Shown piece by piece: positions 1 through 64,000 of a stretch of DNA of 64,000 nucleotides; position 1 is the stretch's first letter, and every line of letters starts with the position of its first letter. A program made the position numbers and the translations under genes. Source of the DNA: Fimbriimonas ginsengisoli Gsoil 348. GTDB taxonomy: Bacteria; Armatimonadota; Fimbriimonadia; Fimbriimonadales; Fimbriimonadaceae. The notes beneath the pieces were generated by a model that was not told where the DNA came from, did no database searches, and was given only the letters and a program-made list of their open reading frames with translations. The stretch lies in contig CAMCVK010000001.1 in the NCBI GenBank assembly GCA_945881865.1, positions 186,001 to 250,000 of the forward strand. The letters run 5' to 3'.

Positions 1-147
1 TCCGCGCTGAAGGCCGCCGTCATGGTGGAAGACGTCGCCAAGACGTTGCTTCTCGCTCGGCAGCTTGGCGATCCACAACCAATACCCCCCGAAGAAGCCG
101 AAAAATGGTATGACCGATACCATAACCGTTATGGCCAGAATGGATAG
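1..147 (+). CDS. L-ribulose-5-phosphate 4-epimerase-like protein, C-terminal end only
   Basis: Frame 1 is open from the first base to a TAG at 145-147 and encodes the last 48 residues of a protein that begins outside the window. The end has the look of class II aldolase/AraD-type epimerases: a helix around 'VEDVAKTLLLARQLG', a 'PIPPEEAEKWYDRYH' stretch, and a terminal 'RYGQNG' that resembles the usual YYGQ ending of AraD/SgbE/UlaF. Family enzymes interconvert L-ribulose-5-phosphate and D-xylulose-5-phosphate, which would fit an organism eating plant pentoses. The stop codon lies inside the start region of the next gene, so the two are probably cotranscribed. The active-site region is not in the window, so the exact substrate cannot be given. 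Confidence 0.6.
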   Translation, partial: SALKAAVMVEDVAKTLLLARQLGDPQPIPPEEAEKWYDRYHNRYGQNG

Positions 148-2806
148 TTCTGCCGCAAGCCGGATAGCGGAGTTGCGAGCGCAGATCGAAGCGATTCACT
201 CCAAGGACCGGCTGGCTCCGGTTTGGGTGATCGTGCGTTCTGGCCGCCAGCTGGTGCCGCTGCGACGTCGCCTGGCTGACTTTGGAGCTGGCGGGCTGGC
301 GAACGTTCGGATCCACACGCTTCGCAGCCTGGCGGCCGATCTCGCCGCCGGACGTCTGGCCGAGCTCAACCGCTTCCCGCGCACACCTATGCAAGACCGT
401 GCCGCGACCGTTCGCGCCATGCGCGAAGTCGAAACTCAATTCACGCCGTTCAGGCTTTTGCCCGCGACCGTGTCTGCCGTTTTACGCACCGCGCAAGAGT
501 TGGAATCTACGAACCTGCGGGCCGAGGCCGACATCGCTGGCCTCTTTTCTCGCCTCGCCGCGGTGCGGGACTCCGTCGGCTACGGCGAGCAGGAGCTGTT
601 TGAAACCGCCGCTGCGCAACGAATGCCCGCGAAACTCATTTCGTTCCTCACGGAACGCGACCAAGCTCGGCTCTCCCCAGGCGAAACCAAATTCCTCAAG
701 GCCCTAGGAGACCTACCGTCAATTGCCGAACCGGAAGCGTCCCCAGAGATTGAGGCTTGGTGGATGCCAAGCGAAGATGCCGAAGCACGCGCTTGCACGG
801 CATCGATCCTTGAACATCTGCAGAACGGGATTCACGCCCATCGAATCGTCGTCCTCATGCCCGGTTATCGAACCGATGGCGGCCTCTTGCGCGAGCGCCT
901 AGAGAGCGCAGGCATTGCCTACCAAGACCGCCGGCACTACTCCAACTCGCCGGTCGCAATGTTGGTGTTTCGACTTTTCAACGGGAATTTCGCATTCGAG
1001 GACCTCGACGCGCTACTGACACTACTCCCGCTGGAAAAGCGCATCTGGCGCAAGCATCTGCGGGAAGCCAACGTTTTGAACGGCCTTGCGCCCGTGCTGG
1101 GTTACCTCACCGCCCGGCAGGCGCATGGAACGGAGACAACGGTGGGAGATTTGATCGTCTTCCTCGAACAGCTCCGCTCGCTCGGCGAGCCGCCGAAAAC
1201 CGGCACGTGGCCAGAGCACGTCACCTGGCATCGGGCCGCCGTTACTCTCGTTGGAACCACCGACGACCTGGCCGAACTCTTTGAGGAACTGACGAAAAAC
1301 GCCGCCGTCGATCCGATTGTCTCGCATGATGAGTACCGCCTCGCCTTTCAGTTGGCGATGGCCGACCTGCGTTCGTCGACGGCGCGAACTGGAGTCGTCT
1401 TGGGCGACCTCACCGAGGCAGGGGCCATCGAAGCCGACGTCGTCTTCGCGATTGGCCTAGGTGAGAGCCGAGTTTCGCAATCACCACTGGCAACCTCTTT
1501 GCTCACGCCCGCCGAGCGAGAGACCCTGGGTCTGCCCGAGGAGGATGCGAGTGCCGGCGTCCCCCGGGAGGATCTCTTCGCCGACCTGATGCATTCCGCG
1601 CCGCGCGTCGTGCTCTCGGCCCCGCGCACCCGCGCCGCTTCTGGCTCGGAGTCCCGTCCCGCCTGGGAGTTCCTCGCGGCCGTCGCAAAACTCACCGGCC
1701 ATGAGTCTGTCACTTTCGAAAACTTGGCGGAAATTCCTTCAAGCCCGCAGTTCCGTAATCCGGCGTCTCTCGGAGAAGATTTAGGTAACCGGCGGGCGAT
1801 CACCGAAACCGAATTCCGGCTCCAAAACAAGCAATTGCATCTGCCGCGAACCGAAGAAGCCATGGCCGCGCGAAGGAGCGAACGCTACTCCGTTTGGGAC
1901 GGCCACGTGCCGAAGGCCGGTGCCGCCGCGACCGCCAAGGAGCTATCCGCGACCGGAGTAGAAACTTATGCCGAATGCCCCTACCGGTTCTTTTTGTCCA
2001 GCGTTTTGCGCGTGGCCGAGACCGAAAAGGTGGAGCCGATGGATGCCGCCGACCGCATGGGCCTCGGGGAGTTTCTCCACGGCGTCCTCAAGGACTTCAA
2101 GTCGCAGGCTCCCGGCGACCAAAGCCTAGGTTCCCTGCGGACGCTCTTCGAGACCGCCGCCGAGGCATTCCAAGCGTTGGGCAAGGCCGGTCCAGAAAAG
2201 CTTTGGCAACACCAAAAGGGCCTCCTGTGGGAGGAACTGCAATACTTTTTCCTCGCTGACCATAAGAAGGCCGAGTTTTACCAGCAGCCCGTCCTCCTTG
2301 AGCGGGCGTTCCAGCGGCAACCGCTGTTCGATCTGGCTGGCGTCCTCTTTCGCGGCAAGATCGACCGCGTCGATAAAGATGCGAACGCAGATACGCATAT
2401 CTATGATTACAAACTGCGGGCGTCGAAGAAGGACGAGAAGGTAAGTGCGGAAGACCCGACCGGGGGCGGGCTTCGCTACCAGCTTCCCATCTATGCCGAA
2501 GCCATCGCCGGCGGCGAATCGGTCTCCGTCGCCTTCTGGCCGCTGACGGGCGACTCGCGAGGCGTCGTCAGCGAGATCGGATGGAACGATGAACTGCGTT
2601 CGAAGGTGATCGCCGAGCTAAGGCCGCGTATCACGGCGATGCAAAACGGCTACTTTCCGGCGGTGCCGGGCGTTGACAATTCGAACTGCGCCTACTGCCC
2701 GTTCGACCTGGTTTGCCCCGCAGACCGCGAACGTCGATTCGCCGAAAAGCGAGATCCGAAGGTCGCATTCTTAGTGCCACCAGAAGCCGAAGAGGGCCAG
2801 GAATGA
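140..2806 (+). CDS. addB: AddB-like PD-(D/E)XK nuclease with iron-sulphur cysteines
   Basis: About 888 aa. This is the likely B subunit of an AddAB-type helicase-nuclease that resects double-strand breaks. The C-terminal third carries a PD-(D/E)XK nuclease: a 'GKIDRVD' strand and a 'YDYK' motif near residues 740-760. It is framed by Cys about 612 ('AECPYRFF') and three Cys at about 849-860 ('CAYCPFDLVC'), the spacing of the AddB 4Fe-4S clasp. The N-terminal region has the helicase-like fold pattern but no GxGKT Walker A ('PVWVIVRSGRQ'), so ATPase activity is doubtful here. The frame is open further upstream (TTG 65, ATG 110, ATG 131). I chose ATG 140 because it overlaps the preceding stop and avoids antisense-like Pro/Lys codons. 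It is translationally coupled to addA by an ATGA overlap. Confidence 0.85.
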   Translation: MDSSAASRIAELRAQIEAIHSKDRLAPVWVIVRSGRQLVPLRRRLADFGAGGLANVRIHTLRSLAADLAAGRLAELNRFPRTPMQDRAATVRAMREVETQFTPFRLLPATVSAVLRTAQELESTNLRAEADIAGLFSRLAAVRDSVGYGEQELFETAAAQRMPAKLISFLTERDQARLSPGETKFLKALGDLPSIAEPEASPEIEAWWMPSEDAEARACTASILEHLQNGIHAHRIVVLMPGYRTDGGLLRERLESAGIAYQDRRHYSNSPVAMLVFRLFNGNFAFEDLDALLTLLPLEKRIWRKHLREANVLNGLAPVLGYLTARQAHGTETTVGDLIVFLEQLRSLGEPPKTGTWPEHVTWHRAAVTLVGTTDDLAELFEELTKNAAVDPIVSHDEYRLAFQLAMADLRSSTARTGVVLGDLTEAGAIEADVVFAIGLGESRVSQSPLATSLLTPAERETLGLPEEDASAGVPREDLFADLMHSAPRVVLSAPRTRAASGSESRPAWEFLAAVAKLTGHESVTFENLAEIPSSPQFRNPASLGEDLGNRRAITETEFRLQNKQLHLPRTEEAMAARRSERYSVWDGHVPKAGAAATAKELSATGVETYAECPYRFFLSSVLRVAETEKVEPMDAADRMGLGEFLHGVLKDFKSQAPGDQSLGSLRTLFETAAEAFQALGKAGPEKLWQHQKGLLWEELQYFFLADHKKAEFYQQPVLLERAFQRQPLFDLAGVLFRGKIDRVDKDANADTHIYDYKLRASKKDEKVSAEDPTGGGLRYQLPIYAEAIAGGESVSVAFWPLTGDSRGVVSEIGWNDELRSKVIAELRPRITAMQNGYFPAVPGVDNSNCAYCPFDLVCPADRERRFAEKRDPKVAFLVPPEAEEGQE

Positions 2807-5800
2807 TGCAACCCGAGGACCACGCGGCTCGATTACAGATAGAAACGAATCTGCACGAAACTATGTTTGTAGACGCCGGCGCCGGGACTGGCAAAACGAC
2901 CGCGCTCGTCGGCCGAATCTTCGCCCTCGTCACGCATCCCGACCCTGCCGTTCGCGTCCCGCTCAACCGAATCGCGGCGATCACGTTCTCGGAGAAAGCC
3001 GCTGCCGAACTGAAGGACCGCATGCGTGCGCGGCTCGAAGCCGCCGATGGCGACCGCCGGACGTTTGCGCAGGCAGCCCTCGCGGCCCTAGACGAAGCCG
3101 CCATCGAGACCCTACACGCCTTCGCCCTCCGGCTACTGAGGGCTACCCCACTACTTGCCGACCTGCCGCCAGGATTCAGCATCGCCGATGACGTCGAGGC
3201 GGGGTTTGAGCTCAACCGACGCTGGCGACGGCTGTTCGCGCGGCTTCTCGGCCACGACCACGTGGACGTTGCACTCCACCTCGGCCTGAACATTCTTCGG
3301 TTGGAGACGATTCATACTCGCCTCGCCGATAACTGGGACCGCTTTTCGGAGCCGATTCCGGTCGAGCCGATGCCAACCGCTGCCGAAGTCATGGAGGATC
3401 TGCGGGCGAAGTCCGACGAGATCGACGCGATCCTTCGCACATTCCGGCCGAGTCCAGATGACAAATTACTGCCAAAATTGCAGGACCTCCGACGGGACGT
3501 AGAAAGCCTCGACCCCGGCAACGAGTATCGGTTTTTTCCGGCGCTTGCCGCGATTGCCGCCCGCAAGGGGTTTAAAGTTGGCGCAAAGGGCAGCTGGCCG
3601 AACGGCGGATTAGACGAAGCCCGTTCCGCCGGAGTGTCTGTTCCCGAAGCCGCCAGCAACTGGCTAAACCGGTTCAAGAACTCTGCGTTCTCAGGTCTCA
3701 CCGAGACCCTTCGGCAGGAGGTCGTAGAGGCCGTTGAAGACCGCCGGGCCGCCGGGCGGCTCGAGTTCCTGGACCTTCTCGTTTTCGCCCGGGACCTATT
3801 GCGCGACAGCTGGGAGGCGAGGGAGGCGGCACGCCGTAAGTTCCACCGAATCTTCGTTGACGAGTTTCAGGACACCGATCCGCTTCAGATCGACCTAGTG
3901 AGTCACTTAGCTCGCCTCCATCCAGAAGCCGCCGAGACGCCCTGGCGAAACGCTCCGATTGCCCCGGGTCGCGCGTTTTTTGTTGGCGATCCCAAGCAGT
4001 CGATCTATCGATTCCGCCGCGCGGACCTGGAAGTCTTCAACGCGGTGCGCGACGAAGTCGTCGGAGCGTCGGTTCAACTCACCACCAACTTCCGATCCCG
4101 TCCGGAAATTCTCAGTTGGATCAACGGCTACTTTGGTGAGCTCTTCGCCGCCCCGGGCCAAGCCCGTTTCTCGCCACTCCGGCCCGGCCGAACCGTCGAA
4201 GACACAGGTCTCGACGCCGTCCGAATTTTCGGCCAGCTCCACGGTAGCGCCGCAGAAAGGCGCCGCGCGGAGGCAAGCGACGTGGCCGCCGAAATCGCGC
4301 GCCTTGTTGCCGGTGGAGTTTCTCCGGCCACTATCACGATTCTTTTTCCAGCCAGAACATCGCTCCCTTTCCTGGAAGTCGCGCTTGAGCGGCAGGCGAT
4401 TCCTTATTCCGTAGAGTCAAAAACGCAAGCGTTCGCCAGCCAGATCGCCCGCGATCTGGTGGCAATCTTAACCGCGATTTCGGACGTGACGGACGAAGTC
4501 GCGGCGATTGCCGCGCTCCGCACCGACGCCTTGGCGTGCTCCGACGCTGACCTTTTCGAGTTCGTCGCGCAAGGCGGCACGTGGGGCTCGGTTCCCTCGG
4601 AAGACCAAGGCGGCCAAGTCGCCGAAGCGCTTCGCTATCTCGAGGCTCTTCGAAAAGATTACGACGGCATGCCAGTGGCAAAAGTGGCCGAACGTGTTGC
4701 CCGAGACTGCCGGATGTTTGAGCGTGCGGCAGCCGATCGGCATCCGAAAGAGGCCATCCGTCGTCTCCGGCTGGTGCTGGACCAGGCGGAAGACTTCGAC
4801 CGCACGGTCGGCGGAACCGTGCCCGATTTTGTCCGGTGGATTGCCGCTCTGCGCGAGAGCGAGGCGAAGGCGTCGGTTGGCTCGGTGCCCGATCGCGACC
4901 ACCGCGCGGTCCGGTTGATGACGGTCCACGCGGCGAAGGGACTTGAATTCCCGATCACGTTCGTTCTCGGCTTTGGGGTCGGCGGTAGAAACTCCACCTG
5001 GAACGTTGCATGGTCGCCCGACGGCGAGTGCGCCCTCAAGATCGGTTCCAAGAACGCCCAGTTCGCCATCGGCGACGTCTCGGCCGTACAAGAACATGAA
5101 AAGGCGGCGGCCGAACTGGAGCGCGATCGACTCTTCTACGTTGCGGTGACCCGGGCGCGAGAGCGGCTCTACATCTCGGCCCACGCAAAAGCCTCAAAAC
5201 AACCTCCGCGACTTCTGGAAGAAGTCAACTGGGTTTCGGACCCGATTCTGCCGCAAACGCGAAGCGATTCGAAACCGAGCAGCTCGCCCGAATCGGCAAG
5301 CGAAGCCGAGTGGAGGGCCGCCCACGATCTCTTGCTTAGGTCCTGCCAGCAACGGTTCTCGGTTACCGCAACCGAGTTGGCCCGGCGCGACGTGCCGACC
5401 GATGATTTTGACTTCGAGCGCGAGCCGTCGCTGCCCTCATCTCGGTCGAAGGGGGCCGACTTTGGCCGTGCGGTCCATGGCGCCCTCCAGGCGGTGAATC
5501 TTGATTCCTCGGAAGATATCCAGAAGGTCGCCGCGCGGCAGGCCGCGTTGCACCGAGTTGAGGCCGGCCGAGTCGAAGCAATGGTGCGAAGGGCTCTCGC
5601 CTCGCCGCCGCTCATGAACAACCAAGGCAGGCGGCATCCGGAAGTGTTCTTGTCGCACTGGTTCGAAGGTGTTCTTCTAGAAGGCTTCTTGGACCTCCTC
5701 ATCGAGAATGGAAACGGCGAGTACCAGGTCATCGACTACAAAACGGACCGCAACGTGTCGGCAAGCGAGATCGACCGCGCGATGGAAACCTATCGCCTGC

Positions 5801-5970
5801 AGGCGGCTTGCTATTCCCTGCTGGTGCGCGAAGTCCTCGGCGCAAATCAGGTCGAGTGCCACTTCCTTTTCCTGGCGGCCGACCCGGCCGACGTTCGCAC
5901 CGTGACCGACCTTGACGCCGCCGAGGCCGACGTGCTGAAGAAACTGCGCTCGCTGCGAACGGATGGGTAA
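2803..5970 (+). CDS. addA: AddA-like UvrD-family helicase/exonuclease
   Basis: 1055 aa. ATP-dependent helicase subunit of the AddAB-type break-processing complex. Superfamily I motifs are visible in order: Walker A 'AGAGTGKTTALV' at about residues 25-36, 'DEFQDTDPLQ' (motif II), 'GDPKQSIYRFR' (III), 'TTNFRS' (IV), 'MTVHAAKGLEF' (V) and 'VTRARERL' (VI). A C-terminal PD-(D/E)XK nuclease is marked by 'GFLDLLIENG' and 'VIDYKTDR'. Length is typical for AddA. The start ATG at 2803 overlaps the addB stop (ATGA). An in-frame upstream extension to 2713 is just addB in another frame. Both subunits have a nuclease motif, which fits AddAB rather than RecBCD. Confidence 0.92.
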   Translation: MMQPEDHAARLQIETNLHETMFVDAGAGTGKTTALVGRIFALVTHPDPAVRVPLNRIAAITFSEKAAAELKDRMRARLEAADGDRRTFAQAALAALDEAAIETLHAFALRLLRATPLLADLPPGFSIADDVEAGFELNRRWRRLFARLLGHDHVDVALHLGLNILRLETIHTRLADNWDRFSEPIPVEPMPTAAEVMEDLRAKSDEIDAILRTFRPSPDDKLLPKLQDLRRDVESLDPGNEYRFFPALAAIAARKGFKVGAKGSWPNGGLDEARSAGVSVPEAASNWLNRFKNSAFSGLTETLRQEVVEAVEDRRAAGRLEFLDLLVFARDLLRDSWEAREAARRKFHRIFVDEFQDTDPLQIDLVSHLARLHPEAAETPWRNAPIAPGRAFFVGDPKQSIYRFRRADLEVFNAVRDEVVGASVQLTTNFRSRPEILSWINGYFGELFAAPGQARFSPLRPGRTVEDTGLDAVRIFGQLHGSAAERRRAEASDVAAEIARLVAGGVSPATITILFPARTSLPFLEVALERQAIPYSVESKTQAFASQIARDLVAILTAISDVTDEVAAIAALRTDALACSDADLFEFVAQGGTWGSVPSEDQGGQVAEALRYLEALRKDYDGMPVAKVAERVARDCRMFERAAADRHPKEAIRRLRLVLDQAEDFDRTVGGTVPDFVRWIAALRESEAKASVGSVPDRDHRAVRLMTVHAAKGLEFPITFVLGFGVGGRNSTWNVAWSPDGECALKIGSKNAQFAIGDVSAVQEHEKAAAELERDRLFYVAVTRARERLYISAHAKASKQPPRLLEEVNWVSDPILPQTRSDSKPSSSPESASEAEWRAAHDLLLRSCQQRFSVTATELARRDVPTDDFDFEREPSLPSSRSKGADFGRAVHGALQAVNLDSSEDIQKVAARQAALHRVEAGRVEAMVRRALASPPLMNNQGRRHPEVFLSHWFEGVLLEGFLDLLIENGNGEYQVIDYKTDRNVSASEIDRAMETYRLQAACYSLLVREVLGANQVECHFLFLAADPADVRTVTDLDAAEADVLKKLRSLRTDG

Positions 5971-5973
5971 GGT

Positions 5974-8900
5974 TTGCCTACCTTGCGCGCCATCCTACTC
6001 CTTCCTCTCCTTCTCGTTTTCGCCCCGCATTCGACAGCCCAGCGTGCGACGCCGACCGCTGAACTAAACCTCGCCCGCGTTGAAGGTCTCAAGTGGCGGC
6101 AGATCGGGCCGTTTCGCGGCGGACGCTCGCTCGCCGCGTCTGGTTCCGTCGCACGACCCAAGGAGTTCTATTTCGGCGCGACCGGGGGCGGACTATGGAA
6201 GTCGGTCGACGCCGGAGCGAACTGGAAGCCGGTCTCGGATGGATTCTTTGGCACCGCCTCGGTCGGCGCGGTTGCGATTTCGGCCTCGAACCCTGACGTG
6301 GTGTACGCCGGAACCGGTGAGCGCGACATCCGGGGCAACATCTCGCACGGCGATGGCGTTTACAAGACGACCGACGGCGGCAAAACCTGGCGCAACATCG
6401 GCCTCGGCGCGACTCAGACCATCTCCAAGATTGCCGTCCATCCAACGAATCCGGACATCGCGTATGTGGCCGCGCTCGGACCGGTCTACGCGCACCCCGG
6501 GGTTGCTCCTTCGAACGATCGCGGAATCTACAAAACCACGAACGGCGGGACCACCTGGAACAAAGTGCTGGATGGACTTCCCTTCGCAGGTGCGGTAGAT
6601 CTGAAAATGGATCCCTCGAACCCGGACGTTCTCCTGGCCTCGACCTGGGAAGCTTGGCGTTCGCCGTATATGCTGAATAGCGGCGGGCCTGGCTCGCGAC
6701 TCTGGAAATCCACCAACGGCGGAACCGACTGGACGGACCTCACGCGTCGCCCCGGCCTCCCTACCGGCCTCGTTGGCAAGATCGGCGTCACCATCTCCCC
6801 CGCCGATCCAAAGCGATATTGGGCGATCGTCGAATCGACGGAAGGCGGCATTTTCCGAACCGACGATGCCGGCGAAACCTGGCAGAAAACCAACGACAAC
6901 CGCAACTACCGACAGCGCGCCTGGTACTACAACCATCTCACCGCCGACCCGAAAGACCGCGATACGGTCTACGTGCTCAACGTCGGGATGGGGAAATCGA
7001 CGGACGGCGGAAAGACGTTTTCTGGCTTTCGCGGCACCCACAGCGACAACCACGACCTGTGGATCGCCCCTGACGACCCGAGCCGCATCATTAATGCGAA
7101 CGACGGCGGCGCGTCCGTAACGCTTGATGGCGGCAAGACGTGGTCCGCGCAGGACATGCCGACCGCGCAGATGTATCACGTTTCCACCGACAACGCGTTT
7201 CCCTACCGCATCCTGGGCGCTCAGCAAGATAACAGCACGGTGCGAATTCCCAGCCGAACCACCCGCGCCGGCATCCGGGAGACCGACTGGACGAGCACGG
7301 CAGGCGGCGAGAGCGGCTATGTATCAGCGAAGCCAGACCGACCCGACCTCGTTTTCGGTGGAAGCTACGGTGGCGACCTCAGCTGGTTCGATCACCAAAC
7401 TCAGCAGAGCCGCAGCGTCGACCCCTGGCCGGATAACCCAATGGGCCACGGCGCGAAAGATCTCGTCCACCGATTCCAGTGGACGTACCCCATCGTTTTC
7501 TCTCCGCATAACCCGAACGAGCTCTACGTTTGCTCGCAGTACGTTCTCAAGTCGACCAACCTCGGCCAGTCGTGGAAGCGAATCAGCCCGGACCTTACGC
7601 GAAACGAGCGCAGCACAATGGAGCCGAGCGGCGGCCCAATCACGAAGGACAACACCAGCGTCGAGTACTACGGCACGGTCTTCACCCTTGCCGAGTCGCC
7701 GTTGAAGCGCGGCGTTCTGTGGGCGGGCAGCGACGACGGCCTCATCCACGTTTCGCAAAACGGCGGCAAGAGCTGGACGAACGTGACCCCGTCCGGCATG
7801 CCACGCCAAGGCCTCGTCAGCATGATCGAAGCCTCGCCGTTTGCCGCCGGAACCGCCTTCGCCGCCGTTGATCACCACGAAAACAACGACTTCGCGCCGT
7901 ACGCGTATCGGACCGACGACTTTGGCAAAACCTGGACGAAGATCGTCACGGGATTCCCGCGAAACACGTTTCTCCGCGTGATTCGAGAAGACCGCCGGGT
8001 TCCCGGCCTGCTCTACGCCGGAACAGAAACCGGAATTTTTATCAGCGGGAATGGCGGCGCAAAGTGGCAACCGTTCTCGCTCAACTTGCCGGTGACCCCG
8101 GTCCACGACCTAGCTTGGAAGGAGGACGACCTCGTCGCCGCCACCCACGGACGTGGGTTCTGGGTGTTGGATGACCTCTCGCCGATCCAGGCGCTCGCCG
8201 CCGGTCGCGGAAACGGTGACGCCGTATTGTTCCCACCTCGAGCCGGTTACAACGTGTTCTGGGGCGGCAACGGCGGATCGAAAGCGGGTGATAACCCGCC
8301 CAGCGGCCTCGTTCTGAACTACTACTTGGGCACCGAGGCGAAGGACATCCAGCTGACGGTGACCGACTCCAAGGGCGAAGTCGTCGCGAAGCTGAACCCG
8401 CCGAAGTCGGCGGGCTTCCACCGGCTTTCCACCGGTCTCCAATATCCCTCGTGGACCTCGGTTCCGCGAATGATCCTGTGGGGCGCGTTCCCGTCGCCCG
8501 TCACAGCGCCGCCCGGTAAATATACGGTCACGCTTACCGTCGGTGGAGTCAAACAAAACGCAACGGCCATCATGCGGCGCGATCCTCGCTCCATCGCGAC
8601 TGATGCCGACCTGATCGCTCAAACCAAGTTCTTGCGCGAGGTCGCGGCCTCGATGACGGAGGCAAACCAATCGATCGTGCGGATCCGAAAGTTCCGAACG
8701 AAGATCGAAGAGACGCTGGCGACCGCGCCATCGGCCGAAACGACTGCTTTCGTCGGGCAGCTGACCACCATCGAGGAGGCACTTTATCAAACCAAGAACC
8801 AAAGTGGCCAAGACCCGCTGAACTATCCGATCCGGCTAAACAACCGAATTGGGGCATTGTTCAACGTGGTTCAAAACGGCGACGGCCGACCGACCGCGCA

Positions 8901-9045
8901 GGCGGTCGAGGTATTCCAGGGGCTGAAAGCTGAGCTGCTCGTTCAAACCAAGCGCCTCGCCACGTTGCTGGGCAAGTCGCTGACAGAGCTCACCGCGGCG
9001 CGACAAAAGGCCGGGCTTCCGCCCCTCGAAGAGCCAAAAAGCTGA
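5974..9045 (+). CDS. Secreted VPS10/BNR-type beta-propeller protein
   Basis: 1023 aa. A signal peptide ('LLLPLLLVFAPHSTAQ') is followed by 'WRQIGPFRGGRS' and many Asp-box/BNR repeats of the S-x-D-x-G-x-x-W type (for example 'TTDGGKTW', 'STNGGTDW', 'RTDDAGETW'). Together these form the double propeller of sortilin-like (VPS10) proteins. The last 250 residues are a beta-sandwich then a helical segment. Annotations often call such proteins glycosyl hydrolases, but no catalytic acid pair is evident, and binding of extracellular protein or glycan is as likely. The start is TTG at 5974 (or TTG 5983), four nt after the addA stop; no ATG is available before the signal peptide. The gene seems to be the last of the addBA transcription unit but its function need not be related. 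Confidence 0.75.
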   Translation: MPTLRAILLLPLLLVFAPHSTAQRATPTAELNLARVEGLKWRQIGPFRGGRSLAASGSVARPKEFYFGATGGGLWKSVDAGANWKPVSDGFFGTASVGAVAISASNPDVVYAGTGERDIRGNISHGDGVYKTTDGGKTWRNIGLGATQTISKIAVHPTNPDIAYVAALGPVYAHPGVAPSNDRGIYKTTNGGTTWNKVLDGLPFAGAVDLKMDPSNPDVLLASTWEAWRSPYMLNSGGPGSRLWKSTNGGTDWTDLTRRPGLPTGLVGKIGVTISPADPKRYWAIVESTEGGIFRTDDAGETWQKTNDNRNYRQRAWYYNHLTADPKDRDTVYVLNVGMGKSTDGGKTFSGFRGTHSDNHDLWIAPDDPSRIINANDGGASVTLDGGKTWSAQDMPTAQMYHVSTDNAFPYRILGAQQDNSTVRIPSRTTRAGIRETDWTSTAGGESGYVSAKPDRPDLVFGGSYGGDLSWFDHQTQQSRSVDPWPDNPMGHGAKDLVHRFQWTYPIVFSPHNPNELYVCSQYVLKSTNLGQSWKRISPDLTRNERSTMEPSGGPITKDNTSVEYYGTVFTLAESPLKRGVLWAGSDDGLIHVSQNGGKSWTNVTPSGMPRQGLVSMIEASPFAAGTAFAAVDHHENNDFAPYAYRTDDFGKTWTKIVTGFPRNTFLRVIREDRRVPGLLYAGTETGIFISGNGGAKWQPFSLNLPVTPVHDLAWKEDDLVAATHGRGFWVLDDLSPIQALAAGRGNGDAVLFPPRAGYNVFWGGNGGSKAGDNPPSGLVLNYYLGTEAKDIQLTVTDSKGEVVAKLNPPKSAGFHRLSTGLQYPSWTSVPRMILWGAFPSPVTAPPGKYTVTLTVGGVKQNATAIMRRDPRSIATDADLIAQTKFLREVAASMTEANQSIVRIRKFRTKIEETLATAPSAETTAFVGQLTTIEEALYQTKNQSGQDPLNYPIRLNNRIGALFNVVQNGDGRPTAQAVEVFQGLKAELLVQTKRLATLLGKSLTELTAARQKAGLPPLEEPKS

Positions 9046-9053
9046 CACAAAAA

Positions 9054-9084
9054 CGGGTGTTCTGACCAATAGTCAGAACACCCG
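9054..9084 (-). terminator. Rho-independent terminator of the DEAD-box helicase gene
   Basis: A perfect 13-bp inverted repeat (CGGGTGTTCTGAC and its complement) with a 5-nt loop. Read on the minus strand it is followed directly by TTTTTGTG. It starts 8 nt after the helicase stop codon. On the plus strand there is no T-run, so it is mainly a terminator for the minus-strand gene, though the stem may also slow readthrough from the propeller gene. Confidence 0.85.
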
Positions 9085-9091
9085 CTGGCAA

Positions 9092-10678
9092 CTAGGAGGT
9101 GGCGCGGCCGCGCTTCGGCGGCTGGTAGCCGTTCCCCGGAACACCGTCCGACTTCGGCTTCACCGGCCGACCGGCGCTTGGCATGCCTGCCGAGCGCGGG
9201 GCCGAGTTGTTGGCCGGCCAAGGTCGCTTGGGGCCGTTGCTAGGCGCCGAGCGGTGCTCGGGACTTGCAAAGCCTTCGCCTCGCGGTTCCGGGCGACCGC
9301 CGTAAGGAGCTCGCTTGTTCGGTTCCGGCCGGGCCGGTCGAGAGTGTTTCTCCGATGAATCGGCAGACGGAGCGGCTTCGCCTTCCGGCTTGGACCAACT
9401 TCGCTCGAACTTGCTTGGCGCGGCCGGATGGTTCCGAACCGGTCGGCTTCCCGAGTCGCGGAAGTCGTTTCGAGGCGCACGATTTCCGGCATTGGCTTCT
9501 TTCTCGGCGCGCTGGGCTCCCACTCGGTGGGTGCGCGGCGGCTTCGGCACATTTTTCGGACGATAGAGCGTCGCGGTGGAACGCGCCGAGAGCGGGAACT
9601 CCGCCTTGAGCAATCGCTCGATGTCGCGGATCTCTCGGTGCTGATCCGGCGTGGCCAAGGTGACCGCAAGACCCGCCGCTCCGGCGCGGCCAGTTCGGCC
9701 GATTCGGTGCACGTAGTCTTCCGAGGTCATCGGCAGGTCGAAGTTCACCACCAGAGTGATGTCCTTCACGTCGATGCCACGGGCGGCGATGTCGGTGGCG
9801 ACCAAAACGCGGTAGGTGCCGCGCTTAAAGCCTTCCAGCGCGCTTCGGCGCTGGGCCAAGGTTCGATCCGAGTGGATTTCGTCGGCGGTGTGGCCGAGAT
9901 TTCGCACGGCTACGGCAAGCTTTCGCGCGCCGTGTCGGGTTCGGGCAAACACCAGAACCGTTCCTGGGTTCTCGTAAAGCAACTGACCGAGGACGTCGTG
10001 CTTCTCCTCGTGCGGAATGATGACCAGCTCTTGGGTTACGAGCTCGGCGGCCGTACCTTGCGACGCTACTTCAATCCGCTGCGGATCGAGCAGATAGTCG
10101 TTTGCCAGTGCCTCGATCTCTTTCGGCATCGTCGCCGAAAACAGCATCGTCTGTCGCTTGCGCGGAACCGCGTCCATGATGCGTCGAATCGCCGGGGCGA
10201 AGCCCATGTCCAGCATTCGGTCGGCTTCGTCCAAAACGGCGATGCTGACGTAGCGGAGGTCCACCGTTCGCTGCATCATGTGATCCAGCAAGCGGCCGGG
10301 GGTCGCGACGATAATCTGCGGGCGGCCCCGCAGTTGGCTAATCTGTCGTCCCATCGGCGCACCGCCGATGAGAACGGCGGTGCGAACGCCAAACTTTCGA
10401 AACGTTTCTTCAATTTGCAGCGCGAGTTCGCGCGTGGGGGCCATCACAAGGCCGGTCTGTCCGGGCTCGAGAAGGCACATCATGGGCAACCCAAAAGCCA
10501 GCGTTTTGCCGGTTCCGGTCTGGGCGATGCCGATGAGGTCGTGACCAGAAAGCGCAACCGGGATCGCCTCCTGTTGAATGGGGGTTGGGGTTACGATCTG
10601 GAATGTTTCCAGCTGTTGGCACAACCGCTTGGTCACGCCAAGGCCCTCGAAGGCCATAGGGGTTTGTGATTCGGACAT
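9092..10678 (-). CDS. DEAD-box ATP-dependent RNA helicase
   Basis: 528 aa. The RhlE-like core has the Q motif ('PTPIQQEAI'), 'AQTGTGKT', 'PTRELALQI', 'TPGR', 'VLDEADRMLDMGF', 'SAT', 'VATDIAARGID' and 'HRIGRTGRAG'. About 160 C-terminal residues are a disordered Arg/Pro/Ser/Gly-rich basic tail of the kind that binds RNA. Likely role: unwinding structured RNA in ribosome assembly or mRNA decay. The start is ATG at 10678. A TTG four codons upstream is in frame but lies in the hairpin leader. The gene has its own promoter-like sequence and a strong terminator, so it is monocistronic. Confidence 0.93.
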   Translation of the reverse strand: MSESQTPMAFEGLGVTKRLCQQLETFQIVTPTPIQQEAIPVALSGHDLIGIAQTGTGKTLAFGLPMMCLLEPGQTGLVMAPTRELALQIEETFRKFGVRTAVLIGGAPMGRQISQLRGRPQIIVATPGRLLDHMMQRTVDLRYVSIAVLDEADRMLDMGFAPAIRRIMDAVPRKRQTMLFSATMPKEIEALANDYLLDPQRIEVASQGTAAELVTQELVIIPHEEKHDVLGQLLYENPGTVLVFARTRHGARKLAVAVRNLGHTADEIHSDRTLAQRRSALEGFKRGTYRVLVATDIAARGIDVKDITLVVNFDLPMTSEDYVHRIGRTGRAGAAGLAVTLATPDQHREIRDIERLLKAEFPLSARSTATLYRPKNVPKPPRTHRVGAQRAEKEANAGNRAPRNDFRDSGSRPVRNHPAAPSKFERSWSKPEGEAAPSADSSEKHSRPARPEPNKRAPYGGRPEPRGEGFASPEHRSAPSNGPKRPWPANNSAPRSAGMPSAGRPVKPKSDGVPGNGYQPPKRGRATS

Positions 10679-10684
10679 AAAAGA

Positions 10685-10711
10685 ACCCAAACAAAGCGTC
10701 TTTGCTTGGGT
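10685..10711 (-). promoter_or_regulatory. Inverted repeat in the helicase leader
   Basis: ACCCAAACAAAG and CTTTGCTTGGGT form 12-bp arms with one mismatch and a 3-nt loop. They end six bases from the helicase start codon; on the minus strand a TTCTTTT run leads into the ATG. The predicted transcription start (about 10706) falls inside the outer arm. It could therefore act either as a short leader hairpin or as a DNA-level operator. Confidence 0.45.
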
Positions 10712-10712
10712 C

Positions 10713-10742
10713 CTTATAGTTTAGCCGATCCTAGTTTCACAA
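10713..10742 (-). promoter_or_regulatory. Probable sigma70-type promoter of the helicase gene
   Basis: On the minus strand TTGTGA is followed by an 18-bp spacer and TATAAG, with the -10 box about 35 bp upstream of the helicase ATG. Match to consensus is good (4/6 and 5/6), but no experimental start is known. Confidence 0.5.
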
Positions 10743-10782
10743 AAAGGACGCTTGCGGAAAAACGGGACGTCTTCCGCGCCTA

Positions 10783-10829
10783 GTTCGGCCCGATAACCGC
10801 TAAGGCTAGCGTGAAGCTTCGGGCCGAAC
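10783..10829 (-). terminator. Nested hairpin after the SPFH gene
   Basis: Arms of 11 bp (GTTCGGCCCGA and its complement) enclose a second small stem (CGCTA/TAGCG). It lies about 11 nt beyond the minus-strand SPFH gene stop. No T-run follows on the minus strand, so it may be a processing or stability element rather than a classical terminator. Confidence 0.45.
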
Positions 10830-10840
10830 CGTGCCGAGCG

Positions 10841-11767
10841 TTACGGGTTCGCGCCCTTCGCGGCGTCTGCGGAAATGAGCGACTTGAGGTCGAAGATGAA
10901 TCCGCCGCCGCCGCTTCCGCCGCCAGCACTGACCGAGGGCAGCTTGCCGTCCCACTTGGTAATCCACTCTCGCGCGATAACCAAGCTACCGCCCTGAACC
11001 TTGAGGGCTTCTGCGTTCAGCTTAGCCGCCCGGCTGGCACCTTCGGCGCGGGCAATTTCCGTTTCTTGCTGTAGCTTGGCCTGCTGAAGCACGTACTTCT
11101 GCTTCTCGGCTTCCTGCTGGGCGACCTGCTTTGCCTCGATGGCCTTGTTGAACTCGGGCGAAAACTCGAAGTTCGTGATGCTGAGACCCGCCGGTTCGAC
11201 GATCACTTTGTAGTAGGCGAGTCGCTTGGTGATCTCCGTCTCGACTTCCTCTTTCACCTTCGCGCGAAGCTTGATGAGCTCCTCGGCCGTGTAGCGCGCT
11301 GTGACCACCTTGATGGATTCCTGGACCGCCGGGTCGATGATTCGGCTCTTGTACTGGTCGCCGACCTGCTTGTACAGCTCGCCGACCTGGATCGGGTCCA
11401 CGCGGAAGTTCAGCGCCACCGAAGCGGTGACCGTCTGAAGATCGCGTGACGCGGCCGTTGCCTGGCTCTCTTCCTTCTGGGTTCGAACCTCAACAAGAAC
11501 GGCTTCGTTCATTCCGGGAACAATGAAGTTGATGCCCTCCGACAGCACGCCTTGGACGGCGCCAAAACGAAGCAGAACCGCCCGGTAGCCCGCCGGGACC
11601 TGTACGAAAGCGCTGGAAAGCCCGCCGATAACGATAAGCAGCAGGCCGATCAGGCGCACCGACCAAGCGATTCCCGCGACCTTGGTCCCCACCGGAAACT
11701 GCGACTTCGACGCCGTAACCACGAGCGAGACCAGGACGATCAAAATTCCAAAGATTACGAATGCCAT
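10841..11767 (-). CDS. SPFH/prohibitin-family membrane protein
   Basis: 308 aa. Two N-terminal membrane segments (about 1-20 and 35-55) are followed by the SPFH/Band 7 domain ('VPAGYRAVLLRFGAVQG', 'NFRVD'). A long Ala/Glu/Lys/Gln-rich coiled coil spans about residues 205-260, and the tail is Gly/Ser-rich. The order is the same as in prohibitins, which assemble into large membrane rings that chaperone membrane proteins or restrain FtsH. No ftsH or NfeD partner is adjacent. ATG 11767 has a good Shine-Dalgarno (AGGGAG, 8-nt spacing). Read divergently from the CADD-like gene with a 72-bp gap. Confidence 0.88.
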   Translation of the reverse strand: MAFVIFGILIVLVSLVVTASKSQFPVGTKVAGIAWSVRLIGLLLIVIGGLSSAFVQVPAGYRAVLLRFGAVQGVLSEGINFIVPGMNEAVLVEVRTQKEESQATAASRDLQTVTASVALNFRVDPIQVGELYKQVGDQYKSRIIDPAVQESIKVVTARYTAEELIKLRAKVKEEVETEITKRLAYYKVIVEPAGLSITNFEFSPEFNKAIEAKQVAQQEAEKQKYVLQQAKLQQETEIARAEGASRAAKLNAEALKVQGGSLVIAREWITKWDGKLPSVSAGGGSGGGGFIFDLKSLISADAAKGANP

Positions 11768-11801
11768 TTGTAAAACTCCCTACGAATTTAGCCGCAACGG
11801 G

Positions 11802-11829
11802 TTGCAGGCGCGGCCATAAGAGGTACAAA
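11802..11829 (+). promoter_or_regulatory. Possible promoter of the CADD-like gene
   Basis: TTGCAG, a 16-bp spacer and TACAAA. The predicted start of transcription is only a few bases before the ATG at 11840, so the mRNA would be almost leaderless. No clear Shine-Dalgarno is seen there. Confidence 0.35.
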
Positions 11830-11839
11830 ACCTAGACCT

Positions 11840-12436
11840 ATGGATCGCATTGCCGCCCTTGATGCCATCGTCGCTTCGTTCGATCTGAACACCCATCCGT
11901 TTTACACGGACTGGCGGGCAGGAACCCTTCCGAAAGAGAAGATGGTGGACTACTCCGGCGAGTATGGCCGGTTCGTGGCCACGATCGCCAAGGGCTGGGA
12001 AACCCTGGGCTTCGAGAACTACGCCGAAGAAGAGCGCGAGCACGAGGTTCTCTGGGAGAACTTCCGCGCCGAGATCCACTCGACCGACCGCTCGAACTAC
12101 CCGCAGACCGACGTTCTCGTGACCGCCGCCGACCGATTTTTCTCGGTTGCGCCGGAAGCCGTGGGAGCGCTTTACGCCTTCGAAGCCCAGCAGCCGAACA
12201 CGGCCAAGAGCAAGCTCGACGGCCTAAACGAGCACTACGGAATTTCGGATGCCGGTAAGGAGTACTTCACGGTTCATGCCGAGGATTTCAACGAAGTCGT
12301 CGATCTCCGGAACTACGTCGCCACCATGAGCGAAGCCGACTTCAACCGCGCCAAGGTTGCGTGCAGCGTCGTCTGCGGAGCCATGTGGAGCGCCCTGGAC
12401 GGCATCTATTACTCGACCAAAACGATTTCTGCCTGA
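11840..12436 (+). CDS. CADD/TenA-like heme-oxygenase-fold protein
   Basis: 198 aa, all-helical, of the TenA/PqqC/CADD group. 'HPFYTDW' (Tyr22), 'EEEREHEVLWENF' (Glu65, His68), 'FEAQQPNTAKSKLDGL' (Glu115, Lys123/125) and 'YFTVH' (His146) align by eye with Chlamydia CADD. As I recall it, CADD is a self-sacrificing oxygenase that makes p-aminobenzoate from its own Tyr27 and a Lys. The last metal motif of the family, H-x3-D-x2-H, is not intact here: after His146 come Phe150 and Val153. The protein may therefore be a folate-related CADD homologue with a changed metal site, or a non-catalytic relative. No folate or thiamine genes are adjacent. Single-gene unit. Confidence 0.7.
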   Translation: MDRIAALDAIVASFDLNTHPFYTDWRAGTLPKEKMVDYSGEYGRFVATIAKGWETLGFENYAEEEREHEVLWENFRAEIHSTDRSNYPQTDVLVTAADRFFSVAPEAVGALYAFEAQQPNTAKSKLDGLNEHYGISDAGKEYFTVHAEDFNEVVDLRNYVATMSEADFNRAKVACSVVCGAMWSALDGIYYSTKTISA

Positions 12437-12458
12437 AAGGGAAAGGATGGTTCCCCTT

Positions 12459-12587
12459 AAAAGGGGGAACCTCAAAGGAGGGGGTTATCGAAGATTTGAC
12501 TTCAGGCATCCCCTTCAAATATTTTTCTCCGAAATATTCGCCAAATGACACCTTGAGGTAATCCCCTCCCCCACGGTTCCCCCTTCC
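12459..12587. repeat. Imperfect long inverted repeat in a 282-bp gap
   Basis: The 12437-12718 gap holds arms at 12459-12487 and 12559-12587 that match at about 22 of 29 positions when one is reverse-complemented. They share a G5-AACC core and a GG-AGGGG-TTA end. The centre is AT-rich (12515-12545). The left arm also forms its own tight hairpin with 12450-12458. No ORF of interest lies inside. It resembles a non-coding mobile or REP/MITE-like intergenic element. Confidence 0.5.
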
Positions 12588-12718
12588 GCGCTGCGCGCTT
12601 CAAGGGGCACCATCTTAGTAGCGCGAAGTCAAGAATCACGCATCAGACATGGAGTTCCTTCCGGGCAATTGTTTGCCAGTGTCTGCCATCGGCCGCGTCG
12701 GTGGCGTACCGCCGCTAC

Positions 12719-13699
12719 CTACTTCGTCCAGGTCGCGACCGCCTGCAGCGTATCCACGCGGTAGGCGGTTGCTTTGTTAGGCGACGTCGTGGGCGAAAAC
12801 ACGATCGCAAAGTTGCCCACGCGCCTCACCGACGTCTTTTGGGCAATCTCTGCCATCTGCCCGGTTGAGAGATTTCGCAGGAAGCTTCCGTCAGGCTCTT
12901 CGCTCGTCACCAACCCAGGGGCCAGTTGATCCACGAACTTGGCCGGACCTTTGCATTCCGCCAGAAGCTGCACCCGCGGCGCTTCGAAATCGAGCTTGCC
13001 AACGAGGAACGACCCAAACGCGGTCTTCTCGATGTAGTTCCCTTCAAGGCTCATGAACTGTAGAGTCTCGCCCAGCTCCTTGAAGTCGTAGCGAACCGCC
13101 GCCGGATCGAAGTAGGCCAGTCCCCACTTGCCTGCCTGTTGAATGGGCAGAGACAATCGACCGGCCGAAATCCGCAGCCACTTATCAATGGGGCTGCGCG
13201 CCGGGGAAAGTCCCTGGAAGCGAGCCAGTAGCTCAGGCTTCGGGCGGATAGCCGTCAGGTCCACGCGGACCAAAACTTCCAGCCACGGCTTCCCTGCCTT
13301 ATCCTCCCATCGCGGAACCAGATAAACGACGTTTCCAACGCGCCGCGAGCCGCTAAGGCCGGTGGCTTCCCGCTTTCGGCTGCCATCCTTAACCGCGGCC
13401 ATCGTCTGCAAAATTTCTGGTCGTTCAAAGATTCGCGGCGAAACGGAAATCTCGTCGAGCCGCGTGCTTCGGACGTCTTCGCCAACCCGAATCGTCAACC
13501 CTCGCTCATCCCATACCGCCCACGTCTTATCTTTCCGGAACGCGATGCTCAGCGTTTTCTGTTCTGGTTCGGGCAACAATGGCACCGTCGTGACCGCCGT
13601 TGCCGACCGCACCACGAACGTTTGTTGGGTGTATGATAGTGAGGTCTTGTCTACCTGTTTTACAGGCGCATAGCAGGCCAAGAGCGCAAAATGAATCAT
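12719..13699 (-). CDS. Hypothetical protein, beta-rich, possibly secreted
   Basis: 326 aa, not recognised. The N-terminus 'MIHFALLACYAPVKQ' is short for a signal peptide; a Cys at position 9 could be a weak lipobox. The rest alternates short hydrophobic strands with charged turns ('KTWAVWDERGLTIRVG', 'GNVVYLVPRWED'), which suggests a beta-propeller or beta-sandwich. The start ATG at 13699 is only 22 bp from the divergent start at 13722, so one of the two starts may be mis-set or the promoters lie inside the neighbour's coding region. Confidence 0.6.
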   Translation of the reverse strand: MIHFALLACYAPVKQVDKTSLSYTQQTFVVRSATAVTTVPLLPEPEQKTLSIAFRKDKTWAVWDERGLTIRVGEDVRSTRLDEISVSPRIFERPEILQTMAAVKDGSRKREATGLSGSRRVGNVVYLVPRWEDKAGKPWLEVLVRVDLTAIRPKPELLARFQGLSPARSPIDKWLRISAGRLSLPIQQAGKWGLAYFDPAAVRYDFKELGETLQFMSLEGNYIEKTAFGSFLVGKLDFEAPRVQLLAECKGPAKFVDQLAPGLVTSEEPDGSFLRNLSTGQMAEIAQKTSVRRVGNFAIVFSPTTSPNKATAYRVDTLQAVATWTK

Positions 13700-13721
13700 C
13701 TTTTCCCCACCGGAGATCGCA

Positions 13722-13925
13722 TTGTACTGCCGTGACTGCCCAAGATTCGATCAAGAAAATGAACGCTGCCTCGACCAAAAGGTGAACCCCCAAAGGCGAG
13801 AGCAAGCGGTGGACGTGGCCAACGTCCTTGGGCTTCGCGCAATTTGTGTTTTCAACGACTTTCGTGAGTCGCTTGTTCAGGCGCGTAAGAACCCGCCCGG
13901 CTCCAAACCAAGAAAGGCTAGGTAG
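13722..13925 (+). CDS. Small Cys-containing protein (67 aa), unknown
   Basis: TTG start at 13722 with a GGAGA Shine-Dalgarno six bases upstream. The protein opens with 'MYCRDCPRFDQENERC', a Cys-x2-Cys-x9-Cys pattern that could bind a metal. A helical segment ('REQAVDVANVLGL'), another Cys ('RAICVFNDFRE') and a basic tail follow. It ends 9 bp before the zinc-ribbon gene, in the same direction, so the two are probably cotranscribed. The size, good ribosome site and protein-like composition argue that it is real. No function can be assigned. Confidence 0.6.
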   Translation: MYCRDCPRFDQENERCLDQKVNPQRREQAVDVANVLGLRAICVFNDFRESLVQARKNPPGSKPRKAR

Positions 13926-13934
13926 CATCTAAAG

Positions 13935-14651
13935 ATGGCTTCGAACGAACTGCAACGTCTTTGGAAGCTTCACCAGATTGACGCCGGTCTCGCCGAAGTC
14001 CGCGCCCGTGCCGCCGCGCTCAGTCCCGGCCGAGAGCTGATGGCCGAGGTGAAGCGCCTTGAGGAACAGGACGAAACGATTGGCGGCGCATATCGCAAGC
14101 TCCGGGCCGAACTCACCGACCTCGAACTCGCGAAGAAATCCGCCGAAGACAAGATAAAGGCCACGAACGACGACCTTTATTCCGGGCGGTTGGTCATCGC
14201 CCGCGAGGCGCAAGACAAGCAACGCGAGCTGGAAATGTTGACCCGCCAGATCGAAAAAGCGGAGCATAAGATTGGCCAGTTGCGGGCGCAGATTGTCCCC
14301 GCAGAAAAGGAAGCCAACACCATTACCGACCAGCTGACGGCCAAAAAGAAGGAACTCGCGATCGGTAAGAAGAAGGCCCTGGAAACGCGCGGCGAACTCG
14401 AAGCCCGCTTCGCCCAGCTAAACGAGTTGCGGCCAAACGCGGCAAAGATCGTGCCGCCGGCCCTTCTGGCACGTTATGAAGTCGTTCGTAAATCTCACGG
14501 CACCGGCATGGCCCTCATCACGAAAAAGCAAACGTGCGAAGGTTGCGGCATGTCGCTCCCCGAGAAAACGATCATCACTGCGAAGGACGACAAACTCGTA
14601 ACATGCCAGTCTTGCCACAGAATCTTGTACTTTACGGCCGGCTTGGTCTAA
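13935..14651 (+). CDS. Coiled-coil protein with C4 zinc ribbon (DUF164-type)
   Basis: 238 aa. Residues about 1-170 are a long, charged coiled coil ('LEMLTRQIEKAEHKIGQL'). The C-terminus has a C4-type zinc ribbon: 'CEGCGMSLP' and 'CQSCHRILYF'. This is the layout of the widespread DUF164/zf-RING_7 family, whose members resemble the Helicobacter HP0958 protein linked to RNA/flagellar functions; the actual role is unsettled. The next gene starts inside its last 50 bases in another frame, so the two are translationally linked. Confidence 0.85.
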   Translation: MASNELQRLWKLHQIDAGLAEVRARAAALSPGRELMAEVKRLEEQDETIGGAYRKLRAELTDLELAKKSAEDKIKATNDDLYSGRLVIAREAQDKQRELEMLTRQIEKAEHKIGQLRAQIVPAEKEANTITDQLTAKKKELAIGKKKALETRGELEARFAQLNELRPNAAKIVPPALLARYEVVRKSHGTGMALITKKQTCEGCGMSLPEKTIITAKDDKLVTCQSCHRILYFTAGLV

Positions 14652-15397
14652 TCCTCGCGGTCTTGGGCTCGACCCCAGGATGCGCCCGATTTCCCGATTC
14701 CGGGGCCGTAGGCAACTTCACTCGGATCCGGTTTAAGATCCGCGTGAACGGGACCATCAACGACAGCACCGATTCGTCGCCGCTGACGCAATACGTCTAC
14801 ATCATTGCCATTCGCGTGTTACAGACAGACGATATTCCCAACACCGGCGCGCCGATTCCGGTGGCAAACGAAACGTCGCCGAACGGTTTTGTGGCTGGTT
14901 CTCCCACCCACTTTGTGCAATACGATTCTTTGCGGCCATCGCAGCCGTTCATCCTCTACAAGTTCAACCCCGGCCCAACCGCCGGTGACCCGACGAACCC
15001 GGTGAACTTGGGCTCGTGGTTCGATACGTCGTCAACACGCGGCCGAATCATCAACTTCGTTCGGCCCAGCGACGCCGGTGGAAGCCCGAAGGAGTTCCAG
15101 TTCGACCTATTCGCCAATCAACTGGTGGACGCGAACGCCGACGCCGGAACCATCCGACGGCTTCAGGTGAACATCCTACCAATGAACCGCCTGAGCACAA
15201 GCGGCGGAAGCCGCGTCTGGGATGCGGTCGGAAACTCGCTGAGCCCGTCCGAGATCAACTCGGTGCTTACCGTTGACCTTCGGTCGAACTCCACCGTCAA
15301 CAACACCACCGGGATCGAGCCAACCGGCGACACGGTTGGCGCGAACGACCCCGACGCCGACATCAGCGACTTTACGATCGAAGTCCAGCGGCCCTAA
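14603..15397 (+). CDS. Putative exported protein or lipoprotein, unknown
   Basis: 264 aa from ATG 14603. A hydrophobic N-terminus ('LGLILAVLGSTPGC') ends in a Cys that could be lipidated, though the lipobox is poor. The rest is beta-strand-rich with Asn/Thr/Pro/Asp-rich turns ('NPGPTAGDPTNPVNLGSW'), and the C-terminus is 'ADISDFTIEVQRP'. No catalytic motif seen. The chosen start overlaps the zinc-ribbon gene by 49 nt. Its TAA shares the bases CTAA with the stop of the convergent M20 gene. Confidence 0.65.
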   Translation: MPVLPQNLVLYGRLGLILAVLGSTPGCARFPDSGAVGNFTRIRFKIRVNGTINDSTDSSPLTQYVYIIAIRVLQTDDIPNTGAPIPVANETSPNGFVAGSPTHFVQYDSLRPSQPFILYKFNPGPTAGDPTNPVNLGSWFDTSSTRGRIINFVRPSDAGGSPKEFQFDLFANQLVDANADAGTIRRLQVNILPMNRLSTSGGSRVWDAVGNSLSPSEINSVLTVDLRSNSTVNNTTGIEPTGDTVGANDPDADISDFTIEVQRP

Positions 15398-16575
15398 CGC
15401 AGCGCTAGAGCGCGCATCGCGGACACGCCAACTTCGATCGCGTCATCGTTAAAGTCGAAGTTCGGCGCGTGCAGGTTCGGGTACGTCTCCTGTCCCGCCG
15501 ACTTCAGGCCAAGGAAGAAGAAGCAAGCGGGCACCTCGTAGCCGTAGAAGCTGAAGTCCTCGCCGCCCATCGTCGGGTGTTCTTCCAGCAGGACGTTCTC
15601 CGCGCCGAGCGTATCGCGGGCGACTTCGCGGAAGAACTCCGTCGCTCCTGCATCGTTGAGGGTCACCGGGTACGGGTCTTCGGCCCACAGTACGGAAGCC
15701 TTCGCCCCAAAACCGGCAGCAATCGAGGCCACGAGAGACTCAATGCGCTCCCGCGCCGCCCGTTCGACCGCGCCGTCTAGGGTGCGCAAGGTTCCGTTCA
15801 GCCACGCCGTCTCGGGGATCACGTTATGCGCCACCCCAGCCAAGAACTGTCCGATGGTGACGACAACCGAATCGAGCGGGCCGACCGTTCGGCTCGCGAC
15901 CGTCTGCAAGGCGGTGACGATGTACGCGCCCACCACGATCGGGTCGATGCCGTAGTGCGGATAGGCCGCGTGCGAGCCTTTGCCCGTAATTTGAACCGAA
16001 AACGAAGCCGCGCTAGCCAGCAACGGACCAATTCGGGTGCTTACTTCGCCAACGTGGGCATTAGGAAAACCGTGCAGGCCGAAGATTTCGTCAACCTTTG
16101 CCGGGACCAGTCGGCCGTCCAGCGCGCCTTCTTCCACCATCTTCTTGCCGCCCGCGCCGCCTTCCTCGGCGGGCTGGAAAACGAACACCACATTGTTGGG
16201 CCGCTCGCTGGTCTGCGCCAAAACTTCGGCCGTGCCGACCAAAATCGTCGTGTGGCCGTCGTGCCCGCAGGCGTGCATCACGCCCGCGTTCTGGCTGGCA
16301 TACGGCAGCCCGGTGAGCTCATTAATTGGCAGGGCGTCCATATCCGCCCGCAACGCCACCGTCTTCGCCGCACTTGGGTTTTCGGTTGCGGGCAAAAAGC
16401 CGAGCAAGCCGGTTTTTGCGACACCGGTTCGAACTTCAACCCCGGCCGCCGTCAGGGCTTCGGCGACCTTCTGCCCGGTCCGGACCTCGGTGTAGCCAAG
16501 CTCTGGGTGCGCGTGCAGGTCCCGGCGAAAGGCGGTTAGTCGGTGGAGATGGGCAGGATCGAGGCGGAAGCTCAT
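15394..16575 (-). CDS. M20-family amidohydrolase (IAA-amino acid/hippurate hydrolase type)
   Basis: 393 aa from ATG 16575. Metal and catalytic motifs of M20D amidohydrolases are present: 'ALRADMDALPI', 'HACGHDGHT', 'FQPAEEGGAGG', 'GLHGFPN', 'GKGSHAAYPH' and 'TMGGEDFSFY'. Enzymes of this type cleave the amide bond of N-acyl or aryl-conjugated amino acids in the cytoplasm. It is separate from the arginine operon and belongs to a different M20 subgroup than the deacetylase there. In-frame extension to 16593 adds only six residues. Confidence 0.88.
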   Translation of the reverse strand: MSFRLDPAHLHRLTAFRRDLHAHPELGYTEVRTGQKVAEALTAAGVEVRTGVAKTGLLGFLPATENPSAAKTVALRADMDALPINELTGLPYASQNAGVMHACGHDGHTTILVGTAEVLAQTSERPNNVVFVFQPAEEGGAGGKKMVEEGALDGRLVPAKVDEIFGLHGFPNAHVGEVSTRIGPLLASAASFSVQITGKGSHAAYPHYGIDPIVVGAYIVTALQTVASRTVGPLDSVVVTIGQFLAGVAHNVIPETAWLNGTLRTLDGAVERAARERIESLVASIAAGFGAKASVLWAEDPYPVTLNDAGATEFFREVARDTLGAENVLLEEHPTMGGEDFSFYGYEVPACFFFLGLKSAGQETYPNLHAPNFDFNDDAIEVGVSAMRALALR

Positions 16576-16762
16576 GCCTAAAGCATACGGCAACTAACGC
16601 CTGGCCGATTGGAGTCCAACCTTTGCACCTGGGCCAGATGGATGGGAAAATGTGGGAGGGCTCGTCCTTCGCCCGGTGAGGATCCAAACATTTTCACTTT
16701 TGGCGGTCTGATTTTTCTCGATAACGTGCAGAACCTTAACAATCGGCGGCTAGGATCGCAAA

Positions 16763-18145
16763 ATGCCTACGTTCGACCGTCGCACGTTTCTTAAGACCGG
16801 ACTCCTCGGAAGCCTGGTTGGCGTCCAGGGCCTGCTCGCCCGACCCGCACTCGCAAAACCCGCCCTTGGCCGAGACTTCGGAAACGACAAGGTCGGTTAC
16901 GGCTCGCTAAAGAAGACCGCCAGCAAGAACACCGGTGAATCGATGCTCTCGCTTCCCGAAGGTTTCTCCTATACGATTCTCGGAAAGGTCGGCGACAAGA
17001 TGAGCGACGGCAATCTGACCCCAGCCGCGCATGACGGCACCGCCGCGCAAAACTATAAAGGCAAGATTCGCCTCATCCGAAACCACGAAGTACGCAACGA
17101 GCCGGGTCAGGGCAAGGCATTCGGCCGCCCTTCAAACGCTTACGACAAGGCAGCCGGCGGCGGAACGACGACGATCGAAATCGATCCGGTGACGCGCGAG
17201 CGCGTCCGCGACTGGGTTTCCCTGAGCGGAACCCTCGTGAACTGCGCCGGCGGACGAACCCCCTGGGGCACCTGGATTAGCTGCGAAGAGACGACGGCCG
17301 GCCACGGCAAGAGCAAGGTCTATCACAAGGACAAAGAGCAGGGCGGCGGATACGAAAAGGAGCACGGCTTCAACTTCGAAGTGCCGTTCTCGGCCGATGG
17401 ATCGGTGAAGGCGGTTCCGCTGATCGAAATGGGTCGCTTCGTGCACGAGGCCATCGCGGTTGACCCGAGCACCGGCATCGTTTACCAAACCGAAGACCAC
17501 GGCTCGGCGGGCTTCTACCGCTTCCTTCCGAACGTCATCGGCAAGCTCGCCGACGGCGGCAAGCTGCAAATGGCCAAGGTGAAAGGCAAAGACCTCGTGG
17601 ATACGCGCAAGGGCCAGAAGGACGGCATGACCTATGAAATCGAATGGGTGGACATCAAGGATCCGAATCCGGCGAATGCCTGGGAAGACGAGCTCGCCGT
17701 GGCAAAGCAAGGCCGCGCGAACGGCGCAATGATCTTCGCCCGCTTGGAAGGTGCCTGGTATGGCGATGGCTGCATCTTCCTCAACTCGACGAATGGCGGC
17801 CAAGCAGAAGCTGGCCAAATTTGGCGGTACCGACCGATGGGTGAAGCGACCGGCGAACTCACGTTGCTGTTCGAATCGCCGAGCCGCGAGATCCTGGATG
17901 CTCCAGACAACCTCTGCGTGACCCCGCGCGGTGCCCTCGTCATCTGCGAAGATGGACCCGGCACGAACTACGTCCGGGGACTCAGTAAAGAAGGCCTCAT
18001 CTTTGACTTTGCTCAGAACCTGGTCAACGACAGCGAGTTCACCGGCGCAACGTTTAGCCCCGACGGCCAAACGTTGTTCTTCAACATCCAGAACCCCGGA
18101 ACCACGTTTGCGGTTTGGGGTCCCTGGGAACGCGGCGTCTTCTAA
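16763..18145 (+). CDS. PhoX-family (DUF839) phosphatase-like protein, Tat-exported
   Basis: 460 aa. A twin-arginine signal 'RRTFLKTGLLGSLVGVQG' starts at residue 6, followed by the DUF839/PhoX propeller. Residues typical of the family are visible: 'NHEVRNEPG', 'NCAGGRTPWGTWISCEE' (Cys161 is the probable iron ligand, Glu175/176 metal ligands), 'GRFVHEAIAVDPSTG', 'YQTEDHG' and 'DAPDNLCVTPRG'. PhoX enzymes are Ca/Fe-dependent periplasmic alkaline phosphatases that release phosphate from organic esters. No clear Pho box was found upstream. Its stop codon overlaps that of mtnA by 4 nt. Confidence 0.85.
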   Translation: MPTFDRRTFLKTGLLGSLVGVQGLLARPALAKPALGRDFGNDKVGYGSLKKTASKNTGESMLSLPEGFSYTILGKVGDKMSDGNLTPAAHDGTAAQNYKGKIRLIRNHEVRNEPGQGKAFGRPSNAYDKAAGGGTTTIEIDPVTRERVRDWVSLSGTLVNCAGGRTPWGTWISCEETTAGHGKSKVYHKDKEQGGGYEKEHGFNFEVPFSADGSVKAVPLIEMGRFVHEAIAVDPSTGIVYQTEDHGSAGFYRFLPNVIGKLADGGKLQMAKVKGKDLVDTRKGQKDGMTYEIEWVDIKDPNPANAWEDELAVAKQGRANGAMIFARLEGAWYGDGCIFLNSTNGGQAEAGQIWRYRPMGEATGELTLLFESPSREILDAPDNLCVTPRGALVICEDGPGTNYVRGLSKEGLIFDFAQNLVNDSEFTGATFSPDGQTLFFNIQNPGTTFAVWGPWERGVF

Positions 18146-19113
18146 GCCGAGAAGTGATACGGCGGGCGGAACACGCCCGCCTCGGTAATGATCGCCGAGA
18201 TCAGCTCGCCCGGGGTGACGTCGAACCCCGGGTTGTAGACCGGCGTGCCTTCCGGCGCAACTTGCACGCCCTCGATGTGGGTCAGTTCGGTTGCGCTCCG
18301 CTCTTCGATGGGGATGCTGTCGCCGGTTGGCATGCTGGGATCGAGGGTGCTACTGGGCGCGGCGATGTAGAACGGAATGCCGTGGTGCTTCGCGAGGACG
18401 GCCAGCGTGTACGTGCCGATCTTGTTCGCCGAGTCTCCGTTGGCGGCGATTCGATCCGCTCCCGCGATGACGAGATCGATCTTCTTTTGTGCGAAAAGGA
18501 TTCCCGCCGCCGAATCGGCGATGGAAACGAACGGAATTCCTTCGTGCTTCAGTTCGAAGGCGGTAAGGCGAAGCCCCTGCTGGCGGGGTCTGGTTTCGCA
18601 ACTGTAGACAAAAATGGTTGGGTCGGCGGCGAACGCCGAACGAATGACCCCCAGCGCGGTTCCATGCCCGGCCGTTGCCAGCGCGCCGGTGTTGCAGATG
18701 GTGAGGATTCGGGCACCATTCGGAACGAGCGATGCTCCGTGCAAGCCGATGGCTTGGTTCATGGCGAGATCTTCGCGCTCGATGGTCTGGGCTTCGGCCA
18801 AAACTGCGTCAAAGCCGTGCACCAGAACCGGGTCCAGCCGCTCTAGGGCCCAGAACAGATTCACCGCCGTCGGACGGGATTCCGCCAAAGTCCTCCGGGC
18901 CAAAACCACGTCTTCCCCACCAAGAACCGCCAACGCCATGCCGTAGGCCGCCGCGATTCCAATCGCCGGCGCACCGCGCACCGCCATATCGCGAATCGCC
19001 TCGGCTACCTCGCCCGACGTCCGCAACGTCAACCATTCTTCCCGCTGCGGCAGCGCGCGCTGGTCCAGCATCAGAAGGTGATCGTCTTTCCAAACTTGCG
19101 GTGAGAGGCTCAT
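18142..19113 (-). CDS. mtnA: S-methyl-5-thioribose-1-phosphate isomerase
   Basis: 323 aa. Methionine-salvage aldose-ketose isomerase converting methylthioribose-1-phosphate to methylthioribulose-1-phosphate. Hallmarks: 'MAVRGAPAIGIAAAYG', 'TICNTGALATAGHGTALG' (with the conserved catalytic Cys), 'ETRPRQQG', 'VIAGADRIAANGDSANKIGT' and 'YNPGFDVTP'. The length is slightly short of the usual 340-350 aa but no motif is missing. Starts at ATG 19113, divergent from the GH9 gene, with a 58-bp gap. Confidence 0.95.
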   Translation of the reverse strand: MSLSPQVWKDDHLLMLDQRALPQREEWLTLRTSGEVAEAIRDMAVRGAPAIGIAAAYGMALAVLGGEDVVLARRTLAESRPTAVNLFWALERLDPVLVHGFDAVLAEAQTIEREDLAMNQAIGLHGASLVPNGARILTICNTGALATAGHGTALGVIRSAFAADPTIFVYSCETRPRQQGLRLTAFELKHEGIPFVSIADSAAGILFAQKKIDLVIAGADRIAANGDSANKIGTYTLAVLAKHHGIPFYIAAPSSTLDPSMPTGDSIPIEERSATELTHIEGVQVAPEGTPVYNPGFDVTPGELISAIITEAGVFRPPYHFSA

Positions 19114-19171
19114 ACGTGATAACGTACCAAAACCGACGGGAAGTTATCGTGTTAACCTATTCGGAGCCGCC

Positions 19172-22003
19172 ATGATTTCACTCGCGCTTCTCTTTGTTTG
19201 CCAGGCCGATACCGAACTGATCCTCTTCGACCGACCGCTGCTCTTCGCCTACGGGTCATGGGAAAAGAAGGCCACGGTCGTCGTCGGAAAACTGGAACTG
19301 CGCGGCGTGACCCCGCAGGGCGGCGGCGGCACGAACGTGGAACTCGACCTCTCCGGCGACGCCAAGAGGAGTTTCGAAGTTCGGCTAAAGTTCTCGGGCA
19401 AGCCGCCGTTGCAGCGGCTCCGGTTGATGCTCTCCGACGACGCAGGTCACTCCGGCAACTACGACTTCCCGATGGCCGATGCCAAGCCCGGCGTCGCCGA
19501 ACTGACGCCGTTTGAAGGCGCCGCGCTTGAGAATCCCACCGAACTCAAAGACGGAAAGACGCTGAACCTGGCAAAGATCCGCCAGTGGCAGCTCGTCGGG
19601 GACTGGAGCAGCACGACGCCCTTGGACCTCGACGTGCTGTCGGTTCGCACGGTTGAACCGACGGAAGCCATTCTAAAGTCTCGCGCCGAGGCCAAGGCAA
19701 AGCGACTGGCTGAGGCCCAAGCCCGGCTCGAAGAAGCCCGCCGCCTCCGGGAACAGTTCGGGAAAATCGGCCCGGATTCGCCGAAGTTTGAGGCCGTCTA
19801 CGCCGTCGCGCCCGACACGGTCGCCATCCGAATCCGCCAGGGCGTGGGTACCGCCAGCCAGCTGTTGCCCTATTCCCCGGTCGCGGGCGACAAGCTTGAG
19901 AAACAGGGGGACGCCACGGTCGTGGTTCGAAACGGCCAGCCGCTGGGCTATCTCATCGGCAGCAAGACCAAGCAGATCAAGACGTTCGAGAAGTACACCG
20001 GGGACCCCCTCCTTACCGACTTCCTCGCCGATCCGGCAAACTACCGATTGGGCGACCAGGTTCCGGTTCAGGTCTCCCGCAAAACGAAGCCGATCAACTC
20101 GGTTCAACCCGGATACGAGCTGATCCTGCGGCACACCATCTACCTGCGGTTTCCCAAGCCCATCGCCGCCGGGTCGGCGCTTCCTCTGAACCTCGGCAAA
20201 CTGAACGTCCAAGCCGCCCCCGCCACGTGGAAGTTCGATCCCGAGCAAACGTGGAGCGAAGCGGTCAAGGTCAACCAAGTCGGCTACCGGCCCAGCGACC
20301 CGTTCAAGCGGGGCTTCCTCTCAGTTTGGCTCGGCACGGGCGGCGCGCAAATCTACAACTCGCCGAAGTTTCGGGTGATCGATGCCGCCGGCAAGATCGC
20401 GTTTAGCGGCGAAGCCAAGCCAACCAAGCTGGCCACCGATCCCGAAAACTACAATCGCCCCGAAAACCAGACCCTCACCGACGTCTACTCGCTGGACTTC
20501 TCGCCGCTGAAAACCGCCGGAACCTACCGGTTGGTCGTCGATGGAATAGGCACTAGCTACCCGTTTGAGATCGGCGAGGACGCCTGGTACCGCGCGTTCC
20601 GAACCCAGCTGCGCGGGCTATACAACAACCGGTCCGGCACCGAACTCGGCCCGCCGTACACGCCGTTCAAGAAGCCGGTTGACTTCAAGCCGGGCGTCAC
20701 CGAGGACGTCTTCCAGTCGAGCTACTCCGTTCTTGAAGGCGGCAACGAAGGGCAAGGACTCGCGAAAAAGACGACGACCGAGAAAGTCCCCGAGGCGTGG
20801 GGCGGCTATCACGACGCCGGAGACTGGAACCCGCGCCGGGTGACGCACATGGCGGTGACCGCCGCCCAAATCGAACTCGCCGAGCTGTTCCCGGCCTACT
20901 TCGCCAAGAAAACTTGGAACATCCCGAACGCCGGCAAGCTGCCCGACCTGCTGGAGGAAGCCAAGTGGGAGCTCGACCTCTTCCGACGACTGCAAAAGCC
21001 GGATGGAGGGATGCCATTCGGCATCGAGACCAACGGTGACCCGGCCGCCGGCGAGGTCTCCTGGAACCAGAGCTTCTCGGTCTACGTGTACGCGCCGGAC
21101 ATCTGGTCGAGCTGGTACTACACGGCGGTAGCGCGACGCTTCGCCGAGGTCGCCCGACCGTACGACCCGAAACTTGCCGACGCGTACACGGCCAGCGCCA
21201 AAAAAGCGTTCGTGTGGGCGGAGAAGAAATTCGCCGCCGAAGGCGGCAAATACGCCCGCTGGGAAGCGCGGGACGCTCGAAACCTCGCCGCCGCCGTCTT
21301 GGTGGCAAACGGCGACACTTAGGCGAAAGCCGCCTTCGAAGCGACGACCTCGCTCGGGACCGAGAACCCGAATCTCTTCCAATGGACAGTGGCGGTGCAG
21401 TCCGACGCGGCGTTTGTGGTGGCGCGGGCAAAGCCGGGCCGGTTCGACGCCGCCTACAAGCCACGGGCCATCTCGGGCCTGCGACAACTTGCCGAATCGA
21501 CATTGAAATACACCGACGGAAACGCCTGGGGCATCGGCTGGCCGGACCCGGGCAAGCCGCCGATGCTCGGCTTCTTCACGACTCCGGGTGGCACCGAACT
21601 CCTGCGCACCTACGAGCTGACGAAGGAGGAGAAGTACCTTTCTGCGGCGCTCAAAACGACCTCGTTCAGCCTCGGCGCGAACCCCGACAACATCGTTTAC
21701 ACGACCGGGCTGGGTTCAAACTCGGCGCGAAACCCGCTGAAAATGGACCAACGCCACACGGGTCAGGCCACCCCGGAAGGCCTCACCGTGTACGGAAACG
21801 TGGACTTTGCGAAGTGGAACGATAGCTTCTTTACGTGGCCGATCACCTGGCACATTTCGCGGGTGGCCGTGCCAGACCCGTACGCCTGGCCGACGACCGA
21901 GAACTACATGGACGTCTATCTGTATCCGGCCATGACCGAGTACACGGTGGATATCTGGGCACCAAACGTGTTTGTTTGGGGCTACTTGGCCGCCCGAAAA
22001 TAG
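19172..22003 (+). pseudogene. GH9 cellulase-type gene interrupted by one in-frame TAG
   Basis: The reading frame starts at ATG 19172 and would give about 943 residues, but a TAG stands at 21320-21322 (codon 717). The same frame continues without other stops to 22003. Order: signal peptide, a beta domain, a short coiled coil (about 170-205), the CelD_N immunoglobulin-like domain from about 365 ('VKVNQVGYRP'), and a GH9 (alpha/alpha)6 domain with the catalytic-base motif 'YHDAGDWNPR' at about 545-554. The general acid region ('TENYMDVYLYPAMTEYTV', about 910-927) lies after the stop. If the stop is real, the product lacks the catalytic acid. A sequencing error, a recent nonsense mutation or readthrough cannot be told apart here. 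Confidence 0.8.
21320..21322 (+). other. In-frame amber codon within the GH9 frame
   Basis: ACT TAG GCG. The flanking codons on both sides read as conserved GH9 sequence with normal codon use, and no frame change is needed to continue. Confidence 0.85.
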
Positions 22004-22010
22004 CCTGCCG

Positions 22011-23027
22011 TCAGCCCGGGTGGCCGCCGGCCGACCACAGGCCGGTGGTTTCTAGGAGTCCAAGTGCCAGGTTCATGTTCTGAACCGCCTGGCTGGCCAT
22101 GCCTTTAGCCAGGTTGTCCAGCGAGACGCCAATCGCCGCGAGGTTGCCTTGCGTTACGGCACCGATGTCAACAAAGTTCGAGCCGATGGTTGGCAGTAGT
22201 CGAGGCAACTCCGGCCGAACCCGCACGAAGGGAGAGTTCTCGTACAGTTCTGCGATGGATTCCGAAGACCAACCCGGCGGCCGCCGAAACTGGATCGTGA
22301 TCGAAATTCCGCGCACCAGCGGGGCCGAATGCGGCACGAACGAGACCTCCAGCGGCATGTCGCGCTCCACCAGAAACTGCTCCACCTCGGCCATGTGCTG
22401 ATGCGCAAGCGGCTTGTAGGCTCGAAAGTCGTGCGCGCGGGTCGGATGGTGCGTGCCCTCGCCGGGGTTCATGCCGCTGCCGGACGATCCGGTAACGCCG
22501 GAAATAGCGACGAAATCGACGTCCTGCCCCACCAGCGGAAGCAGCCCGATCTGGAGCGCAGTCGCGAAACAACCGGGGTTGGCAATGCGGCGCGAGTCGA
22601 CCGGCGGCGACACATCGGCCAGCCCGTAGTTCCACTGGCTGAGCAGCTCTGGGCAAGGGTGCGGCTTCTTGTAATGGTCAGCGTAGAGATCGGGGTCGGC
22701 AATCCGAAAGTCCGCGCTCAGGTCAATCACCGTGGCCTCCCCCAGGAAACCATCCGGCCACGCGGCATACATCGGCGCAAACTCGCCATGCGGCATCACG
22801 GCAAAAACCACGGGATATTCGCAGTCGTGCAGCCAAGCCCAATCTGGCTCGGCATCAAACTCGCCGTTGATCAGTTTCGTCAGGTTCGGATGGACCGCGC
22901 CAAATGGCTGCCCCGCGTGCCGTCGCGACGTACCGCGAATGCCCTCCACCGACGGATGGTCGGCAAGCCAGCGTAAAAGTTCGCCGCCGCCGTAGCCCGA
23001 GGCCCCGAGAATGAGGGCGCGGATCAT
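22011..23027 (-). CDS. argC: N-acetyl-gamma-glutamyl-phosphate reductase
   Basis: 338 aa. NADPH-dependent reduction of acyl-glutamyl-phosphate to the semialdehyde. The N-terminal Rossmann motif 'LILGASGYGGGELLRWL' and the active-site Cys in 'NPGCFATALQIGLLPL' are clear, with 'GVTGSSGSGMNP' and 'FVPHSAPLVRGI' further on. It is the last gene of the seven-gene arginine operon; its ATG overlaps the stop of the P-loop gene (ATGA). Confidence 0.95.
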   Translation of the reverse strand: MIRALILGASGYGGGELLRWLADHPSVEGIRGTSRRHAGQPFGAVHPNLTKLINGEFDAEPDWAWLHDCEYPVVFAVMPHGEFAPMYAAWPDGFLGEATVIDLSADFRIADPDLYADHYKKPHPCPELLSQWNYGLADVSPPVDSRRIANPGCFATALQIGLLPLVGQDVDFVAISGVTGSSGSGMNPGEGTHHPTRAHDFRAYKPLAHQHMAEVEQFLVERDMPLEVSFVPHSAPLVRGISITIQFRRPPGWSSESIAELYENSPFVRVRPELPRLLPTIGSNFVDIGAVTQGNLAAIGVSLDNLAKGMASQAVQNMNLALGLLETTGLWSAGGHPG

Positions 23028-24076
23028 GCGCGGGCGATCTTCCCCCGCACCCGCTCGAGCACGAATGCGCTGAACTCATCGGCGCGGGACCGGGCATTGA
23101 TGGCGCGCACGCCGAAGTTCTGCTCGACGAACCGGGTACCGACCGCGTTGTCGGTAGCCGGTCCGGCGACGACGTCTACCGTGATTCCAAACGCCTCTTG
23201 CAGGTAGCGAATGCCGCCAGAAACCCCGACCGGGTCGTTTGCGCAGAGAATGAACGCCGCCGAGTGCTGCATCAGTTCATTGTCGGCCAAAATCGCCTGC
23301 ACGCCATATTCGCCCATGATTCCGTCGCCAGTCTCGGCCACGATCACGTCGGCTCCGCGCGAAGTGAGCTCAGTGAACACCGACCGGGCGGTCTGGGTCG
23401 AACTGGTTTCCGAAGAGGCCGTGACGCCCGTGTCGGTAAAGTCCAGGCTCCATTCGGCCCCGTAATCCTCCATGCTGAGGATGTCGCGGTAGAGCGAAAC
23501 GCCGGTGAGCTTTGCGCCGCCGACCCGAAACCCGGCCTGGGTCAGCTTGCGCACGAGTTGGCAAGCCGCCGCCGTCTTGCCCGCGTTCATGCATGTCCCG
23601 GCGATGTAGATGACCGGCGTTGCCGGGACCGTCGGTGACGCCGTGATCGACGCCTGACCGATGTTGGCCGGTCGCCCAACGCGACTCTCGAACTCTGGAA
23701 ACACCTGCACCTGGCCCAGAATTTCTAGCTCGAACGGCGCTCCCACGTCCCGGTTGAACGAAACACAACGGCCGATGACCCCACCAAGATTCAGCAGATT
23801 CAGCGTCTCGCCGACCTGAACCGACTCGGGCAGCACGCCTTCGTAGCCGTGAAGCGCATTTCGGTGCCCGAGGGCACCCACGATCAGATCGCCGCTGTGC
23901 AGGGTGCTCATCCGGCCGTGAACATCTTCGATCTGGTTGTAGGTCTGCTTGTCGTTTTGAACGCGGCCGACCAGCACCGAGCCGTGCTCGGCGACGATTG
24001 TGCCGTCCACGGTCAATGATTTTGCCAACCGGAGGTTCCGCGTGACCGAAGCGATCTTGTCGACGGAAAGTCGCAT
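23024..24076 (-). CDS. Unrecognised P-loop NTPase inside the arginine operon
   Basis: 350 aa from ATG 24076, overlapping the argG stop (TGATG). Residues about 1-135 form a beta-rich domain ('TVDGTIVAEHGSVLVGRV', 'SGDLIVGALGHRNALHGYEG'). From about 150 comes a SIMIBI-type P-loop, 'IAGTCMNAGKTAAACQLVRKL', then a BioD/MobB/DUF1611-like pattern: 'GGAKLTGVSLYRD', 'ADVIVAETGDGIMGEYG' and 'FILCANDPVGVSGG'. I do not recognise a named family and no arginine-pathway step is known to need such a protein. Its position, coupled on both sides to argG and argC, suggests a role in arginine metabolism or its control. Longer in-frame extension (to 24733) is antisense-type shadow of argG. Confidence 0.75.
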   Translation of the reverse strand: MRLSVDKIASVTRNLRLAKSLTVDGTIVAEHGSVLVGRVQNDKQTYNQIEDVHGRMSTLHSGDLIVGALGHRNALHGYEGVLPESVQVGETLNLLNLGGVIGRCVSFNRDVGAPFELEILGQVQVFPEFESRVGRPANIGQASITASPTVPATPVIYIAGTCMNAGKTAAACQLVRKLTQAGFRVGGAKLTGVSLYRDILSMEDYGAEWSLDFTDTGVTASSETSSTQTARSVFTELTSRGADVIVAETGDGIMGEYGVQAILADNELMQHSAAFILCANDPVGVSGGIRYLQEAFGITVDVVAGPATDNAVGTRFVEQNFGVRAINARSRADEFSAFVLERVRGKIARA

Positions 24077-25269
24077 CAAGCCCCCGCCTGCGCTTTGCCC
24101 ACGAGGTACTGCCCTACCCCGAACACCTTGGCGAATCCAGCCGCTTCTTGACCAGTCCACAGCCGGTTCGACTCGCCGTAGCTGGCAACATCCGGGTTCA
24201 TTAACGAAAACTCGGACCGCACTCCCTGCACGGTGAAGCCGCGAGGATAGAGGAGCACGCGAACGTCGCCGGTTACAAACCGCTGGCTGCTGGTGAGGAA
24301 GGCCTCCAGGTCCCGCGCGAGCGGGTCGAAGAACTGCCCTTCGTGAAGCAAGGCGCCGTAGAGGTTGCCCAGCGATTCCTTCCAGAAAAGTTGCTTGCCG
24401 CTGAGGACGGCCTTTTCCAGTTCGCGGTGCGCGCCGATGAGCAAGTGCGCCGCCGGAGCTTCGTAGCCGATGCGGCCTTTGATGCCGAGGATCGTGTCGC
24501 CGAGGTGATGCCCACGCCCAACGCCAAACCTCCCGCCAAGCGCGTTCAACGTCTCGACCAACACAACCGGGTCCATCGCATGGCCATCGACCGCGACCGG
24601 CACACCGGCCGAAAACTGGATCGTGAGGTCCTGCGGTGCCAACTGAGTATCCACGCGGCCACCGGGAAACGCCTCTTCGGGCAGGGCATCCCACGTGCCC
24701 AGCGTCTCCCGGCCGCCGACGCTGGTTCCCCACATGCCTTCGTTCACGGAATAGTCCTTCGTTCGGGCCGGGAAGGTGAATCCGCGCTCCGCGAGGTAGT
24801 CGACCTCGGCCGCCCGGGAAAGGGCCAAGTCACGAATCGGCGTAACGATCTCGGCCTCCGGCGCCAACGCCCGGAAGGCAACGTCAAACCGAACCTGGTC
24901 GTTTCCGGCACCGGTGCTGCCGTGGGCGATGGCGGTCGCGCCAAGCTCTTTTGCGGCGGCCACCACGGCGGCGGCTTGGCAAACCCGCTCGGCCGATACG
25001 CTCAGCGGATATGCCTGGCCGCGAAGAACGTTTCCGTAGACAAGGTATCGGAGGTAATTCTGCCACAGGTCCGCCCGTGCATCTATGACCCGATGCGAGG
25101 AGGCACCAAGCCGGACGGCCAATTCGTCGATGCGTTGGCGCTCTTCCGCCGAGAAGCCGCCGGTATCAACCGTGACGGTGTGGACCGCGTACCCCTGCTC
25201 GCGCAGGTAGAGCACGCAGAAGGAGGTGTCGAGCCCCCCGGAAAACGCCAAAACGAGATTGCCTTTCAT
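24076..25269 (-). CDS. argG: Argininosuccinate synthase
   Basis: 397 aa. ATP-dependent ligation of citrulline and aspartate. PP-loop 'LAFSGGLDTSFCVLYL' at residue 7, 'AHGSTGAGNDQVRFD', 'PIRDLALSRAAEVDYL' and 'SVNEGMWGTSVGGRE' are family signatures. A 22-nt gap separates it from the upstream deacetylase gene, the only gap of any size within the operon. argH is not in the window. Confidence 0.96.
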   Translation of the reverse strand: MKGNLVLAFSGGLDTSFCVLYLREQGYAVHTVTVDTGGFSAEERQRIDELAVRLGASSHRVIDARADLWQNYLRYLVYGNVLRGQAYPLSVSAERVCQAAAVVAAAKELGATAIAHGSTGAGNDQVRFDVAFRALAPEAEIVTPIRDLALSRAAEVDYLAERGFTFPARTKDYSVNEGMWGTSVGGRETLGTWDALPEEAFPGGRVDTQLAPQDLTIQFSAGVPVAVDGHAMDPVVLVETLNALGGRFGVGRGHHLGDTILGIKGRIGYEAPAAHLLIGAHRELEKAVLSGKQLFWKESLGNLYGALLHEGQFFDPLARDLEAFLTSSQRFVTGDVRVLLYPRGFTVQGVRSEFSLMNPDVASYGESNRLWTGQEAAGFAKVFGVGQYLVGKAQAGA

Positions 25270-25291
25270 GTCGTGATACTTTGCGTCCAGC

Positions 25292-26335
25292 TTACGCGAC
25301 CCGGAAGAGCCGCCGAGCCGCCTCTGCGTAGAAGCGAACCCCGGCTTCCAATTCCGCGGCCAGCAGATATTCGTTGGGGGTGTGGCTGCGCTTGGTGTCG
25401 CCGGGACCGACCTTCACCGCCGGAATGTCGCCCAAGAACGCCCAATCGGAAACCGTCGCCGATCCGACCGGCTCGGGCGACGGCGACGCGGCGAGGGCGG
25501 CTTTTGCCAGCGGATGATCGTGCGAGATCGATTTCGGCAGGTAGCGCTCGCTGTGAACGATGATCTTGGTCTCGAGGGTTTCCCGAAGCTGCGTCGCCAG
25601 TTCGGTGTGGTCCAGGTTCGGCGTCGTTCGAAAATCGACAAAAAACTCGCAGCGGTCCGGGATGACATTGCGCATCTTTCCGCCCTGAATCACCGCTACC
25701 TGCGCGCGGGTCTCGCCCAAAACGGGGTCAGGCTCAAACCGCAACGCCTCCAGCCGAACGATGTCCCGCGCCGCTTTGTGGATAGCATTCTCGCCGAGAT
25801 GGCCGTGGGCGACGTGGGCACTCACGCCCTCCGATTCGCACCGAAAAAGCAGCATTCCCCGCTGCGCGGTGCAAACGTTCAGGCTCGTCGGCTCACCGAC
25901 GAACGCGCCTTCGAACTCGCCAAGCTGCGGAAGCAGCCGCGAAATCCCGTCTGGGCCACCGTTTTCCTCCTCGGCGGTGAGCGCGACGACGACGCGGCCG
26001 TGATCGAGTCCGGCCAATTCTCGCGCAGCAAACAGCATGGCCGTCCCGCAGCCCTTCGCGTCGTTGGCACCGAGGGCGGTCAGCTTGCCGTCGATCCACT
26101 CGCCCGCGAACGGGTCAACGTTCCAGCCTTCGCAGACGGCGACCGTGTCGAGATGGCTCACCATTAGGATTCGCGGCCCGGTAGTGCCGATTTCAAACCA
26201 AACGTTGTTGCCGTCTCGCACTGGCTCCAGTCCCCAACCGGAAACCGTTTCGAAAACCAGCGTCGCCGCCGCGTCCTCATGACGACTAAAGCTCTGCGTT
26301 TGGACGAACCGGGACAGAAACTGACCCGGGCTCAC
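25292..26335 (-). CDS. argE: M20 deacetylase of the arginine operon (ArgE / acetylcitrulline deacetylase type)
   Basis: 347 aa, GTG start at 26335 overlapping the argB stop (GTGA). Zinc-peptidase motifs: 'MVSHLDTV', 'GANDAKGCGTAM', 'ALTAEEENGGPDG', 'VGEPTS' and a late His in 'KRSHTPNEY'. In this operon the transcarbamylase is of the acetylornithine kind. The natural substrate is therefore more likely N-acetylcitrulline than N-acetylornithine, as in Xanthomonas. A LysK-like role on a carrier-protein-bound substrate is the alternative, but no LysW-like carrier gene is seen. Confidence 0.82.
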   Translation of the reverse strand: MSPGQFLSRFVQTQSFSRHEDAAATLVFETVSGWGLEPVRDGNNVWFEIGTTGPRILMVSHLDTVAVCEGWNVDPFAGEWIDGKLTALGANDAKGCGTAMLFAARELAGLDHGRVVVALTAEEENGGPDGISRLLPQLGEFEGAFVGEPTSLNVCTAQRGMLLFRCESEGVSAHVAHGHLGENAIHKAARDIVRLEALRFEPDPVLGETRAQVAVIQGGKMRNVIPDRCEFFVDFRTTPNLDHTELATQLRETLETKIIVHSERYLPKSISHDHPLAKAALAASPSPEPVGSATVSDWAFLGDIPAVKVGPGDTKRSHTPNEYLLAAELEAGVRFYAEAARRLFRVA

Positions 26336-27219
26336 GCAGTTTCGTCTCGCCGAATCATTGTGCCCGCGCCCTCATTCGTAAAGACCTCAATCAGAAGGCT
26401 GTCGGGGGCGTAACCACCGACCAAGTGGACCGACTTCACGCCCGCCGCAAGCGCGTTCTTTACCGCCGCAAGCTTGGGCCGCATGCCGCCGCTCACCGCA
26501 CCGGAGGCCACCATCTCTTCGGCCTCGCTCTCCCAAAGGAACGGAATAAGCGAGTTCGGCTGATGCGCGTCGCGCAGCAAACCCGGCACGCGCATCACGA
26601 ACATCAGCTTCTCGGCGTCGATCGCCCCGGCGACGTGTGCCGCCACGGTGTCCGCATTCGTGTTGAAAAGTTGGCCGCTTGCCGTTGCGGTAAGGGGCGC
26701 GATCACCGGAACGTAGCCGCCCGCAAGCAAGTGATAAATCAGCGCCGGATCGACTCGCTCGACATCGCCGACGAGACCAAAGTCGACCGTCTGAAGGCCG
26801 TCTTCGGTCTCAAGCGTCATCGGTGGCCGTTGGCTCGCCTCAATGAGGCCGGCATCAAGGCCAGAAATCCCCACCACCGGAAGCCCGACCTCACGCAAGA
26901 CGCTGAGAAAATCGAGGTGCGCGACGCCGCCCAAGGCCATCTTGACGACTTCAAGTCCCTCGGGAGTCGTCACGCGCCGCCCGGCGACCTTCGGGGTCTC
27001 GACATTCAGCCGTTCTGCAAGACCATCCACCGCCGTCCCGCCGCCGTGCACCAGCACGACGCGGATGCCGAGGTGCCACATCAGGGCGATCTGCTCGCCG
27101 ACGCTGCGGGTGGCTCCCGCCGAATCCAGAACTTCCCCGCCGAGCTTGACGACGAAGATCTTGTCGCGGAACTTACCGACGTACGGAGCGGCGGTGCGCA
27201 GTGCCGTCATGCCGTTCAT
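26332..27219 (-). CDS. argB: Acetylglutamate kinase
   Basis: 295 aa from ATG 27219, which overlaps the argF' stop (ATGA). Amino-acid-kinase fold: 'FVVKLGGEVL', 'VVLVHGGGTAVDGLAERL', 'NTNADTVAAHVAGAI' and 'GGMRPKLAAVKNAL'. Phosphorylates N-acetylglutamate. Not fused to an acetyltransferase domain, unlike the ArgB of Xanthomonas, so the acetylglutamate synthase must be elsewhere. The longer in-frame reading to 27450 is antisense-type shadow of argF'. Confidence 0.92.
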   Translation of the reverse strand: MNGMTALRTAAPYVGKFRDKIFVVKLGGEVLDSAGATRSVGEQIALMWHLGIRVVLVHGGGTAVDGLAERLNVETPKVAGRRVTTPEGLEVVKMALGGVAHLDFLSVLREVGLPVVGISGLDAGLIEASQRPPMTLETEDGLQTVDFGLVGDVERVDPALIYHLLAGGYVPVIAPLTATASGQLFNTNADTVAAHVAGAIDAEKLMFVMRVPGLLRDAHQPNSLIPFLWESEAEEMVASGAVSGGMRPKLAAVKNALAAGVKSVHLVGGYAPDSLLIEVFTNEGAGTMIRRDETA

Positions 27220-28196
27220 GCGCCACCTTTCAGTCGGTCCAGGATCACGCGCTGTACGTGGAAACGGTTCTCGGCTTCGTCGATCACGTGCGAACGTGGG
27301 CCATCCAGCACGGTTTCCGAAACCTCCAGGTTCCGGCGAACGGGCAGGCAGTGGCAGAAGATAGCGTCGCGGTGCATCATGTCGAAATCCGAATCTCGGG
27401 TCATCCAGTCTTCGAGACGCACTTCGGCGGTTCCGTCGGTGGGTCCCCACGCCTTGGCGTAAAGAACTTTGCTTCCGGCGGCAGCTTCGGCACGATCTCG
27501 TAGAACGGACACTTTACCGCCCGTTGCGCGGGCGTATTCGTGTGCCTGCTCGAGGACGCTCGGCGCAAGGTCAAACCCCTCCGGATGAACCACCCGAACG
27601 TCGCACCCGCTGGCCGCCGCGGAAAGCAAGAACGAGTTGGGAACCGCGCGCGGTAACCGCTTGATGTGCGGCGCCCAGGTGAGGGTGACCGGCAAATTCT
27701 GCAGGTCGCCAAAATTCTCCCGCACCGTCAACATATCGGCAAGCCCCTGGCAGGGATGCTCCCTCGCGCTTTCCATGCTGATGACGGGCACGCCGGCGAA
27801 ACGCCGAAAGGCGTTGATGACGCTGTCGGCATCATCCGCATCGAGCCCACCGCCATCCGAGAACGCCCGGACGGCCAGGAAATCGGTGTAGCGGCCGAGC
27901 ACCGGAACCGCTTCGCGCAGGTGTTCGGTCAGGTCGCCGTCCATGACCACGCCGTCGCGACTTTCGAGCCGCCAAACTCCGTTGCCGACTTCGAGCACGA
28001 TGGCGTTTCCGCCGCCACGAATCATCGCTGCTTCAAAACTGGTCCGAGTTCGCAGGCTCGGGTTGAAGAAAACCATGCCCAGGATGCGTCCGGCGAGGTG
28101 ATGCCCGGGAGCGTTCGCCTTCCAGGCGACGGCCTGATCCAGGACTTCTTGAACGCCTTCGGGGCCAAGATCTGCAATGTGAGTGAAATGCTTCAT
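27216..28196 (-). CDS. argF': N-acetylornithine carbamoyltransferase (AOTC type)
   Basis: 326 aa. Carbamoylates N-acetylornithine to N-acetylcitrulline. The carbamoyl-phosphate motif reads 'FFNPSLRTRTSFE' instead of the STRTR of ordinary OTC. It is followed by a W-x-x-E-x3-G-x-VMDG stretch, 'HPCQGLADM', 'LTWAPHIKRLPRAVPNSF', 'YAKAWG', 'FCHCLPVRRN' and 'IDEAENRFHVQR'. These match the Xanthomonas-type acetylornithine enzyme rather than OTC. The Glu in W-x-x-E lines up by eye with Glu92, which in the literature distinguishes acetyl- from succinyl-ornithine specificity (recalled, not checked). Coupled by ATGA overlaps to both neighbours. Confidence 0.88.
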   Translation of the reverse strand: MKHFTHIADLGPEGVQEVLDQAVAWKANAPGHHLAGRILGMVFFNPSLRTRTSFEAAMIRGGGNAIVLEVGNGVWRLESRDGVVMDGDLTEHLREAVPVLGRYTDFLAVRAFSDGGGLDADDADSVINAFRRFAGVPVISMESAREHPCQGLADMLTVRENFGDLQNLPVTLTWAPHIKRLPRAVPNSFLLSAAASGCDVRVVHPEGFDLAPSVLEQAHEYARATGGKVSVLRDRAEAAAGSKVLYAKAWGPTDGTAEVRLEDWMTRDSDFDMMHRDAIFCHCLPVRRNLEVSETVLDGPRSHVIDEAENRFHVQRVILDRLKGGA

Positions 28197-29356
28197 GCAG
28201 CCAACTCCGCCGAAAATGCGCTGACGCTCGCCAGGAACTCAGCGATGCCTTCGTCCGAAAGCGTGAGCGGCGGCAGCAAGCGGAGCACCTCGGGATTGTG
28301 TGACCCGCCAACCAAGATACGGTTATCGAGCAGCCGCTTCTTGAGCGCGGCCGCGTATTCTCCAACATGGAGCCCTAGGAGCAGACCGGCCCCGCTGACG
28401 CTCGTCACCACGCTTCCCGCTAATCCGAGCCTGATCTTTTCCTCCGCAGCGTTGGCGCGTGCGGAAAGCTGCTCGGCCACTAAAACCTCAAGCGTCGCCA
28501 AAAGCGCGGCGCAGGCAATAGGTCCGCCACCGAACGTCGAACCCAAATCACCCGGCTTGATTCCGGTGGCAAGCGCTTCGTTAAGGATCACCGCGCCCAT
28601 CGGCACGCCGGAAGCGATGCCCTTGGCGACGGTCGTGATGTCAGGATCGACGTCGAAGTACCCGCTGGCGAAAGGTGTTCCCAGCCGGCCGAATCCGGTT
28701 TGGATCTCGTCGAAAATCAGCACCGTCCCGCTCGCATCGCACTTACGGCGCAGAGCCTGTAGAAACGGTTTCGAAGCCATCACGATGCCGGCCATCGACT
28801 GCACCGGCTCCAAGATCACGGCGGCAGCGTCCGAAAAATCCGCCGCGTCCAGGGCCGCCAAATCGTTCCACGGCAGCATCTCTGCCGGGGCCAAGAGGTC
28901 TTCGTATCCCGCCCGAATCTTCGGATCGTCGGTGACCGAAAGACCGAGAATTGAGCGACCGTGCCAGCCGCCGGTGAAGCTAACGAATCGCTTTCGCCCG
29001 GTGGCCTTTCGAGCGATCTTCAGGGCGTTTTCGTTCGCCTCGGCTCCGGAATTCACAAAGAACACGCTCGTCGCCTTTCGTCCGGCAAACCGAACCAGGG
29101 CCTCGGCGGCACGCTCGCGAATGTCGAGCCGCCCAGCTGTCGAATAAAAAATTATGCTTGAAGCCTGGGTCTGAATCGCCGCGACGACCGTCGGGTGACA
29201 ATGCCCCGTTACGCAAACGCAGTGGCCACCGTAAAGGTCCAAGTAGGCATTTCCGTCGGTGTCCCAGATCCGCTCGCCCTTCCCGGATGCAATCGTAAAG
29301 GGGAACGGGGGGTAGGTTGGGAGGAGGGCGGGAAACGGCATCGAGCTGTACGGCAA
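28193..29356 (-). CDS. argD: Acetylornithine aminotransferase
   Basis: 387 aa, first gene of the operon. Class III PLP enzyme: 'YLDLYGGHCVCVTGHCHP', 'FVNSGAEANENALKIAR', 'FTGGWHGRSILGLS', 'LIFDEIQTGFGRLG', and the PLP Lys245 in 'TTVAKGIASG'. Transfers an amino group from glutamate to N-acetylglutamate semialdehyde. The start is ATG 29356 or ATG 29341, five codons later. The 122-bp gap to the divergent FHA gene must hold the operon promoter, which I could not define. Confidence 0.92.
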   Translation of the reverse strand: MPYSSMPFPALLPTYPPFPFTIASGKGERIWDTDGNAYLDLYGGHCVCVTGHCHPTVVAAIQTQASSIIFYSTAGRLDIRERAAEALVRFAGRKATSVFFVNSGAEANENALKIARKATGRKRFVSFTGGWHGRSILGLSVTDDPKIRAGYEDLLAPAEMLPWNDLAALDAADFSDAAAVILEPVQSMAGIVMASKPFLQALRRKCDASGTVLIFDEIQTGFGRLGTPFASGYFDVDPDITTVAKGIASGVPMGAVILNEALATGIKPGDLGSTFGGGPIACAALLATLEVLVAEQLSARANAAEEKIRLGLAGSVVTSVSGAGLLLGLHVGEYAAALKKRLLDNRILVGGSHNPEVLRLLPPLTLSDEGIAEFLASVSAFSAELAA

Positions 29357-29478
29357 CCGGCCGTAAGGTGAATTTACCTGCCCTTCGAAAGTGACATCAA
29401 AATCGTCGCGGAAGTTTGACGATGGCGGAGCGCGATCTTGGCGTTTGCCATGTAAAATCGGGGCTGGTTCGCTGACCT

Positions 29479-30051
29479 ATGAGAAACCCTTTGCTCAACC
29501 CAAGAAATCGAGAAACTGTCCTCCATAAGTTTGCAACCGTGGCCGCGGTCGCGAGTTTTGCCGCCATTGCGTCCGCCCAGGATCCCGCCGCCGACGGCTC
29601 GGACAGCATGCTTCCGATCATCATCGGGATTGCGGTTGTGCTCCTCGTCGGTGCGGTCGGATTCTTCGTTATGCGACAGCAGCGCGCGGCGGCGCGGGCT
29701 CCCCGACCCGAATTCGTTGACGAACTCACCGAGATCCGAGTTATGAAGCATCGGCTGGTGCCGATGGCCCGCGGCGTGAAGTCCGGACAAGATTTTCCGG
29801 TTCTCAAGCTTGTGACGATTGGCAAAGATCCGACGGCGACGATCAAAGTTTACGGAAACGACATTAGCGGCATTCATGCAGAAATCCTCCCGCACGACAC
29901 CGGCGCCGTCATCACGGATCGCGGTGGCTACGCCGGCACGGTGGTGAATGGCGAAAAGATTGTCTCGGGACGCCCCCACGAATTGAAAGACAAGGATATG
30001 ATTCAGGTTGGGGAATCCCAATATCAGTTCCGAACGACCGACGGCGACTAG
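29479..30051 (+). CDS. Membrane-anchored FHA-domain protein
   Basis: 190 aa. An N-terminal signal-like segment ends at 'AIASAQ', a transmembrane helix follows at about 44-64 ('MLPIIIGIAVVLLVGAVGFF'), and then a cytoplasmic FHA domain from about 105 to 185 ('TIGKDPTATIKVYG', 'ISGIHAEIL', 'GTVVNGEKI'). FHA domains bind phosphothreonine. It lies just ahead of a PP2C phosphatase and a Ser/Thr kinase, so it is a likely reader of that kinase's phosphorylation. Confidence 0.85.
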   Translation: MRNPLLNPRNRETVLHKFATVAAVASFAAIASAQDPAADGSDSMLPIIIGIAVVLLVGAVGFFVMRQQRAAARAPRPEFVDELTEIRVMKHRLVPMARGVKSGQDFPVLKLVTIGKDPTATIKVYGNDISGIHAEILPHDTGAVITDRGGYAGTVVNGEKIVSGRPHELKDKDMIQVGESQYQFRTTDGD

Positions 30052-30073
30052 TCACTAGGTCACGAGACGAAAC

Positions 30074-30880
30074 ATGGACATCGCAGGCCTAACCCATATC
30101 GGCAAGGTTCGTCAAGAAAATCAAGACGGCTATCTTGCGCAGAAAATTCAGCCAGACGGGCTGGCCGCTCTGCCGTGCATCGCGGTTGCCGACGGCATGG
30201 GCGGCCACGCATTGGGACACCAGGCCAGCGAAACCGCCCTGCGAATCCTGCAGGAATCCATCGAGAAAAACCCGGATCGGCTGCCTTTTGGTGCCGAACT
30301 CGCCCGCAAGGTGCTGCTGTCTGCGCACGACGCCGTCCGAGAATTGGGGCAGAAGGATGAGCGCGTGGGAACAACCCTCACCTTTGCCTTCATCCGGGGA
30401 AAGCACGTCATCTACGGCCACATCGGCGACTCGCGGGTCTATCTGTATCGCGCCGGAATCTTGACGCAGCTGACGACCGACCAAACGTGGGACGTGTACT
30501 CGAAGAAGCACGGGCTCCAGAACGAGCATGGTCGCGCCCTACAGCAAGCGATCGGCGTCGGCGACACGTTGGAACCGGAAACCGGTGAGATCATGCTTGG
30601 GGCAAACGACCTATTGATGGTCTGTACCGACGGTCTCACAAAAATGATGACGGATGCGGAGATTGCCGGCGAAGTGAAGCGTGCCAAAACGGCCCAGGCG
30701 GCATGCGACCGCTTGTTGAGTTTTGCCCTGGATCGCGGCGGAAAAGATAATGTCGCCATTAGCGTTCTGCGCGCCGCCGAGCCGCCCGTTGTTGGCGCAA
30801 AAAGCCCGCGAATGTGGGCTCTGGTTGCCGCCATCACGCTTGTCATATTGGCCGTTGGAGTGGTCTACTTGAACTCGTAG
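30074..30880 (+). CDS. PP2C-family Ser/Thr phosphatase with C-terminal membrane anchor
   Basis: 268 aa. Metal-binding motifs of PP2C phosphatases: 'ENQDGY' (residues 15-20), 'VADGMGGH' (Asp40), 'GHIGDSRVYLYR', 'CTDGLTKMM' and 'GGKDNVAISVL'. One transmembrane helix near 246-265 tethers it to the membrane. Starts 22 nt after the FHA gene and ends 8 nt before the kinase gene. Expected to reverse phosphorylation by that kinase (the PrpC/PknB or Stp/Stk pairing). Confidence 0.93.
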   Translation: MDIAGLTHIGKVRQENQDGYLAQKIQPDGLAALPCIAVADGMGGHALGHQASETALRILQESIEKNPDRLPFGAELARKVLLSAHDAVRELGQKDERVGTTLTFAFIRGKHVIYGHIGDSRVYLYRAGILTQLTTDQTWDVYSKKHGLQNEHGRALQQAIGVGDTLEPETGEIMLGANDLLMVCTDGLTKMMTDAEIAGEVKRAKTAQAACDRLLSFALDRGGKDNVAISVLRAAEPPVVGAKSPRMWALVAAITLVILAVGVVYLNS

Positions 30881-30888
30881 GCCGACCG

Positions 30889-32769
30889 ATGTCAGATCCT
30901 AATTCCCCCGAATACGCCTACGACCCAATGGCGAGCGGCACCTCCAAGCGATGGGGCAGCCGTGGCGAAACCAAGTCCGGCGCGCCGGAAATTCCCGGTT
31001 ACGACCTCCGAGATAACATTGGCTCCGGCGGAATGGGTTCCGTTTGGACGGCGATTTACAAGCCGCTGAACCAAGCGCGTGCCGTCAAGATTCTAGACAA
31101 AGCCTTGGCCCGAGACGAATCCTTCCGGGAGCGATTCTCCGAAGAAGCCAAGGCGATGGGTCGCCTGGAGCACCCAAACATCGTCAAGGTGTACGACGCG
31201 AACGCCGAGTTCGATCCGCCGTACATCGCTATGGAGTGGATCGAAGGCAAAACCTTCACGCAGATCCTCAACTCGCGCTCGCTACCGCACTCCGAGGCGG
31301 TTGGCTACTTTGAGCAGCTGGCTGCCGCCCTCGACTACGCGCACGGTCAAGGATTCATCCACCGTGACATCAAGCCCGCAAACGTTCTGATCACGCCGAA
31401 TGGTCGCGCCTACCTGATCGACTTTGGGATCGCCTCGTGGCTCGGCGCCGACTCCCAAGGCAACACGACGCTTACCGGCACTACCAGCTATTTGGCGCCC
31501 GAGCTCATCCAGGGCCGACTGCCGAGCTTCTCGAGCGATATCTGGGCGTTTTCCGTGATGGTCTTCCGAATCATTTCGGGCGGCATGCCGTTCGAAGGCG
31601 GAACGCCGGACCAGATCCTCAAAAAGATCATTGCCGAGAGCCCAGCGGACCCCAAGGTGATGTCGCCTCGGCTCAAAGCATTTTTGCTAAAGCTGCTTCA
31701 GAAAGATCCATCGCTGCGCTACAAGTCGGCGCGAGCGCTGGTAGCTGACCTAAAGATTGCGATTGATCCGTTAACCGTGATTGGCGGAGCCAAGGGCCTT
31801 GGGATTGGCGCCGGAGTTGTTCTCGGGGCCGTGGTCCTTGGCATCGCGTTTAAGGGCGGCGGCGGCGCGCCCGCTCCAAAGGCAGACGCACCAAAGGGAA
31901 CGGTGGCATCGCAGCCCGCGAAACCAACTTCCGGTTCAAACTCCAAGCCAGCCCAGATGGTGCCCAGCGGAACCAAACCAGCCCCAGGCGGGCCATCGTC
32001 GAAGGCCGTCGTCGCCGCGTTGAACGAGTTCAAGGGCGTGTGGTACGCCGATCTTGGAACCGCATTTGCGGAGGTGAGTATCGAGCCGACCTCCGGACGC
32101 GGCGTCTCGGCTACCTGGCGGGTTCGCGACTCGAAGGGTGCGGTCGATCTTGCGCTCGTTGGCGAACTTGCCGAAGACCTGCAAGCGGTCGCGGTCAAAG
32201 ACAATTCCGCCCAGACGACTCTGGGAGATTTCTCGGGCAAGATCAACGGCGAAAAAACCCGTATCCTCGGCGCTACCGCGAAGTTCGATAGCGTGCGCTT
32301 GGTCCGGGTCGACGACATCCCGATGTCGCCCTACCAAAGCACCGCCGACTTCTTCTCGATCATGATTCCGACGAGCTGGACTACCTCGACCGAAACCGAC
32401 GCCGGCGGCGGACGCACGACAGCGTTTTCGCCCATCGGCGATCCCAACATTCAGCTGCGCATCACGGTTCGGCCGGACGACGGCTCGGTGCCGCTGCTTA
32501 CCCAGCTCGAAAAGAAGGACGGCGAGCTGCAGACGACCGGTACCTACACGCGGCTAAACGTCCAGGGCGACACGACGGTGGCCGGGCGACGCGGCGCCGC
32601 TCTTCAGTACCGCCTGAAGACCGATGCCGGGTTCACCCAAGCCGAAACGTTCCTGTTCCAGAAGGGCAATCAGGTCTACGCCGTCGAGAGCTACTATCCC
32701 GGCCAAGCCGAGGCCGTCTGGGCGCCGGTCTTTAAGCGCGTGGTTTCGAACCTACGCTTCGTGGACTAA
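30889..32769 (+). CDS. Ser/Thr protein kinase with transmembrane segment and extracytoplasmic domain
   Basis: 626 aa from ATG 30889. PknB-type kinase: Gly loop 'GSGGMGSVW' at about 45-53, Lys67, 'HRDIKPAN' with catalytic Asp160, 'DFGIASW', 'APE'. A transmembrane helix lies at about 304-322, then a Pro/Ala/Lys-rich linker. The outer region has two parts: a small beta domain (about 375-480) and a DcrB/PsbP-like domain with 'FFSIMIPTSWTTS' and 'TFLFQKGNQVYAVESYYP'. It carries no PASTA repeats, so it senses something other than muropeptide by the usual route. Its end overlaps the convergent Gfo/Idh gene by 18 nt. Confidence 0.9.
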   Translation: MSDPNSPEYAYDPMASGTSKRWGSRGETKSGAPEIPGYDLRDNIGSGGMGSVWTAIYKPLNQARAVKILDKALARDESFRERFSEEAKAMGRLEHPNIVKVYDANAEFDPPYIAMEWIEGKTFTQILNSRSLPHSEAVGYFEQLAAALDYAHGQGFIHRDIKPANVLITPNGRAYLIDFGIASWLGADSQGNTTLTGTTSYLAPELIQGRLPSFSSDIWAFSVMVFRIISGGMPFEGGTPDQILKKIIAESPADPKVMSPRLKAFLLKLLQKDPSLRYKSARALVADLKIAIDPLTVIGGAKGLGIGAGVVLGAVVLGIAFKGGGGAPAPKADAPKGTVASQPAKPTSGSNSKPAQMVPSGTKPAPGGPSSKAVVAALNEFKGVWYADLGTAFAEVSIEPTSGRGVSATWRVRDSKGAVDLALVGELAEDLQAVAVKDNSAQTTLGDFSGKINGEKTRILGATAKFDSVRLVRVDDIPMSPYQSTADFFSIMIPTSWTTSTETDAGGGRTTAFSPIGDPNIQLRITVRPDDGSVPLLTQLEKKDGELQTTGTYTRLNVQGDTTVAGRRGAALQYRLKTDAGFTQAETFLFQKGNQVYAVESYYPGQAEAVWAPVFKRVVSNLRFVD

Positions 32770-33912
32770 GCCCTCGTGGACTAAGCCCGGAACTTCGACC
32801 GGAATCGAGCCGTTTCGCAGCGAATGCGTCGCGCAGACTCCGGCGGCCACGCACATTCGTGCGTCGAGCGGCGTCGTGCTGGGCTCGGCCTCTCCCGAAA
32901 GGTAGCGGAAGAACTCTTCCAGGATGTTGCCATCGGCACCGCCGTGGGCGGCGCCGAGCGCCGGGTCAATATCTGGCACCGTGAACTCGATGTCGGCCCG
33001 CTCGCGGTAGCCGCTCTGGCCGGAATTCCAAACGCGAACAACCGCGTTCCCGGGAATATCGCCAAAGTTCTCGATGCGGCCGTGCGAGCCGATAACGGTG
33101 TAGTTTCGCCAGGCATCCGGCGCAAAGTGGCACTGCTGGTACGCGGCGAGCACGCCGTTATCCAGCTCCATCTGCATCATCGAGATGTCTTCGATATCCA
33201 CCACCGAGTGCAGCGGTGCCAGCGACGTCGGCGGCCAGACGCCGGTGAACCGAACCGTGTGCGATTCGCCCGGCTGACGACGCGCTTGAATGTCGCCATA
33301 AACCGCAAGCTTGCCCATGGCCGTAACCCGCTTCGAGTAGCCATCGCAAAGCCAGTGCAGAACGTCGATGTCGTGGGCTCCCTTTTGCAGCAGCAAGCCG
33401 GTCGTCTTGGTTCGGTCGGCGTGCCAATCCTGGAAGTAGGCCTCGCCGCCGTAGCTCACGAACTGCCGGCACCAGGCCGTCTTCACGTCGCCGATGTACC
33501 CCGCCTCAATCCACTCCTTCATCTTGCGGATCACCGGAAAATGCCGCATGTTATGGCCCAGGTATAGCTTGGTGCCGGTGCGCTCGGCGGTCGCCATAAT
33601 CCGGTCGCACCCTTCGATCGTGATCGCCATCGGCTTTTCGAGATAGACCGGAACGCCGGCCTCCAGGCAAGCGACCGCATGCTCCTCGTGCAGAAAGTCA
33701 GGTGAAAGCACGAAAATGGCGTCCAGCCCGAGACCGAACAGATCGCGGAAGTCATCGACGTTTGCCACGTCGCGGCTGATCTCGTCGCGAAAACGCACGT
33801 GCGCGTCGCCGTCCGTGTCCGCCAAAGCCACAACCTGCCGACCCTTCTCTGGCGCGTGGGCCAGTTTTGCAATCGACCGTCGCAAGCCCCAGCCGATAAC
33901 CCCAAATTTCAT
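32752..33912 (-). CDS. Gfo/Idh/MocA-family oxidoreductase
   Basis: 386 aa from ATG 33912, which shares bases with the nucleoside hydrolase stop (TGATG). NAD(P)-binding N-terminus 'FGVIGWGLRRSIAKLAH', then 'VYLEKPMAI' (Lys of the EKP motif) and 'LLLQKGAHDIDVLHWL', the substrate-binding His/Asp region. Substrates of this family are sugars, inositols or their derivatives. The last residues read 'GLVHEGLVHEA' because of a 15-bp tandem duplication at the gene end. Likely one transcription unit with the nucleoside hydrolase. Confidence 0.88.
   Translation of the reverse strand: MKFGVIGWGLRRSIAKLAHAPEKGRQVVALADTDGDAHVRFRDEISRDVANVDDFRDLFGLGLDAIFVLSPDFLHEEHAVACLEAGVPVYLEKPMAITIEGCDRIMATAERTGTKLYLGHNMRHFPVIRKMKEWIEAGYIGDVKTAWCRQFVSYGGEAYFQDWHADRTKTTGLLLQKGAHDIDVLHWLCDGYSKRVTAMGKLAVYGDIQARRQPGESHTVRFTGVWPPTSLAPLHSVVDIEDISMMQMELDNGVLAAYQQCHFAPDAWRNYTVIGSHGRIENFGDIPGNAVVRVWNSGQSGYRERADIEFTVPDIDPALGAAHGGADGNILEEFFRYLSGEAEPSTTPLDARMCVAAGVCATHSLRNGSIPVEVPGLVHEGLVHEA
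32759..32788. repeat. 15-bp perfect tandem duplication at two convergent gene ends
   Basis: The unit TCGTGGACTAAGCCC occurs at 32759-32773 and again at 32774-32788. The first copy contains the kinase stop codon; both copies are read in the C-terminus of the minus-strand oxidoreductase as a repeated GLVHE. Confidence 0.9.
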
Positions 33913-34799
33913 CACGGGTTAGTTTGACAGACCGCGAAGTACTCCGCAAAGAACGCCTCGACGTCCACCGAGACAGCAATCTTGTGCGGTCCGGCAGGGT
34001 CGGGAACAAAGTTGAGGTGGCCGGACCGAGCGAACTCGTCAACGTCGGGCACGCCGGTGACGTAGCCGGTTTCAAACGTGCACAACTCAGGCCGAAAGAT
34101 GACCGCCGCGGCAAGCGGGTCGTGAAAGATGACACTGCCGGAGTGCGCCAGCCACTTTTCGGCCATCGGAAGCAGTCTCTGCAGGGGACCCTGCCCGAAC
34201 TGCGCCAGAAACGCCTCCCGTTCCAGCGTGCACTGCAGCGTGACGTCGAGGCCGATGACGAGGTGATTCACGCTACGGCGCATCACCGCCATCGTGGCTG
34301 CCGGATCGACGGCTGTGTTCCACTCGTTTGCGTAACCGCGGCGGAACGAGCCGACCATCGACACCATTCCGCGCAGCAGCGAAGGAATCTCGGGGTCCAG
34401 CAGCAGCAGGGCCGCGATGTTCGTCATCGGCCCAATCGTGAGCAGGATGATCTCGCCTGGGCGGGCGCGAATCTGCTCGCGCAGGAAATCCACCGCTCGG
34501 TTCGGCTCGTAGTCTTGCCGGTACTGCCGGTCCGCAATCGCCGCGTAGTGCGGCACGTTCGGTTGGCCGACTCCAAACGCGAGGACCTCGGAGATTCCGG
34601 CGACCACTGGCACATTAGGCAGACCGAAATCGCGGGCCGTAACTTCGGCAATCGCCGCGCGCTGAACCACATCTCCTGAGACGGTGGTGATTCCGAGCAG
34701 CTCGCAATGTGGATTCGAGGCCAAGTAGGCAATCGCAAGCGCGTCGTCGATGTCACTGCCCGGGTCGGTGTCGAGAAGGATGGGTATTCGGTCGGTCAT
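33912..34799 (-). CDS. Inosine-uridine preferring nucleoside hydrolase family protein
   Basis: 295 aa. The Ca-binding N-terminal signature is 'ILLDTDPGSDIDDALAI'. 'TIGPMTNIAALL', 'NEWNTAVDPAA' and 'FHDPLAAAV' complete the active site. Cleaves the N-glycosidic bond of ribonucleosides, in salvage. Paired with the following Gfo/Idh gene. Divergent from the small membrane-protein gene at 34837. Confidence 0.92.
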   Translation of the reverse strand: MTDRIPILLDTDPGSDIDDALAIAYLASNPHCELLGITTVSGDVVQRAAIAEVTARDFGLPNVPVVAGISEVLAFGVGQPNVPHYAAIADRQYRQDYEPNRAVDFLREQIRARPGEIILLTIGPMTNIAALLLLDPEIPSLLRGMVSMVGSFRRGYANEWNTAVDPAATMAVMRRSVNHLVIGLDVTLQCTLEREAFLAQFGQGPLQRLLPMAEKWLAHSGSVIFHDPLAAAVIFRPELCTFETGYVTGVPDVDEFARSGHLNFVPDPAGPHKIAVSVDVEAFFAEYFAVCQTNP

Positions 34800-34836
34800 C
34801 TTCGTTGCGCCTCGCGTATTCAGGGGTATACCGCCG

Positions 34837-35415
34837 TTGACCGTGCTGGAAACTCCGCTCTACGGAAGATTCGTCGGCGAGCGACGCCTTTCCTTTCTGG
34901 CGCCGCTGCCCTACCTCCTGCTGGTTCGCGCCTGTTACATCGGCGGCGCGTTATGCATCCTTAACGGCCTATTTTTCTTCTACCAAGCGTTCATTCCGGC
35001 TTGGTGGCAAATGCTCGGCGTCATGCTAGTTGGTGCGGGCGTACTGGCCAGTTTGTCTTTGCACAGCGTGATCTTCGACCTTCGCGAGAAAAGCTATCGC
35101 CGACGCCAAGGCCCCGGCACGTTCCCCAAACTAACGCGGGGTTCCACCAACGATCTTGATGCGATTGTGCTCGTTGCCGAGCCTAGAAGCTTCCCTTCGG
35201 CGGCCGTAACGTACCACCTGGTCTTGCATTGGAAGGGCCAACGGGAACCCTTAATGATTTTGCAGCAGGACACCCGCGCAATGGGGCCGAGCATTCCCCT
35301 GAACGCTGCAAGCGGTCAAATCGCCGCCGTGGGGCACCGCTACGCAAAGGCGCTTGGTCTCCCGTTCTACGACAACAGCCACATACCAGCGCCTTGCCCG
35401 CGCCCAATCTGGTGA
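34837..35415 (+). CDS. Small membrane protein, unknown
   Basis: 192 aa using TTG 34837 (GTG 34843 is the alternative). The longer reading to 34750 overlaps the divergent hydrolase and has no membrane-protein character. Two hydrophobic helices ('YLLLVRACYIGGALCILNGLFF' region and 'MLGVMLVGAGVLASLSL') are followed by a cytoplasmic domain of about 110 residues with strands 'DAIVLVAEPR' and 'TYHLVLHW'. The size and layout resemble bacterial membrane proteins that regulate or assemble complexes, but no family is recognised. Confidence 0.6.
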   Translation: MTVLETPLYGRFVGERRLSFLAPLPYLLLVRACYIGGALCILNGLFFFYQAFIPAWWQMLGVMLVGAGVLASLSLHSVIFDLREKSYRRRQGPGTFPKLTRGSTNDLDAIVLVAEPRSFPSAAVTYHLVLHWKGQREPLMILQQDTRAMGPSIPLNAASGQIAAVGHRYAKALGLPFYDNSHIPAPCPRPIW

Positions 35416-35437
35416 TTCCTCGGTATAGAATCGTTGC

Positions 35438-37363
35438 GTGAACCTGATTACGCTTGCGGCGCAGCTGGCTACCGTCTGGTATGGCCCCGCCACCGCCACT
35501 TTCGATGTTGACTTTCCGGGGAATCCCTACGACCCCGCCGTGAACGACGTCCGCGTTCAGTTCACGAGCAAAGCCGGAAAGAAGCTCGAAAGACTTGCCT
35601 ATTACGACGAAGGTGCGTTCCGCGCCGTGCTCGTCGCTCCCGAGCCCGGCGAATACACCGCAACGCTCTTCCGCAACGGGAAAGCGATGCAACAGCCGGC
35701 CACTGAGGGCAAGATCAACCTGAAGAGCCCGATGCCGCGCGGGTTCCTTCGGCTCCAAAACGGTCGATTTCGGTTTGACGATGGCACGCCTTACGTGCCG
35801 CTTGGCATGAACCTGGGCTGGCAGGGCGGCAATATGCCGGACATGACGGCGACGATCAAGCAGATGTCGGAGAACGGCATGAACTGGTCGCGGATGTGGG
35901 CCTGCAGTTGGGACGGCAAAAACCCGTTCATCCCGAACAACGCCGACAAGCTAACCGACGGCCAGCTTTGGGCCCCGGCGCTGAAACGATGGGACGCCCT
36001 ATGGGCGGCGAGCGAGGAGCACGAAGTCGCCGGGCAGTTTGTGCTATTCCACCATGGCTTGTTTAGCTCACGCGTGAACCCGAACTGGCCAGACCACCCT
36101 TGGAATGCCGCGAAGGGTGGCTTTCTCAAGGATCCGGCCGACTTCTTTACCGACCCCGAAGCGAAGCGCCGCACCAAGCTTTGGCTCCGCACCGCGGTTG
36201 CCCGCTACGCCCATTACTCACAGTTGATGGCCTGGGAGCTGTTCAACGAAGTGGAATGGGTGGACGCCCGCTACGCGAACCGATGGGCCGATATCGAAGC
36301 ATGGCACGGCGAGATGGCCGACTATCTGCGGTCGATCGACCCGTACGGCCACCTCGTGACGACCAGTAGCGACTTGCGGCCGGGCCTGTTCGCAAAGATG
36401 GACTTCGCGCAGGGCCACATTTACACCTCGAATCTGCGGGCCGGCATCGCCAACATGAAATTCCCCGGCGGCATGCCGGGCTTTGTCGGCGAATACGGCC
36501 TCTCCACCGAGGCATCGGATACCAAGCCCGAGGACATCCTCGACGGTATTTTTGCCGGAATCATGTCTGGCCAGGCCGGCGCCGGCATGTACTGGTACTG
36601 GGACATTGTTGGCCCCAAGAACTATTTCGGCACGTTCAAGCACGCCCGTGCCGCGATGGATGCGATGGACCTGCCCGGCCATCCGTTGGCAAAACCGATC
36701 GACCTCAAGATTCGAACTGACTTGCGGCGCGATCTCGTGATCCGGCCCGGCCGGGGCTGGGACAAGAGCGAGCCGATCGTGCTGAATCTCCCGGACGGAG
36801 CCGACGGCGTTGGGCAGATTTCGTCGTACTTCCAGAGCGAAACCAGCGGGAATAAGGACAAGTACGCGCCGATCAAGCTTCGATTTGACGCACCGAATGC
36901 CGGAAAGCTCCAAATTCGGTTTGCCGGAATCTCGACGACCGGGGCACGCCCGAAAGCAACCGTGAACGGGACCGAGGCTTTCGCCGAGACCTTTGTTCAG
37001 GCGGGCTTCAAATCGGGAACCACGCGGGAGTTCAGCTTCCCGGCCGGACCGGTTGCCGTCGACATTACAAATGACGGCTTGGACTGGATCCAGATCGCCG
37101 ACATCACTGTGCCGGGCCTCGGCATGGCGGCGGTGTCGCAGGCACTGACCGAAGGAAGTTGGCTAGCCGCACGGTTCACCGGAACCGCCGGCGCTGATAT
37201 GCAGATCTCCGGCCTCTTGAATCCGGACGGCGACTACGCCGTAAAATGGGTCGACCTTACCGACGGCTCGACGACCAACGCAAAAGTGACCATCGCAAAG
37301 GGCGCGGCAAAGCTCAAGCTGATCGCGAAAGATGCGGTTGCCGTGTTTTCGCCGATCAAGTAA
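35438..37363 (+). CDS. Secreted DUF5060/GH5-like glycoside hydrolase
   Basis: 641 aa, GTG start. N-terminal DUF5060-like beta-sandwich (about 10-95), then a (beta/alpha)8 domain. The acid/base is in 'MAWELFNEVEW' and the nucleophile in 'GFVGEYGLS', the two Glu of clan GH-A. The C-terminal third has two beta domains likely to bind carbohydrate. The N-terminal hydrophobic stretch ('LITLAAQLATVWYG') is short for a signal peptide. Substrate unknown; DUF5060 enzymes are usually beta-mannanase, beta-glucanase or agarase-like. Stands alone between a membrane-protein gene and rplT. Confidence 0.78.
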   Translation: MNLITLAAQLATVWYGPATATFDVDFPGNPYDPAVNDVRVQFTSKAGKKLERLAYYDEGAFRAVLVAPEPGEYTATLFRNGKAMQQPATEGKINLKSPMPRGFLRLQNGRFRFDDGTPYVPLGMNLGWQGGNMPDMTATIKQMSENGMNWSRMWACSWDGKNPFIPNNADKLTDGQLWAPALKRWDALWAASEEHEVAGQFVLFHHGLFSSRVNPNWPDHPWNAAKGGFLKDPADFFTDPEAKRRTKLWLRTAVARYAHYSQLMAWELFNEVEWVDARYANRWADIEAWHGEMADYLRSIDPYGHLVTTSSDLRPGLFAKMDFAQGHIYTSNLRAGIANMKFPGGMPGFVGEYGLSTEASDTKPEDILDGIFAGIMSGQAGAGMYWYWDIVGPKNYFGTFKHARAAMDAMDLPGHPLAKPIDLKIRTDLRRDLVIRPGRGWDKSEPIVLNLPDGADGVGQISSYFQSETSGNKDKYAPIKLRFDAPNAGKLQIRFAGISTTGARPKATVNGTEAFAETFVQAGFKSGTTREFSFPAGPVAVDITNDGLDWIQIADITVPGLGMAAVSQALTEGSWLAARFTGTAGADMQISGLLNPDGDYAVKWVDLTDGSTTNAKVTIAKGAAKLKLIAKDAVAVFSPIK

Positions 37364-37374
37364 GGCGCAAAAAA

Positions 37375-37399
37375 GCCCCCGGAGAATTTCTCCGGGGGC
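37375..37399 (-). terminator. Rho-independent terminator of the infC-rpmI-rplT operon
   Basis: GCCCCCGGAGA with its complement, 3-nt loop, followed on the minus strand by a run of six T. It begins 8 nt after the rplT stop. Confidence 0.9.
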
Positions 37400-37406
37400 G
37401 ATGTTC

Positions 37407-37763
37407 TTAGGCGAGGGCGGCTTTCGCCTGGGCCACAACCGCATTGAAAGCGGCCGGGTCGTGAATCGCCAGATCGCTGAGGACCTTTCGGTTGAGCTGG
37501 ATTCCGGCGCGCGTGAGACCGTTGATGAACTGGCTGTATTTCAGGCCCGTTCCGATGCACGCAGCGGTCAGACGAACGATCCAAAGCCGACGGAAATCGC
37601 GCTTGCGGCGACGTCGGTCTCGGAAGGCGTACTGTCCAGACTTCATAACCTGCTCGTGAGCTCGGCTGAAGACGTTCTTCTTTCGGCCCCAGTATCCAGA
37701 GGCCTTATCGATAATTTTCTTGTGGCGCTTGTGGCGCATCATTCCACGTTTAACACGTGCCAT
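37407..37763 (-). CDS. rplT: 50S ribosomal protein L20
   Basis: 118 aa, standard length. Basic N-terminus '[17 protein letters not shown]', core '[18 protein letters not shown]', ending '[18 protein letters not shown]'. Binds 23S rRNA early in assembly and can repress its own operon in other bacteria. A good Shine-Dalgarno (AGGAGAAA) lies upstream. Last gene of the infC operon, 91 nt after rpmI. Confidence 0.98.
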
Positions 37764-37854
37764 GGTTCATTTCTCCTATTTGTTCGGACCGGGTCCCAGC
37801 CACGAAGCGACTTCGGGCGGTAGCGGTAAGGGGGTTGAGGGGTGAAGGGCAGAC

Positions 37855-38145
37855 TCAGCCGAGCATAGAGACGAGCGTTGCGCGCGCCTCGGCTGCTAGA
37901 GCGACCTTGTCTACTTTCTCCACCGGTTTCACGACCTTGGCCTTCGTTTGGCCAAGGATGAGCAAGCGACGCATGCGCTTCTGTTCGCCCTGAAACACTT
38001 CCGGTTCGTGCTCAAGCCGTCGGCGCGCCGACTTCCTCTTGTGCAGGAACTGGTGGTTGTTGTGCGACTTCCGGCGCGTTATCTTGCCCGTTCCCGTGAT
38101 CTTGAACCGCTTTACCGCGGTCTTGTTTGTCTTGATCTTTGGCAT
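37855..38145 (-). CDS. rpmI: 50S ribosomal protein L35 with C-terminal extension
   Basis: 96 aa; L35 is usually about 64-66 aa. The normal part ('[20 protein letters not shown]', '[11 protein letters not shown]', 'QKRMRRLL') runs to about residue 65. An Ala/Val/Lys-rich tail of about 30 residues follows ('[18 protein letters not shown]'). The first 44 codons lie inside the end of infC in another frame; a purine-rich AAGAAGAAAG precedes the ATG. Likely translated by coupling with infC. Confidence 0.95.
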
Positions 38146-38698
38146 CTTTCTTCTTTGTGCCTGCTCCTGGCTTTGGCAGGAGGACCATGATCATCATGCG
38201 TCCGTCCAGCGTGGGTGTTCGCTCCGTCGTCGCTAGGTCGGCGCACATCTCGGCAAACTTTGCCAACCGCTGCGTTCCCAGCTCCGGGTGCGTTACTTCA
38301 CGGGCCCGAAACATGCACGTCACCTTGACTTTGTCGCCATCCTCAAGGAATCTCCTTGCCTTGGTAACGTTCGTCTGCAGGTCGTGCTCCGCAATACGCG
38401 GACTGATCTTTATACCCTTTAGCTCTTGCCCCGGCTTCTTTTTGTCTTTGCCGAGCTTGCCTTCCAGGTATTTATGCTTGCCGTAGTCGATGATTTTGCA
38501 CACCGGCGGCACAGCGGTGGGTGAGACCATCACCAAGTCGAGCCCTTTTTCCTTCGCGAGATTGAGGGCTTGGCGGCTTTGCATGATGCCAAGCTGTCCT
38601 CCCTCGTCGTCAATCACGCGGATATCGCGGAAACGCAGAACGCGTTCGTTAACGGGTGGGCCCGGATCCGGGCGGTTGTCTCTTCTAAAGCCTGCTAT
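38012..38698 (-). CDS. infC: Translation initiation factor IF-3, probable AUA start
   Basis: 228 aa if started at ATA 38698. IF-3 N domain: '[20 protein letters not shown]', '[10 protein letters not shown]', '[21 protein letters not shown]'. C domain: '[19 protein letters not shown]', '[12 protein letters not shown]', '[14 protein letters not shown]'. Between an upstream in-frame TGA and the conserved N domain there is no ATG, GTG or TTG. A GAGGTGA Shine-Dalgarno sits six bases before an ATA. A GTG at 38617 would remove the start of the N domain. A low-complexity tail (about 178-228, Gln/Asp/Lys/Pro-rich) overlaps rpmI by 134 nt. Non-AUG starts are the known means by which IF-3 controls itself. 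Confidence 0.93.
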
Positions 38699-38738
38699 GT
38701 TTGTTCACCTCGGTCTGCACATTCCTCAGACCATACAG

Positions 38739-38767
38739 AGTATATCGCCGTCCTGATAGGTTGTCCA
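38739..38767 (-). promoter_or_regulatory. Strong promoter of the infC operon
   Basis: TGGACA, a 17-bp spacer and TATACT on the minus strand (5/6 matches each). Predicted transcription start is about 38732, giving a leader of about 34 nt before the ATA start. Confidence 0.7.
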
Positions 38768-38873
38768 GATTTTTCCGCGAAGCCCCACGGCTAGCGGGCG
38801 TTTTTCGGCATCCGGCCGGTGCAAACGATCTTTGCGCGGTAACGTTGAATGGGCAGAAGGCTCGGCAGTCGCG

Positions 38874-41039
38874 ATGATTTTAAGAAACGTATGCGTTATT
38901 GGTGCGGGCACCATGGGTGGCGGAATCGCCGCTCACCTAGCGAACCTGGGCTTTCAGGTCACCCTATTGGATCAAACCGAGGAGGCCGTCCGGCGCGGCG
39001 CCGAGCGATTACGCACCGCGAAGCCACCTCATTTCTTCCTGCCCGAGCGCCTGCATGACGTGCGGCTTGGAACCGTGGCGGAATCCGGCGAATGGATCGG
39101 TGAAGCCGAATGGGTCATCGAGGCGATCATCGAGCGGCCGGAAGCAAAGAAAGCACTTTACGAATCGCTGCTGCCGCACCTGGGCGATGACGCCATCATC
39201 ACGACCAACACCAGCGGCTTGGAAATCGGCCTTTTGGCGGACGGTCTGCCGGAATCCTTCCGCAGACGTTTCCTCGGTGCGCACTTCTTCAATCCGCCGC
39301 GGTACCTAAAGCTACTCGAGCTCATCCCGACCTCGGAAACTGACCCAGAAATCACGAGGAAAATCTCGCAGGTGTGCGAAGCCGATGCCGGCAAGCGGGT
39401 CGTGCTCGCCAAAGATACGCCCGGCTTCATCGCCAATCGGTACGGCATGTGGTGCATGTACCTGGCGGTTCACATCGCCGAAAAGCTTCAGCTCACCGTT
39501 GAGCAAGCCGACGCGATCACCGGGCCGTTCCTCGGGCGACCCAAAAGCGGCAGCTTCCGGCTGAACGACCTCGTCGGCCTCGACGTGATGGACGACATCG
39601 CCACGAACCTGATGGCGCGATGCACCGAGGACCCCCACGTCGCCGTTTTGGCGCGCCCTAAGTCGCTCAACTTCCTCCTGGCAAAGGGGGCACTTGGCGA
39701 AAAAGTCGGGCAGGGATACTACCGGCGGGAAGGCAAAGAGCTCCTTGCCTTTGACCTCGTCACCCACGCGTACCGGCAACGGCAAGACGTGGACCTACCC
39801 GGTCTGAACGCCCTCGCCAAGCGTCCTTTAGCTGAAAGGGTTCGACTTGCCCTTGGTCAGCGTGACGAAGTAGGCGAATTCCTGCGGCTGTACTTGGCGC
39901 CGGCGCTTCGCTATGCCGAACTGCTTAAGGAAGAGATTTCGCACAGCGTGCAGGACTTCGACCGTGTGATGCGGTGGGGCTTTGGCTGGGAGATGGGCCC
40001 ATTCGAGATGATCGATGCTATCGGGTCGGCCAGCATCGGGCTCTCGTCTCCGAGCCACTACATCGGCGGCCAGTACCGCGAGTTTTCCGGCGAGCTGGTG
40101 ACGCCCGCGGCGGATCCGCAGTTCCTAACCCTGCTCGACTATCCCGTCATCGAGCAGCACGAGAATTTCCGCATCCGTGATCTCGGCGACGGAGTCCGGG
40201 CGATCAGCATCGGCACGAAAATGGGCACAGTGACGCCGGACCTTGTCGATGAACTGTCCCGTTGGCTTCGGTTGGCCGCCGCCGGACCGCTGGTTTTGGC
40301 TTCGGAGGCCCGTGCCTATTCGGTGGGCTTCGACCTGAAGTTCTTCTCGGATGCGATTGACCTGGAAGATTGGGACGGCATCGACCGCGCCCTTGCCGGA
40401 CTGCAAACGCTGGGCGAACTGTTGGAGGCGCGGCCGACCGTGGCCGCCGTTCACGGCTACGTTTTTGGCGGCGGGCTGGAAGTCGCGATGTCTTGCACCC
40501 AGGTGGTCGCCGACGCCGAAGCGCAAATCGGGATGCCGGAAGCCAAGGTTGGCCTCTTCCCCGGCGGTCGCGGCACGACGCTGATGCGCCTAAACAACCC
40601 GCAAACCGCCAAACGTCTGGCCGAAGTAGTGGGCCAACTGGCGCAGGGAATCACTTCAACCAACGCCGAGCACGCCCGCACGCTCGGGATTTTGCGGCCC
40701 GGCGACATCGTTTCCTATCACCCGGACCGACTGATCTACCGGGCGAAGCAGGCCGCGTTGCATCTCAAGGGTGCGGAACCGCGACCGGCCTGGACCAAGA
40801 TCGAAGGTCCGGTGCTCGGCCAGGTGGATGCGGAGATAAAGGCCCTGCAAACCAAGGGACTACTTTCTGGCTACGACCTGTCGATTGCCGAGAAAATTCG
40901 CAACATCTTGGTGAAGTCCGACTCTTACGAGGCGGCGCTTGCGCGGGAACGGTCTGAATTTATCGACCTGTGCCACCGTCCCCACACCGTGGCCCGCATC
41001 CGGCACATGCTGGAGCAGAAAACGGCGCTGAAAAACTAG
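38874..41039 (+). CDS. Fused 3-hydroxyacyl-CoA dehydrogenase / enoyl-CoA hydratase (FadN type)
   Basis: 721 aa from ATG 38874. N-terminal NAD-binding dehydrogenase ('VCVIGAGTMGGGIAAHLANL', 'TNTSGLEIG', 'HFFNPPRYLKLLELI', 'KDTPGFIANRYG'), a second dehydrogenase C-domain ('RVMRWGFGWEMGPFEMID'), and a C-terminal crotonase domain ('AAVHGYVFGGGLEVAMSC', 'IGMPEAKVGLFPGG'). This dehydrogenase-first order is that of Bacillus FadN, not E. coli FadB. Catalyses two successive steps of fatty-acid beta-oxidation. No thiolase or acyl-CoA dehydrogenase gene is adjacent. Confidence 0.92.
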   Translation: MILRNVCVIGAGTMGGGIAAHLANLGFQVTLLDQTEEAVRRGAERLRTAKPPHFFLPERLHDVRLGTVAESGEWIGEAEWVIEAIIERPEAKKALYESLLPHLGDDAIITTNTSGLEIGLLADGLPESFRRRFLGAHFFNPPRYLKLLELIPTSETDPEITRKISQVCEADAGKRVVLAKDTPGFIANRYGMWCMYLAVHIAEKLQLTVEQADAITGPFLGRPKSGSFRLNDLVGLDVMDDIATNLMARCTEDPHVAVLARPKSLNFLLAKGALGEKVGQGYYRREGKELLAFDLVTHAYRQRQDVDLPGLNALAKRPLAERVRLALGQRDEVGEFLRLYLAPALRYAELLKEEISHSVQDFDRVMRWGFGWEMGPFEMIDAIGSASIGLSSPSHYIGGQYREFSGELVTPAADPQFLTLLDYPVIEQHENFRIRDLGDGVRAISIGTKMGTVTPDLVDELSRWLRLAAAGPLVLASEARAYSVGFDLKFFSDAIDLEDWDGIDRALAGLQTLGELLEARPTVAAVHGYVFGGGLEVAMSCTQVVADAEAQIGMPEAKVGLFPGGRGTTLMRLNNPQTAKRLAEVVGQLAQGITSTNAEHARTLGILRPGDIVSYHPDRLIYRAKQAALHLKGAEPRPAWTKIEGPVLGQVDAEIKALQTKGLLSGYDLSIAEKIRNILVKSDSYEAALARERSEFIDLCHRPHTVARIRHMLEQKTALKN

Positions 41040-41086
41040 CCGAGCCGTAGGCGCAACTTTTTCCGACCCGGTACGATGGGGCGCGG

Positions 41087-42364
41087 ATGGTGGCAAAGCG
41101 ACAAAGCGTGCGGTGGGACTGGGTCACCGTCTTCCTCATGTTTTTGGGATACTCCGGCTATTACCTTTGCCGGAGCAATTTCAGCGTTGCAAAGCCGTTC
41201 CTATTGGCCGAGTATCCGGGGGTTATCACCAAGGACGTGCTGGGCAGCATCGCCAGCATCAGCATCCTTTTTTATGCCGGCGGCAAGTTCCTATTTGGCA
41301 GTCTGGCCGACCTCTTTCGCGGCAAGCGGCTGTTCTTGTTTGGGATGATCGGAGCGATCATCTGTACCGTCCTGGTCGGCGTCGGTGGACCTCCTGTTTT
41401 CCTGCTTGCGGTCTGTTCGAACCGGTTGGTGCAAAGCTCCGGTTGGGTCGGAATGGTCAAGATCACCAGCCGCTGGTTCGGTGGGAATCACTACGGCCGG
41501 GCAATGGCGTTCATCAGCCTCAGCTTTCTCTTCGGCGACTTTGCCTCGCGCCAGTTCATCGGGGCGTTGTTCGAGGCAAAGCTTCCCTGGCAGACCGTGT
41601 TTTACATCTGCGCGGGCGTGCTCGCTCTGATTCTGATTCCGACCGCGTTCTTCCTTCGGGATACTCCCGGCGAGCGTGGCCTGGAAGAACCGGCCTCCAG
41701 CGAGAAAGCCTTGGTGGCCGACGTCGTTGCTGAGCGACCGAACGCCTGGGCCGTGATGCGTCCGCTAATCACCAACGGAACCTTCATCACCGTTTGCATT
41801 CTCTCGTTCGGCTTCACGTTCATGCGCGAGACGTTCAACGAGTGGATTCCGACCTTTCTCACCGAAGCGGCCAAGATGCCGAAAGAGCAGGCCGGGCAGG
41901 CGAGCTCCTACTTTCCGCTGTTTGGTGGCCTCAGCGTGATCGCCTGCGGATTCCTCTCGGACCGTTTCCGGACGATGGGCAGCGCGTTGCTGTTGACGGG
42001 CGGCTTGATTCTCGGGACGGTGGGACTTTACGGCCTTAGCGTCTTGCAGAGCAATGATCCAAACGTGTACGTCATGACGACGGCGGCGATTGGCTTCGTT
42101 CTGATTGGCCCGTATTCGTTGCTTGCCGGAACAATTTCGCTGGACTTTGGCGGAAAGGCAGCCAGTAGCACCGCCGCGGGCTGGATTGACGGCGTCGGCT
42201 ACATCGGCGGCATCCTCAGCGGGAAACTCATCGCCGACGTTGCCACGAAGCAAGGCTGGAGCGCAGCGTTTCAGTTGCTTGCGGTCGTGGCGGGCCTCAG
42301 CGCAGTCGTTGCGGTCTTCTACGCCCTGGCCGAACGCCGCCGGGCGACGGCTAGACCAGTGTGA
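41087..42364 (+). CDS. MFS transporter, organophosphate:phosphate antiporter-like
   Basis: 425 aa with about 12 membrane helices. The first loop, 'GYSGYYLCRSNFSVAKPFL', is like GlpT/UhpT-type carriers, and 'FGSLADLFRGKRLFLFGM' is the MFS loop 2-3 signature. The central loop is charged. Members exchange glycerol-3-phosphate, hexose phosphate or phosphonates for phosphate. No matching catabolic gene is adjacent, so the substrate is unknown. Starts 47 bp after the FadN gene. Confidence 0.82.
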   Translation: MVAKRQSVRWDWVTVFLMFLGYSGYYLCRSNFSVAKPFLLAEYPGVITKDVLGSIASISILFYAGGKFLFGSLADLFRGKRLFLFGMIGAIICTVLVGVGGPPVFLLAVCSNRLVQSSGWVGMVKITSRWFGGNHYGRAMAFISLSFLFGDFASRQFIGALFEAKLPWQTVFYICAGVLALILIPTAFFLRDTPGERGLEEPASSEKALVADVVAERPNAWAVMRPLITNGTFITVCILSFGFTFMRETFNEWIPTFLTEAAKMPKEQAGQASSYFPLFGGLSVIACGFLSDRFRTMGSALLLTGGLILGTVGLYGLSVLQSNDPNVYVMTTAAIGFVLIGPYSLLAGTISLDFGGKAASSTAAGWIDGVGYIGGILSGKLIADVATKQGWSAAFQLLAVVAGLSAVVAVFYALAERRRATARPV

Positions 42365-42741
42365 AGTCGGTTTGAATCATCTCGCTCCTGCCGCTGGGAC
42401 GAGGTGCGTAGAAGACCTCCCATCGCTATGCGGTCCGGTCAGCTTCCAGCTCATTCCCGGTCGCCGACCGCGATTTCGACGTGGTACCGCGAGTGGAAAT
42501 GGATTTATATTCTAGCTACACTATTTTCAAAAATGGATACACAACATTTTTTGCTTTTTTGTTCAGTGTCGCACCAACGTATGTAGAAGGCGATTTTGAT
42601 CCGGGTGTCGGCTAGGTTGGGGAACACAGCGACATCCGGACACTCAGCGGGAAGGCGAGAGTTAAATTCCTCGATGAACCCTAATGTCTTTTTCATTTTC
42701 TGCGGCGAAGTGCGCAGAACTATCACGGTTAGCCCGAGTCT
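42365..42741. other. Intergenic stretch, possibly with decayed coding sequence
   Basis: 377 bp between the MFS gene and the GH43 gene. An AT-rich patch (about 42505-42565) interrupts otherwise GC-rich DNA. The minus strand has a 73-codon open frame at 42505-42726 ('LGFIEEFNSRLPAECPDV', 'IKIAFYIRW') and, closer to 42365, a short protein-like end ('RWEVFYAPRPSGRSEMIQT') cut off by a stop upstream. Neither is recognised. A 7-bp-arm hairpin at 42698-42719 may end the GH operon but lacks a T-run. I read the stretch as a junction at the edge of the glycan locus. Confidence 0.4.
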
Positions 42742-44166
42742 CTACCTGAGTTCCGCAGGGTCCCAAACATCGCGCCAAGGAATTGCGACCCGTTCTGGCT
42801 GGGTGATCCGAAATGGTAGCCACACGTAGCGCGAGTCTGCCAGGTCGGCTTCGTTCCACCGGTCGGCCATGAACACATAGTGGCCGGGCCTGGCTCCTGG
42901 CGGACTGAAGACAAAGGTGCTTTGGCTGCGGAACGTGGTTTCTGCACCGCGACCGATTGCCGGATTCCCGAGCACTTTCCATGGCCCAAGCGGGTGGTCG
43001 GCCATGGCGACTTGAGCCGGATTCGGGTTCCAGCCGGTGCAGCCCGATGTGATCACGTAGTACTTCCCTTTGTACTTAAACGGAGCCGGCGCTTCGCGGT
43101 AGCCCCCCACGAACGCTCGCGCCCAGGTTTTGCCTTCGACACTCGGCTCAACATGGCTGAGATAGTCGTCGTTTAGCCGCACGATGTGCATCGTGGCGTT
43201 ATCTTCGCTGGAGTAGAAAGCGTAGGCCGTGCCATCGTCGTCTACAAAAAGGTTCTGATCGCGATAGGTCTTACCGGGGAACGGCTGGTAATCCTTCACA
43301 TGCATAAACGGACCGGTGATGCGATCCGCGATGGCAATCCCGGCGCGTGAGTTTCGATACCCGTTGGCGTCCAAGTGGCTCCACATGACGAATTTTCGGG
43401 TCCGACGGTTGTAGATAACTTTCGGCCGCTCGCACACCCCGTCGTCCTGAAACATCGTCGGGAAGGCCGACTTCTCCATGACGATGCCTTCCGGGCGCCA
43501 ACGAACAAGGTCAGCTGAACTGTACGCCGCGACACCGGTCTTGTTATTGTAGCCATGCGTGCGCTCCTCGCCGAACCAATAGACGCGGCCACCGTGCACC
43601 AGAATGCCACCACTGTGCGCCTGGATCAGGTTCCCATTCACATCCCTCCACCGCTTGCCGGGGTTGATCCGCCCTTGGCGGGCGGGCAAGACCTCTAGAG
43701 CGACCGGCACTGCCCCCTGAGTAACAATCACGGCGTCCGCCCAGTTCGCATGGTCACTCGCCATTCCATCGCCAGTGGAATCGGTTTGCAGCACCAACGT
43801 GCGAATGCCCGTCAAGTCAACATCAACGGCAACGGCCGGATCGCTGCGGCTGAGAGTCCCACTTTGAAAAATGGTGCGGCCGTCGCCTATGACCCGAAAC
43901 CGAACGCTGCCCGGTCCGTCGGCTGCGGCGTCAACGCCGATCTCCGTGCGAAATCGAGTTGCCGTCCCTTTAAGGTCAACAATCAACTCGGACGGTGCAT
44001 GAGTCCCCCAGCCTTGCGAGTAAGTCTTCCCGCCTATCCGCATGGGCTTGCCAGTAACTGATAGGTTTGCCTGAGAAAGTCCCCACCCTTGGTCGGCGGA
44101 CCGAAGATCGAGGCTCGAGAGAGGAAATGACATTATGGCGAGAGTCATCGCGCAGATCGTCATCAT
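42742..44166 (-). CDS. GH43-like exo-galactanase-type enzyme with NPCBM domain
   Basis: 474 aa from ATG 44166 (or ATG 44163). Signal peptide, then an NPCBM-type carbohydrate-binding domain (about 15-150; 'YSQGWGTHAPSELIVDL', 'GTRTL'-like strand), then a five-bladed propeller. Its first blade reads 'DVNGNLIQAHSGGILVHGGR' and 'YWFGEERTHG', with 'YSSADLVRWRPEG', as in the GH43 group that includes exo-beta-1,3-galactanases. 'QNLFVDDDGTAYAFYSS' and 'GYREAPAPFKYKGKYY' mark later catalytic blades. Last gene of the LacI-led operon; its start overlaps the GH30 stop. Confidence 0.8.
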   Translation of the reverse strand: MMTICAMTLAIMSFPLSSLDLRSADQGWGLSQANLSVTGKPMRIGGKTYSQGWGTHAPSELIVDLKGTATRFRTEIGVDAAADGPGSVRFRVIGDGRTIFQSGTLSRSDPAVAVDVDLTGIRTLVLQTDSTGDGMASDHANWADAVIVTQGAVPVALEVLPARQGRINPGKRWRDVNGNLIQAHSGGILVHGGRVYWFGEERTHGYNNKTGVAAYSSADLVRWRPEGIVMEKSAFPTMFQDDGVCERPKVIYNRRTRKFVMWSHLDANGYRNSRAGIAIADRITGPFMHVKDYQPFPGKTYRDQNLFVDDDGTAYAFYSSEDNATMHIVRLNDDYLSHVEPSVEGKTWARAFVGGYREAPAPFKYKGKYYVITSGCTGWNPNPAQVAMADHPLGPWKVLGNPAIGRGAETTFRSQSTFVFSPPGARPGHYVFMADRWNEADLADSRYVWLPFRITQPERVAIPWRDVWDPAELR

Positions 44167-46061
44167 CGTTTCGGATCGAAAATCATCGTCACGACGGAGC
44201 GTGACGGAATGCGAAAAGGGCCGCGAGCCTTTGGCGCGGCATAGCGCGCTAAGTTGTGTCCGGGGCGGTCGGAGGTGATATAGGCCTGCGTCGTCCAACT
44301 TCCGGGTAAGTCAATCTCGACCACATCGTGGCTCGTCTCGGTGTTTACCAAGACGAGCACTACCCGTCCGGTCTTCGGGTCAATAAAGCCGGTCGGGAGG
44401 ATCCCGGCGACGTCCGCAAACGGACCTTCAAGTTCGATCCGCTTAAATCCTGGCCGAACGAAGCGGGCAAAGTTGCCAAAAGCCCAGAGGGCCTTAGACG
44501 GAATCACCTCACCGTCCGGCTTGTCCAGGTCATCTACGTAGACAAGACCGTCCTTAAAGTCTGCATCACTCACGCCGAGCCACCACTGCCAGGCCGAAGC
44601 CTCGACGACCGTGAGGTCAAGGTGCACCAACCTCGCAAGATTTAGGGCAAGGGTCATCCCCAAGTCTCGGCCCCAACCGCCTTCTCCCCGTGGGCCGCTA
44701 AGTTGGCAGTACTCGGTCATCCACGGCTTCAGTTCCGGTGTTCGGTCCAGTTCCTTTCGGAGGCGAGCGCGGACGGCATGCATGTTTTCTAAGCCATCGG
44801 CCCAGTAGGAGTGGTAGCCAAAGACCGGATCAACTGTCCTCCGCCATGCTGGCTGATCATGGAACAGAGAAGCGTAGGCTCCGTATGGAGCCCCGTACTT
44901 CTTTTCCATCCCCGCATTCAACTCGTATCCCTTCTGGGGAGCGCTGGCTTCAGGCGTCAGTATTCGGACTGAGAGTTTGCGGCGACGAAGCTCTTCTGCA
45001 ATGGCGAGCGTGATGCGAAGGAGGTCCGGATTACTGGCCCGATTCCCTTCCTGCGTTCCAGCGTTCCACTCATAATCGGGCTCATTAATAGGGCTAAGGT
45101 GAGTAAATGGATACCCCTTGTTGATGAAATGCTCTAGAACGCCAGCGAGGTAGCGCGCGTATGCACCTTCTTCCCCACTACGTAAGTTGGTACTACCATT
45201 GGCATCGGTCCCGGTAGTAAAGCCGTTCCGCGTCATTCGCCGGGTGGGGGTGATCGCGTAGGCGATTAGATGCTCCACCCCGTACCGATTTGCGGCCTCT
45301 AGCATCCAGCGTTGACCCGGATTTCGTGAGAAATCGAATTTTCCTTCCCCCGCATCGTACGTGTCCGCAGTCCGAAGAGGAACTGAAATGCTCTCGTGGT
45401 CGATGCCTCCTCCGAGGTTGTGCCGCCACCCGCTGAGCCCGATGCCCGTTTGTCGGTCAAACAACAATCGCGCGATCTCCTTTCGCCGCGCCTCGGGCCA
45501 ACGAATCAACGGTTCAACCGTCCAAGAGTCAGACGCGGCAAAATTATCTATGGTCTGTCGAGACCGATTTAGGAGGGGGCGGAGGGGGCGCATGGCGGAG
45601 AGAGGGGCCGGAACTGCCCCGTTGTGAGAGATTTGCACGTCGAGCCAGCAGGCATGATCGCCGCCGCTACCGTTGAGTCCGTCGTCGGTGACCAGAGTGA
45701 TTTCGCGGGCTCCGGTAAGGTCGATGTTGAATGCTTGGGCGGCTTGCCCGCGCCGGAGCACGGTCGAAGACCAGCGGCGATGGCCATCGACCCAAACTGA
45801 GAAACCAACCGTGCCGGAGCCCGAATCGGCCACGCCAACCGAGCCGACGATGCGCGTGCCGCGACCTCCAAGCTCGTACCGTGCCACCGATGGTGCATGG
45901 CTCCCCACGCCGTGTTCATAGCGTTTACCGTTTACGACCAGTGGCTCCTGGCGGATCGACTGCCGCGGCATCGGTCGAGAAAAACTCTGATGCCAACGCC
46001 CTAAGTTAAGCGCGTCGAGCGGGGTAACGGTTGCAGTGAGGAGGGCGAAAAGCGGGATCAT
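44163..46061 (-). CDS. GH30-family glycosidase with N-terminal NPCBM domain
   Basis: 632 aa. Signal peptide, NPCBM domain (about 18-155; 'YEHGVGSHAPSVARYEL'), then a clan GH-A barrel starting at 'IDNFAASDSWTVEPL'. Acid/base Glu327 is in 'SPINEPDYEW' and nucleophile Glu450 in 'WMTEYCQLSG'. A C-terminal beta domain ('RVVLVLVNTETSHDVVEIDL') is usual in GH30. Related GH30 enzymes include endo-beta-1,6-galactanases, which would suit the GH43 and GH2 neighbours; beta-xylanase/glucuronoxylanase activity is the alternative. Coupled by ATGA overlaps on both sides. Confidence 0.85.
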   Translation of the reverse strand: MIPLFALLTATVTPLDALNLGRWHQSFSRPMPRQSIRQEPLVVNGKRYEHGVGSHAPSVARYELGGRGTRIVGSVGVADSGSGTVGFSVWVDGHRRWSSTVLRRGQAAQAFNIDLTGAREITLVTDDGLNGSGGDHACWLDVQISHNGAVPAPLSAMRPLRPLLNRSRQTIDNFAASDSWTVEPLIRWPEARRKEIARLLFDRQTGIGLSGWRHNLGGGIDHESISVPLRTADTYDAGEGKFDFSRNPGQRWMLEAANRYGVEHLIAYAITPTRRMTRNGFTTGTDANGSTNLRSGEEGAYARYLAGVLEHFINKGYPFTHLSPINEPDYEWNAGTQEGNRASNPDLLRITLAIAEELRRRKLSVRILTPEASAPQKGYELNAGMEKKYGAPYGAYASLFHDQPAWRRTVDPVFGYHSYWADGLENMHAVRARLRKELDRTPELKPWMTEYCQLSGPRGEGGWGRDLGMTLALNLARLVHLDLTVVEASAWQWWLGVSDADFKDGLVYVDDLDKPDGEVIPSKALWAFGNFARFVRPGFKRIELEGPFADVAGILPTGFIDPKTGRVVLVLVNTETSHDVVEIDLPGSWTTQAYITSDRPGHNLARYAAPKARGPFRIPSRSVVTMIFDPKR

Positions 46062-48676
46062 GGTTGGTCAGCGAATATGGCGTCAAGGTCCGCAATCTCG
46101 AGCGATTGCATCGTCGAGAAGTGCTCGGAGGCGAGATAGGCCCGAATTGACGCTTCCAGTTGCGCGGCGGCGGGACGGTTGGGTGTATCGAAGTCAATGA
46201 AGCTAACGAATATTCGGCCTGGTCCCACTTGGGCTTCGAACATCGTTCCCAATTTGTGGTTGCGTTCGTAGCGGTCAATCACCTGTAAGGTGGGGCGAAA
46301 GGATGCAGGCAGTGCATCCAGGACAAGCGATTTTGAGCGTGTGAGGATTTCCCACCAGTGCCATTCGGAGTACCGCTCGGTCGGAAACTGGGCAAAGAGG
46401 GGATGATCCGCCTGGATCAGCGTTCCCATTGTTCCCACCTGTTCCTTGAAGTGAATGGGAGACCAGAATGCTGGAGCAAAGCGACCTGGGATTCCTGCCC
46501 AAGCGCGATCTGGATGAAGGCGCAGCCAAACTTTGCGCCCGGCTTTCAGTGCCGCGCGCACATCTTCGCGGAACCATGCGAACACATCAACGTCTGGTAG
46601 CGGAACGTCCGATGTCTTCGCCGAAAAGATCCAGAGGTCCCAGTGGTTCCGCGAGCCGTCCGAAAGCGTGACGGTCAACCCCACCTTTGCCGGCGTGGCA
46701 ATCGTGCCCAACGGAATCGAGATGGTACCGATCCGATTCTGAGCCCCCGCAACGAGAGAAATATTCGGAAACTGGCCAGAATGGGAACCAAAAGTCCACT
46801 CGCCAGAGACGGTCTTCGCCTCGCCAGAGTGGAAGATCCAGATATCGGCCTCAAGGTTCTCATCGCTGCGCCAAACCCGCTTCGATGTAATCATGAGTGG
46901 CACGGTCGGGGCACAAAACTCAGAGAACTCTGCCCCGGTCACAAAACCCTTGTCCTGCCAGAAGGCGTCCAGCATGCCGATCGTGGCAGTTCCCTGTCCA
47001 GGGAAGTCATTGAGCCCGAGAAGTTGGTAGCCTGCGAGGTCGCGCGTCCGCAAGAGAGTTTCGATTTCTTCCTTGTACAGTGCCGCGCTGAGTCGTCCCG
47101 ATGCAAAGGTGAAATCGTCCGCTTGATCTGCCATGCCACGCGCGGCCAGGTCATGCTGTATCCGACGGAAGTTCCGTGCCTCAAGCACGCCGTCATACGA
47201 ATCGGCGGCGTTCACATTAGGAAACACCGCCCACTCTCCAACTTCGTGAGAGACAACCGGGCGATCGTACGCTGCGGTGCCTTCGTCGCATGTTGTCGTC
47301 GTCGTTGGACTCTCGCGGTCAAAACGCGATCCAACACCAAACCAGGTGCTCCCGCGTAGCGGGCGGTTCTCCGCCCCAGATTTTGCATTGTCAGCCTGAA
47401 CGTAAAAGTCACATTCCGGGCTAAGGTGCGTCCCGTGGCTTGAAAAATTCATTAGGATGTGCGGATACGACACCTTGAGCTTCTGAAGGAGGCCGTCCAC
47501 CTCGGGCTCCGGCCCGTAAAACGCCATTTCATTGCCAAGAGTGAAGAGCACGAACGATGGATGGTGGCCGTAGGTGCGCAGGATGCCTTCTGCCTCTCGG
47601 CCACAAAACTCCAGTAGGTTGGCATCTGACGACAGCGGCCAGTTTCCGGTCCACAGCGGCAATTCAACCTGAAGAAGTACTCCCAGTTCATCGGCCGCGA
47701 CGAAGGCGGCTTCTGGAGGACACCAAGAGTGGAACCGGACATGGTTTAGGCCGTACTCGCATACTTTCCCCATCACCTGGCGCCAACTCTCCGCATCCAT
47801 TGGCGGGAATCCGGTCTTGGGAAATACGCAGCATTCGAGAGTGCCTCGCAGAAAAGTCGGCTGCCCGTTGAGTTTCAAGCAAGCCCCTTCCGCAGCAATA
47901 GTGCGAAAACCGGTAACAAGCGTCTCCTGCTTGGTAGGCGTTTCGATCTCAATCGGGTGAAGGTTCGGACTTGAATCGCTCCATACCACGATTTCGCCTC
48001 TTGGAATTCCCCCGTGGAACTTGCCGTCTCCATCCGCCTGATAGGTCCATTCATTGACGCGGACACTCTGATGCGGTTCGACGTGGCCTGAGACGACAAG
48101 TTCCTCGCTCGAAGGCACCACCCTTATTTGTGTATCGGTTTGTAGAGGGCGCAGCTCAATTCGGCCAATGATGCCGTTCCAGTTCGTTTGGGTCCAGTCC
48201 GTGATGCCATGGCCGATACGTCCGATCGGTATGCGAACCGTATTGTCAACGCAAACGACGATGCGGACTCGCGAGGAAGTAGTTGGCTGAAGAACAAAGC
48301 GATGCGGGACGCTCAGGCTGTCCATTTGCCCGACGCACGTTCCGTCGACCCACACCTCGCTGAACCAATGCACCCGCTCAAGAAATAGCTCAAGGTTTGT
48401 ACCGCGCCAGGCTTCAGGAAGCTCGACTTCGGTTGTGTACCAGGCGGCTCCAACATACTTCACCCGCCGGGAGAGGCCACCAAGGTAATCCTGATCTGGA
48501 TTCGGGATGCCGAGGGCATTGGTGTCAAGCGATCCGGGTAGGACGATGGCCTCCCCATCGAAGCCATGCATCCAAGCGTGTTGCCGACCGGTTCCTTCTG
48601 GATCAAGTCGGCAGTGCCAAGTTCCGGCGAGCGAGAGCGATTGAGACGAGGCGGCGGAAAGAGTTTCGGTAGACAT
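46058..48676 (-). CDS. GH2-family beta-glycosidase
   Basis: 872 aa from ATG 48676 (a TTG at 48709 is also in frame). Sugar-binding jelly roll ('FLERVHWFSEVWVDGTCVG'), immunoglobulin-like domain, then the barrel with acid/base Glu383 in 'FTLGNEMAFYG' and nucleophile Glu478 in 'VVSHEVGEW'. The C-terminal 250 residues are beta-rich and less conserved. No signal peptide is evident, so it may act in the cytoplasm on imported oligosaccharides. Beta-galactosidase or beta-glucuronidase activity is plausible; the sequence alone does not decide. Confidence 0.87.
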   Translation of the reverse strand: MSTETLSAASSQSLSLAGTWHCRLDPEGTGRQHAWMHGFDGEAIVLPGSLDTNALGIPNPDQDYLGGLSRRVKYVGAAWYTTEVELPEAWRGTNLELFLERVHWFSEVWVDGTCVGQMDSLSVPHRFVLQPTTSSRVRIVVCVDNTVRIPIGRIGHGITDWTQTNWNGIIGRIELRPLQTDTQIRVVPSSEELVVSGHVEPHQSVRVNEWTYQADGDGKFHGGIPRGEIVVWSDSSPNLHPIEIETPTKQETLVTGFRTIAAEGACLKLNGQPTFLRGTLECCVFPKTGFPPMDAESWRQVMGKVCEYGLNHVRFHSWCPPEAAFVAADELGVLLQVELPLWTGNWPLSSDANLLEFCGREAEGILRTYGHHPSFVLFTLGNEMAFYGPEPEVDGLLQKLKVSYPHILMNFSSHGTHLSPECDFYVQADNAKSGAENRPLRGSTWFGVGSRFDRESPTTTTTCDEGTAAYDRPVVSHEVGEWAVFPNVNAADSYDGVLEARNFRRIQHDLAARGMADQADDFTFASGRLSAALYKEEIETLLRTRDLAGYQLLGLNDFPGQGTATIGMLDAFWQDKGFVTGAEFSEFCAPTVPLMITSKRVWRSDENLEADIWIFHSGEAKTVSGEWTFGSHSGQFPNISLVAGAQNRIGTISIPLGTIATPAKVGLTVTLSDGSRNHWDLWIFSAKTSDVPLPDVDVFAWFREDVRAALKAGRKVWLRLHPDRAWAGIPGRFAPAFWSPIHFKEQVGTMGTLIQADHPLFAQFPTERYSEWHWWEILTRSKSLVLDALPASFRPTLQVIDRYERNHKLGTMFEAQVGPGRIFVSFIDFDTPNRPAAAQLEASIRAYLASEHFSTMQSLEIADLDAIFADQP

Positions 48677-48701
48677 GGCGGAAATCTTGGGGTGAGAGAA
48701 C

Positions 48702-51700
48702 TTATACAAGGGAAGATCTGAGATCTTGGGCCATTGAGTGGTTTGGATCTCGCTTTAGCACGTCATGAAGTAGCGCAACAGATTCGGTGGTACGCCCCAG
48801 TCCAAGCGCGGCTTGGGCGCGCAAGAAACGAGCGGTGGTGACCTGGCGGGTGTTCAGGTCGTCGTCGAACAGTAACATCGTCGGCAACGACGTAGCGAAG
48901 TAGTCAATTTTAGCTGGGCGCATTTCGAGGTCCTCTGCGTACGCCTCCAAACCGCGCAATAGGTCACCTGCTTCTGCGTCGCGGGCCAATCGCTGGAGGG
49001 CGAGGGCGCGATAGTACGTCATTTCCGAGAATGTCCGAATCGACATTTCCTGAAAGTCGCCGCGAAAGTCGGCGGCGCGGCGATACCAATTCTCAGCCTC
49101 CTCGCGTTCATTTGTCTCCCGAAGAGCGTCGCCCAGGGCAACCCAAAGATCGCTCGCATTCGCCAGCAGGTGACGGGCTTCACCGAGATTTTGAGGCGGC
49201 GCAAGCGCCTTCCGAAGGTGCTCGACGGCTGCGACGGGGCTTGCGGCACGCGCTGAGAGGTAATGAGCTCGCGTGTACTGTCCGAGGGCAACCCCTTCGC
49301 CACCTTCCCAAGGCGTGAAGGTGCGTTGGGCGAGCCGACTTAAGGCCTTCGTGGGTTGGTTCGTTTGATTGTACAGAGAGCAGAGCTCCAGTGTAAGGTC
49401 GTCTCGATGCTCAACCAAATCTTCGCGAGCTTCGAGCACGGCAAGGCGCACCACCGGCTCAACCCCGGTGCGCTTCGCGAGTTGATCGCTCTCATAGACT
49501 AAACGTCCATCGTTCGGACGAGATGCCATAGCACAGGCATAGGCGTCCCGGGCTGCTTCAGCATCATGCCGAATGTTGTGATAAGCAATGCCCAGATTAC
49601 GCCTGGAGAAGGCGTCGTCAGGACGAAGTTCCACTGCAGCTTCCCATTGGGTAATGGCATCTTCATACCGCCGTCGGTCGTAGTAGAAGTTGCCCAACAG
49701 GGCGGAGGCAACACCATCCGAAGGATCAGCAACAAGCGCACGCTCCAGCACAAGCATCTCTTCTAACCGGTTTGGGAAGACGCCGGTCAGTGGTTCAGCA
49801 TCAGACGCACGTCCGCCGCACAACATCCGAACAACCGGATGATCACCGGGGGCAAGGGCAAGTACTGTCGCGCACTCATCGTCAAGCCCGCATGCATCAA
49901 ACTCTAGCGCGAGATCGAGGAAGTTCTGGACGTCTTGCCGCATCGCTGAGCGCCACCGCTCGTCATATGTCGGGTCCAACTGAGCCGCCTCGTAAAGCGC
50001 CCAATGATCCAGCGGATCATAGGCTAAAACAGCTCGGGCGGCTGAAAGGGCGAGCGAAGGTACCTGATTACGACGGTGGAGCATCGCTTCCAAACAGCGG
50101 ATGGAACTTGCATCGCCGAGTGTGAGCGACGCTTCCCGCAAGTATGTCTGGGCTCGCTGAACCTGGTTCGCCCGGATCGCAAGTCTCGCTAACTCAAGGT
50201 TTGCTGCTCCACGCCATGAATAGTTCCAACTCGCCTTGCCAAATGCATTGCGAGCTTCTGCATACCGGGCTTGGAATCGAAGGCTCACCCCGAGGAGGTA
50301 ATGGGCTTCTCCATCGGCGGGATTGGGGTTCCGCGAGGTTAGCCGAGCGATTGCCGAGCGGAAATGTTCCTCCGCCGCCTGCAACAGTCCCCGCCCCAAA
50401 TCACGCCTGCCGAGAGCGACGTGGCAGCGGGCATCTCCCGGATCGCGGCTGAGCGCCTCTTCCCAGTACGGTTCGGGACTGCGAGTTGCATGGCGGTACT
50501 GATCGAGGTGAACACCAATCTGGTAGAGCTCATCCGTGGAGAGCACTTCCGAGGGCGCAGGCGGCTCGGTGGCGGAATCTGGCACGGGCTGAGTCTCGAA
50601 TGTGCGGCGGTCATATGCCACCAGCTCTTCTCCGAACCCGTCCGTCACTGTCACAGCGAGAGGTTCTTCGGTGAAGGTTGCCAAAAACGGCGATTCTGGG
50701 GCTAGATCCAGCAGATGCGACCGTACGCCATTCGCAAACTCGATCCTTACGACGCTTTCGGGGTAGCGAGCGGAAGGGCAGACGCCAACGCGGCAGCCAT
50801 GGATGGAAACTGCGGCGTGGCGGGTCGCGTTGTGTGCGGGACCGATATCCCGGATGGGATACCAGAACTGGCTAAACGTCTTCGTTTCGTAGGGAGCGAG
50901 GAAGGAAAAGTCCGGCTGGTTATCTGTGTAGACCCCCGCCATAAGCTCAACGTAGGGGCCGCCGTCATCGGACAGGTTTCTATCCCACGCGTACCCAAAC
51001 TCGTGGTTACCCCACGTCCACTGTTTCTTCCCTGGAGAAATGTGACGATCGGCGACATGCACGAACCCCGCGTTCGCCGAATGGTCGTACCCGCCGAAGA
51101 ATTCGTAGGCGGTCGAGACGACCATGTATGAAGTCGGAACTGGGATGTTGACATACCAGTCGAGCCGGTTTGGCGCAAGGTCCGAAGAAGGGACAAACTG
51201 GGTCGGTACTTCTCCGATGGGAAGCCCCAATCTGGCGCGCACTCCATACGGCACGCCGTAATACTGGTCACTGCATCCCGGAAATGCCGACACCGCGCGC
51301 TTCGCATGATCGGCTACGAATGCAACATCCGGTGGGAAGAATGACTGGTACTGCTCATGGACACGCGCTGCGACATTTGCCCACCACAAGAAGGTCTGTG
51401 TGAATGGCGTCCTGTTGTAGACACGCGCCTTAAGTTCTATTAGTGTCGAATCGGGCCGAATGCAGACTCCATGCATCCCTCTCATCCGGTTCATCGGCTC
51501 ATGCTCGCTCATCCAGAACGTGCAGCTGCCGTCGGAATGCTCCTCCCGAGACCACGAGCACGGCATGAAGGTGCTGGGGCGATGGTGCTGGGGCCAGTTA
51601 AATTCAACGCCGCCCGAGATCCACGGGCCAGCAAGCCCAACGAGTGCGGGTTTGATCACATTCTGGCGGTAAAAGAAGTCGTACTTAGCCGTTTTGTCAT

Positions 51701-52001
51701 ATCCGATGTGAATGCGCCCACCGATTTCTGGCAGCAGCATCACGTACAGGCTTTCGTTCTCGAGGTGCAATGCCTCATACACCCGGTCTTCCTTAGAAGT
51801 CGCGACCGAATCCACAACCGGGAGCGGATACACTCGCCCACTGCTGCCCTGGTACACGCGTTTCTCCAAGAACATCGGATTCGGGTCGGGCGGGCCGGCC
51901 GGATAGGTCGGAATCACGACCGGTTCTACCCAAGCCTGAAGACCCGATACTACGTCACGCTTGGCGTGAAGATACTTTACAGATGAGACGGAGCTAGACA
52001 T
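48702..52001 (-). CDS. DUF5107 domain + TPR-repeat protein
   Basis: 1099 aa, large and cytoplasmic (no signal peptide). Residues about 20-330 are DUF5107, a galactose-mutarotase-like beta supersandwich ('LLPEIGGRIHIGYDKT', 'GLAGPWISGGVEFNWPQHH', 'TWGNHEFGYAWDRNL'). From about 500 to the end come TPR-like helical repeats ('NPADGEAHYLLGVSLRFQ', 'RRYEDAITQWEAAVELRP', 'DAFSRRNLGIAYHNIRHD'). Such proteins sit in sugar-utilisation operons of several phyla but have no defined reaction. The supersandwich fold suggests binding or epimerising a sugar; the TPR part may build a complex. Starts 3 nt after the second permease gene. Confidence 0.85.
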   Translation of the reverse strand: MSSSVSSVKYLHAKRDVVSGLQAWVEPVVIPTYPAGPPDPNPMFLEKRVYQGSSGRVYPLPVVDSVATSKEDRVYEALHLENESLYVMLLPEIGGRIHIGYDKTAKYDFFYRQNVIKPALVGLAGPWISGGVEFNWPQHHRPSTFMPCSWSREEHSDGSCTFWMSEHEPMNRMRGMHGVCIRPDSTLIELKARVYNRTPFTQTFLWWANVAARVHEQYQSFFPPDVAFVADHAKRAVSAFPGCSDQYYGVPYGVRARLGLPIGEVPTQFVPSSDLAPNRLDWYVNIPVPTSYMVVSTAYEFFGGYDHSANAGFVHVADRHISPGKKQWTWGNHEFGYAWDRNLSDDGGPYVELMAGVYTDNQPDFSFLAPYETKTFSQFWYPIRDIGPAHNATRHAAVSIHGCRVGVCPSARYPESVVRIEFANGVRSHLLDLAPESPFLATFTEEPLAVTVTDGFGEELVAYDRRTFETQPVPDSATEPPAPSEVLSTDELYQIGVHLDQYRHATRSPEPYWEEALSRDPGDARCHVALGRRDLGRGLLQAAEEHFRSAIARLTSRNPNPADGEAHYLLGVSLRFQARYAEARNAFGKASWNYSWRGAANLELARLAIRANQVQRAQTYLREASLTLGDASSIRCLEAMLHRRNQVPSLALSAARAVLAYDPLDHWALYEAAQLDPTYDERWRSAMRQDVQNFLDLALEFDACGLDDECATVLALAPGDHPVVRMLCGGRASDAEPLTGVFPNRLEEMLVLERALVADPSDGVASALLGNFYYDRRRYEDAITQWEAAVELRPDDAFSRRNLGIAYHNIRHDAEAARDAYACAMASRPNDGRLVYESDQLAKRTGVEPVVRLAVLEAREDLVEHRDDLTLELCSLYNQTNQPTKALSRLAQRTFTPWEGGEGVALGQYTRAHYLSARAASPVAAVEHLRKALAPPQNLGEARHLLANASDLWVALGDALRETNEREEAENWYRRAADFRGDFQEMSIRTFSEMTYYRALALQRLARDAEAGDLLRGLEAYAEDLEMRPAKIDYFATSLPTMLLFDDDLNTRQVTTARFLRAQAALGLGRTTESVALLHDVLKRDPNHSMAQDLRSSLV

Positions 52002-52004
52002 AAA

Positions 52005-52919
52005 TTACTTGAGACCGGTTGTAGCAATGCCTTCGATAAACACCCGCTGAGCAAAGAAGAAGACGACAAGCACAGGCAGAATCACGATCAAGGACGCCGC
52101 CATCAAGAGGTTCCAAGGCGTCCCCGTATGCTGGCTTTGGAAGAATTGCAGCCCCATGGAAAGAGTAAAGGTGCGTTGATCTGTGAGGTAGAGTAGCGGC
52201 CCCATAAAGTCGTTCCATGCCCACATAAACGTGAAGAGGGCCACCACCGAGAGAGCAGGGCGCGCGAGCGGCAAGATGACCGCCGAAAAGGTTGTCCACT
52301 CAGACGCGCCGTCAATTTTCGCGGCCTCGGTGAGTTCCATAGGAATTGTTCGAAGAAACTGGCGAAGCAGGAAAATGTTGAACGCGCTACCGAAGAAAGC
52401 CGGTATCCAAAGTGGCCTAAACGTCCCAATCCAGCCGAACTCCTTAAATAGCGCATAGAGCGGAACCATCAGAACTGGGCCTGGCACCATCATCGTCGCC
52501 AACGTCAGAGCAAAAAGAAGGTCACGTCCCCGCCACTCAATCCTGGCAAAGGAGTAGGCAACTAGGGCGTTCGATGTCACTGCACCGATCACAGCCAGGA
52601 TAGTGACAAACAAAGTGTTTTGTCCATAGACCAAAAATGGAGTGTACCCAAGATCTTTGGCGCTATAGCTAAAAGCTTCACTAAAATTGCCCCACTGAAC
52701 CGGATTGGGAATCCACACCGGTGGGTCTGCCATTGTCTGGTCGGTGGGCTTCAGTGCCGTTGACATCATCCAGAGAAGCGGCATCAGAAAGAGGAGCGAG
52801 AGGGCCATCAATGTCGCGTGTGTTGCCAGGATTCGGAACTGGCGACTGCGACGTGCTCGATTCGGACGCCCGGCGCGAACCGGAACCTCAGGGCGGGAGA
52901 CGTTTGGGTCAGCCGTCAT
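52005..52919 (-). CDS. Carbohydrate ABC transporter permease (MalG type)
   Basis: 304 aa with six membrane helices. A basic N-terminal tail, 'MSTALKPTDQTMADPP' before the second helix, and the EAA loop 'EAAKIDGASEWTTFSAVILP' that contacts the ATPase are standard for CUT1 importers. Forms the membrane channel with the upstream permease. No ATP-binding subunit gene is in the operon; a shared MsmK/UgpC-like ATPase elsewhere is expected. Confidence 0.93.
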   Translation of the reverse strand: MTADPNVSRPEVPVRAGRPNRARRSRQFRILATHATLMALSLLFLMPLLWMMSTALKPTDQTMADPPVWIPNPVQWGNFSEAFSYSAKDLGYTPFLVYGQNTLFVTILAVIGAVTSNALVAYSFARIEWRGRDLLFALTLATMMVPGPVLMVPLYALFKEFGWIGTFRPLWIPAFFGSAFNIFLLRQFLRTIPMELTEAAKIDGASEWTTFSAVILPLARPALSVVALFTFMWAWNDFMGPLLYLTDQRTFTLSMGLQFFQSQHTGTPWNLLMAASLIVILPVLVVFFFAQRVFIEGIATTGLK

Positions 52920-52921
52920 TG

Positions 52922-53800
52922 CTAGCCTCCCTCATAGTGCACGTGGCGTGAACTGGCCTTTAGTGCAAGCATGGTCAGCGCCAGAGTGATCGCAAACATG
53001 ACCCAGCCCATGGCGCTGGCGTATCCCATTCGCTGGTAAAGAAAGGCATTATCGTAGAGGTACATGGAAAAGAAGTAGGTTGATCGCGCCGGTGCGCCTC
53101 CTGGAAACATCACGTACGGGAGCGCAAACGTTTGCAGCGACCCGATAATGCTCATCACGACATTAAAGAGGATTACGGGCGAGATCATGGGAATGGTCAC
53201 ATGTCGCGTCTTACTAAGCGTCTTTGCACCATCGAGTTCGGCGGCCTCGTAAAGCGACTGCGGCACATCCTGTAAGCCAGCAAGGTAGATCACCATTGCG
53301 TTGCCCGTGCCCCATATGGATATGATGACAAGCGTCCACTTTGACCACGCAGGATCACTTAGCCATGCTGGCTCCGGCAACCCAAGCTTCCCCAATCCCT
53401 GGTTGAGGAGTCCGTACTGACCGTTGAACACCCACAGCCAGAGTACGCCGAGCGCAACCATCGGAACGAGCGAGGGAATGTAGAAGATCGTTCGGTAAAA
53501 CGCCATTCCCTTCACCTTGGTGTTCAGCAACAGCGCGAGGATGATCGCGACAGTCGTTGCAAGCGGGACCGACGCCGCCGTAAACACCAACGTGTTTGCC
53601 AGCGACGTCCGGAAAACCGTGTCAGTCAGCAACTCGCGGTAGTTTTCCAATCCGATCCAGATTGGCGGTCGCAGCACAGAGAAGCTCGTGAAACTGTAGT
53701 AGAGCGAGGAGACCAAAGGAAAAGCGAGGAAGATCAGAAAACCGATGATCCAAGGCAGTGCGAAAAGGATGCCGACTCGTTGGTTTCGATGTACGTTCAT
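52922..53800 (-). CDS. Carbohydrate ABC transporter permease (MalF/UgpA type)
   Basis: 292 aa from ATG 53800, overlapping the binding-protein gene by 4 nt (ATGA). Six helices, starting 'GILFALPWIIGFLIFLAF'. The EAA loop is 'EAAELDGAKTLSKTRHVTIP'. CUT1 family, taking up oligosaccharides. An in-frame extension to 53833 is only the preceding gene's last bases. Confidence 0.92.
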   Translation of the reverse strand: MNVHRNQRVGILFALPWIIGFLIFLAFPLVSSLYYSFTSFSVLRPPIWIGLENYRELLTDTVFRTSLANTLVFTAASVPLATTVAIILALLLNTKVKGMAFYRTIFYIPSLVPMVALGVLWLWVFNGQYGLLNQGLGKLGLPEPAWLSDPAWSKWTLVIISIWGTGNAMVIYLAGLQDVPQSLYEAAELDGAKTLSKTRHVTIPMISPVILFNVVMSIIGSLQTFALPYVMFPGGAPARSTYFFSMYLYDNAFLYQRMGYASAMGWVMFAITLALTMLALKASSRHVHYEGG

Positions 53801-55110
53801 CGTCCGAGGACCTGCCGCTGGTAGCTCTGCCAAAGCTCTTCGAGCCGTCGCTGGGCGTCGTTAAGCGCAACCTCTGGGGTCTTCTGCCCTAGGTCGATCT
53901 CGTCTACCGCGTTCCCGACCTCACGCCCAACTTGGGCGGCTACACCCATCTGCAGCGGGCGGACCGCACGTTCGCCCCTTGCCAGGCGATCAAAAAGTGC
54001 GATGTACTTATTGGGATGCTTCTCAAGGAACTCGCGTGAGACCTTCCGCAGCGGCGTGTTGCAGTACTGTCCAATACAGATTCGCTCCATTATTTGCTGC
54101 TGCTGCACGTACCGAATGAATTCAAACGCCTCACGCTTGTGCTTCGATCCTTTGGGAATCATCAGCGTATTCAGATTTAGCATTGTATAGCCAGCAAGAT
54201 CAGGTCGGCCGTCTGGATACGGGAAAGGAACTGCAAACCAGTTCACCTTCGGATTGTAGAGGCGGATGAAATTGGCAAACCAGGGACCATCGGCATACGT
54301 TGCCAGCTTTCCGGAGAGAAATGGATTCTGAGGGGAGGAGTAGTTCCCAAAACCGCTTCGGAACGACTGGGTTTCGCGTGTTCCAAAACGCTTCGCAAAG
54401 GAGTTCACCCACTTCCATGCCCGCAAGTCATCTGGACCGTTGACGTTGATCCGGTCCCCTTCGGTGAAGGAGCCACCAAACAGGTACGGCATAGCCCATA
54501 GCCCCCAGCCATCGCGTGGGAGAAAGGCGACGGTAGACAAGCTGCCCTGTCGGTCACGGATGCTGACTTCACGAACAAATTCGTCGAACTCTGTGATGGT
54601 CTTAGGAAATTCCTCTGGGGTGTCATACTTCGGACCCACAAGATCGCGATTTACGTAGATCGCGGCAGATCCAGGCGAGGTGGCCAGGGCATAGAGTCGC
54701 CCTTTGTAGTTCATCGTTTCCCAGTAGGCTGGGATATAGTCTGCCTCTGAGATTCCGGCGGCTCGAGCGAGATCGGTTAGATCCTCCAGCGCACCAGCGT
54801 CGGCAAACTGCACAACCTGGTCCGCCCAAAGTCCGGCAACATCGGGCGGGTTACCTCCAGAGGTTGCTAGTAATGTCTTCTCAGCGACGCCCGAGATGCT
54901 GAGGTAACGCACTTCAATTCGATCTTGTGACGCATTAAACGAGCTGACGACATCCTTCATCGCCCGCATCTCTTCTCCTGTCCACTTTTCCCAGTAAGTG
55001 ACAACAATGCGGTTACTGCCTACCTGACGGCTCGCCGCGCGCTCACTACCTACGAGCGCATAGGTGCCAGTCACGAGGATGGCAGCCAAGATCAGAAAAC
55101 GTTCATTCAT
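53797..55110 (-). CDS. Extracellular solute-binding protein of the sugar ABC importer
   Basis: 437 aa from ATG 55110. The hydrophobic N-terminus 'FLILAAILVTGTYALVG' has no Cys lipobox, so the protein is either free in the periplasm or anchored by this helix. The mature part opens 'RIVVTYWEKWTGEEM', typical of family 1 oligosaccharide-binding proteins, with 'GGNPPDVAGLWADQVVQFA' and 'PSGSAAIYVNRD'-like region further in. Captures sugar for the two permeases that follow. The upstream reading to 55275 overlaps the 81-aa gene and is not protein-like. Confidence 0.9.
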   Translation of the reverse strand: MNERFLILAAILVTGTYALVGSERAASRQVGSNRIVVTYWEKWTGEEMRAMKDVVSSFNASQDRIEVRYLSISGVAEKTLLATSGGNPPDVAGLWADQVVQFADAGALEDLTDLARAAGISEADYIPAYWETMNYKGRLYALATSPGSAAIYVNRDLVGPKYDTPEEFPKTITEFDEFVREVSIRDRQGSLSTVAFLPRDGWGLWAMPYLFGGSFTEGDRINVNGPDDLRAWKWVNSFAKRFGTRETQSFRSGFGNYSSPQNPFLSGKLATYADGPWFANFIRLYNPKVNWFAVPFPYPDGRPDLAGYTMLNLNTLMIPKGSKHKREAFEFIRYVQQQQIMERICIGQYCNTPLRKVSREFLEKHPNKYIALFDRLARGERAVRPLQMGVAAQVGREVGNAVDEIDLGQKTPEVALNDAQRRLEELWQSYQRQVLGR

Positions 55111-55156
55111 GGTTTCGAGTGCCCTTCTAGCGGAAGGGCACGCTCTCGCAACAGCG

Positions 55157-55402
55157 TTAGCGAGGCCCCGGCCCGGTCGCGCCAACTCCCGTAGGCGGCG
55201 CCCCAGCCGGACCACGCCCGCCTTGTGACATATCTTCGTAGTGCTTGCGAAGCTCCTCTCGCACTTGGGGATCACTGGTGCTTATTCCGCCGCCGTTCGC
55301 CGGAACATTGTTCGCTTGGAATTGGAACAGGAGTACGGCGACGGCAGCGATGAGCACCAAGACGATCCCAACCAGCCGGAGTCGGCCGGAGGGATCAGCC
55401 AT
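55157..55402 (-). CDS. Small single-span membrane protein (81 aa), unknown
   Basis: A transmembrane helix near residues 9-28 ('LVGIVLVLIAAVAVLLFQF') is followed by an outer, Gly/Pro-rich segment with a short charged helix ('REELRKHYEDM'). Its ATG shares one base with the stop of the prepilin-like gene (TAATG) and it precedes the binding-protein gene by 46 bp. Conserved placement in the operon implies a link with the pilin-like protein or transport, but no function is known. Confidence 0.65.
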   Translation of the reverse strand: MADPSGRLRLVGIVLVLIAAVAVLLFQFQANNVPANGGGISTSDPQVREELRKHYEDMSQGGRGPAGAPPTGVGATGPGPR

Positions 55403-56274
55403 TAGAACGACATATCCCAGTAGCGACCCCAGAACCGGTGGACGTCGAGCTGCTTCGTTGTCGGAACGAGAGCGCTATTCGTCGCAAAGGCTCGGATGTT
55501 CGTGCTCTCGCATGCCGAGTAGTTCCCTGCGCTGTCGATCGTTACGCGCTGCGCTGGCATCCGCTTAGCGCTGCTGTCGGCGTACGAGACGATAATCCCG
55601 CCCGCATGGAAGTCCATGGCAGCATGGTACGCCGTGTTGTACCACTGCGCCCATGGACTACGGTCCCGGTAGTTCGAGTAGTTCGGACACGGTGCCGTTA
55701 CGCCCTCGATGAAGTGGCCGCGGTCAACGCCAGTCGCATTGGTAGTGCCCATGACGGGACCTTTGACGATGAAGGCCGCGCGCGATGATGGGTCTTGAAG
55801 GCTAGTCTCGGATCGCTTGAATCCTCCACCAGTCCACGAGTTATGGAGTGAGCCATAGCCGTAGTTGTTGATGGCGAGATTGACGTTCCACGACCAAACC
55901 TGCCAGCCGGCCGGCGGCGTGTAGATTGAGCTCGGATCGAACTCCGGCACCTGTCGCGACGCGTCGTAGAAAACCTGCTGGTTCTTCATGTACGGCAGCA
56001 CAAGGTAGGGCCACCCGTGCCAGGGATAGCCGTCCTGCTGAGGACTTACCCAGTCCCACTGGACTAGGATCGTCTGATCGTCGAAGTCGCTCGAGTAGAG
56101 CTTGGCGCTTGTTCCGATCTGCTTCAGACCGCTCAACGTTACCGTCGACTTTGCCGCTCGCTTAGCTTGGGCAAAGACGGGGAAAAGAATGGCGGCCAAG
56201 ATCGCGATGATCGCGATGACTACGAGTAGCTCAATAAGCGTGAATCCATGACGAGATTGACTGATGTGTTTCAT
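55402..56274 (-). CDS. Prepilin-like protein with type IV N-terminal methylation motif (DUF1559-type)
   Basis: 290 aa from ATG 56274, overlapping the lacI stop (ATGA). The N-terminus 'RHGFTLIELLVVIAIIAILA' is a prepilin-peptidase site (cleavage after Gly, Glu at +5) with its hydrophobic helix. The globular part has 'ILFPVFAQAKRAAK' and a run of Trp/Tyr-rich strands. A C-terminal 'DFHAGGIIVSYADSSAKRM' motif is typical of the H-x-G-DUF1559-like group of Armatimonadota and Planctomycetota. Its place within a sugar-uptake operon suggests it helps bind or handle glycans at the outer surface rather than forming a motility pilus. Confidence 0.85.
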   Translation of the reverse strand: MKHISQSRHGFTLIELLVVIAIIAILAAILFPVFAQAKRAAKSTVTLSGLKQIGTSAKLYSSDFDDQTILVQWDWVSPQQDGYPWHGWPYLVLPYMKNQQVFYDASRQVPEFDPSSIYTPPAGWQVWSWNVNLAINNYGYGSLHNSWTGGGFKRSETSLQDPSSRAAFIVKGPVMGTTNATGVDRGHFIEGVTAPCPNYSNYRDRSPWAQWYNTAYHAAMDFHAGGIIVSYADSSAKRMPAQRVTIDSAGNYSACESTNIRAFATNSALVPTTKQLDVHRFWGRYWDMSF

Positions 56275-57344
56275 ATATTGCTCCGTTGCAAGCAAGGCGC
56301 TAAACCAAGGGTGGTCCCTAGATCGAGCGAGACGGCGAGCACCTCCTCTAGCGGAGGTTGCACAGTATTGGAAATTGATTCGTCGAGGCGCCGGACGGCA
56401 GCCGAGGCGGAAGCGTCGAAGCCCACCACCACCGTTGCGGCCTGATGCCGGGTCCCCGACGACCAGCGGATCCCGTCGTAGCCGATGATGGAGAGTTCCT
56501 CAGGGACCTGAAGCCCCAACTCTTCACACGCTTCCAGGTACCGATATGCGGCGCGATCATGCCAGGCAAAGATCGCGGTCGGTGGAGACTCTTGGGCGAG
56601 GCATCTGACGAGGACTTCCCGCGCATTTTCGGAGTCGAAAACTACGTCGTCGGCTCCAAACGCGATCCCGGCGTCGTGAAGATGCGCGGCGAGGAGCCGA
56701 AGACGAACCTCGGCGTCGCGTACATCGTCGCCGCGGCCGGTCACTGCCAGAATTCGGCGGTGACCATGCTCGATAAGCGCCGAAGCCACCAGACGCATCC
56801 CCTGCTCCACATCATCTCGAACGGATGGGTACTGCCCTAGAGGATCTTTTCCGTTAATGATGACGACTGGCAGCGGGCAGGTCCGAATGAAGGGGAGTAG
56901 CGGATCATTATCACGTGGTGCAAAGAGAATCAGGCCATCGGCGAGCCCGCCATTAAGAAACTCATAGATTTCTCGAGGTGACCGCTTGAAGTTGCAGTGA
57001 ACAAGGACATCGTAACCATGCTCACCACCTGCGAGCTCAATGGCGGACGACATGCGATCCATGTACTGGTCACCTCGGTCTCGATGACCGAAACCGCTAA
57101 AGAACGACAAAATGTGAGTGCGACCACGCCGAAGAGATCGCGTAAGCAGATTCGGCGCATAGTTCAACTCTGCCGCGGCAATTCGAACGCGTTGGCAAGT
57201 TTCTTCACGAATGCGACGGTGGTCAGCCTTACCGGCCAGGACAAGGGAAACCGTCGAGGCCGACACCCCAGCAAGCGTCGCCACTTGGCTCAACGTTGTA
57301 CGTTCGCTCAACGTTGTCCGTTCTCGCTCCGACTGCTGCACCAT
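56271..57344 (-). CDS. LacI-family transcriptional regulator of the glycan operon
   Basis: 357 aa from ATG 57344. The HTH at about 17-45 reads 'TLSQVATLAGVSASTVSLVL'. The sugar-sensing periplasmic-binding-like domain follows ('GLADGLILFAPRDNDP', 'VIINGKDPLGQYPSV', 'PTAIFAWHDRAAY', 'ELSIIGYDG'). It is the first gene of a ten-gene operon and probably represses both that operon and the divergent GH95-GH140 pair from the shared 134-bp region. Longer in-frame readings run into the GH95 gene and are discarded. Confidence 0.92.
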   Translation of the reverse strand: MVQQSERERTTLSERTTLSQVATLAGVSASTVSLVLAGKADHRRIREETCQRVRIAAAELNYAPNLLTRSLRRGRTHILSFFSGFGHRDRGDQYMDRMSSAIELAGGEHGYDVLVHCNFKRSPREIYEFLNGGLADGLILFAPRDNDPLLPFIRTCPLPVVIINGKDPLGQYPSVRDDVEQGMRLVASALIEHGHRRILAVTGRGDDVRDAEVRLRLLAAHLHDAGIAFGADDVVFDSENAREVLVRCLAQESPPTAIFAWHDRAAYRYLEACEELGLQVPEELSIIGYDGIRWSSGTRHQAATVVVGFDASASAAVRRLDESISNTVQPPLEEVLAVSLDLGTTLGLAPCLQRSNI

Positions 57345-57363
57345 GAAAATCCTACGATCAACT

Positions 57364-57390
57364 GTTTGAGCACTTTGCTCAAACGCTTGA
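57364..57390. promoter_or_regulatory. Probable LacI-type operator
   Basis: Two overlapping palindromes: GTTTGAGC-ACTTT-GCTCAAAC (perfect 8-bp arms, 57364-57384) and TCAAACGCTTGA (57379-57390), which has the central CG of many LacI-family sites. They cover the predicted transcription start of the minus-strand operon. Confidence 0.6.
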
Positions 57391-57392
57391 TT

Positions 57393-57421
57393 AGTATACA
57401 ATGCCTTTGGTTTGGTGCCAA
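57393..57421 (-). promoter_or_regulatory. Promoter of the LacI-led glycan operon
   Basis: TTGGCA, a 17-bp spacer and TATACT on the minus strand (5/6 matches each). Predicted start of transcription is about 57386, inside the operator, with a leader of about 42 nt. Confidence 0.65.
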
Positions 57422-57478
57422 TAGGGGTTGACGAATTTTCCGTGAATTCACTGCTGGTAGCCGCCGAACGGAACGACG

Positions 57479-59698
57479 ATGCTGTTTCTGCCTCTTGCCC
57501 TCGACCCTTCGCATACGATCGCCTTTGCCGCGCCGGCGACACATTTCACGGAGAGCAGTCCCATCGGCAATGGGAGACTGGGTGCCATGGTTTTTGGAGG
57601 GGTCGGACTTGAGCGGATCGTTCTGAATGAGTCCACGATGTGGTCCGGCTCGGAACAGCCGGCTGATCGCCCCGAAGCGTACAAAGCGCTTCCGGAGATT
57701 CGGCGGCTTCTGCTCGCGGGCGAGAATGCAAAGGCGCAGACGCTGCTCCAGAAGGAGTTTGTTTGTGATGGACCCGGCTCGGGTTTCGCCAATGGAAAGG
57801 ATCTTCCCTTCGGCTGCTACCAGGTGTTCGCCGACCTCTGGCTGGACTTTGGGCCAGCCACCTTTCAAAATTACCGCCGCACGCTCGACCTAGACAGGGC
57901 GGTCACAACGGTGGAGTACCAGCAGGCGGGAGTTCGCTTTCGCCGCGAGAGCTTCGTCTCTGCCCCCGGCCAAGCCGTCTTCTACCGCATTACGTCGGAT
58001 CGCAGGGGATCGATCAGCTTTTCGGCCGCCCTCAAAAGAGCTGAGCGAGCGGCCGTGGCAGCGGAGGGAACGGATCTCGTGATCCGTGGTGCCCTGAATA
58101 GCGGAGTGGCTGAAGTTACTGGAGTGCGCTACGAAGGAAGGCTGAGGGCCATCACATCGGGGGGAAAGACTACGGTGGAAAATGGGCGTTTGCGAGTTTC
58201 CGGGGCAGACTCGGTCACCCTCGTTTTCTCCGGCGGAACATCAATGTTTGATCCAAACTTCGCCGCGCTGGCTTCGGCACGCTTGGATCGAGCCAGCAAG
58301 ATTTCGTATCCCACAATTCGCAAAGCTCATGTTCGAGACCATCAGCGGTTCTACCGCCGCTGCGAGCTGACTCTTCCTCCAGGGCCGTCTGCCCGCCGCA
58401 CCACCCCAGAACGCTTGCTTGCGGTAGCCAAGGGGGAGAATGACCCCTCCCTATCCGCACTCGCTTTTCACTACGGGCGCTACCTCCTTATCGGGAGCTC
58501 TCGCCCAGATAGCCCGTTGCCAGCCAACCTGCAGGGGCTCTGGGCGGAGGAACTCCACACCCCGTGGAATGGCGACTTCCACATCGACATCAACCTGCAA
58601 ATGAACTACTGGCCCGCGGAAACGACCGGTCTCGGCGACTGCACAGCCCCGCTACTGCGATTCATCGAAAGACTGTCGGAGAACGGACGGAAGACGGCGA
58701 AGGCCTATTACAACTCCTCTGGGTGGGTGTCGCATGTCATTACCAACCCATGGCGGTTCACCTCACCAGGTGAAAGTGCAGAGTGGGGATCGACTTGTAC
58801 TAGCGCGGCATGGCTTTGCCAGCATCTGTGGGAGCGCTACTCTTTCAGCGGCGACGTCGAGGAACTTAGCCGGGTGTACCCGGTTCTCAAAGGCGGAGCG
58901 CAATTCCTGTACGACATCCTCATCGAAGAGCCCAAACGTGGCTGGCTCGTAACCGCACCGTCCAATTCTCCAGAAAACCTGTACCGGCTCCCCGGTTCGG
59001 CGCCATTGGCGACCGCGATGGGGCCAACCCACGACATGCAGATTGCGCGCGAGGTCTTTGCCAACACAATTGCCGCGGCAAAGATCCTGGGCGTCGATGC
59101 GGACTTCTGCGCCAAACTCAGCACCGCCCGCGCACGACTTGCCCCGCACCAGATCGGCCCCGACGGCCGTCTGCAGGAGTGGCTCGAACCGTACGAAGAG
59201 GTCGAACCACAACACCGCCATGTATCGCACCTCTACGGCCTGCACCCGTCAAATCAGATCACCCCGCAAGGCACGCCCGAGTTGGCAACCGCTGCCCGCA
59301 AGACCCTAGAGCGCCGTGGCGACGATGGTACCGGCTGGTCTCTTGCCTGGAAGGTCAACTTCTGGGCTCGACTCCATGACGGAGACCGCGCTCACCGCCT
59401 ACTGATGAACTTCATGGTGCCAACGCGAGTAAACGACCCCGAGGTGCCGCACCGCCCAGGGCTCTATCCAAACCTCTTTTGTGCTTGTCCGCCATTTCAG
59501 ATCGATGGGAACTTCGGAGTGACTGCGGGCATCGCTGAAATGCTCCTCCAGAGCCACACCGGTGCAGTTCAGCTCTTGCCCGCCTTACCGAAGGCGTGGG
59601 CCGAAAGCGGATCCGTTCGAGGGCTACGTGCCCGGGGCGGCAAAACCGTCGATATCACCTGGAAAGACGGCAAAGTTGTGCGGAGTCGAATCAAATGA
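57479..59698 (+). CDS. GH95-family alpha-L-fucosidase/galactosidase-like enzyme
   Basis: 739 aa, about the size of the GH95 core. N-terminal beta domain ('[14 protein letters not shown]', 'NESTMWSGS'), then an (alpha/alpha)6 barrel and a C-terminal beta domain. Catalytic-site features: '[14 protein letters not shown]' (His368, Asp370, Asn372), 'APSNSPEN' (Glu499, the acid), 'IDGNFG' (Asp676). In the studied bifidobacterial enzyme the position of Asp370 is Asn as I recall, so this site may differ. The gene is read divergently from lacI and overlaps the next gene by ATGA. The N-terminal hydrophobic stretch is too short to call a signal peptide. Confidence 0.88.
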
Positions 59699-61023
59699 AA
59701 ATAGCATCCATCATTGCGCTTATCGTCCTGGCCTCGGCCTCCTCGGCCCAACTAGCGCCGATTCGTATCAGCCCGGACGGGCGGAACTTTGTTAAGGCAG
59801 ACGGTAAGCCGTTCTTCTGGCTTGGAGACACTGGGTGGACGATGACCACCCGGCTCACCATGAAGGAGATCGATGAGTACCTCGCCGATCGAAAGCGCAA
59901 GGGCTTTAACGTCATTCAGCTCATCCTGGTGCCGTGGGACGCCCGGCGAAACGGCAACCTTGCGGGGGAAAAGCCATATCTGGATGACGACATGGCGCGG
60001 CCAAACCCACGCTATTTCGACCATATCGAGAGGGTCATCGACCGGATTGAGCGTCGGGGTTTCCATGCGGCGGTCGTTCCGTTCTGGCTCGCCGGACTCC
60101 CCGAGCCTGGTCCCGAAGAAGTCGGTAAGCACGAAGCGTACGCTCGTTATTTAGGCGCTCGGTTCGGCAAGAGGAACTTGTTCTGGCTGCTAGGTGCCGA
60201 CCGGTGGCCGAACGGATGGGCGGACGTGATCCGCGCCTTCGCCCTTCAGCTAGAGCGCAGTTCCGGGCGATCCGATCAGCTCATGACCCATCATCCCGCT
60301 GGCGGACAAACGTCGTCGCGGTTCTTCCACACGGAGCCTTGGCTAGACTTCAACATGCTGCAATCGGGCCATAATGCGGACCTTCCGGCATACCGGCTCA
60401 CCGTCGGTGATTACTCAAAAACGCCCGTAAAACCGGTGCTGGATGGCGAGGCCGCCTACGAAAACATCACTAACGCCTTGGTTCCGTTCGGCCCGGGGGT
60501 TCGGATCATCAACGACTACGATGTCCGTCGCCAGGCGTATCAAAGCGTATTCTCTGGTGCCGCTGGCCACACCTACGGTGCCTGCGAAATCTACGAATTC
60601 CACACCAAAGGTGCCGGGAAGGCACATTGGACAGTTGGCATCGAATGGCGCGAGGCGCTGAAACTGCCCGGGGCTCAACAGATGGGCTATCTTCGTCGTC
60701 TGATCGAATCGTACACCCCGGCTACCCGGGTTCCAGATCCTTCCCTGATCGTTTCCCCAAACCCGGAAGCACCGAACGAACACCTCGCTGCGTTGCGGGA
60801 CAGCAACGGCAAATGGGCGATGGTTTACACCCCAAAGAATGCCGCGTTCAATGTCGACACGCGCCGCATGGGCCCAGACCCCCTTACCGGCCGTTGGTTC
60901 GATCCTCGAACAGGCAAAACTGGACGCCCCTTTACAGTCCCATCAGGTCCGAACGTCACGTTAACGCCGCCCCAAGCCCTCAACAAAAGCGACTGGGTGG
61001 TAGTCATCAAAGCAGGAAGCTAA
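59695..61023 (+). CDS. Secreted DUF4038 (GH140-like) glycosidase
   Basis: 442 aa from ATG 59695. Signal peptide '[19 protein letters not shown]', then the DUF4038 barrel: '[15 protein letters not shown]', '[15 protein letters not shown]', '[11 protein letters not shown]', '[13 protein letters not shown]', '[11 protein letters not shown]'. A C-terminal collagen-binding-like beta domain follows ('[16 protein letters not shown]'). GH140 contains the apiosidase of rhamnogalacturonan-II degradation; other DUF4038 proteins are untested. With GH95 it forms the plus-strand arm of the glycan locus. Confidence 0.8.
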
Positions 61024-61186
61024 GAAAATCCCAAAGCAAGGTGAGCCACGCATTCATGGGGATACTTCCGAGGCAGGCTAGTGCCTGCATTCTCAATATC
61101 TATCCAGAACCGCACAACCAGAGTATCGTCTAAGGAGCAACGCGCGTCGCCCGACAGAACCGCTACAGTGCCCGAGCGCCTGGGCC
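61024..61186. other. Gap after the GH140-like gene
   Basis: Holds a small hairpin (GCAGGC-TAGT-GCCTGC, 61073-61088) without a T-run, and the start of a 23-nt perfect match (61177-61199) to the middle of the MFS gene (41743-41765). No start codon in the open frame that enters the next ORF from here. Confidence 0.4.
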
Positions 61187-61375
61187 GTGATGCGTCCGCA
61201 ACTCTTGCTCGGCTATGATGTGGACGCGGCGAAATCAGACAGCTATGACACGGACGGTTATGCAGGGCCGGGCTACCATGTCGTGGAAAAGTTCAACTAC
61301 GGAAGGAAGTTTGTACAGAACTTTTACCTGCAAGGCACTGGAGGCGGTGGGGGCGGAGGTGTTGGCGGAAAATGA
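61187..61375 (+). CDS. Small Gly-rich ORF, possibly a gene remnant
   Basis: 62 aa from GTG 61187 (or ATG 61190), ending 'GTGGGGGGGVGGK'. The TGA overlaps the ATG of the next gene (ATGA), the usual coupling in this genome, so at least this 3' end looks like a true gene. The frame is open upstream as far as 61118 or more but without a usable start. The first codons coincide with the 23-nt match to the MFS gene. Not recognised. Confidence 0.4.
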   Translation: MMRPQLLLGYDVDAAKSDSYDTDGYAGPGYHVVEKFNYGRKFVQNFYLQGTGGGGGGGVGGK

Positions 61376-62131
61376 AGCACTTTTGGTTGATGCTGCTTGC
61401 GCTGTCCACTGTGGCGTTTGCCCAGCGAGATCCGCTGGTGGAACAGTTACGGACCAGCCCAACCGCCCGGTACGGGGCAAAGTGGACAGCCCAGGCATGG
61501 GTGCGGCCCGACCCGCTCGCCGCCAAATTCGCCGCCTATGAGCGGGAAGGCCTCACCGATCAAGAGGTTCTGAGGCAAATTCAATCGCTACAAAGTCGAG
61601 CGACACTAAGTACGGAAGAAGCTTTTCGCTTTGGCTACTTGGCCGCTCGGGCTAGGTTTATTCCTACGGCAACGGTTGCCTACCCGACCAGTGCAATGCG
61701 CGCAGCGGAAGCCATGGCAAAATCCCCAACCGCCGTCCGCGTAATTCGCCCGGATTCGGTTCCTTTTGGAATTCACGAGTTGGCAGGATCCGAGGCTTGT
61801 TCCGATGGCACGCCGGCTAGTCAAAGAGTTTCCGAAGTTGCCGGGGCTTCGCATGCACCTAGCCTGGGGCCTGCTCATCGACCCTCGACAGGACAAGCTT
61901 AAGGAAGCCGTTTCCATCGCGGAAAGTTTGAATGCGAAGTTTCCGAAGGATGTGGACTTCCTCGCCCTGTTGGCGGATGCCTACGGAATGGTGGGCCTCA
62001 GCCGGTCTAACGCCGAGCTCAAGCAGAAGGGAGTTCGGGCCTACGAGAAGCTGCTGGCCATGCCGGACATCAGCCAAACGACGCGCAGCCTAGCCGAAGT
62101 TCGCCTCAAGGCCCTCCGGGAAGCTGGATAG
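61372..62131 (+). pseudogene. Exported TPR-like protein broken by a frameshift
   Basis: Frame 1 from ATG 61372 gives a signal peptide 'MKHFWLMLLALSTVAFAQ' and a helical region to about residue 130 ('AVRVIRPDSVPFG'). Beyond about 61770-61790 the protein-like reading moves to frame 2 ('DPRLVPMARRLVKEFPKLPG', 'DVDFLALLADAYGMVGL') and ends at 62131. Frame 1 after the switch reads as out-of-frame noise. A one-base insertion or two-base deletion near 61780-61790 explains it. The joined protein of about 252 aa would have TPR-like helices. Sequencing error is possible. Confidence 0.65.
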
Positions 62132-62149
62132 CTGGCGGGGCCCGAACAT

Positions 62150-62229
62150 CCGGACATGTATAGAAAAGCGCCATTTTCTATACACGTTGGCCGGACCTGT
62201 ATAGAAAACCGCCATTTTTGATACACGTT
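62150..62229. repeat. Two tandem copies of a hairpin-forming 39-bp repeat
   Basis: Copies start at 62150 and 62191 (period 41 bp), each running from CCGGAC to ACACGTT. Copy 1 contains a perfect inverted repeat, TGTATAGAAAA - 6 nt - TTTTCTATACA (62157-62184). Copy 2 (62198-62225) has the same left arm with two changes in the right arm. It lies in the gap before the acyltransferase gene. No T-run follows, so it is not a normal terminator; a binding site pair or intergenic repeat element is more likely. Confidence 0.75.
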
Positions 62230-62246
62230 ATTCGCCTTCCAACGCC

Positions 62247-63113
62247 GTGCCGGTTGCCCGGCGCGATTCTTACGTAGTACAGATTGTGGCGGACGAACTT
62301 GAAGAGCTTTGCGTTCGCGATCTCCTTGCCGCGTTCAAGCTAACCGATAAGCCGGGCCCGTGGCCACACCTAGCCCGGATTCCCGCCCGGCGGTTCGCCG
62401 CGAAGGTTCGACACTTTGACAACCTTGCCGGTCGAGATGGCCTGCGGGCCGCCGGACAATACATTTTGAACCTGTTCACGCGCGAGGTTCAGGCCGAAGG
62501 CGTCGCCCATCTTCCCCGCACCGGCCCCCTCATCGTCGCCTCGAACCACCCTGGAATGACCGACGCCATGGCGCTCTGGACCAGCATTCCGCGCAACGAC
62601 CTGAAGATCATCGCCGCCGACCGCGACCTGCTTCGTTGCCTGCCAAACATTCGACCCCACCTGATCCTCATGACCGCCGGCTCGATCAGCGCATTCCGCG
62701 AGGCAAAGCGCCACCTGCTTGGCGGCGGCTGCCTCCTCACGTTTCCCGCCGGAAAGATCGAGCCTGACCCCACGGTTCGGGCGGGCGCGCAGGAGTCGCT
62801 GCGCGATTGGTCATCCGGCACGGTGCTCCTGGCCCAGCGCGTGCCGGGCACGGTGCTGGTTCCGGCCTTCGTCCAGGGAGTCATCTCCCGCGAGGCCACC
62901 CAACACCCTTTGCTGCGCTACCTGCAAGATGAAAAAGATCGCGATTGGGCGGCCGCAACGCTACAAATACTCCTCCCGAAGTACCGGAAGCTGAGGGTCT
63001 CGGTCAAGTATGGCCACCCGGTCCAGCCGTGCCATGAGAAGTTGATCGAGGCAACCGCTCGCCTCGTCCACCGCTCGGCGGGAGCGAATCGAAAGCGACC
63101 AAAAACACTTTGA
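62247..63113 (+). CDS. PlsC-like acyltransferase
   Basis: 288 aa, GTG start. Lysophospholipid-type acyltransferase with an H-x4-D motif, 'SNHPGMTDA', a 'FPAGKIEPDP' motif in place of the usual FPEG, and 'VLVPAFVQGV'. Members acylate 1-acyl-glycerol-3-phosphate or related acceptors at the inner membrane. The N-terminal 70 residues are not hydrophobic, so it is peripheral. A GPAT-like or glycolipid acceptor cannot be excluded. The stop TGA is inside the TTGACA box of the next gene's promoter. Confidence 0.8.
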   Translation: MPVARRDSYVVQIVADELEELCVRDLLAAFKLTDKPGPWPHLARIPARRFAAKVRHFDNLAGRDGLRAAGQYILNLFTREVQAEGVAHLPRTGPLIVASNHPGMTDAMALWTSIPRNDLKIIAADRDLLRCLPNIRPHLILMTAGSISAFREAKRHLLGGGCLLTFPAGKIEPDPTVRAGAQESLRDWSSGTVLLAQRVPGTVLVPAFVQGVISREATQHPLLRYLQDEKDRDWAAATLQILLPKYRKLRVSVKYGHPVQPCHEKLIEATARLVHRSAGANRKRPKTL

Positions 63114-63138
63114 CAATCTTGGTCGAGAGTGTTATCGT
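63110..63138 (+). promoter_or_regulatory. Promoter of the last gene, probably giving a leaderless mRNA
   Basis: A perfect TTGACA (63110-63115), a 17-bp spacer and TATCGT (63133-63138). The GTG start at 63145 is only six bases after the -10 box, where transcription itself should begin. Confidence 0.6.
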
Positions 63139-63144
63139 GGGGGT

Positions 63145-64000
63145 GTGAAACTTCGAGGCCCCAGTCTTCTTGCCAGTTTGTGCTTGCTACCGGGCATTTC
63201 GTTTGGGGCGTCGATCACCTACCTGACGCCAGGCGCTTCGCAGCCCACCGGACTCGGCGTTCCCAACGGGCCGCCACTCGGAACCACACCTTCTGGAGAG
63301 GCTTTCTACGCCGAAGCCAGCGGTTTGAGAGAGCTCTTCATTGCTCCCGGCATCTCCGTCGTACCGATCATCAGCCGGACGCACTCGAGCCTAAACTCGG
63401 CCAGAACAACGCTAGAGAAGGTCCGCTCGTTCTATGTTTCCGGAACCGGCGCTGACCGAGCCGTCCGGCCGTACCTCCTCCGTCCAGGTTCGGACGCGGT
63501 CAAACTTGCCACTCCCGGCAACGCTCCGGCGGTGCCAACTGGGGTCGCCCTCGACGCCGAAGTGGCTACTGGAACCTCGACTTCCGACCTTATTCGGGCG
63601 TTCTTCTGGGAGCGCGGCAGTCTTCGCACCGTCGCCCCGCCATCTGGAACGCTTGGCGCCCGATTCCTGGGAATCAACCCGCAAGGAACGAGATTCGTCG
63701 GGTCCGTTCGGGCCGAATCCGCCACCGAAGCCGCAATCTACGAGCGCGGTGAATGGACGCGAGTGAAGCCGCTGGTCGGCCTAAGCGCGATGGCGTTTAA
63801 CCTGGCGGCACCCGACGGGTCCGTTGCGGGATTTGCGTACCGACCCGGACCGAATGGGATTCCCCTAAACCCGGTGGCGGTTCGTTACCTTCGGGGCGAG
63901 CTGAAGTCGCTCGGACGGGTTTCCGTTGAGCGGTCCTTCACGATTCCGCGCGGAGTTTCGGCGGACGGCGAGGTCATCGTGGGTCAGTACTTTGGCGGTT
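63145..64000 (+). CDS. Exported protein of unknown function, 3' end missing
   Basis: GTG 63145 opens a frame without stops to the window end (285 codons seen). The N-terminus 'LRGPSLLASLCLLPGISFGA' is a signal peptide. The rest is beta-rich with Gly/Pro/Ser turns ('TYLTPGASQPTGLG', 'GVPNGPP') and ends in 'RGVSADGEVIVGQYFGG', which looks like the first of the HAF-type repeats found in secreted propeller proteins. Function unknown; it continues beyond the window. Confidence 0.65.
   Translation, partial: MKLRGPSLLASLCLLPGISFGASITYLTPGASQPTGLGVPNGPPLGTTPSGEAFYAEASGLRELFIAPGISVVPIISRTHSSLNSARTTLEKVRSFYVSGTGADRAVRPYLLRPGSDAVKLATPGNAPAVPTGVALDAEVATGTSTSDLIRAFFWERGSLRTVAPPSGTLGARFLGINPQGTRFVGSVRAESATEAAIYERGEWTRVKPLVGLSAMAFNLAAPDGSVAGFAYRPGPNGIPLNPVAVRYLRGELKSLGRVSVERSFTIPRGVSADGEVIVGQYFGG

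Follow-up and report, generated by a model that had tools for sequence, protein, structure and literature searches.

A SIMIBI P-loop protein of bacterial arginine operons is a candidate for the first enzyme of arginine synthesis

We propose that the protein encoded between argG and argC in DNA from Fimbriimonas ginsengisoli Gsoil 348 is the first enzyme of arginine synthesis, an N-acyl-L-glutamate synthase (the acyl group being most likely succinyl) that has a SIMIBI P-loop fold and belongs neither with the GNAT enzymes nor with ArgJ. Comparative sequence evidence makes this role likely for the gene and its product, both of which we call X, and X-bearing arg operons are found in bacteria of about eight phyla. 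Proteins that are unrelated or have diverged widely have taken on the first step of arginine synthesis again and again, and the genome annotations of many lineages still show a gap there. If the proposal is true, X would close the first-step gap in many bacteria, among them cultured members of Myxococcus, Corallococcus and Geothrix, and the succinylated route to arginine known from Bacteroidetes would reach several more phyla; if X is ATP-dependent, it would also bring new chemistry to this step. The proposed role is a clear prediction, checkable with one purified protein.

Results

In the 64,000-nucleotide stretch that was analyzed (the window), X occupies positions 23024..24076 of the reverse strand, an open reading frame of 350 residues with an ATG start. 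The Walker A motif GTCMNAGKT noted in the preliminary description is confirmed in its translation (23573..23599, reverse strand; residues 160-168, from G160, with the lysine at K167). X stands sixth in a closely packed operon, argD-argF'-argB-argE-argG-X-argC, whose genes all lie on the reverse strand. Family profile matches identify argD, the N-acylornithine aminotransferase gene (28193..29356), and argG, the argininosuccinate synthase gene (24076..25269), while argF' (27216..28196) encodes a knotted transcarbamylase of the N-acylornithine type (NF003384, 391 bits, cut-off 288) with a succinyl-type signature. The argB gene (26332..27219) encodes an N-acylglutamate kinase of 295 residues with no GNAT domain, argC (22011..23027) an N-acylglutamyl-phosphate reductase (TIGR01850, 288 bits, cut-off 233.6), and the argE-like gene (25292..26335) an M20 deacylase that we propose to be an N-succinylcitrulline desuccinylase. 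As had been described from the first reading, X shares codons with both of its neighbors: at the argG/X junction, GCT TGATG CGA in the window sequence, the TGA and the ATG have one nucleotide in common, and the X/argC junction, GC ATGA TC, is a four-nucleotide overlap. The argD/argF' and argF'/argB junctions also read ATGA and the argB/argE junction reads GTGA, with 22 nt between argE and argG. Neither argA nor argJ is present in this operon, argH does not lie in the 64-kb window, and a promoter and terminator scan gave sites no commoner than in shuffled sequences.

X is present in 34 of the 85 genomes of the GTDB family, it has orthologues at 40-70% identity across many phyla, and its synteny is kept, all of which makes a chance arrangement unlikely. 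In the order, every one of the 24 loci (window included) has X in an arg operon, adjoining argG and/or argC. The same holds for adjacency to argG and/or argC in all 80 of the best GTDB loci, out of at least 437 relatives in the scan, so that lower-ranked relatives may differ; the full argG-X-argC sandwich is seen in 69 of the 80, and these matches span Acidobacteriota, Myxococcota, Gammaproteobacteria, Planctomycetota, Elusimicrobia, Gemmatimonadota and others. X orthologues are thus nearly always found inside arg operons, and no named family claims X, so that neither of the two outcomes which the preliminary description gave as refuting it was obtained. Among 25 representative operons, the genes recurring on the sense strand are argB, argF', argC and X (each 25/25), followed by argG (22), argD (21), argE (19), argH (19) and an argR-like gene (19), the last two having been named by reading the sequences. 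Together the genes of these 25 operons cover all steps from N-acylglutamate to arginine, the formation of N-acylglutamate being the sole step without a gene and X the sole gene without an assignment. From this position in the first-enzyme gap, X is likely to be an enzyme of a new kind, one that places the protecting group on glutamate.

The preliminary description had offered a regulator and a metal insertase among its guesses, and both survive as weaker rivals only. The translational coupling of X with arg genes and its nucleotide-binding fold would suit a protein that senses or regulates arginine synthesis, but an argR-like gene is already present in most X operons, catalytic-type residues are conserved in X, and exclusion of the known first enzymes is not what one would expect of a regulator; we consider this reading very improbable.

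Two observations concern individual records. In G238, an otherwise complete genome, a frameshift divides X in two (L023, L029; G238:C1:1407921-1408942), either through sequencing error or through decay. X operons resembling those of Armatimonadota, Myxococcota and other lineages also occur in records that bear the names Methanoregulaceae archaeon, Comamonas sp. and Klebsiella pneumoniae (L134, L091 and L120), and these genomes are probably mislabelled or contaminated.

The known first enzymes and X exclude one another. In the family, X (34/85) and ArgJ (32/85) never occur together (Fisher test, 2.5e-10), and in the Xanthomonas-like order (around genome G277) X proper, found in 9 of 121 genomes if G328 with only a C-terminal fragment is counted, does not overlap with the NAGS-kinase GNAT domain PF04768, found in 102 of them (8e-9); both Fisher tests ignore shared ancestry. 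The genus g1 holds both states, with X in the window genome, G214, G220 and G255 and ArgJ in most others, and so the exclusion of X and ArgJ does not reflect a single ancestral split. ArgJ is absent from the window genome and from all 15 X-bearing genomes of other groups, and no ArgA scores above cut-off in 27 X-bearing genomes, where the strong matches are ArgB. The preliminary description held that no arginine step of the textbook pathways needs X; with neither ArgA nor ArgJ nor the NAGS-kinase fusion present, the first step does. Of its several guesses, the evidence selects the supply of a missing activity such as acetylglutamate formation, although the acyl group is probably succinyl rather than acetyl, and the earlier interpretation is partly supported overall.

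The window genome has 23 GNAT candidates, a true RimI among them, but none comes near the cut-off of a NAGS model, with 42.8 of 280 bits (CG3035 type) and 31.6 of 180 bits (PRK07922). A GNAT of an unlisted type, such as Bacteroidetes ArgA2, encoded elsewhere in the genome is a less likely but conceivable source of N-acylglutamate. X could then serve to recycle the released acid, by forming acyl-CoA or acyl phosphate, while an unrecognized GNAT makes N-acylglutamate; the number of GNAT candidates would allow for this, and SIMIBI enzymes do phosphorylate carboxylates. However, no GNAT family recurs in the 25 representative X operons, and with all of the GNATs of the window genome so far from the NAGS cut-offs we find acid recycling a very doubtful role for X.

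Some genomes have neither X nor ArgJ. Eight of these (G234, G241, G210, G230, G143, G181, G177 and G040) give weak ornithine-type transcarbamylase matches only, and may be arginine auxotrophs because X, ArgJ and a good transcarbamylase match are all missing; in five others (G161, G198, G235, G253 and G257) an ordinary OTC-like match is present.

The nature of the acyl group was approached through the transcarbamylase and the deacylase. Of the 34 X-bearing genomes in the family, 33 encode an acylornithine-type transcarbamylase (the G261 gene is partial, at 248 bits); the single exception, G267, is 72% complete, and the only family genome with this transcarbamylase but without X, G269, is 77% complete. 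In the Xanthomonas-like order the AOTCs of most genomes score about 490-653 bits, and the transcarbamylases of the X-bearing genomes 351-409 bits in eight of nine, G279 having none over threshold in its assembly. Acetylornithine and succinylornithine transcarbamylases are marked by Glu92, Asn185 and Lys302 (AOTC) and by A/S/P/V/Q, P and V/I/E at the same positions (SOTC), according to a 2015 review (PMC4581275). At these positions, in Xanthomonas numbering, the classic AOTCs of genomes that lack X have E, N and K in 30 of 30 cases. The X-linked transcarbamylases have A, V, P, Q, T or S at position 92 in 87 of 88 (a residue of the published list in 81), P at position 185 in 83, and E, V or I at position 302 in 75, with K302 kept in 13. 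The window ArgF' itself has T, P and E, of which T92 is outside the published SOTC list (PMC4581275), and its overall score is slightly nearer to the Xanthomonas AOTC (232 bits) than to the Bacteroides SOTC (204 bits).

For the ArgE-like deacylase of the window, the best PDB match is 3ct9 at 185 bits, well ahead of the acetylcitrulline deacetylase of Xanthomonas (2f7v, 58 bits); we take 3ct9 to be BT3549 of Bacteroides thetaiotaomicron. Genetic data for BT3549 point to an N-succinylcitrulline desuccinylase (PMC7311316). The SOTC-like residues together with the 3ct9-like deacylase make a succinyl route likelier than an acetyl one, and the product of X is most likely N-succinyl-L-glutamate. A place for X in an acetyl-type AOTC pathway was rejected, as genomes with classic AOTCs lack X.

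The two-domain layout given in the preliminary description is borne out by a confident AlphaFold2 model (pLDDT 95, pTM 0.92), with an N-terminal beta domain at about residues 1-150 and a SIMIBI P-loop domain at about 152-350. The modelled C-terminal domain has its best structural matches in DUF1611 proteins (2g0t, Z 17.5; 2obn, 15.7) and DgcN (7xrj, 14.9), with which CTP synthase (Z about 16-17) and BioD (about 16) are effectively tied; Foldseek matches also include HypB. The N-terminal domain is all-beta, and taken alone it has no convincing relative in the PDB (best Z 2.9, LexA/UmuD), which is no proof of a new fold. Sequence searches of Pfam, NCBIfam and the PDB gave matches of P-loop length only, the best being to the P-loop stretches of DUF1611, MobB and CbiA, and X, first described as an unknown protein, is claimed by no named family in these profile searches.

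The residues that never vary across 103 X orthologues include G160, G166, K167, K189, G192, D198, D204, E248, D251 and D281, and at T168 and T191 conservation is 98-99% (98% at T168). By sequence alignment, K189 and T191, which follow the P-loop, match K37 and S41 of BioD, and K167/T168, K189/T191, D198/D204 and E248 presumably correspond to the set of BioD residues that bind Mg-ATP and act in catalysis; D198/D204 and E248 are candidate Mg ligands of X. The conservation of these residues suggests ATP-driven acylation over CoA transfer, and if X is a synthase we lean slightly towards ATP rather than acyl-CoA as its energy source.

X might instead be an acyltransferase like DgcN, in which the P-loop would hold the phosphates of CoA while glutamate receives an acetyl or succinyl group from CoA; this is a variant of our preferred explanation, with a probability that overlaps with it. 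The DgcN entry 7xrj, deposited under the name of an N-acetyltransferase, shares the SIMIBI fold and appears in the list of structural matches of X, and acetyl-CoA is used by the known NAGS enzymes (PMC4490483). However, the Walker A motif of DUF1611/DgcN proteins is GTD..VGKM, which has no Mg-binding Thr or Ser, and they have no lysine at the position of K189, whereas X keeps both GKT and K189, as do BioD and CTP synthase, which use ATP. X and the DUF1611/DgcN proteins are also unlike in their N-terminal domains, and we hold acyl-CoA transfer to be unlikely, if far from negligible.

X also has paralogues, X2, in 15 genomes (16 loci) of the Xanthomonas-like order, at 92-199 bits to the X model and with an hhalign probability of 100, in which K167, T168, K189, T191, D198, D204, E248 and D281 are mostly kept. 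One group (L199, L201-L204) is coupled to an M20-type hydrolase gene outside arg operons, and the other (L192, L194-L198, L200) to an ABC transporter and an esterase-like gene; these two contexts suggest that the X family has more than one role. In the first group, X2 overlaps or abuts a CPG2/ArgE-like M20 peptidase gene (L203:9318-10337 and L203:10334-11521; L204:9685-11863), and at L196:9065-12668, L192:8913-13644 and similar loci X2 is also found with conserved outer-membrane-like proteins.

Because of the X2-M20 coupling, a SIMIBI maturation NTPase of the HypB, UreG or MobB type, loading metal into the M20 deacylase, stays a minor rival for the role of X. Such a role would fit the M20 metallohydrolase of X operons, the HypB structural matches and the similarity of single X members to MobB (7e-7), but it would leave unexplained why X replaces ArgJ and NAGS-kinase, and genomes with classic AOTCs do without X. 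We know of no chaperone requirement for M20 enzymes, and regard metal insertion as a highly unlikely function.

Discussion

Based on the conserved residues, and taking dethiobiotin synthetase, CTP synthase and formyl-tetrahydrofolate synthetase as analogues, we can present a working model for X as an N-acylglutamate synthase. Mg-ATP would be bound by K167/T168 and the acidic residues D198/D204 and E248, and succinate would be phosphorylated to an acyl phosphate intermediate. The amine of glutamate would then attack the acyl phosphate, with K189/T191 stabilizing the transfer, and the resulting N-succinyl-L-glutamate, protected by the N-acyl group, would pass to ArgB. Succinate freed from N-succinylcitrulline by the ArgE-like M20 enzyme could be reused by X. 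In its fullest form, which we offer tentatively as a real possibility, X would found a new enzyme class as an L-glutamate N-succinyl ligase with a SIMIBI P-loop fold that depends on ATP and forms ADP, starting arginine synthesis in about eight phyla and reusing the pathway's own succinate, with X2 proteins acylating other amino compounds.

Among proteins of the same fold, BioD and CTP synthase share with X the K/T/D/E pattern after the P-loop, and both use ATP to activate a carboxylate or carbonyl. Unlike them, X scores far below the family cut-offs (14.4 bits with the BioD model TIGR00347, cut-off 83.3), does not have an N-terminal domain in common with them, and is found in another gene context.

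DUF1611/DgcN proteins, the best structural match, also carry an N-terminal domain ahead of the SIMIBI P-loop domain, and the theme of glutamate N-acylation is common to both, DgcN being presumably a D-glutamate N-acetyltransferase (the title of 7xrj names an N-acetyltransferase). They differ from X in their Walker A motif, in having DUF1611_N, and in their partner, an enolase-type epimerase instead of arg genes. X reaches 13.4 bits with PF07755 (cut-off 25) and its orthologues in the family at most 23.1 bits in six-frame searches. The Rossmann-like DUF1611_N (PF17396) has no match in X but does match the separate true DUF1611 of the window genome, and an hhalign comparison of X with DgcN aligns 34 columns at 43% probability, a relation at the level of the fold only. 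We rejected X as a DgcN/DUF1611 enzyme given the score below cut-off, the other N-terminal domain and the 34 aligned columns. True DUF1611 is present in most genomes with or without X, and is therefore not its alternative. In the window genome the true DUF1611/DgcN gene overlaps an enolase-superfamily (dipeptide epimerase-like) gene (L055:7804-9868; G000:C2, about 176800-178870), which suggests a pair for D-glutamate or muropeptide salvage.

Other routes to arginine resemble the proposed one in part. The LysW/ArgX system, like X as proposed, protects the amine of glutamate by a non-GNAT protein (PMC4490483), but ArgX is a RimK-like ligase that uses a carrier protein. In the NAGS-kinase/AOTC pathway of Xanthomonas, as in X operons, carbamoylation precedes deacylation and argF' and argE lie in the operon; however, Xanthomonas has a GNAT synthase fused to ArgB and a transcarbamylase with E92, N185 and K302, and X-bearing genomes have neither. 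ArgA, NAGS-kinase, S-NAGS and ArgA2 all have the GNAT domain, for which Pfam and NCBIfam searches found no match in X, nor does X match PF01960 (ArgJ). A parallel in chemistry is the succinylated pathway of Bacteroidetes, which is like that of X in its proposed reaction and in its partners, an SOTC-type transcarbamylase and a desuccinylase (PMC9026213, PMC7311316). Its N-succinylglutamate synthase, ArgA2 (BT3761), is a GNAT protein (PMC9026213), whereas X is a two-domain P-loop protein without the GNAT fold, and X would be an unrelated replacement for it.
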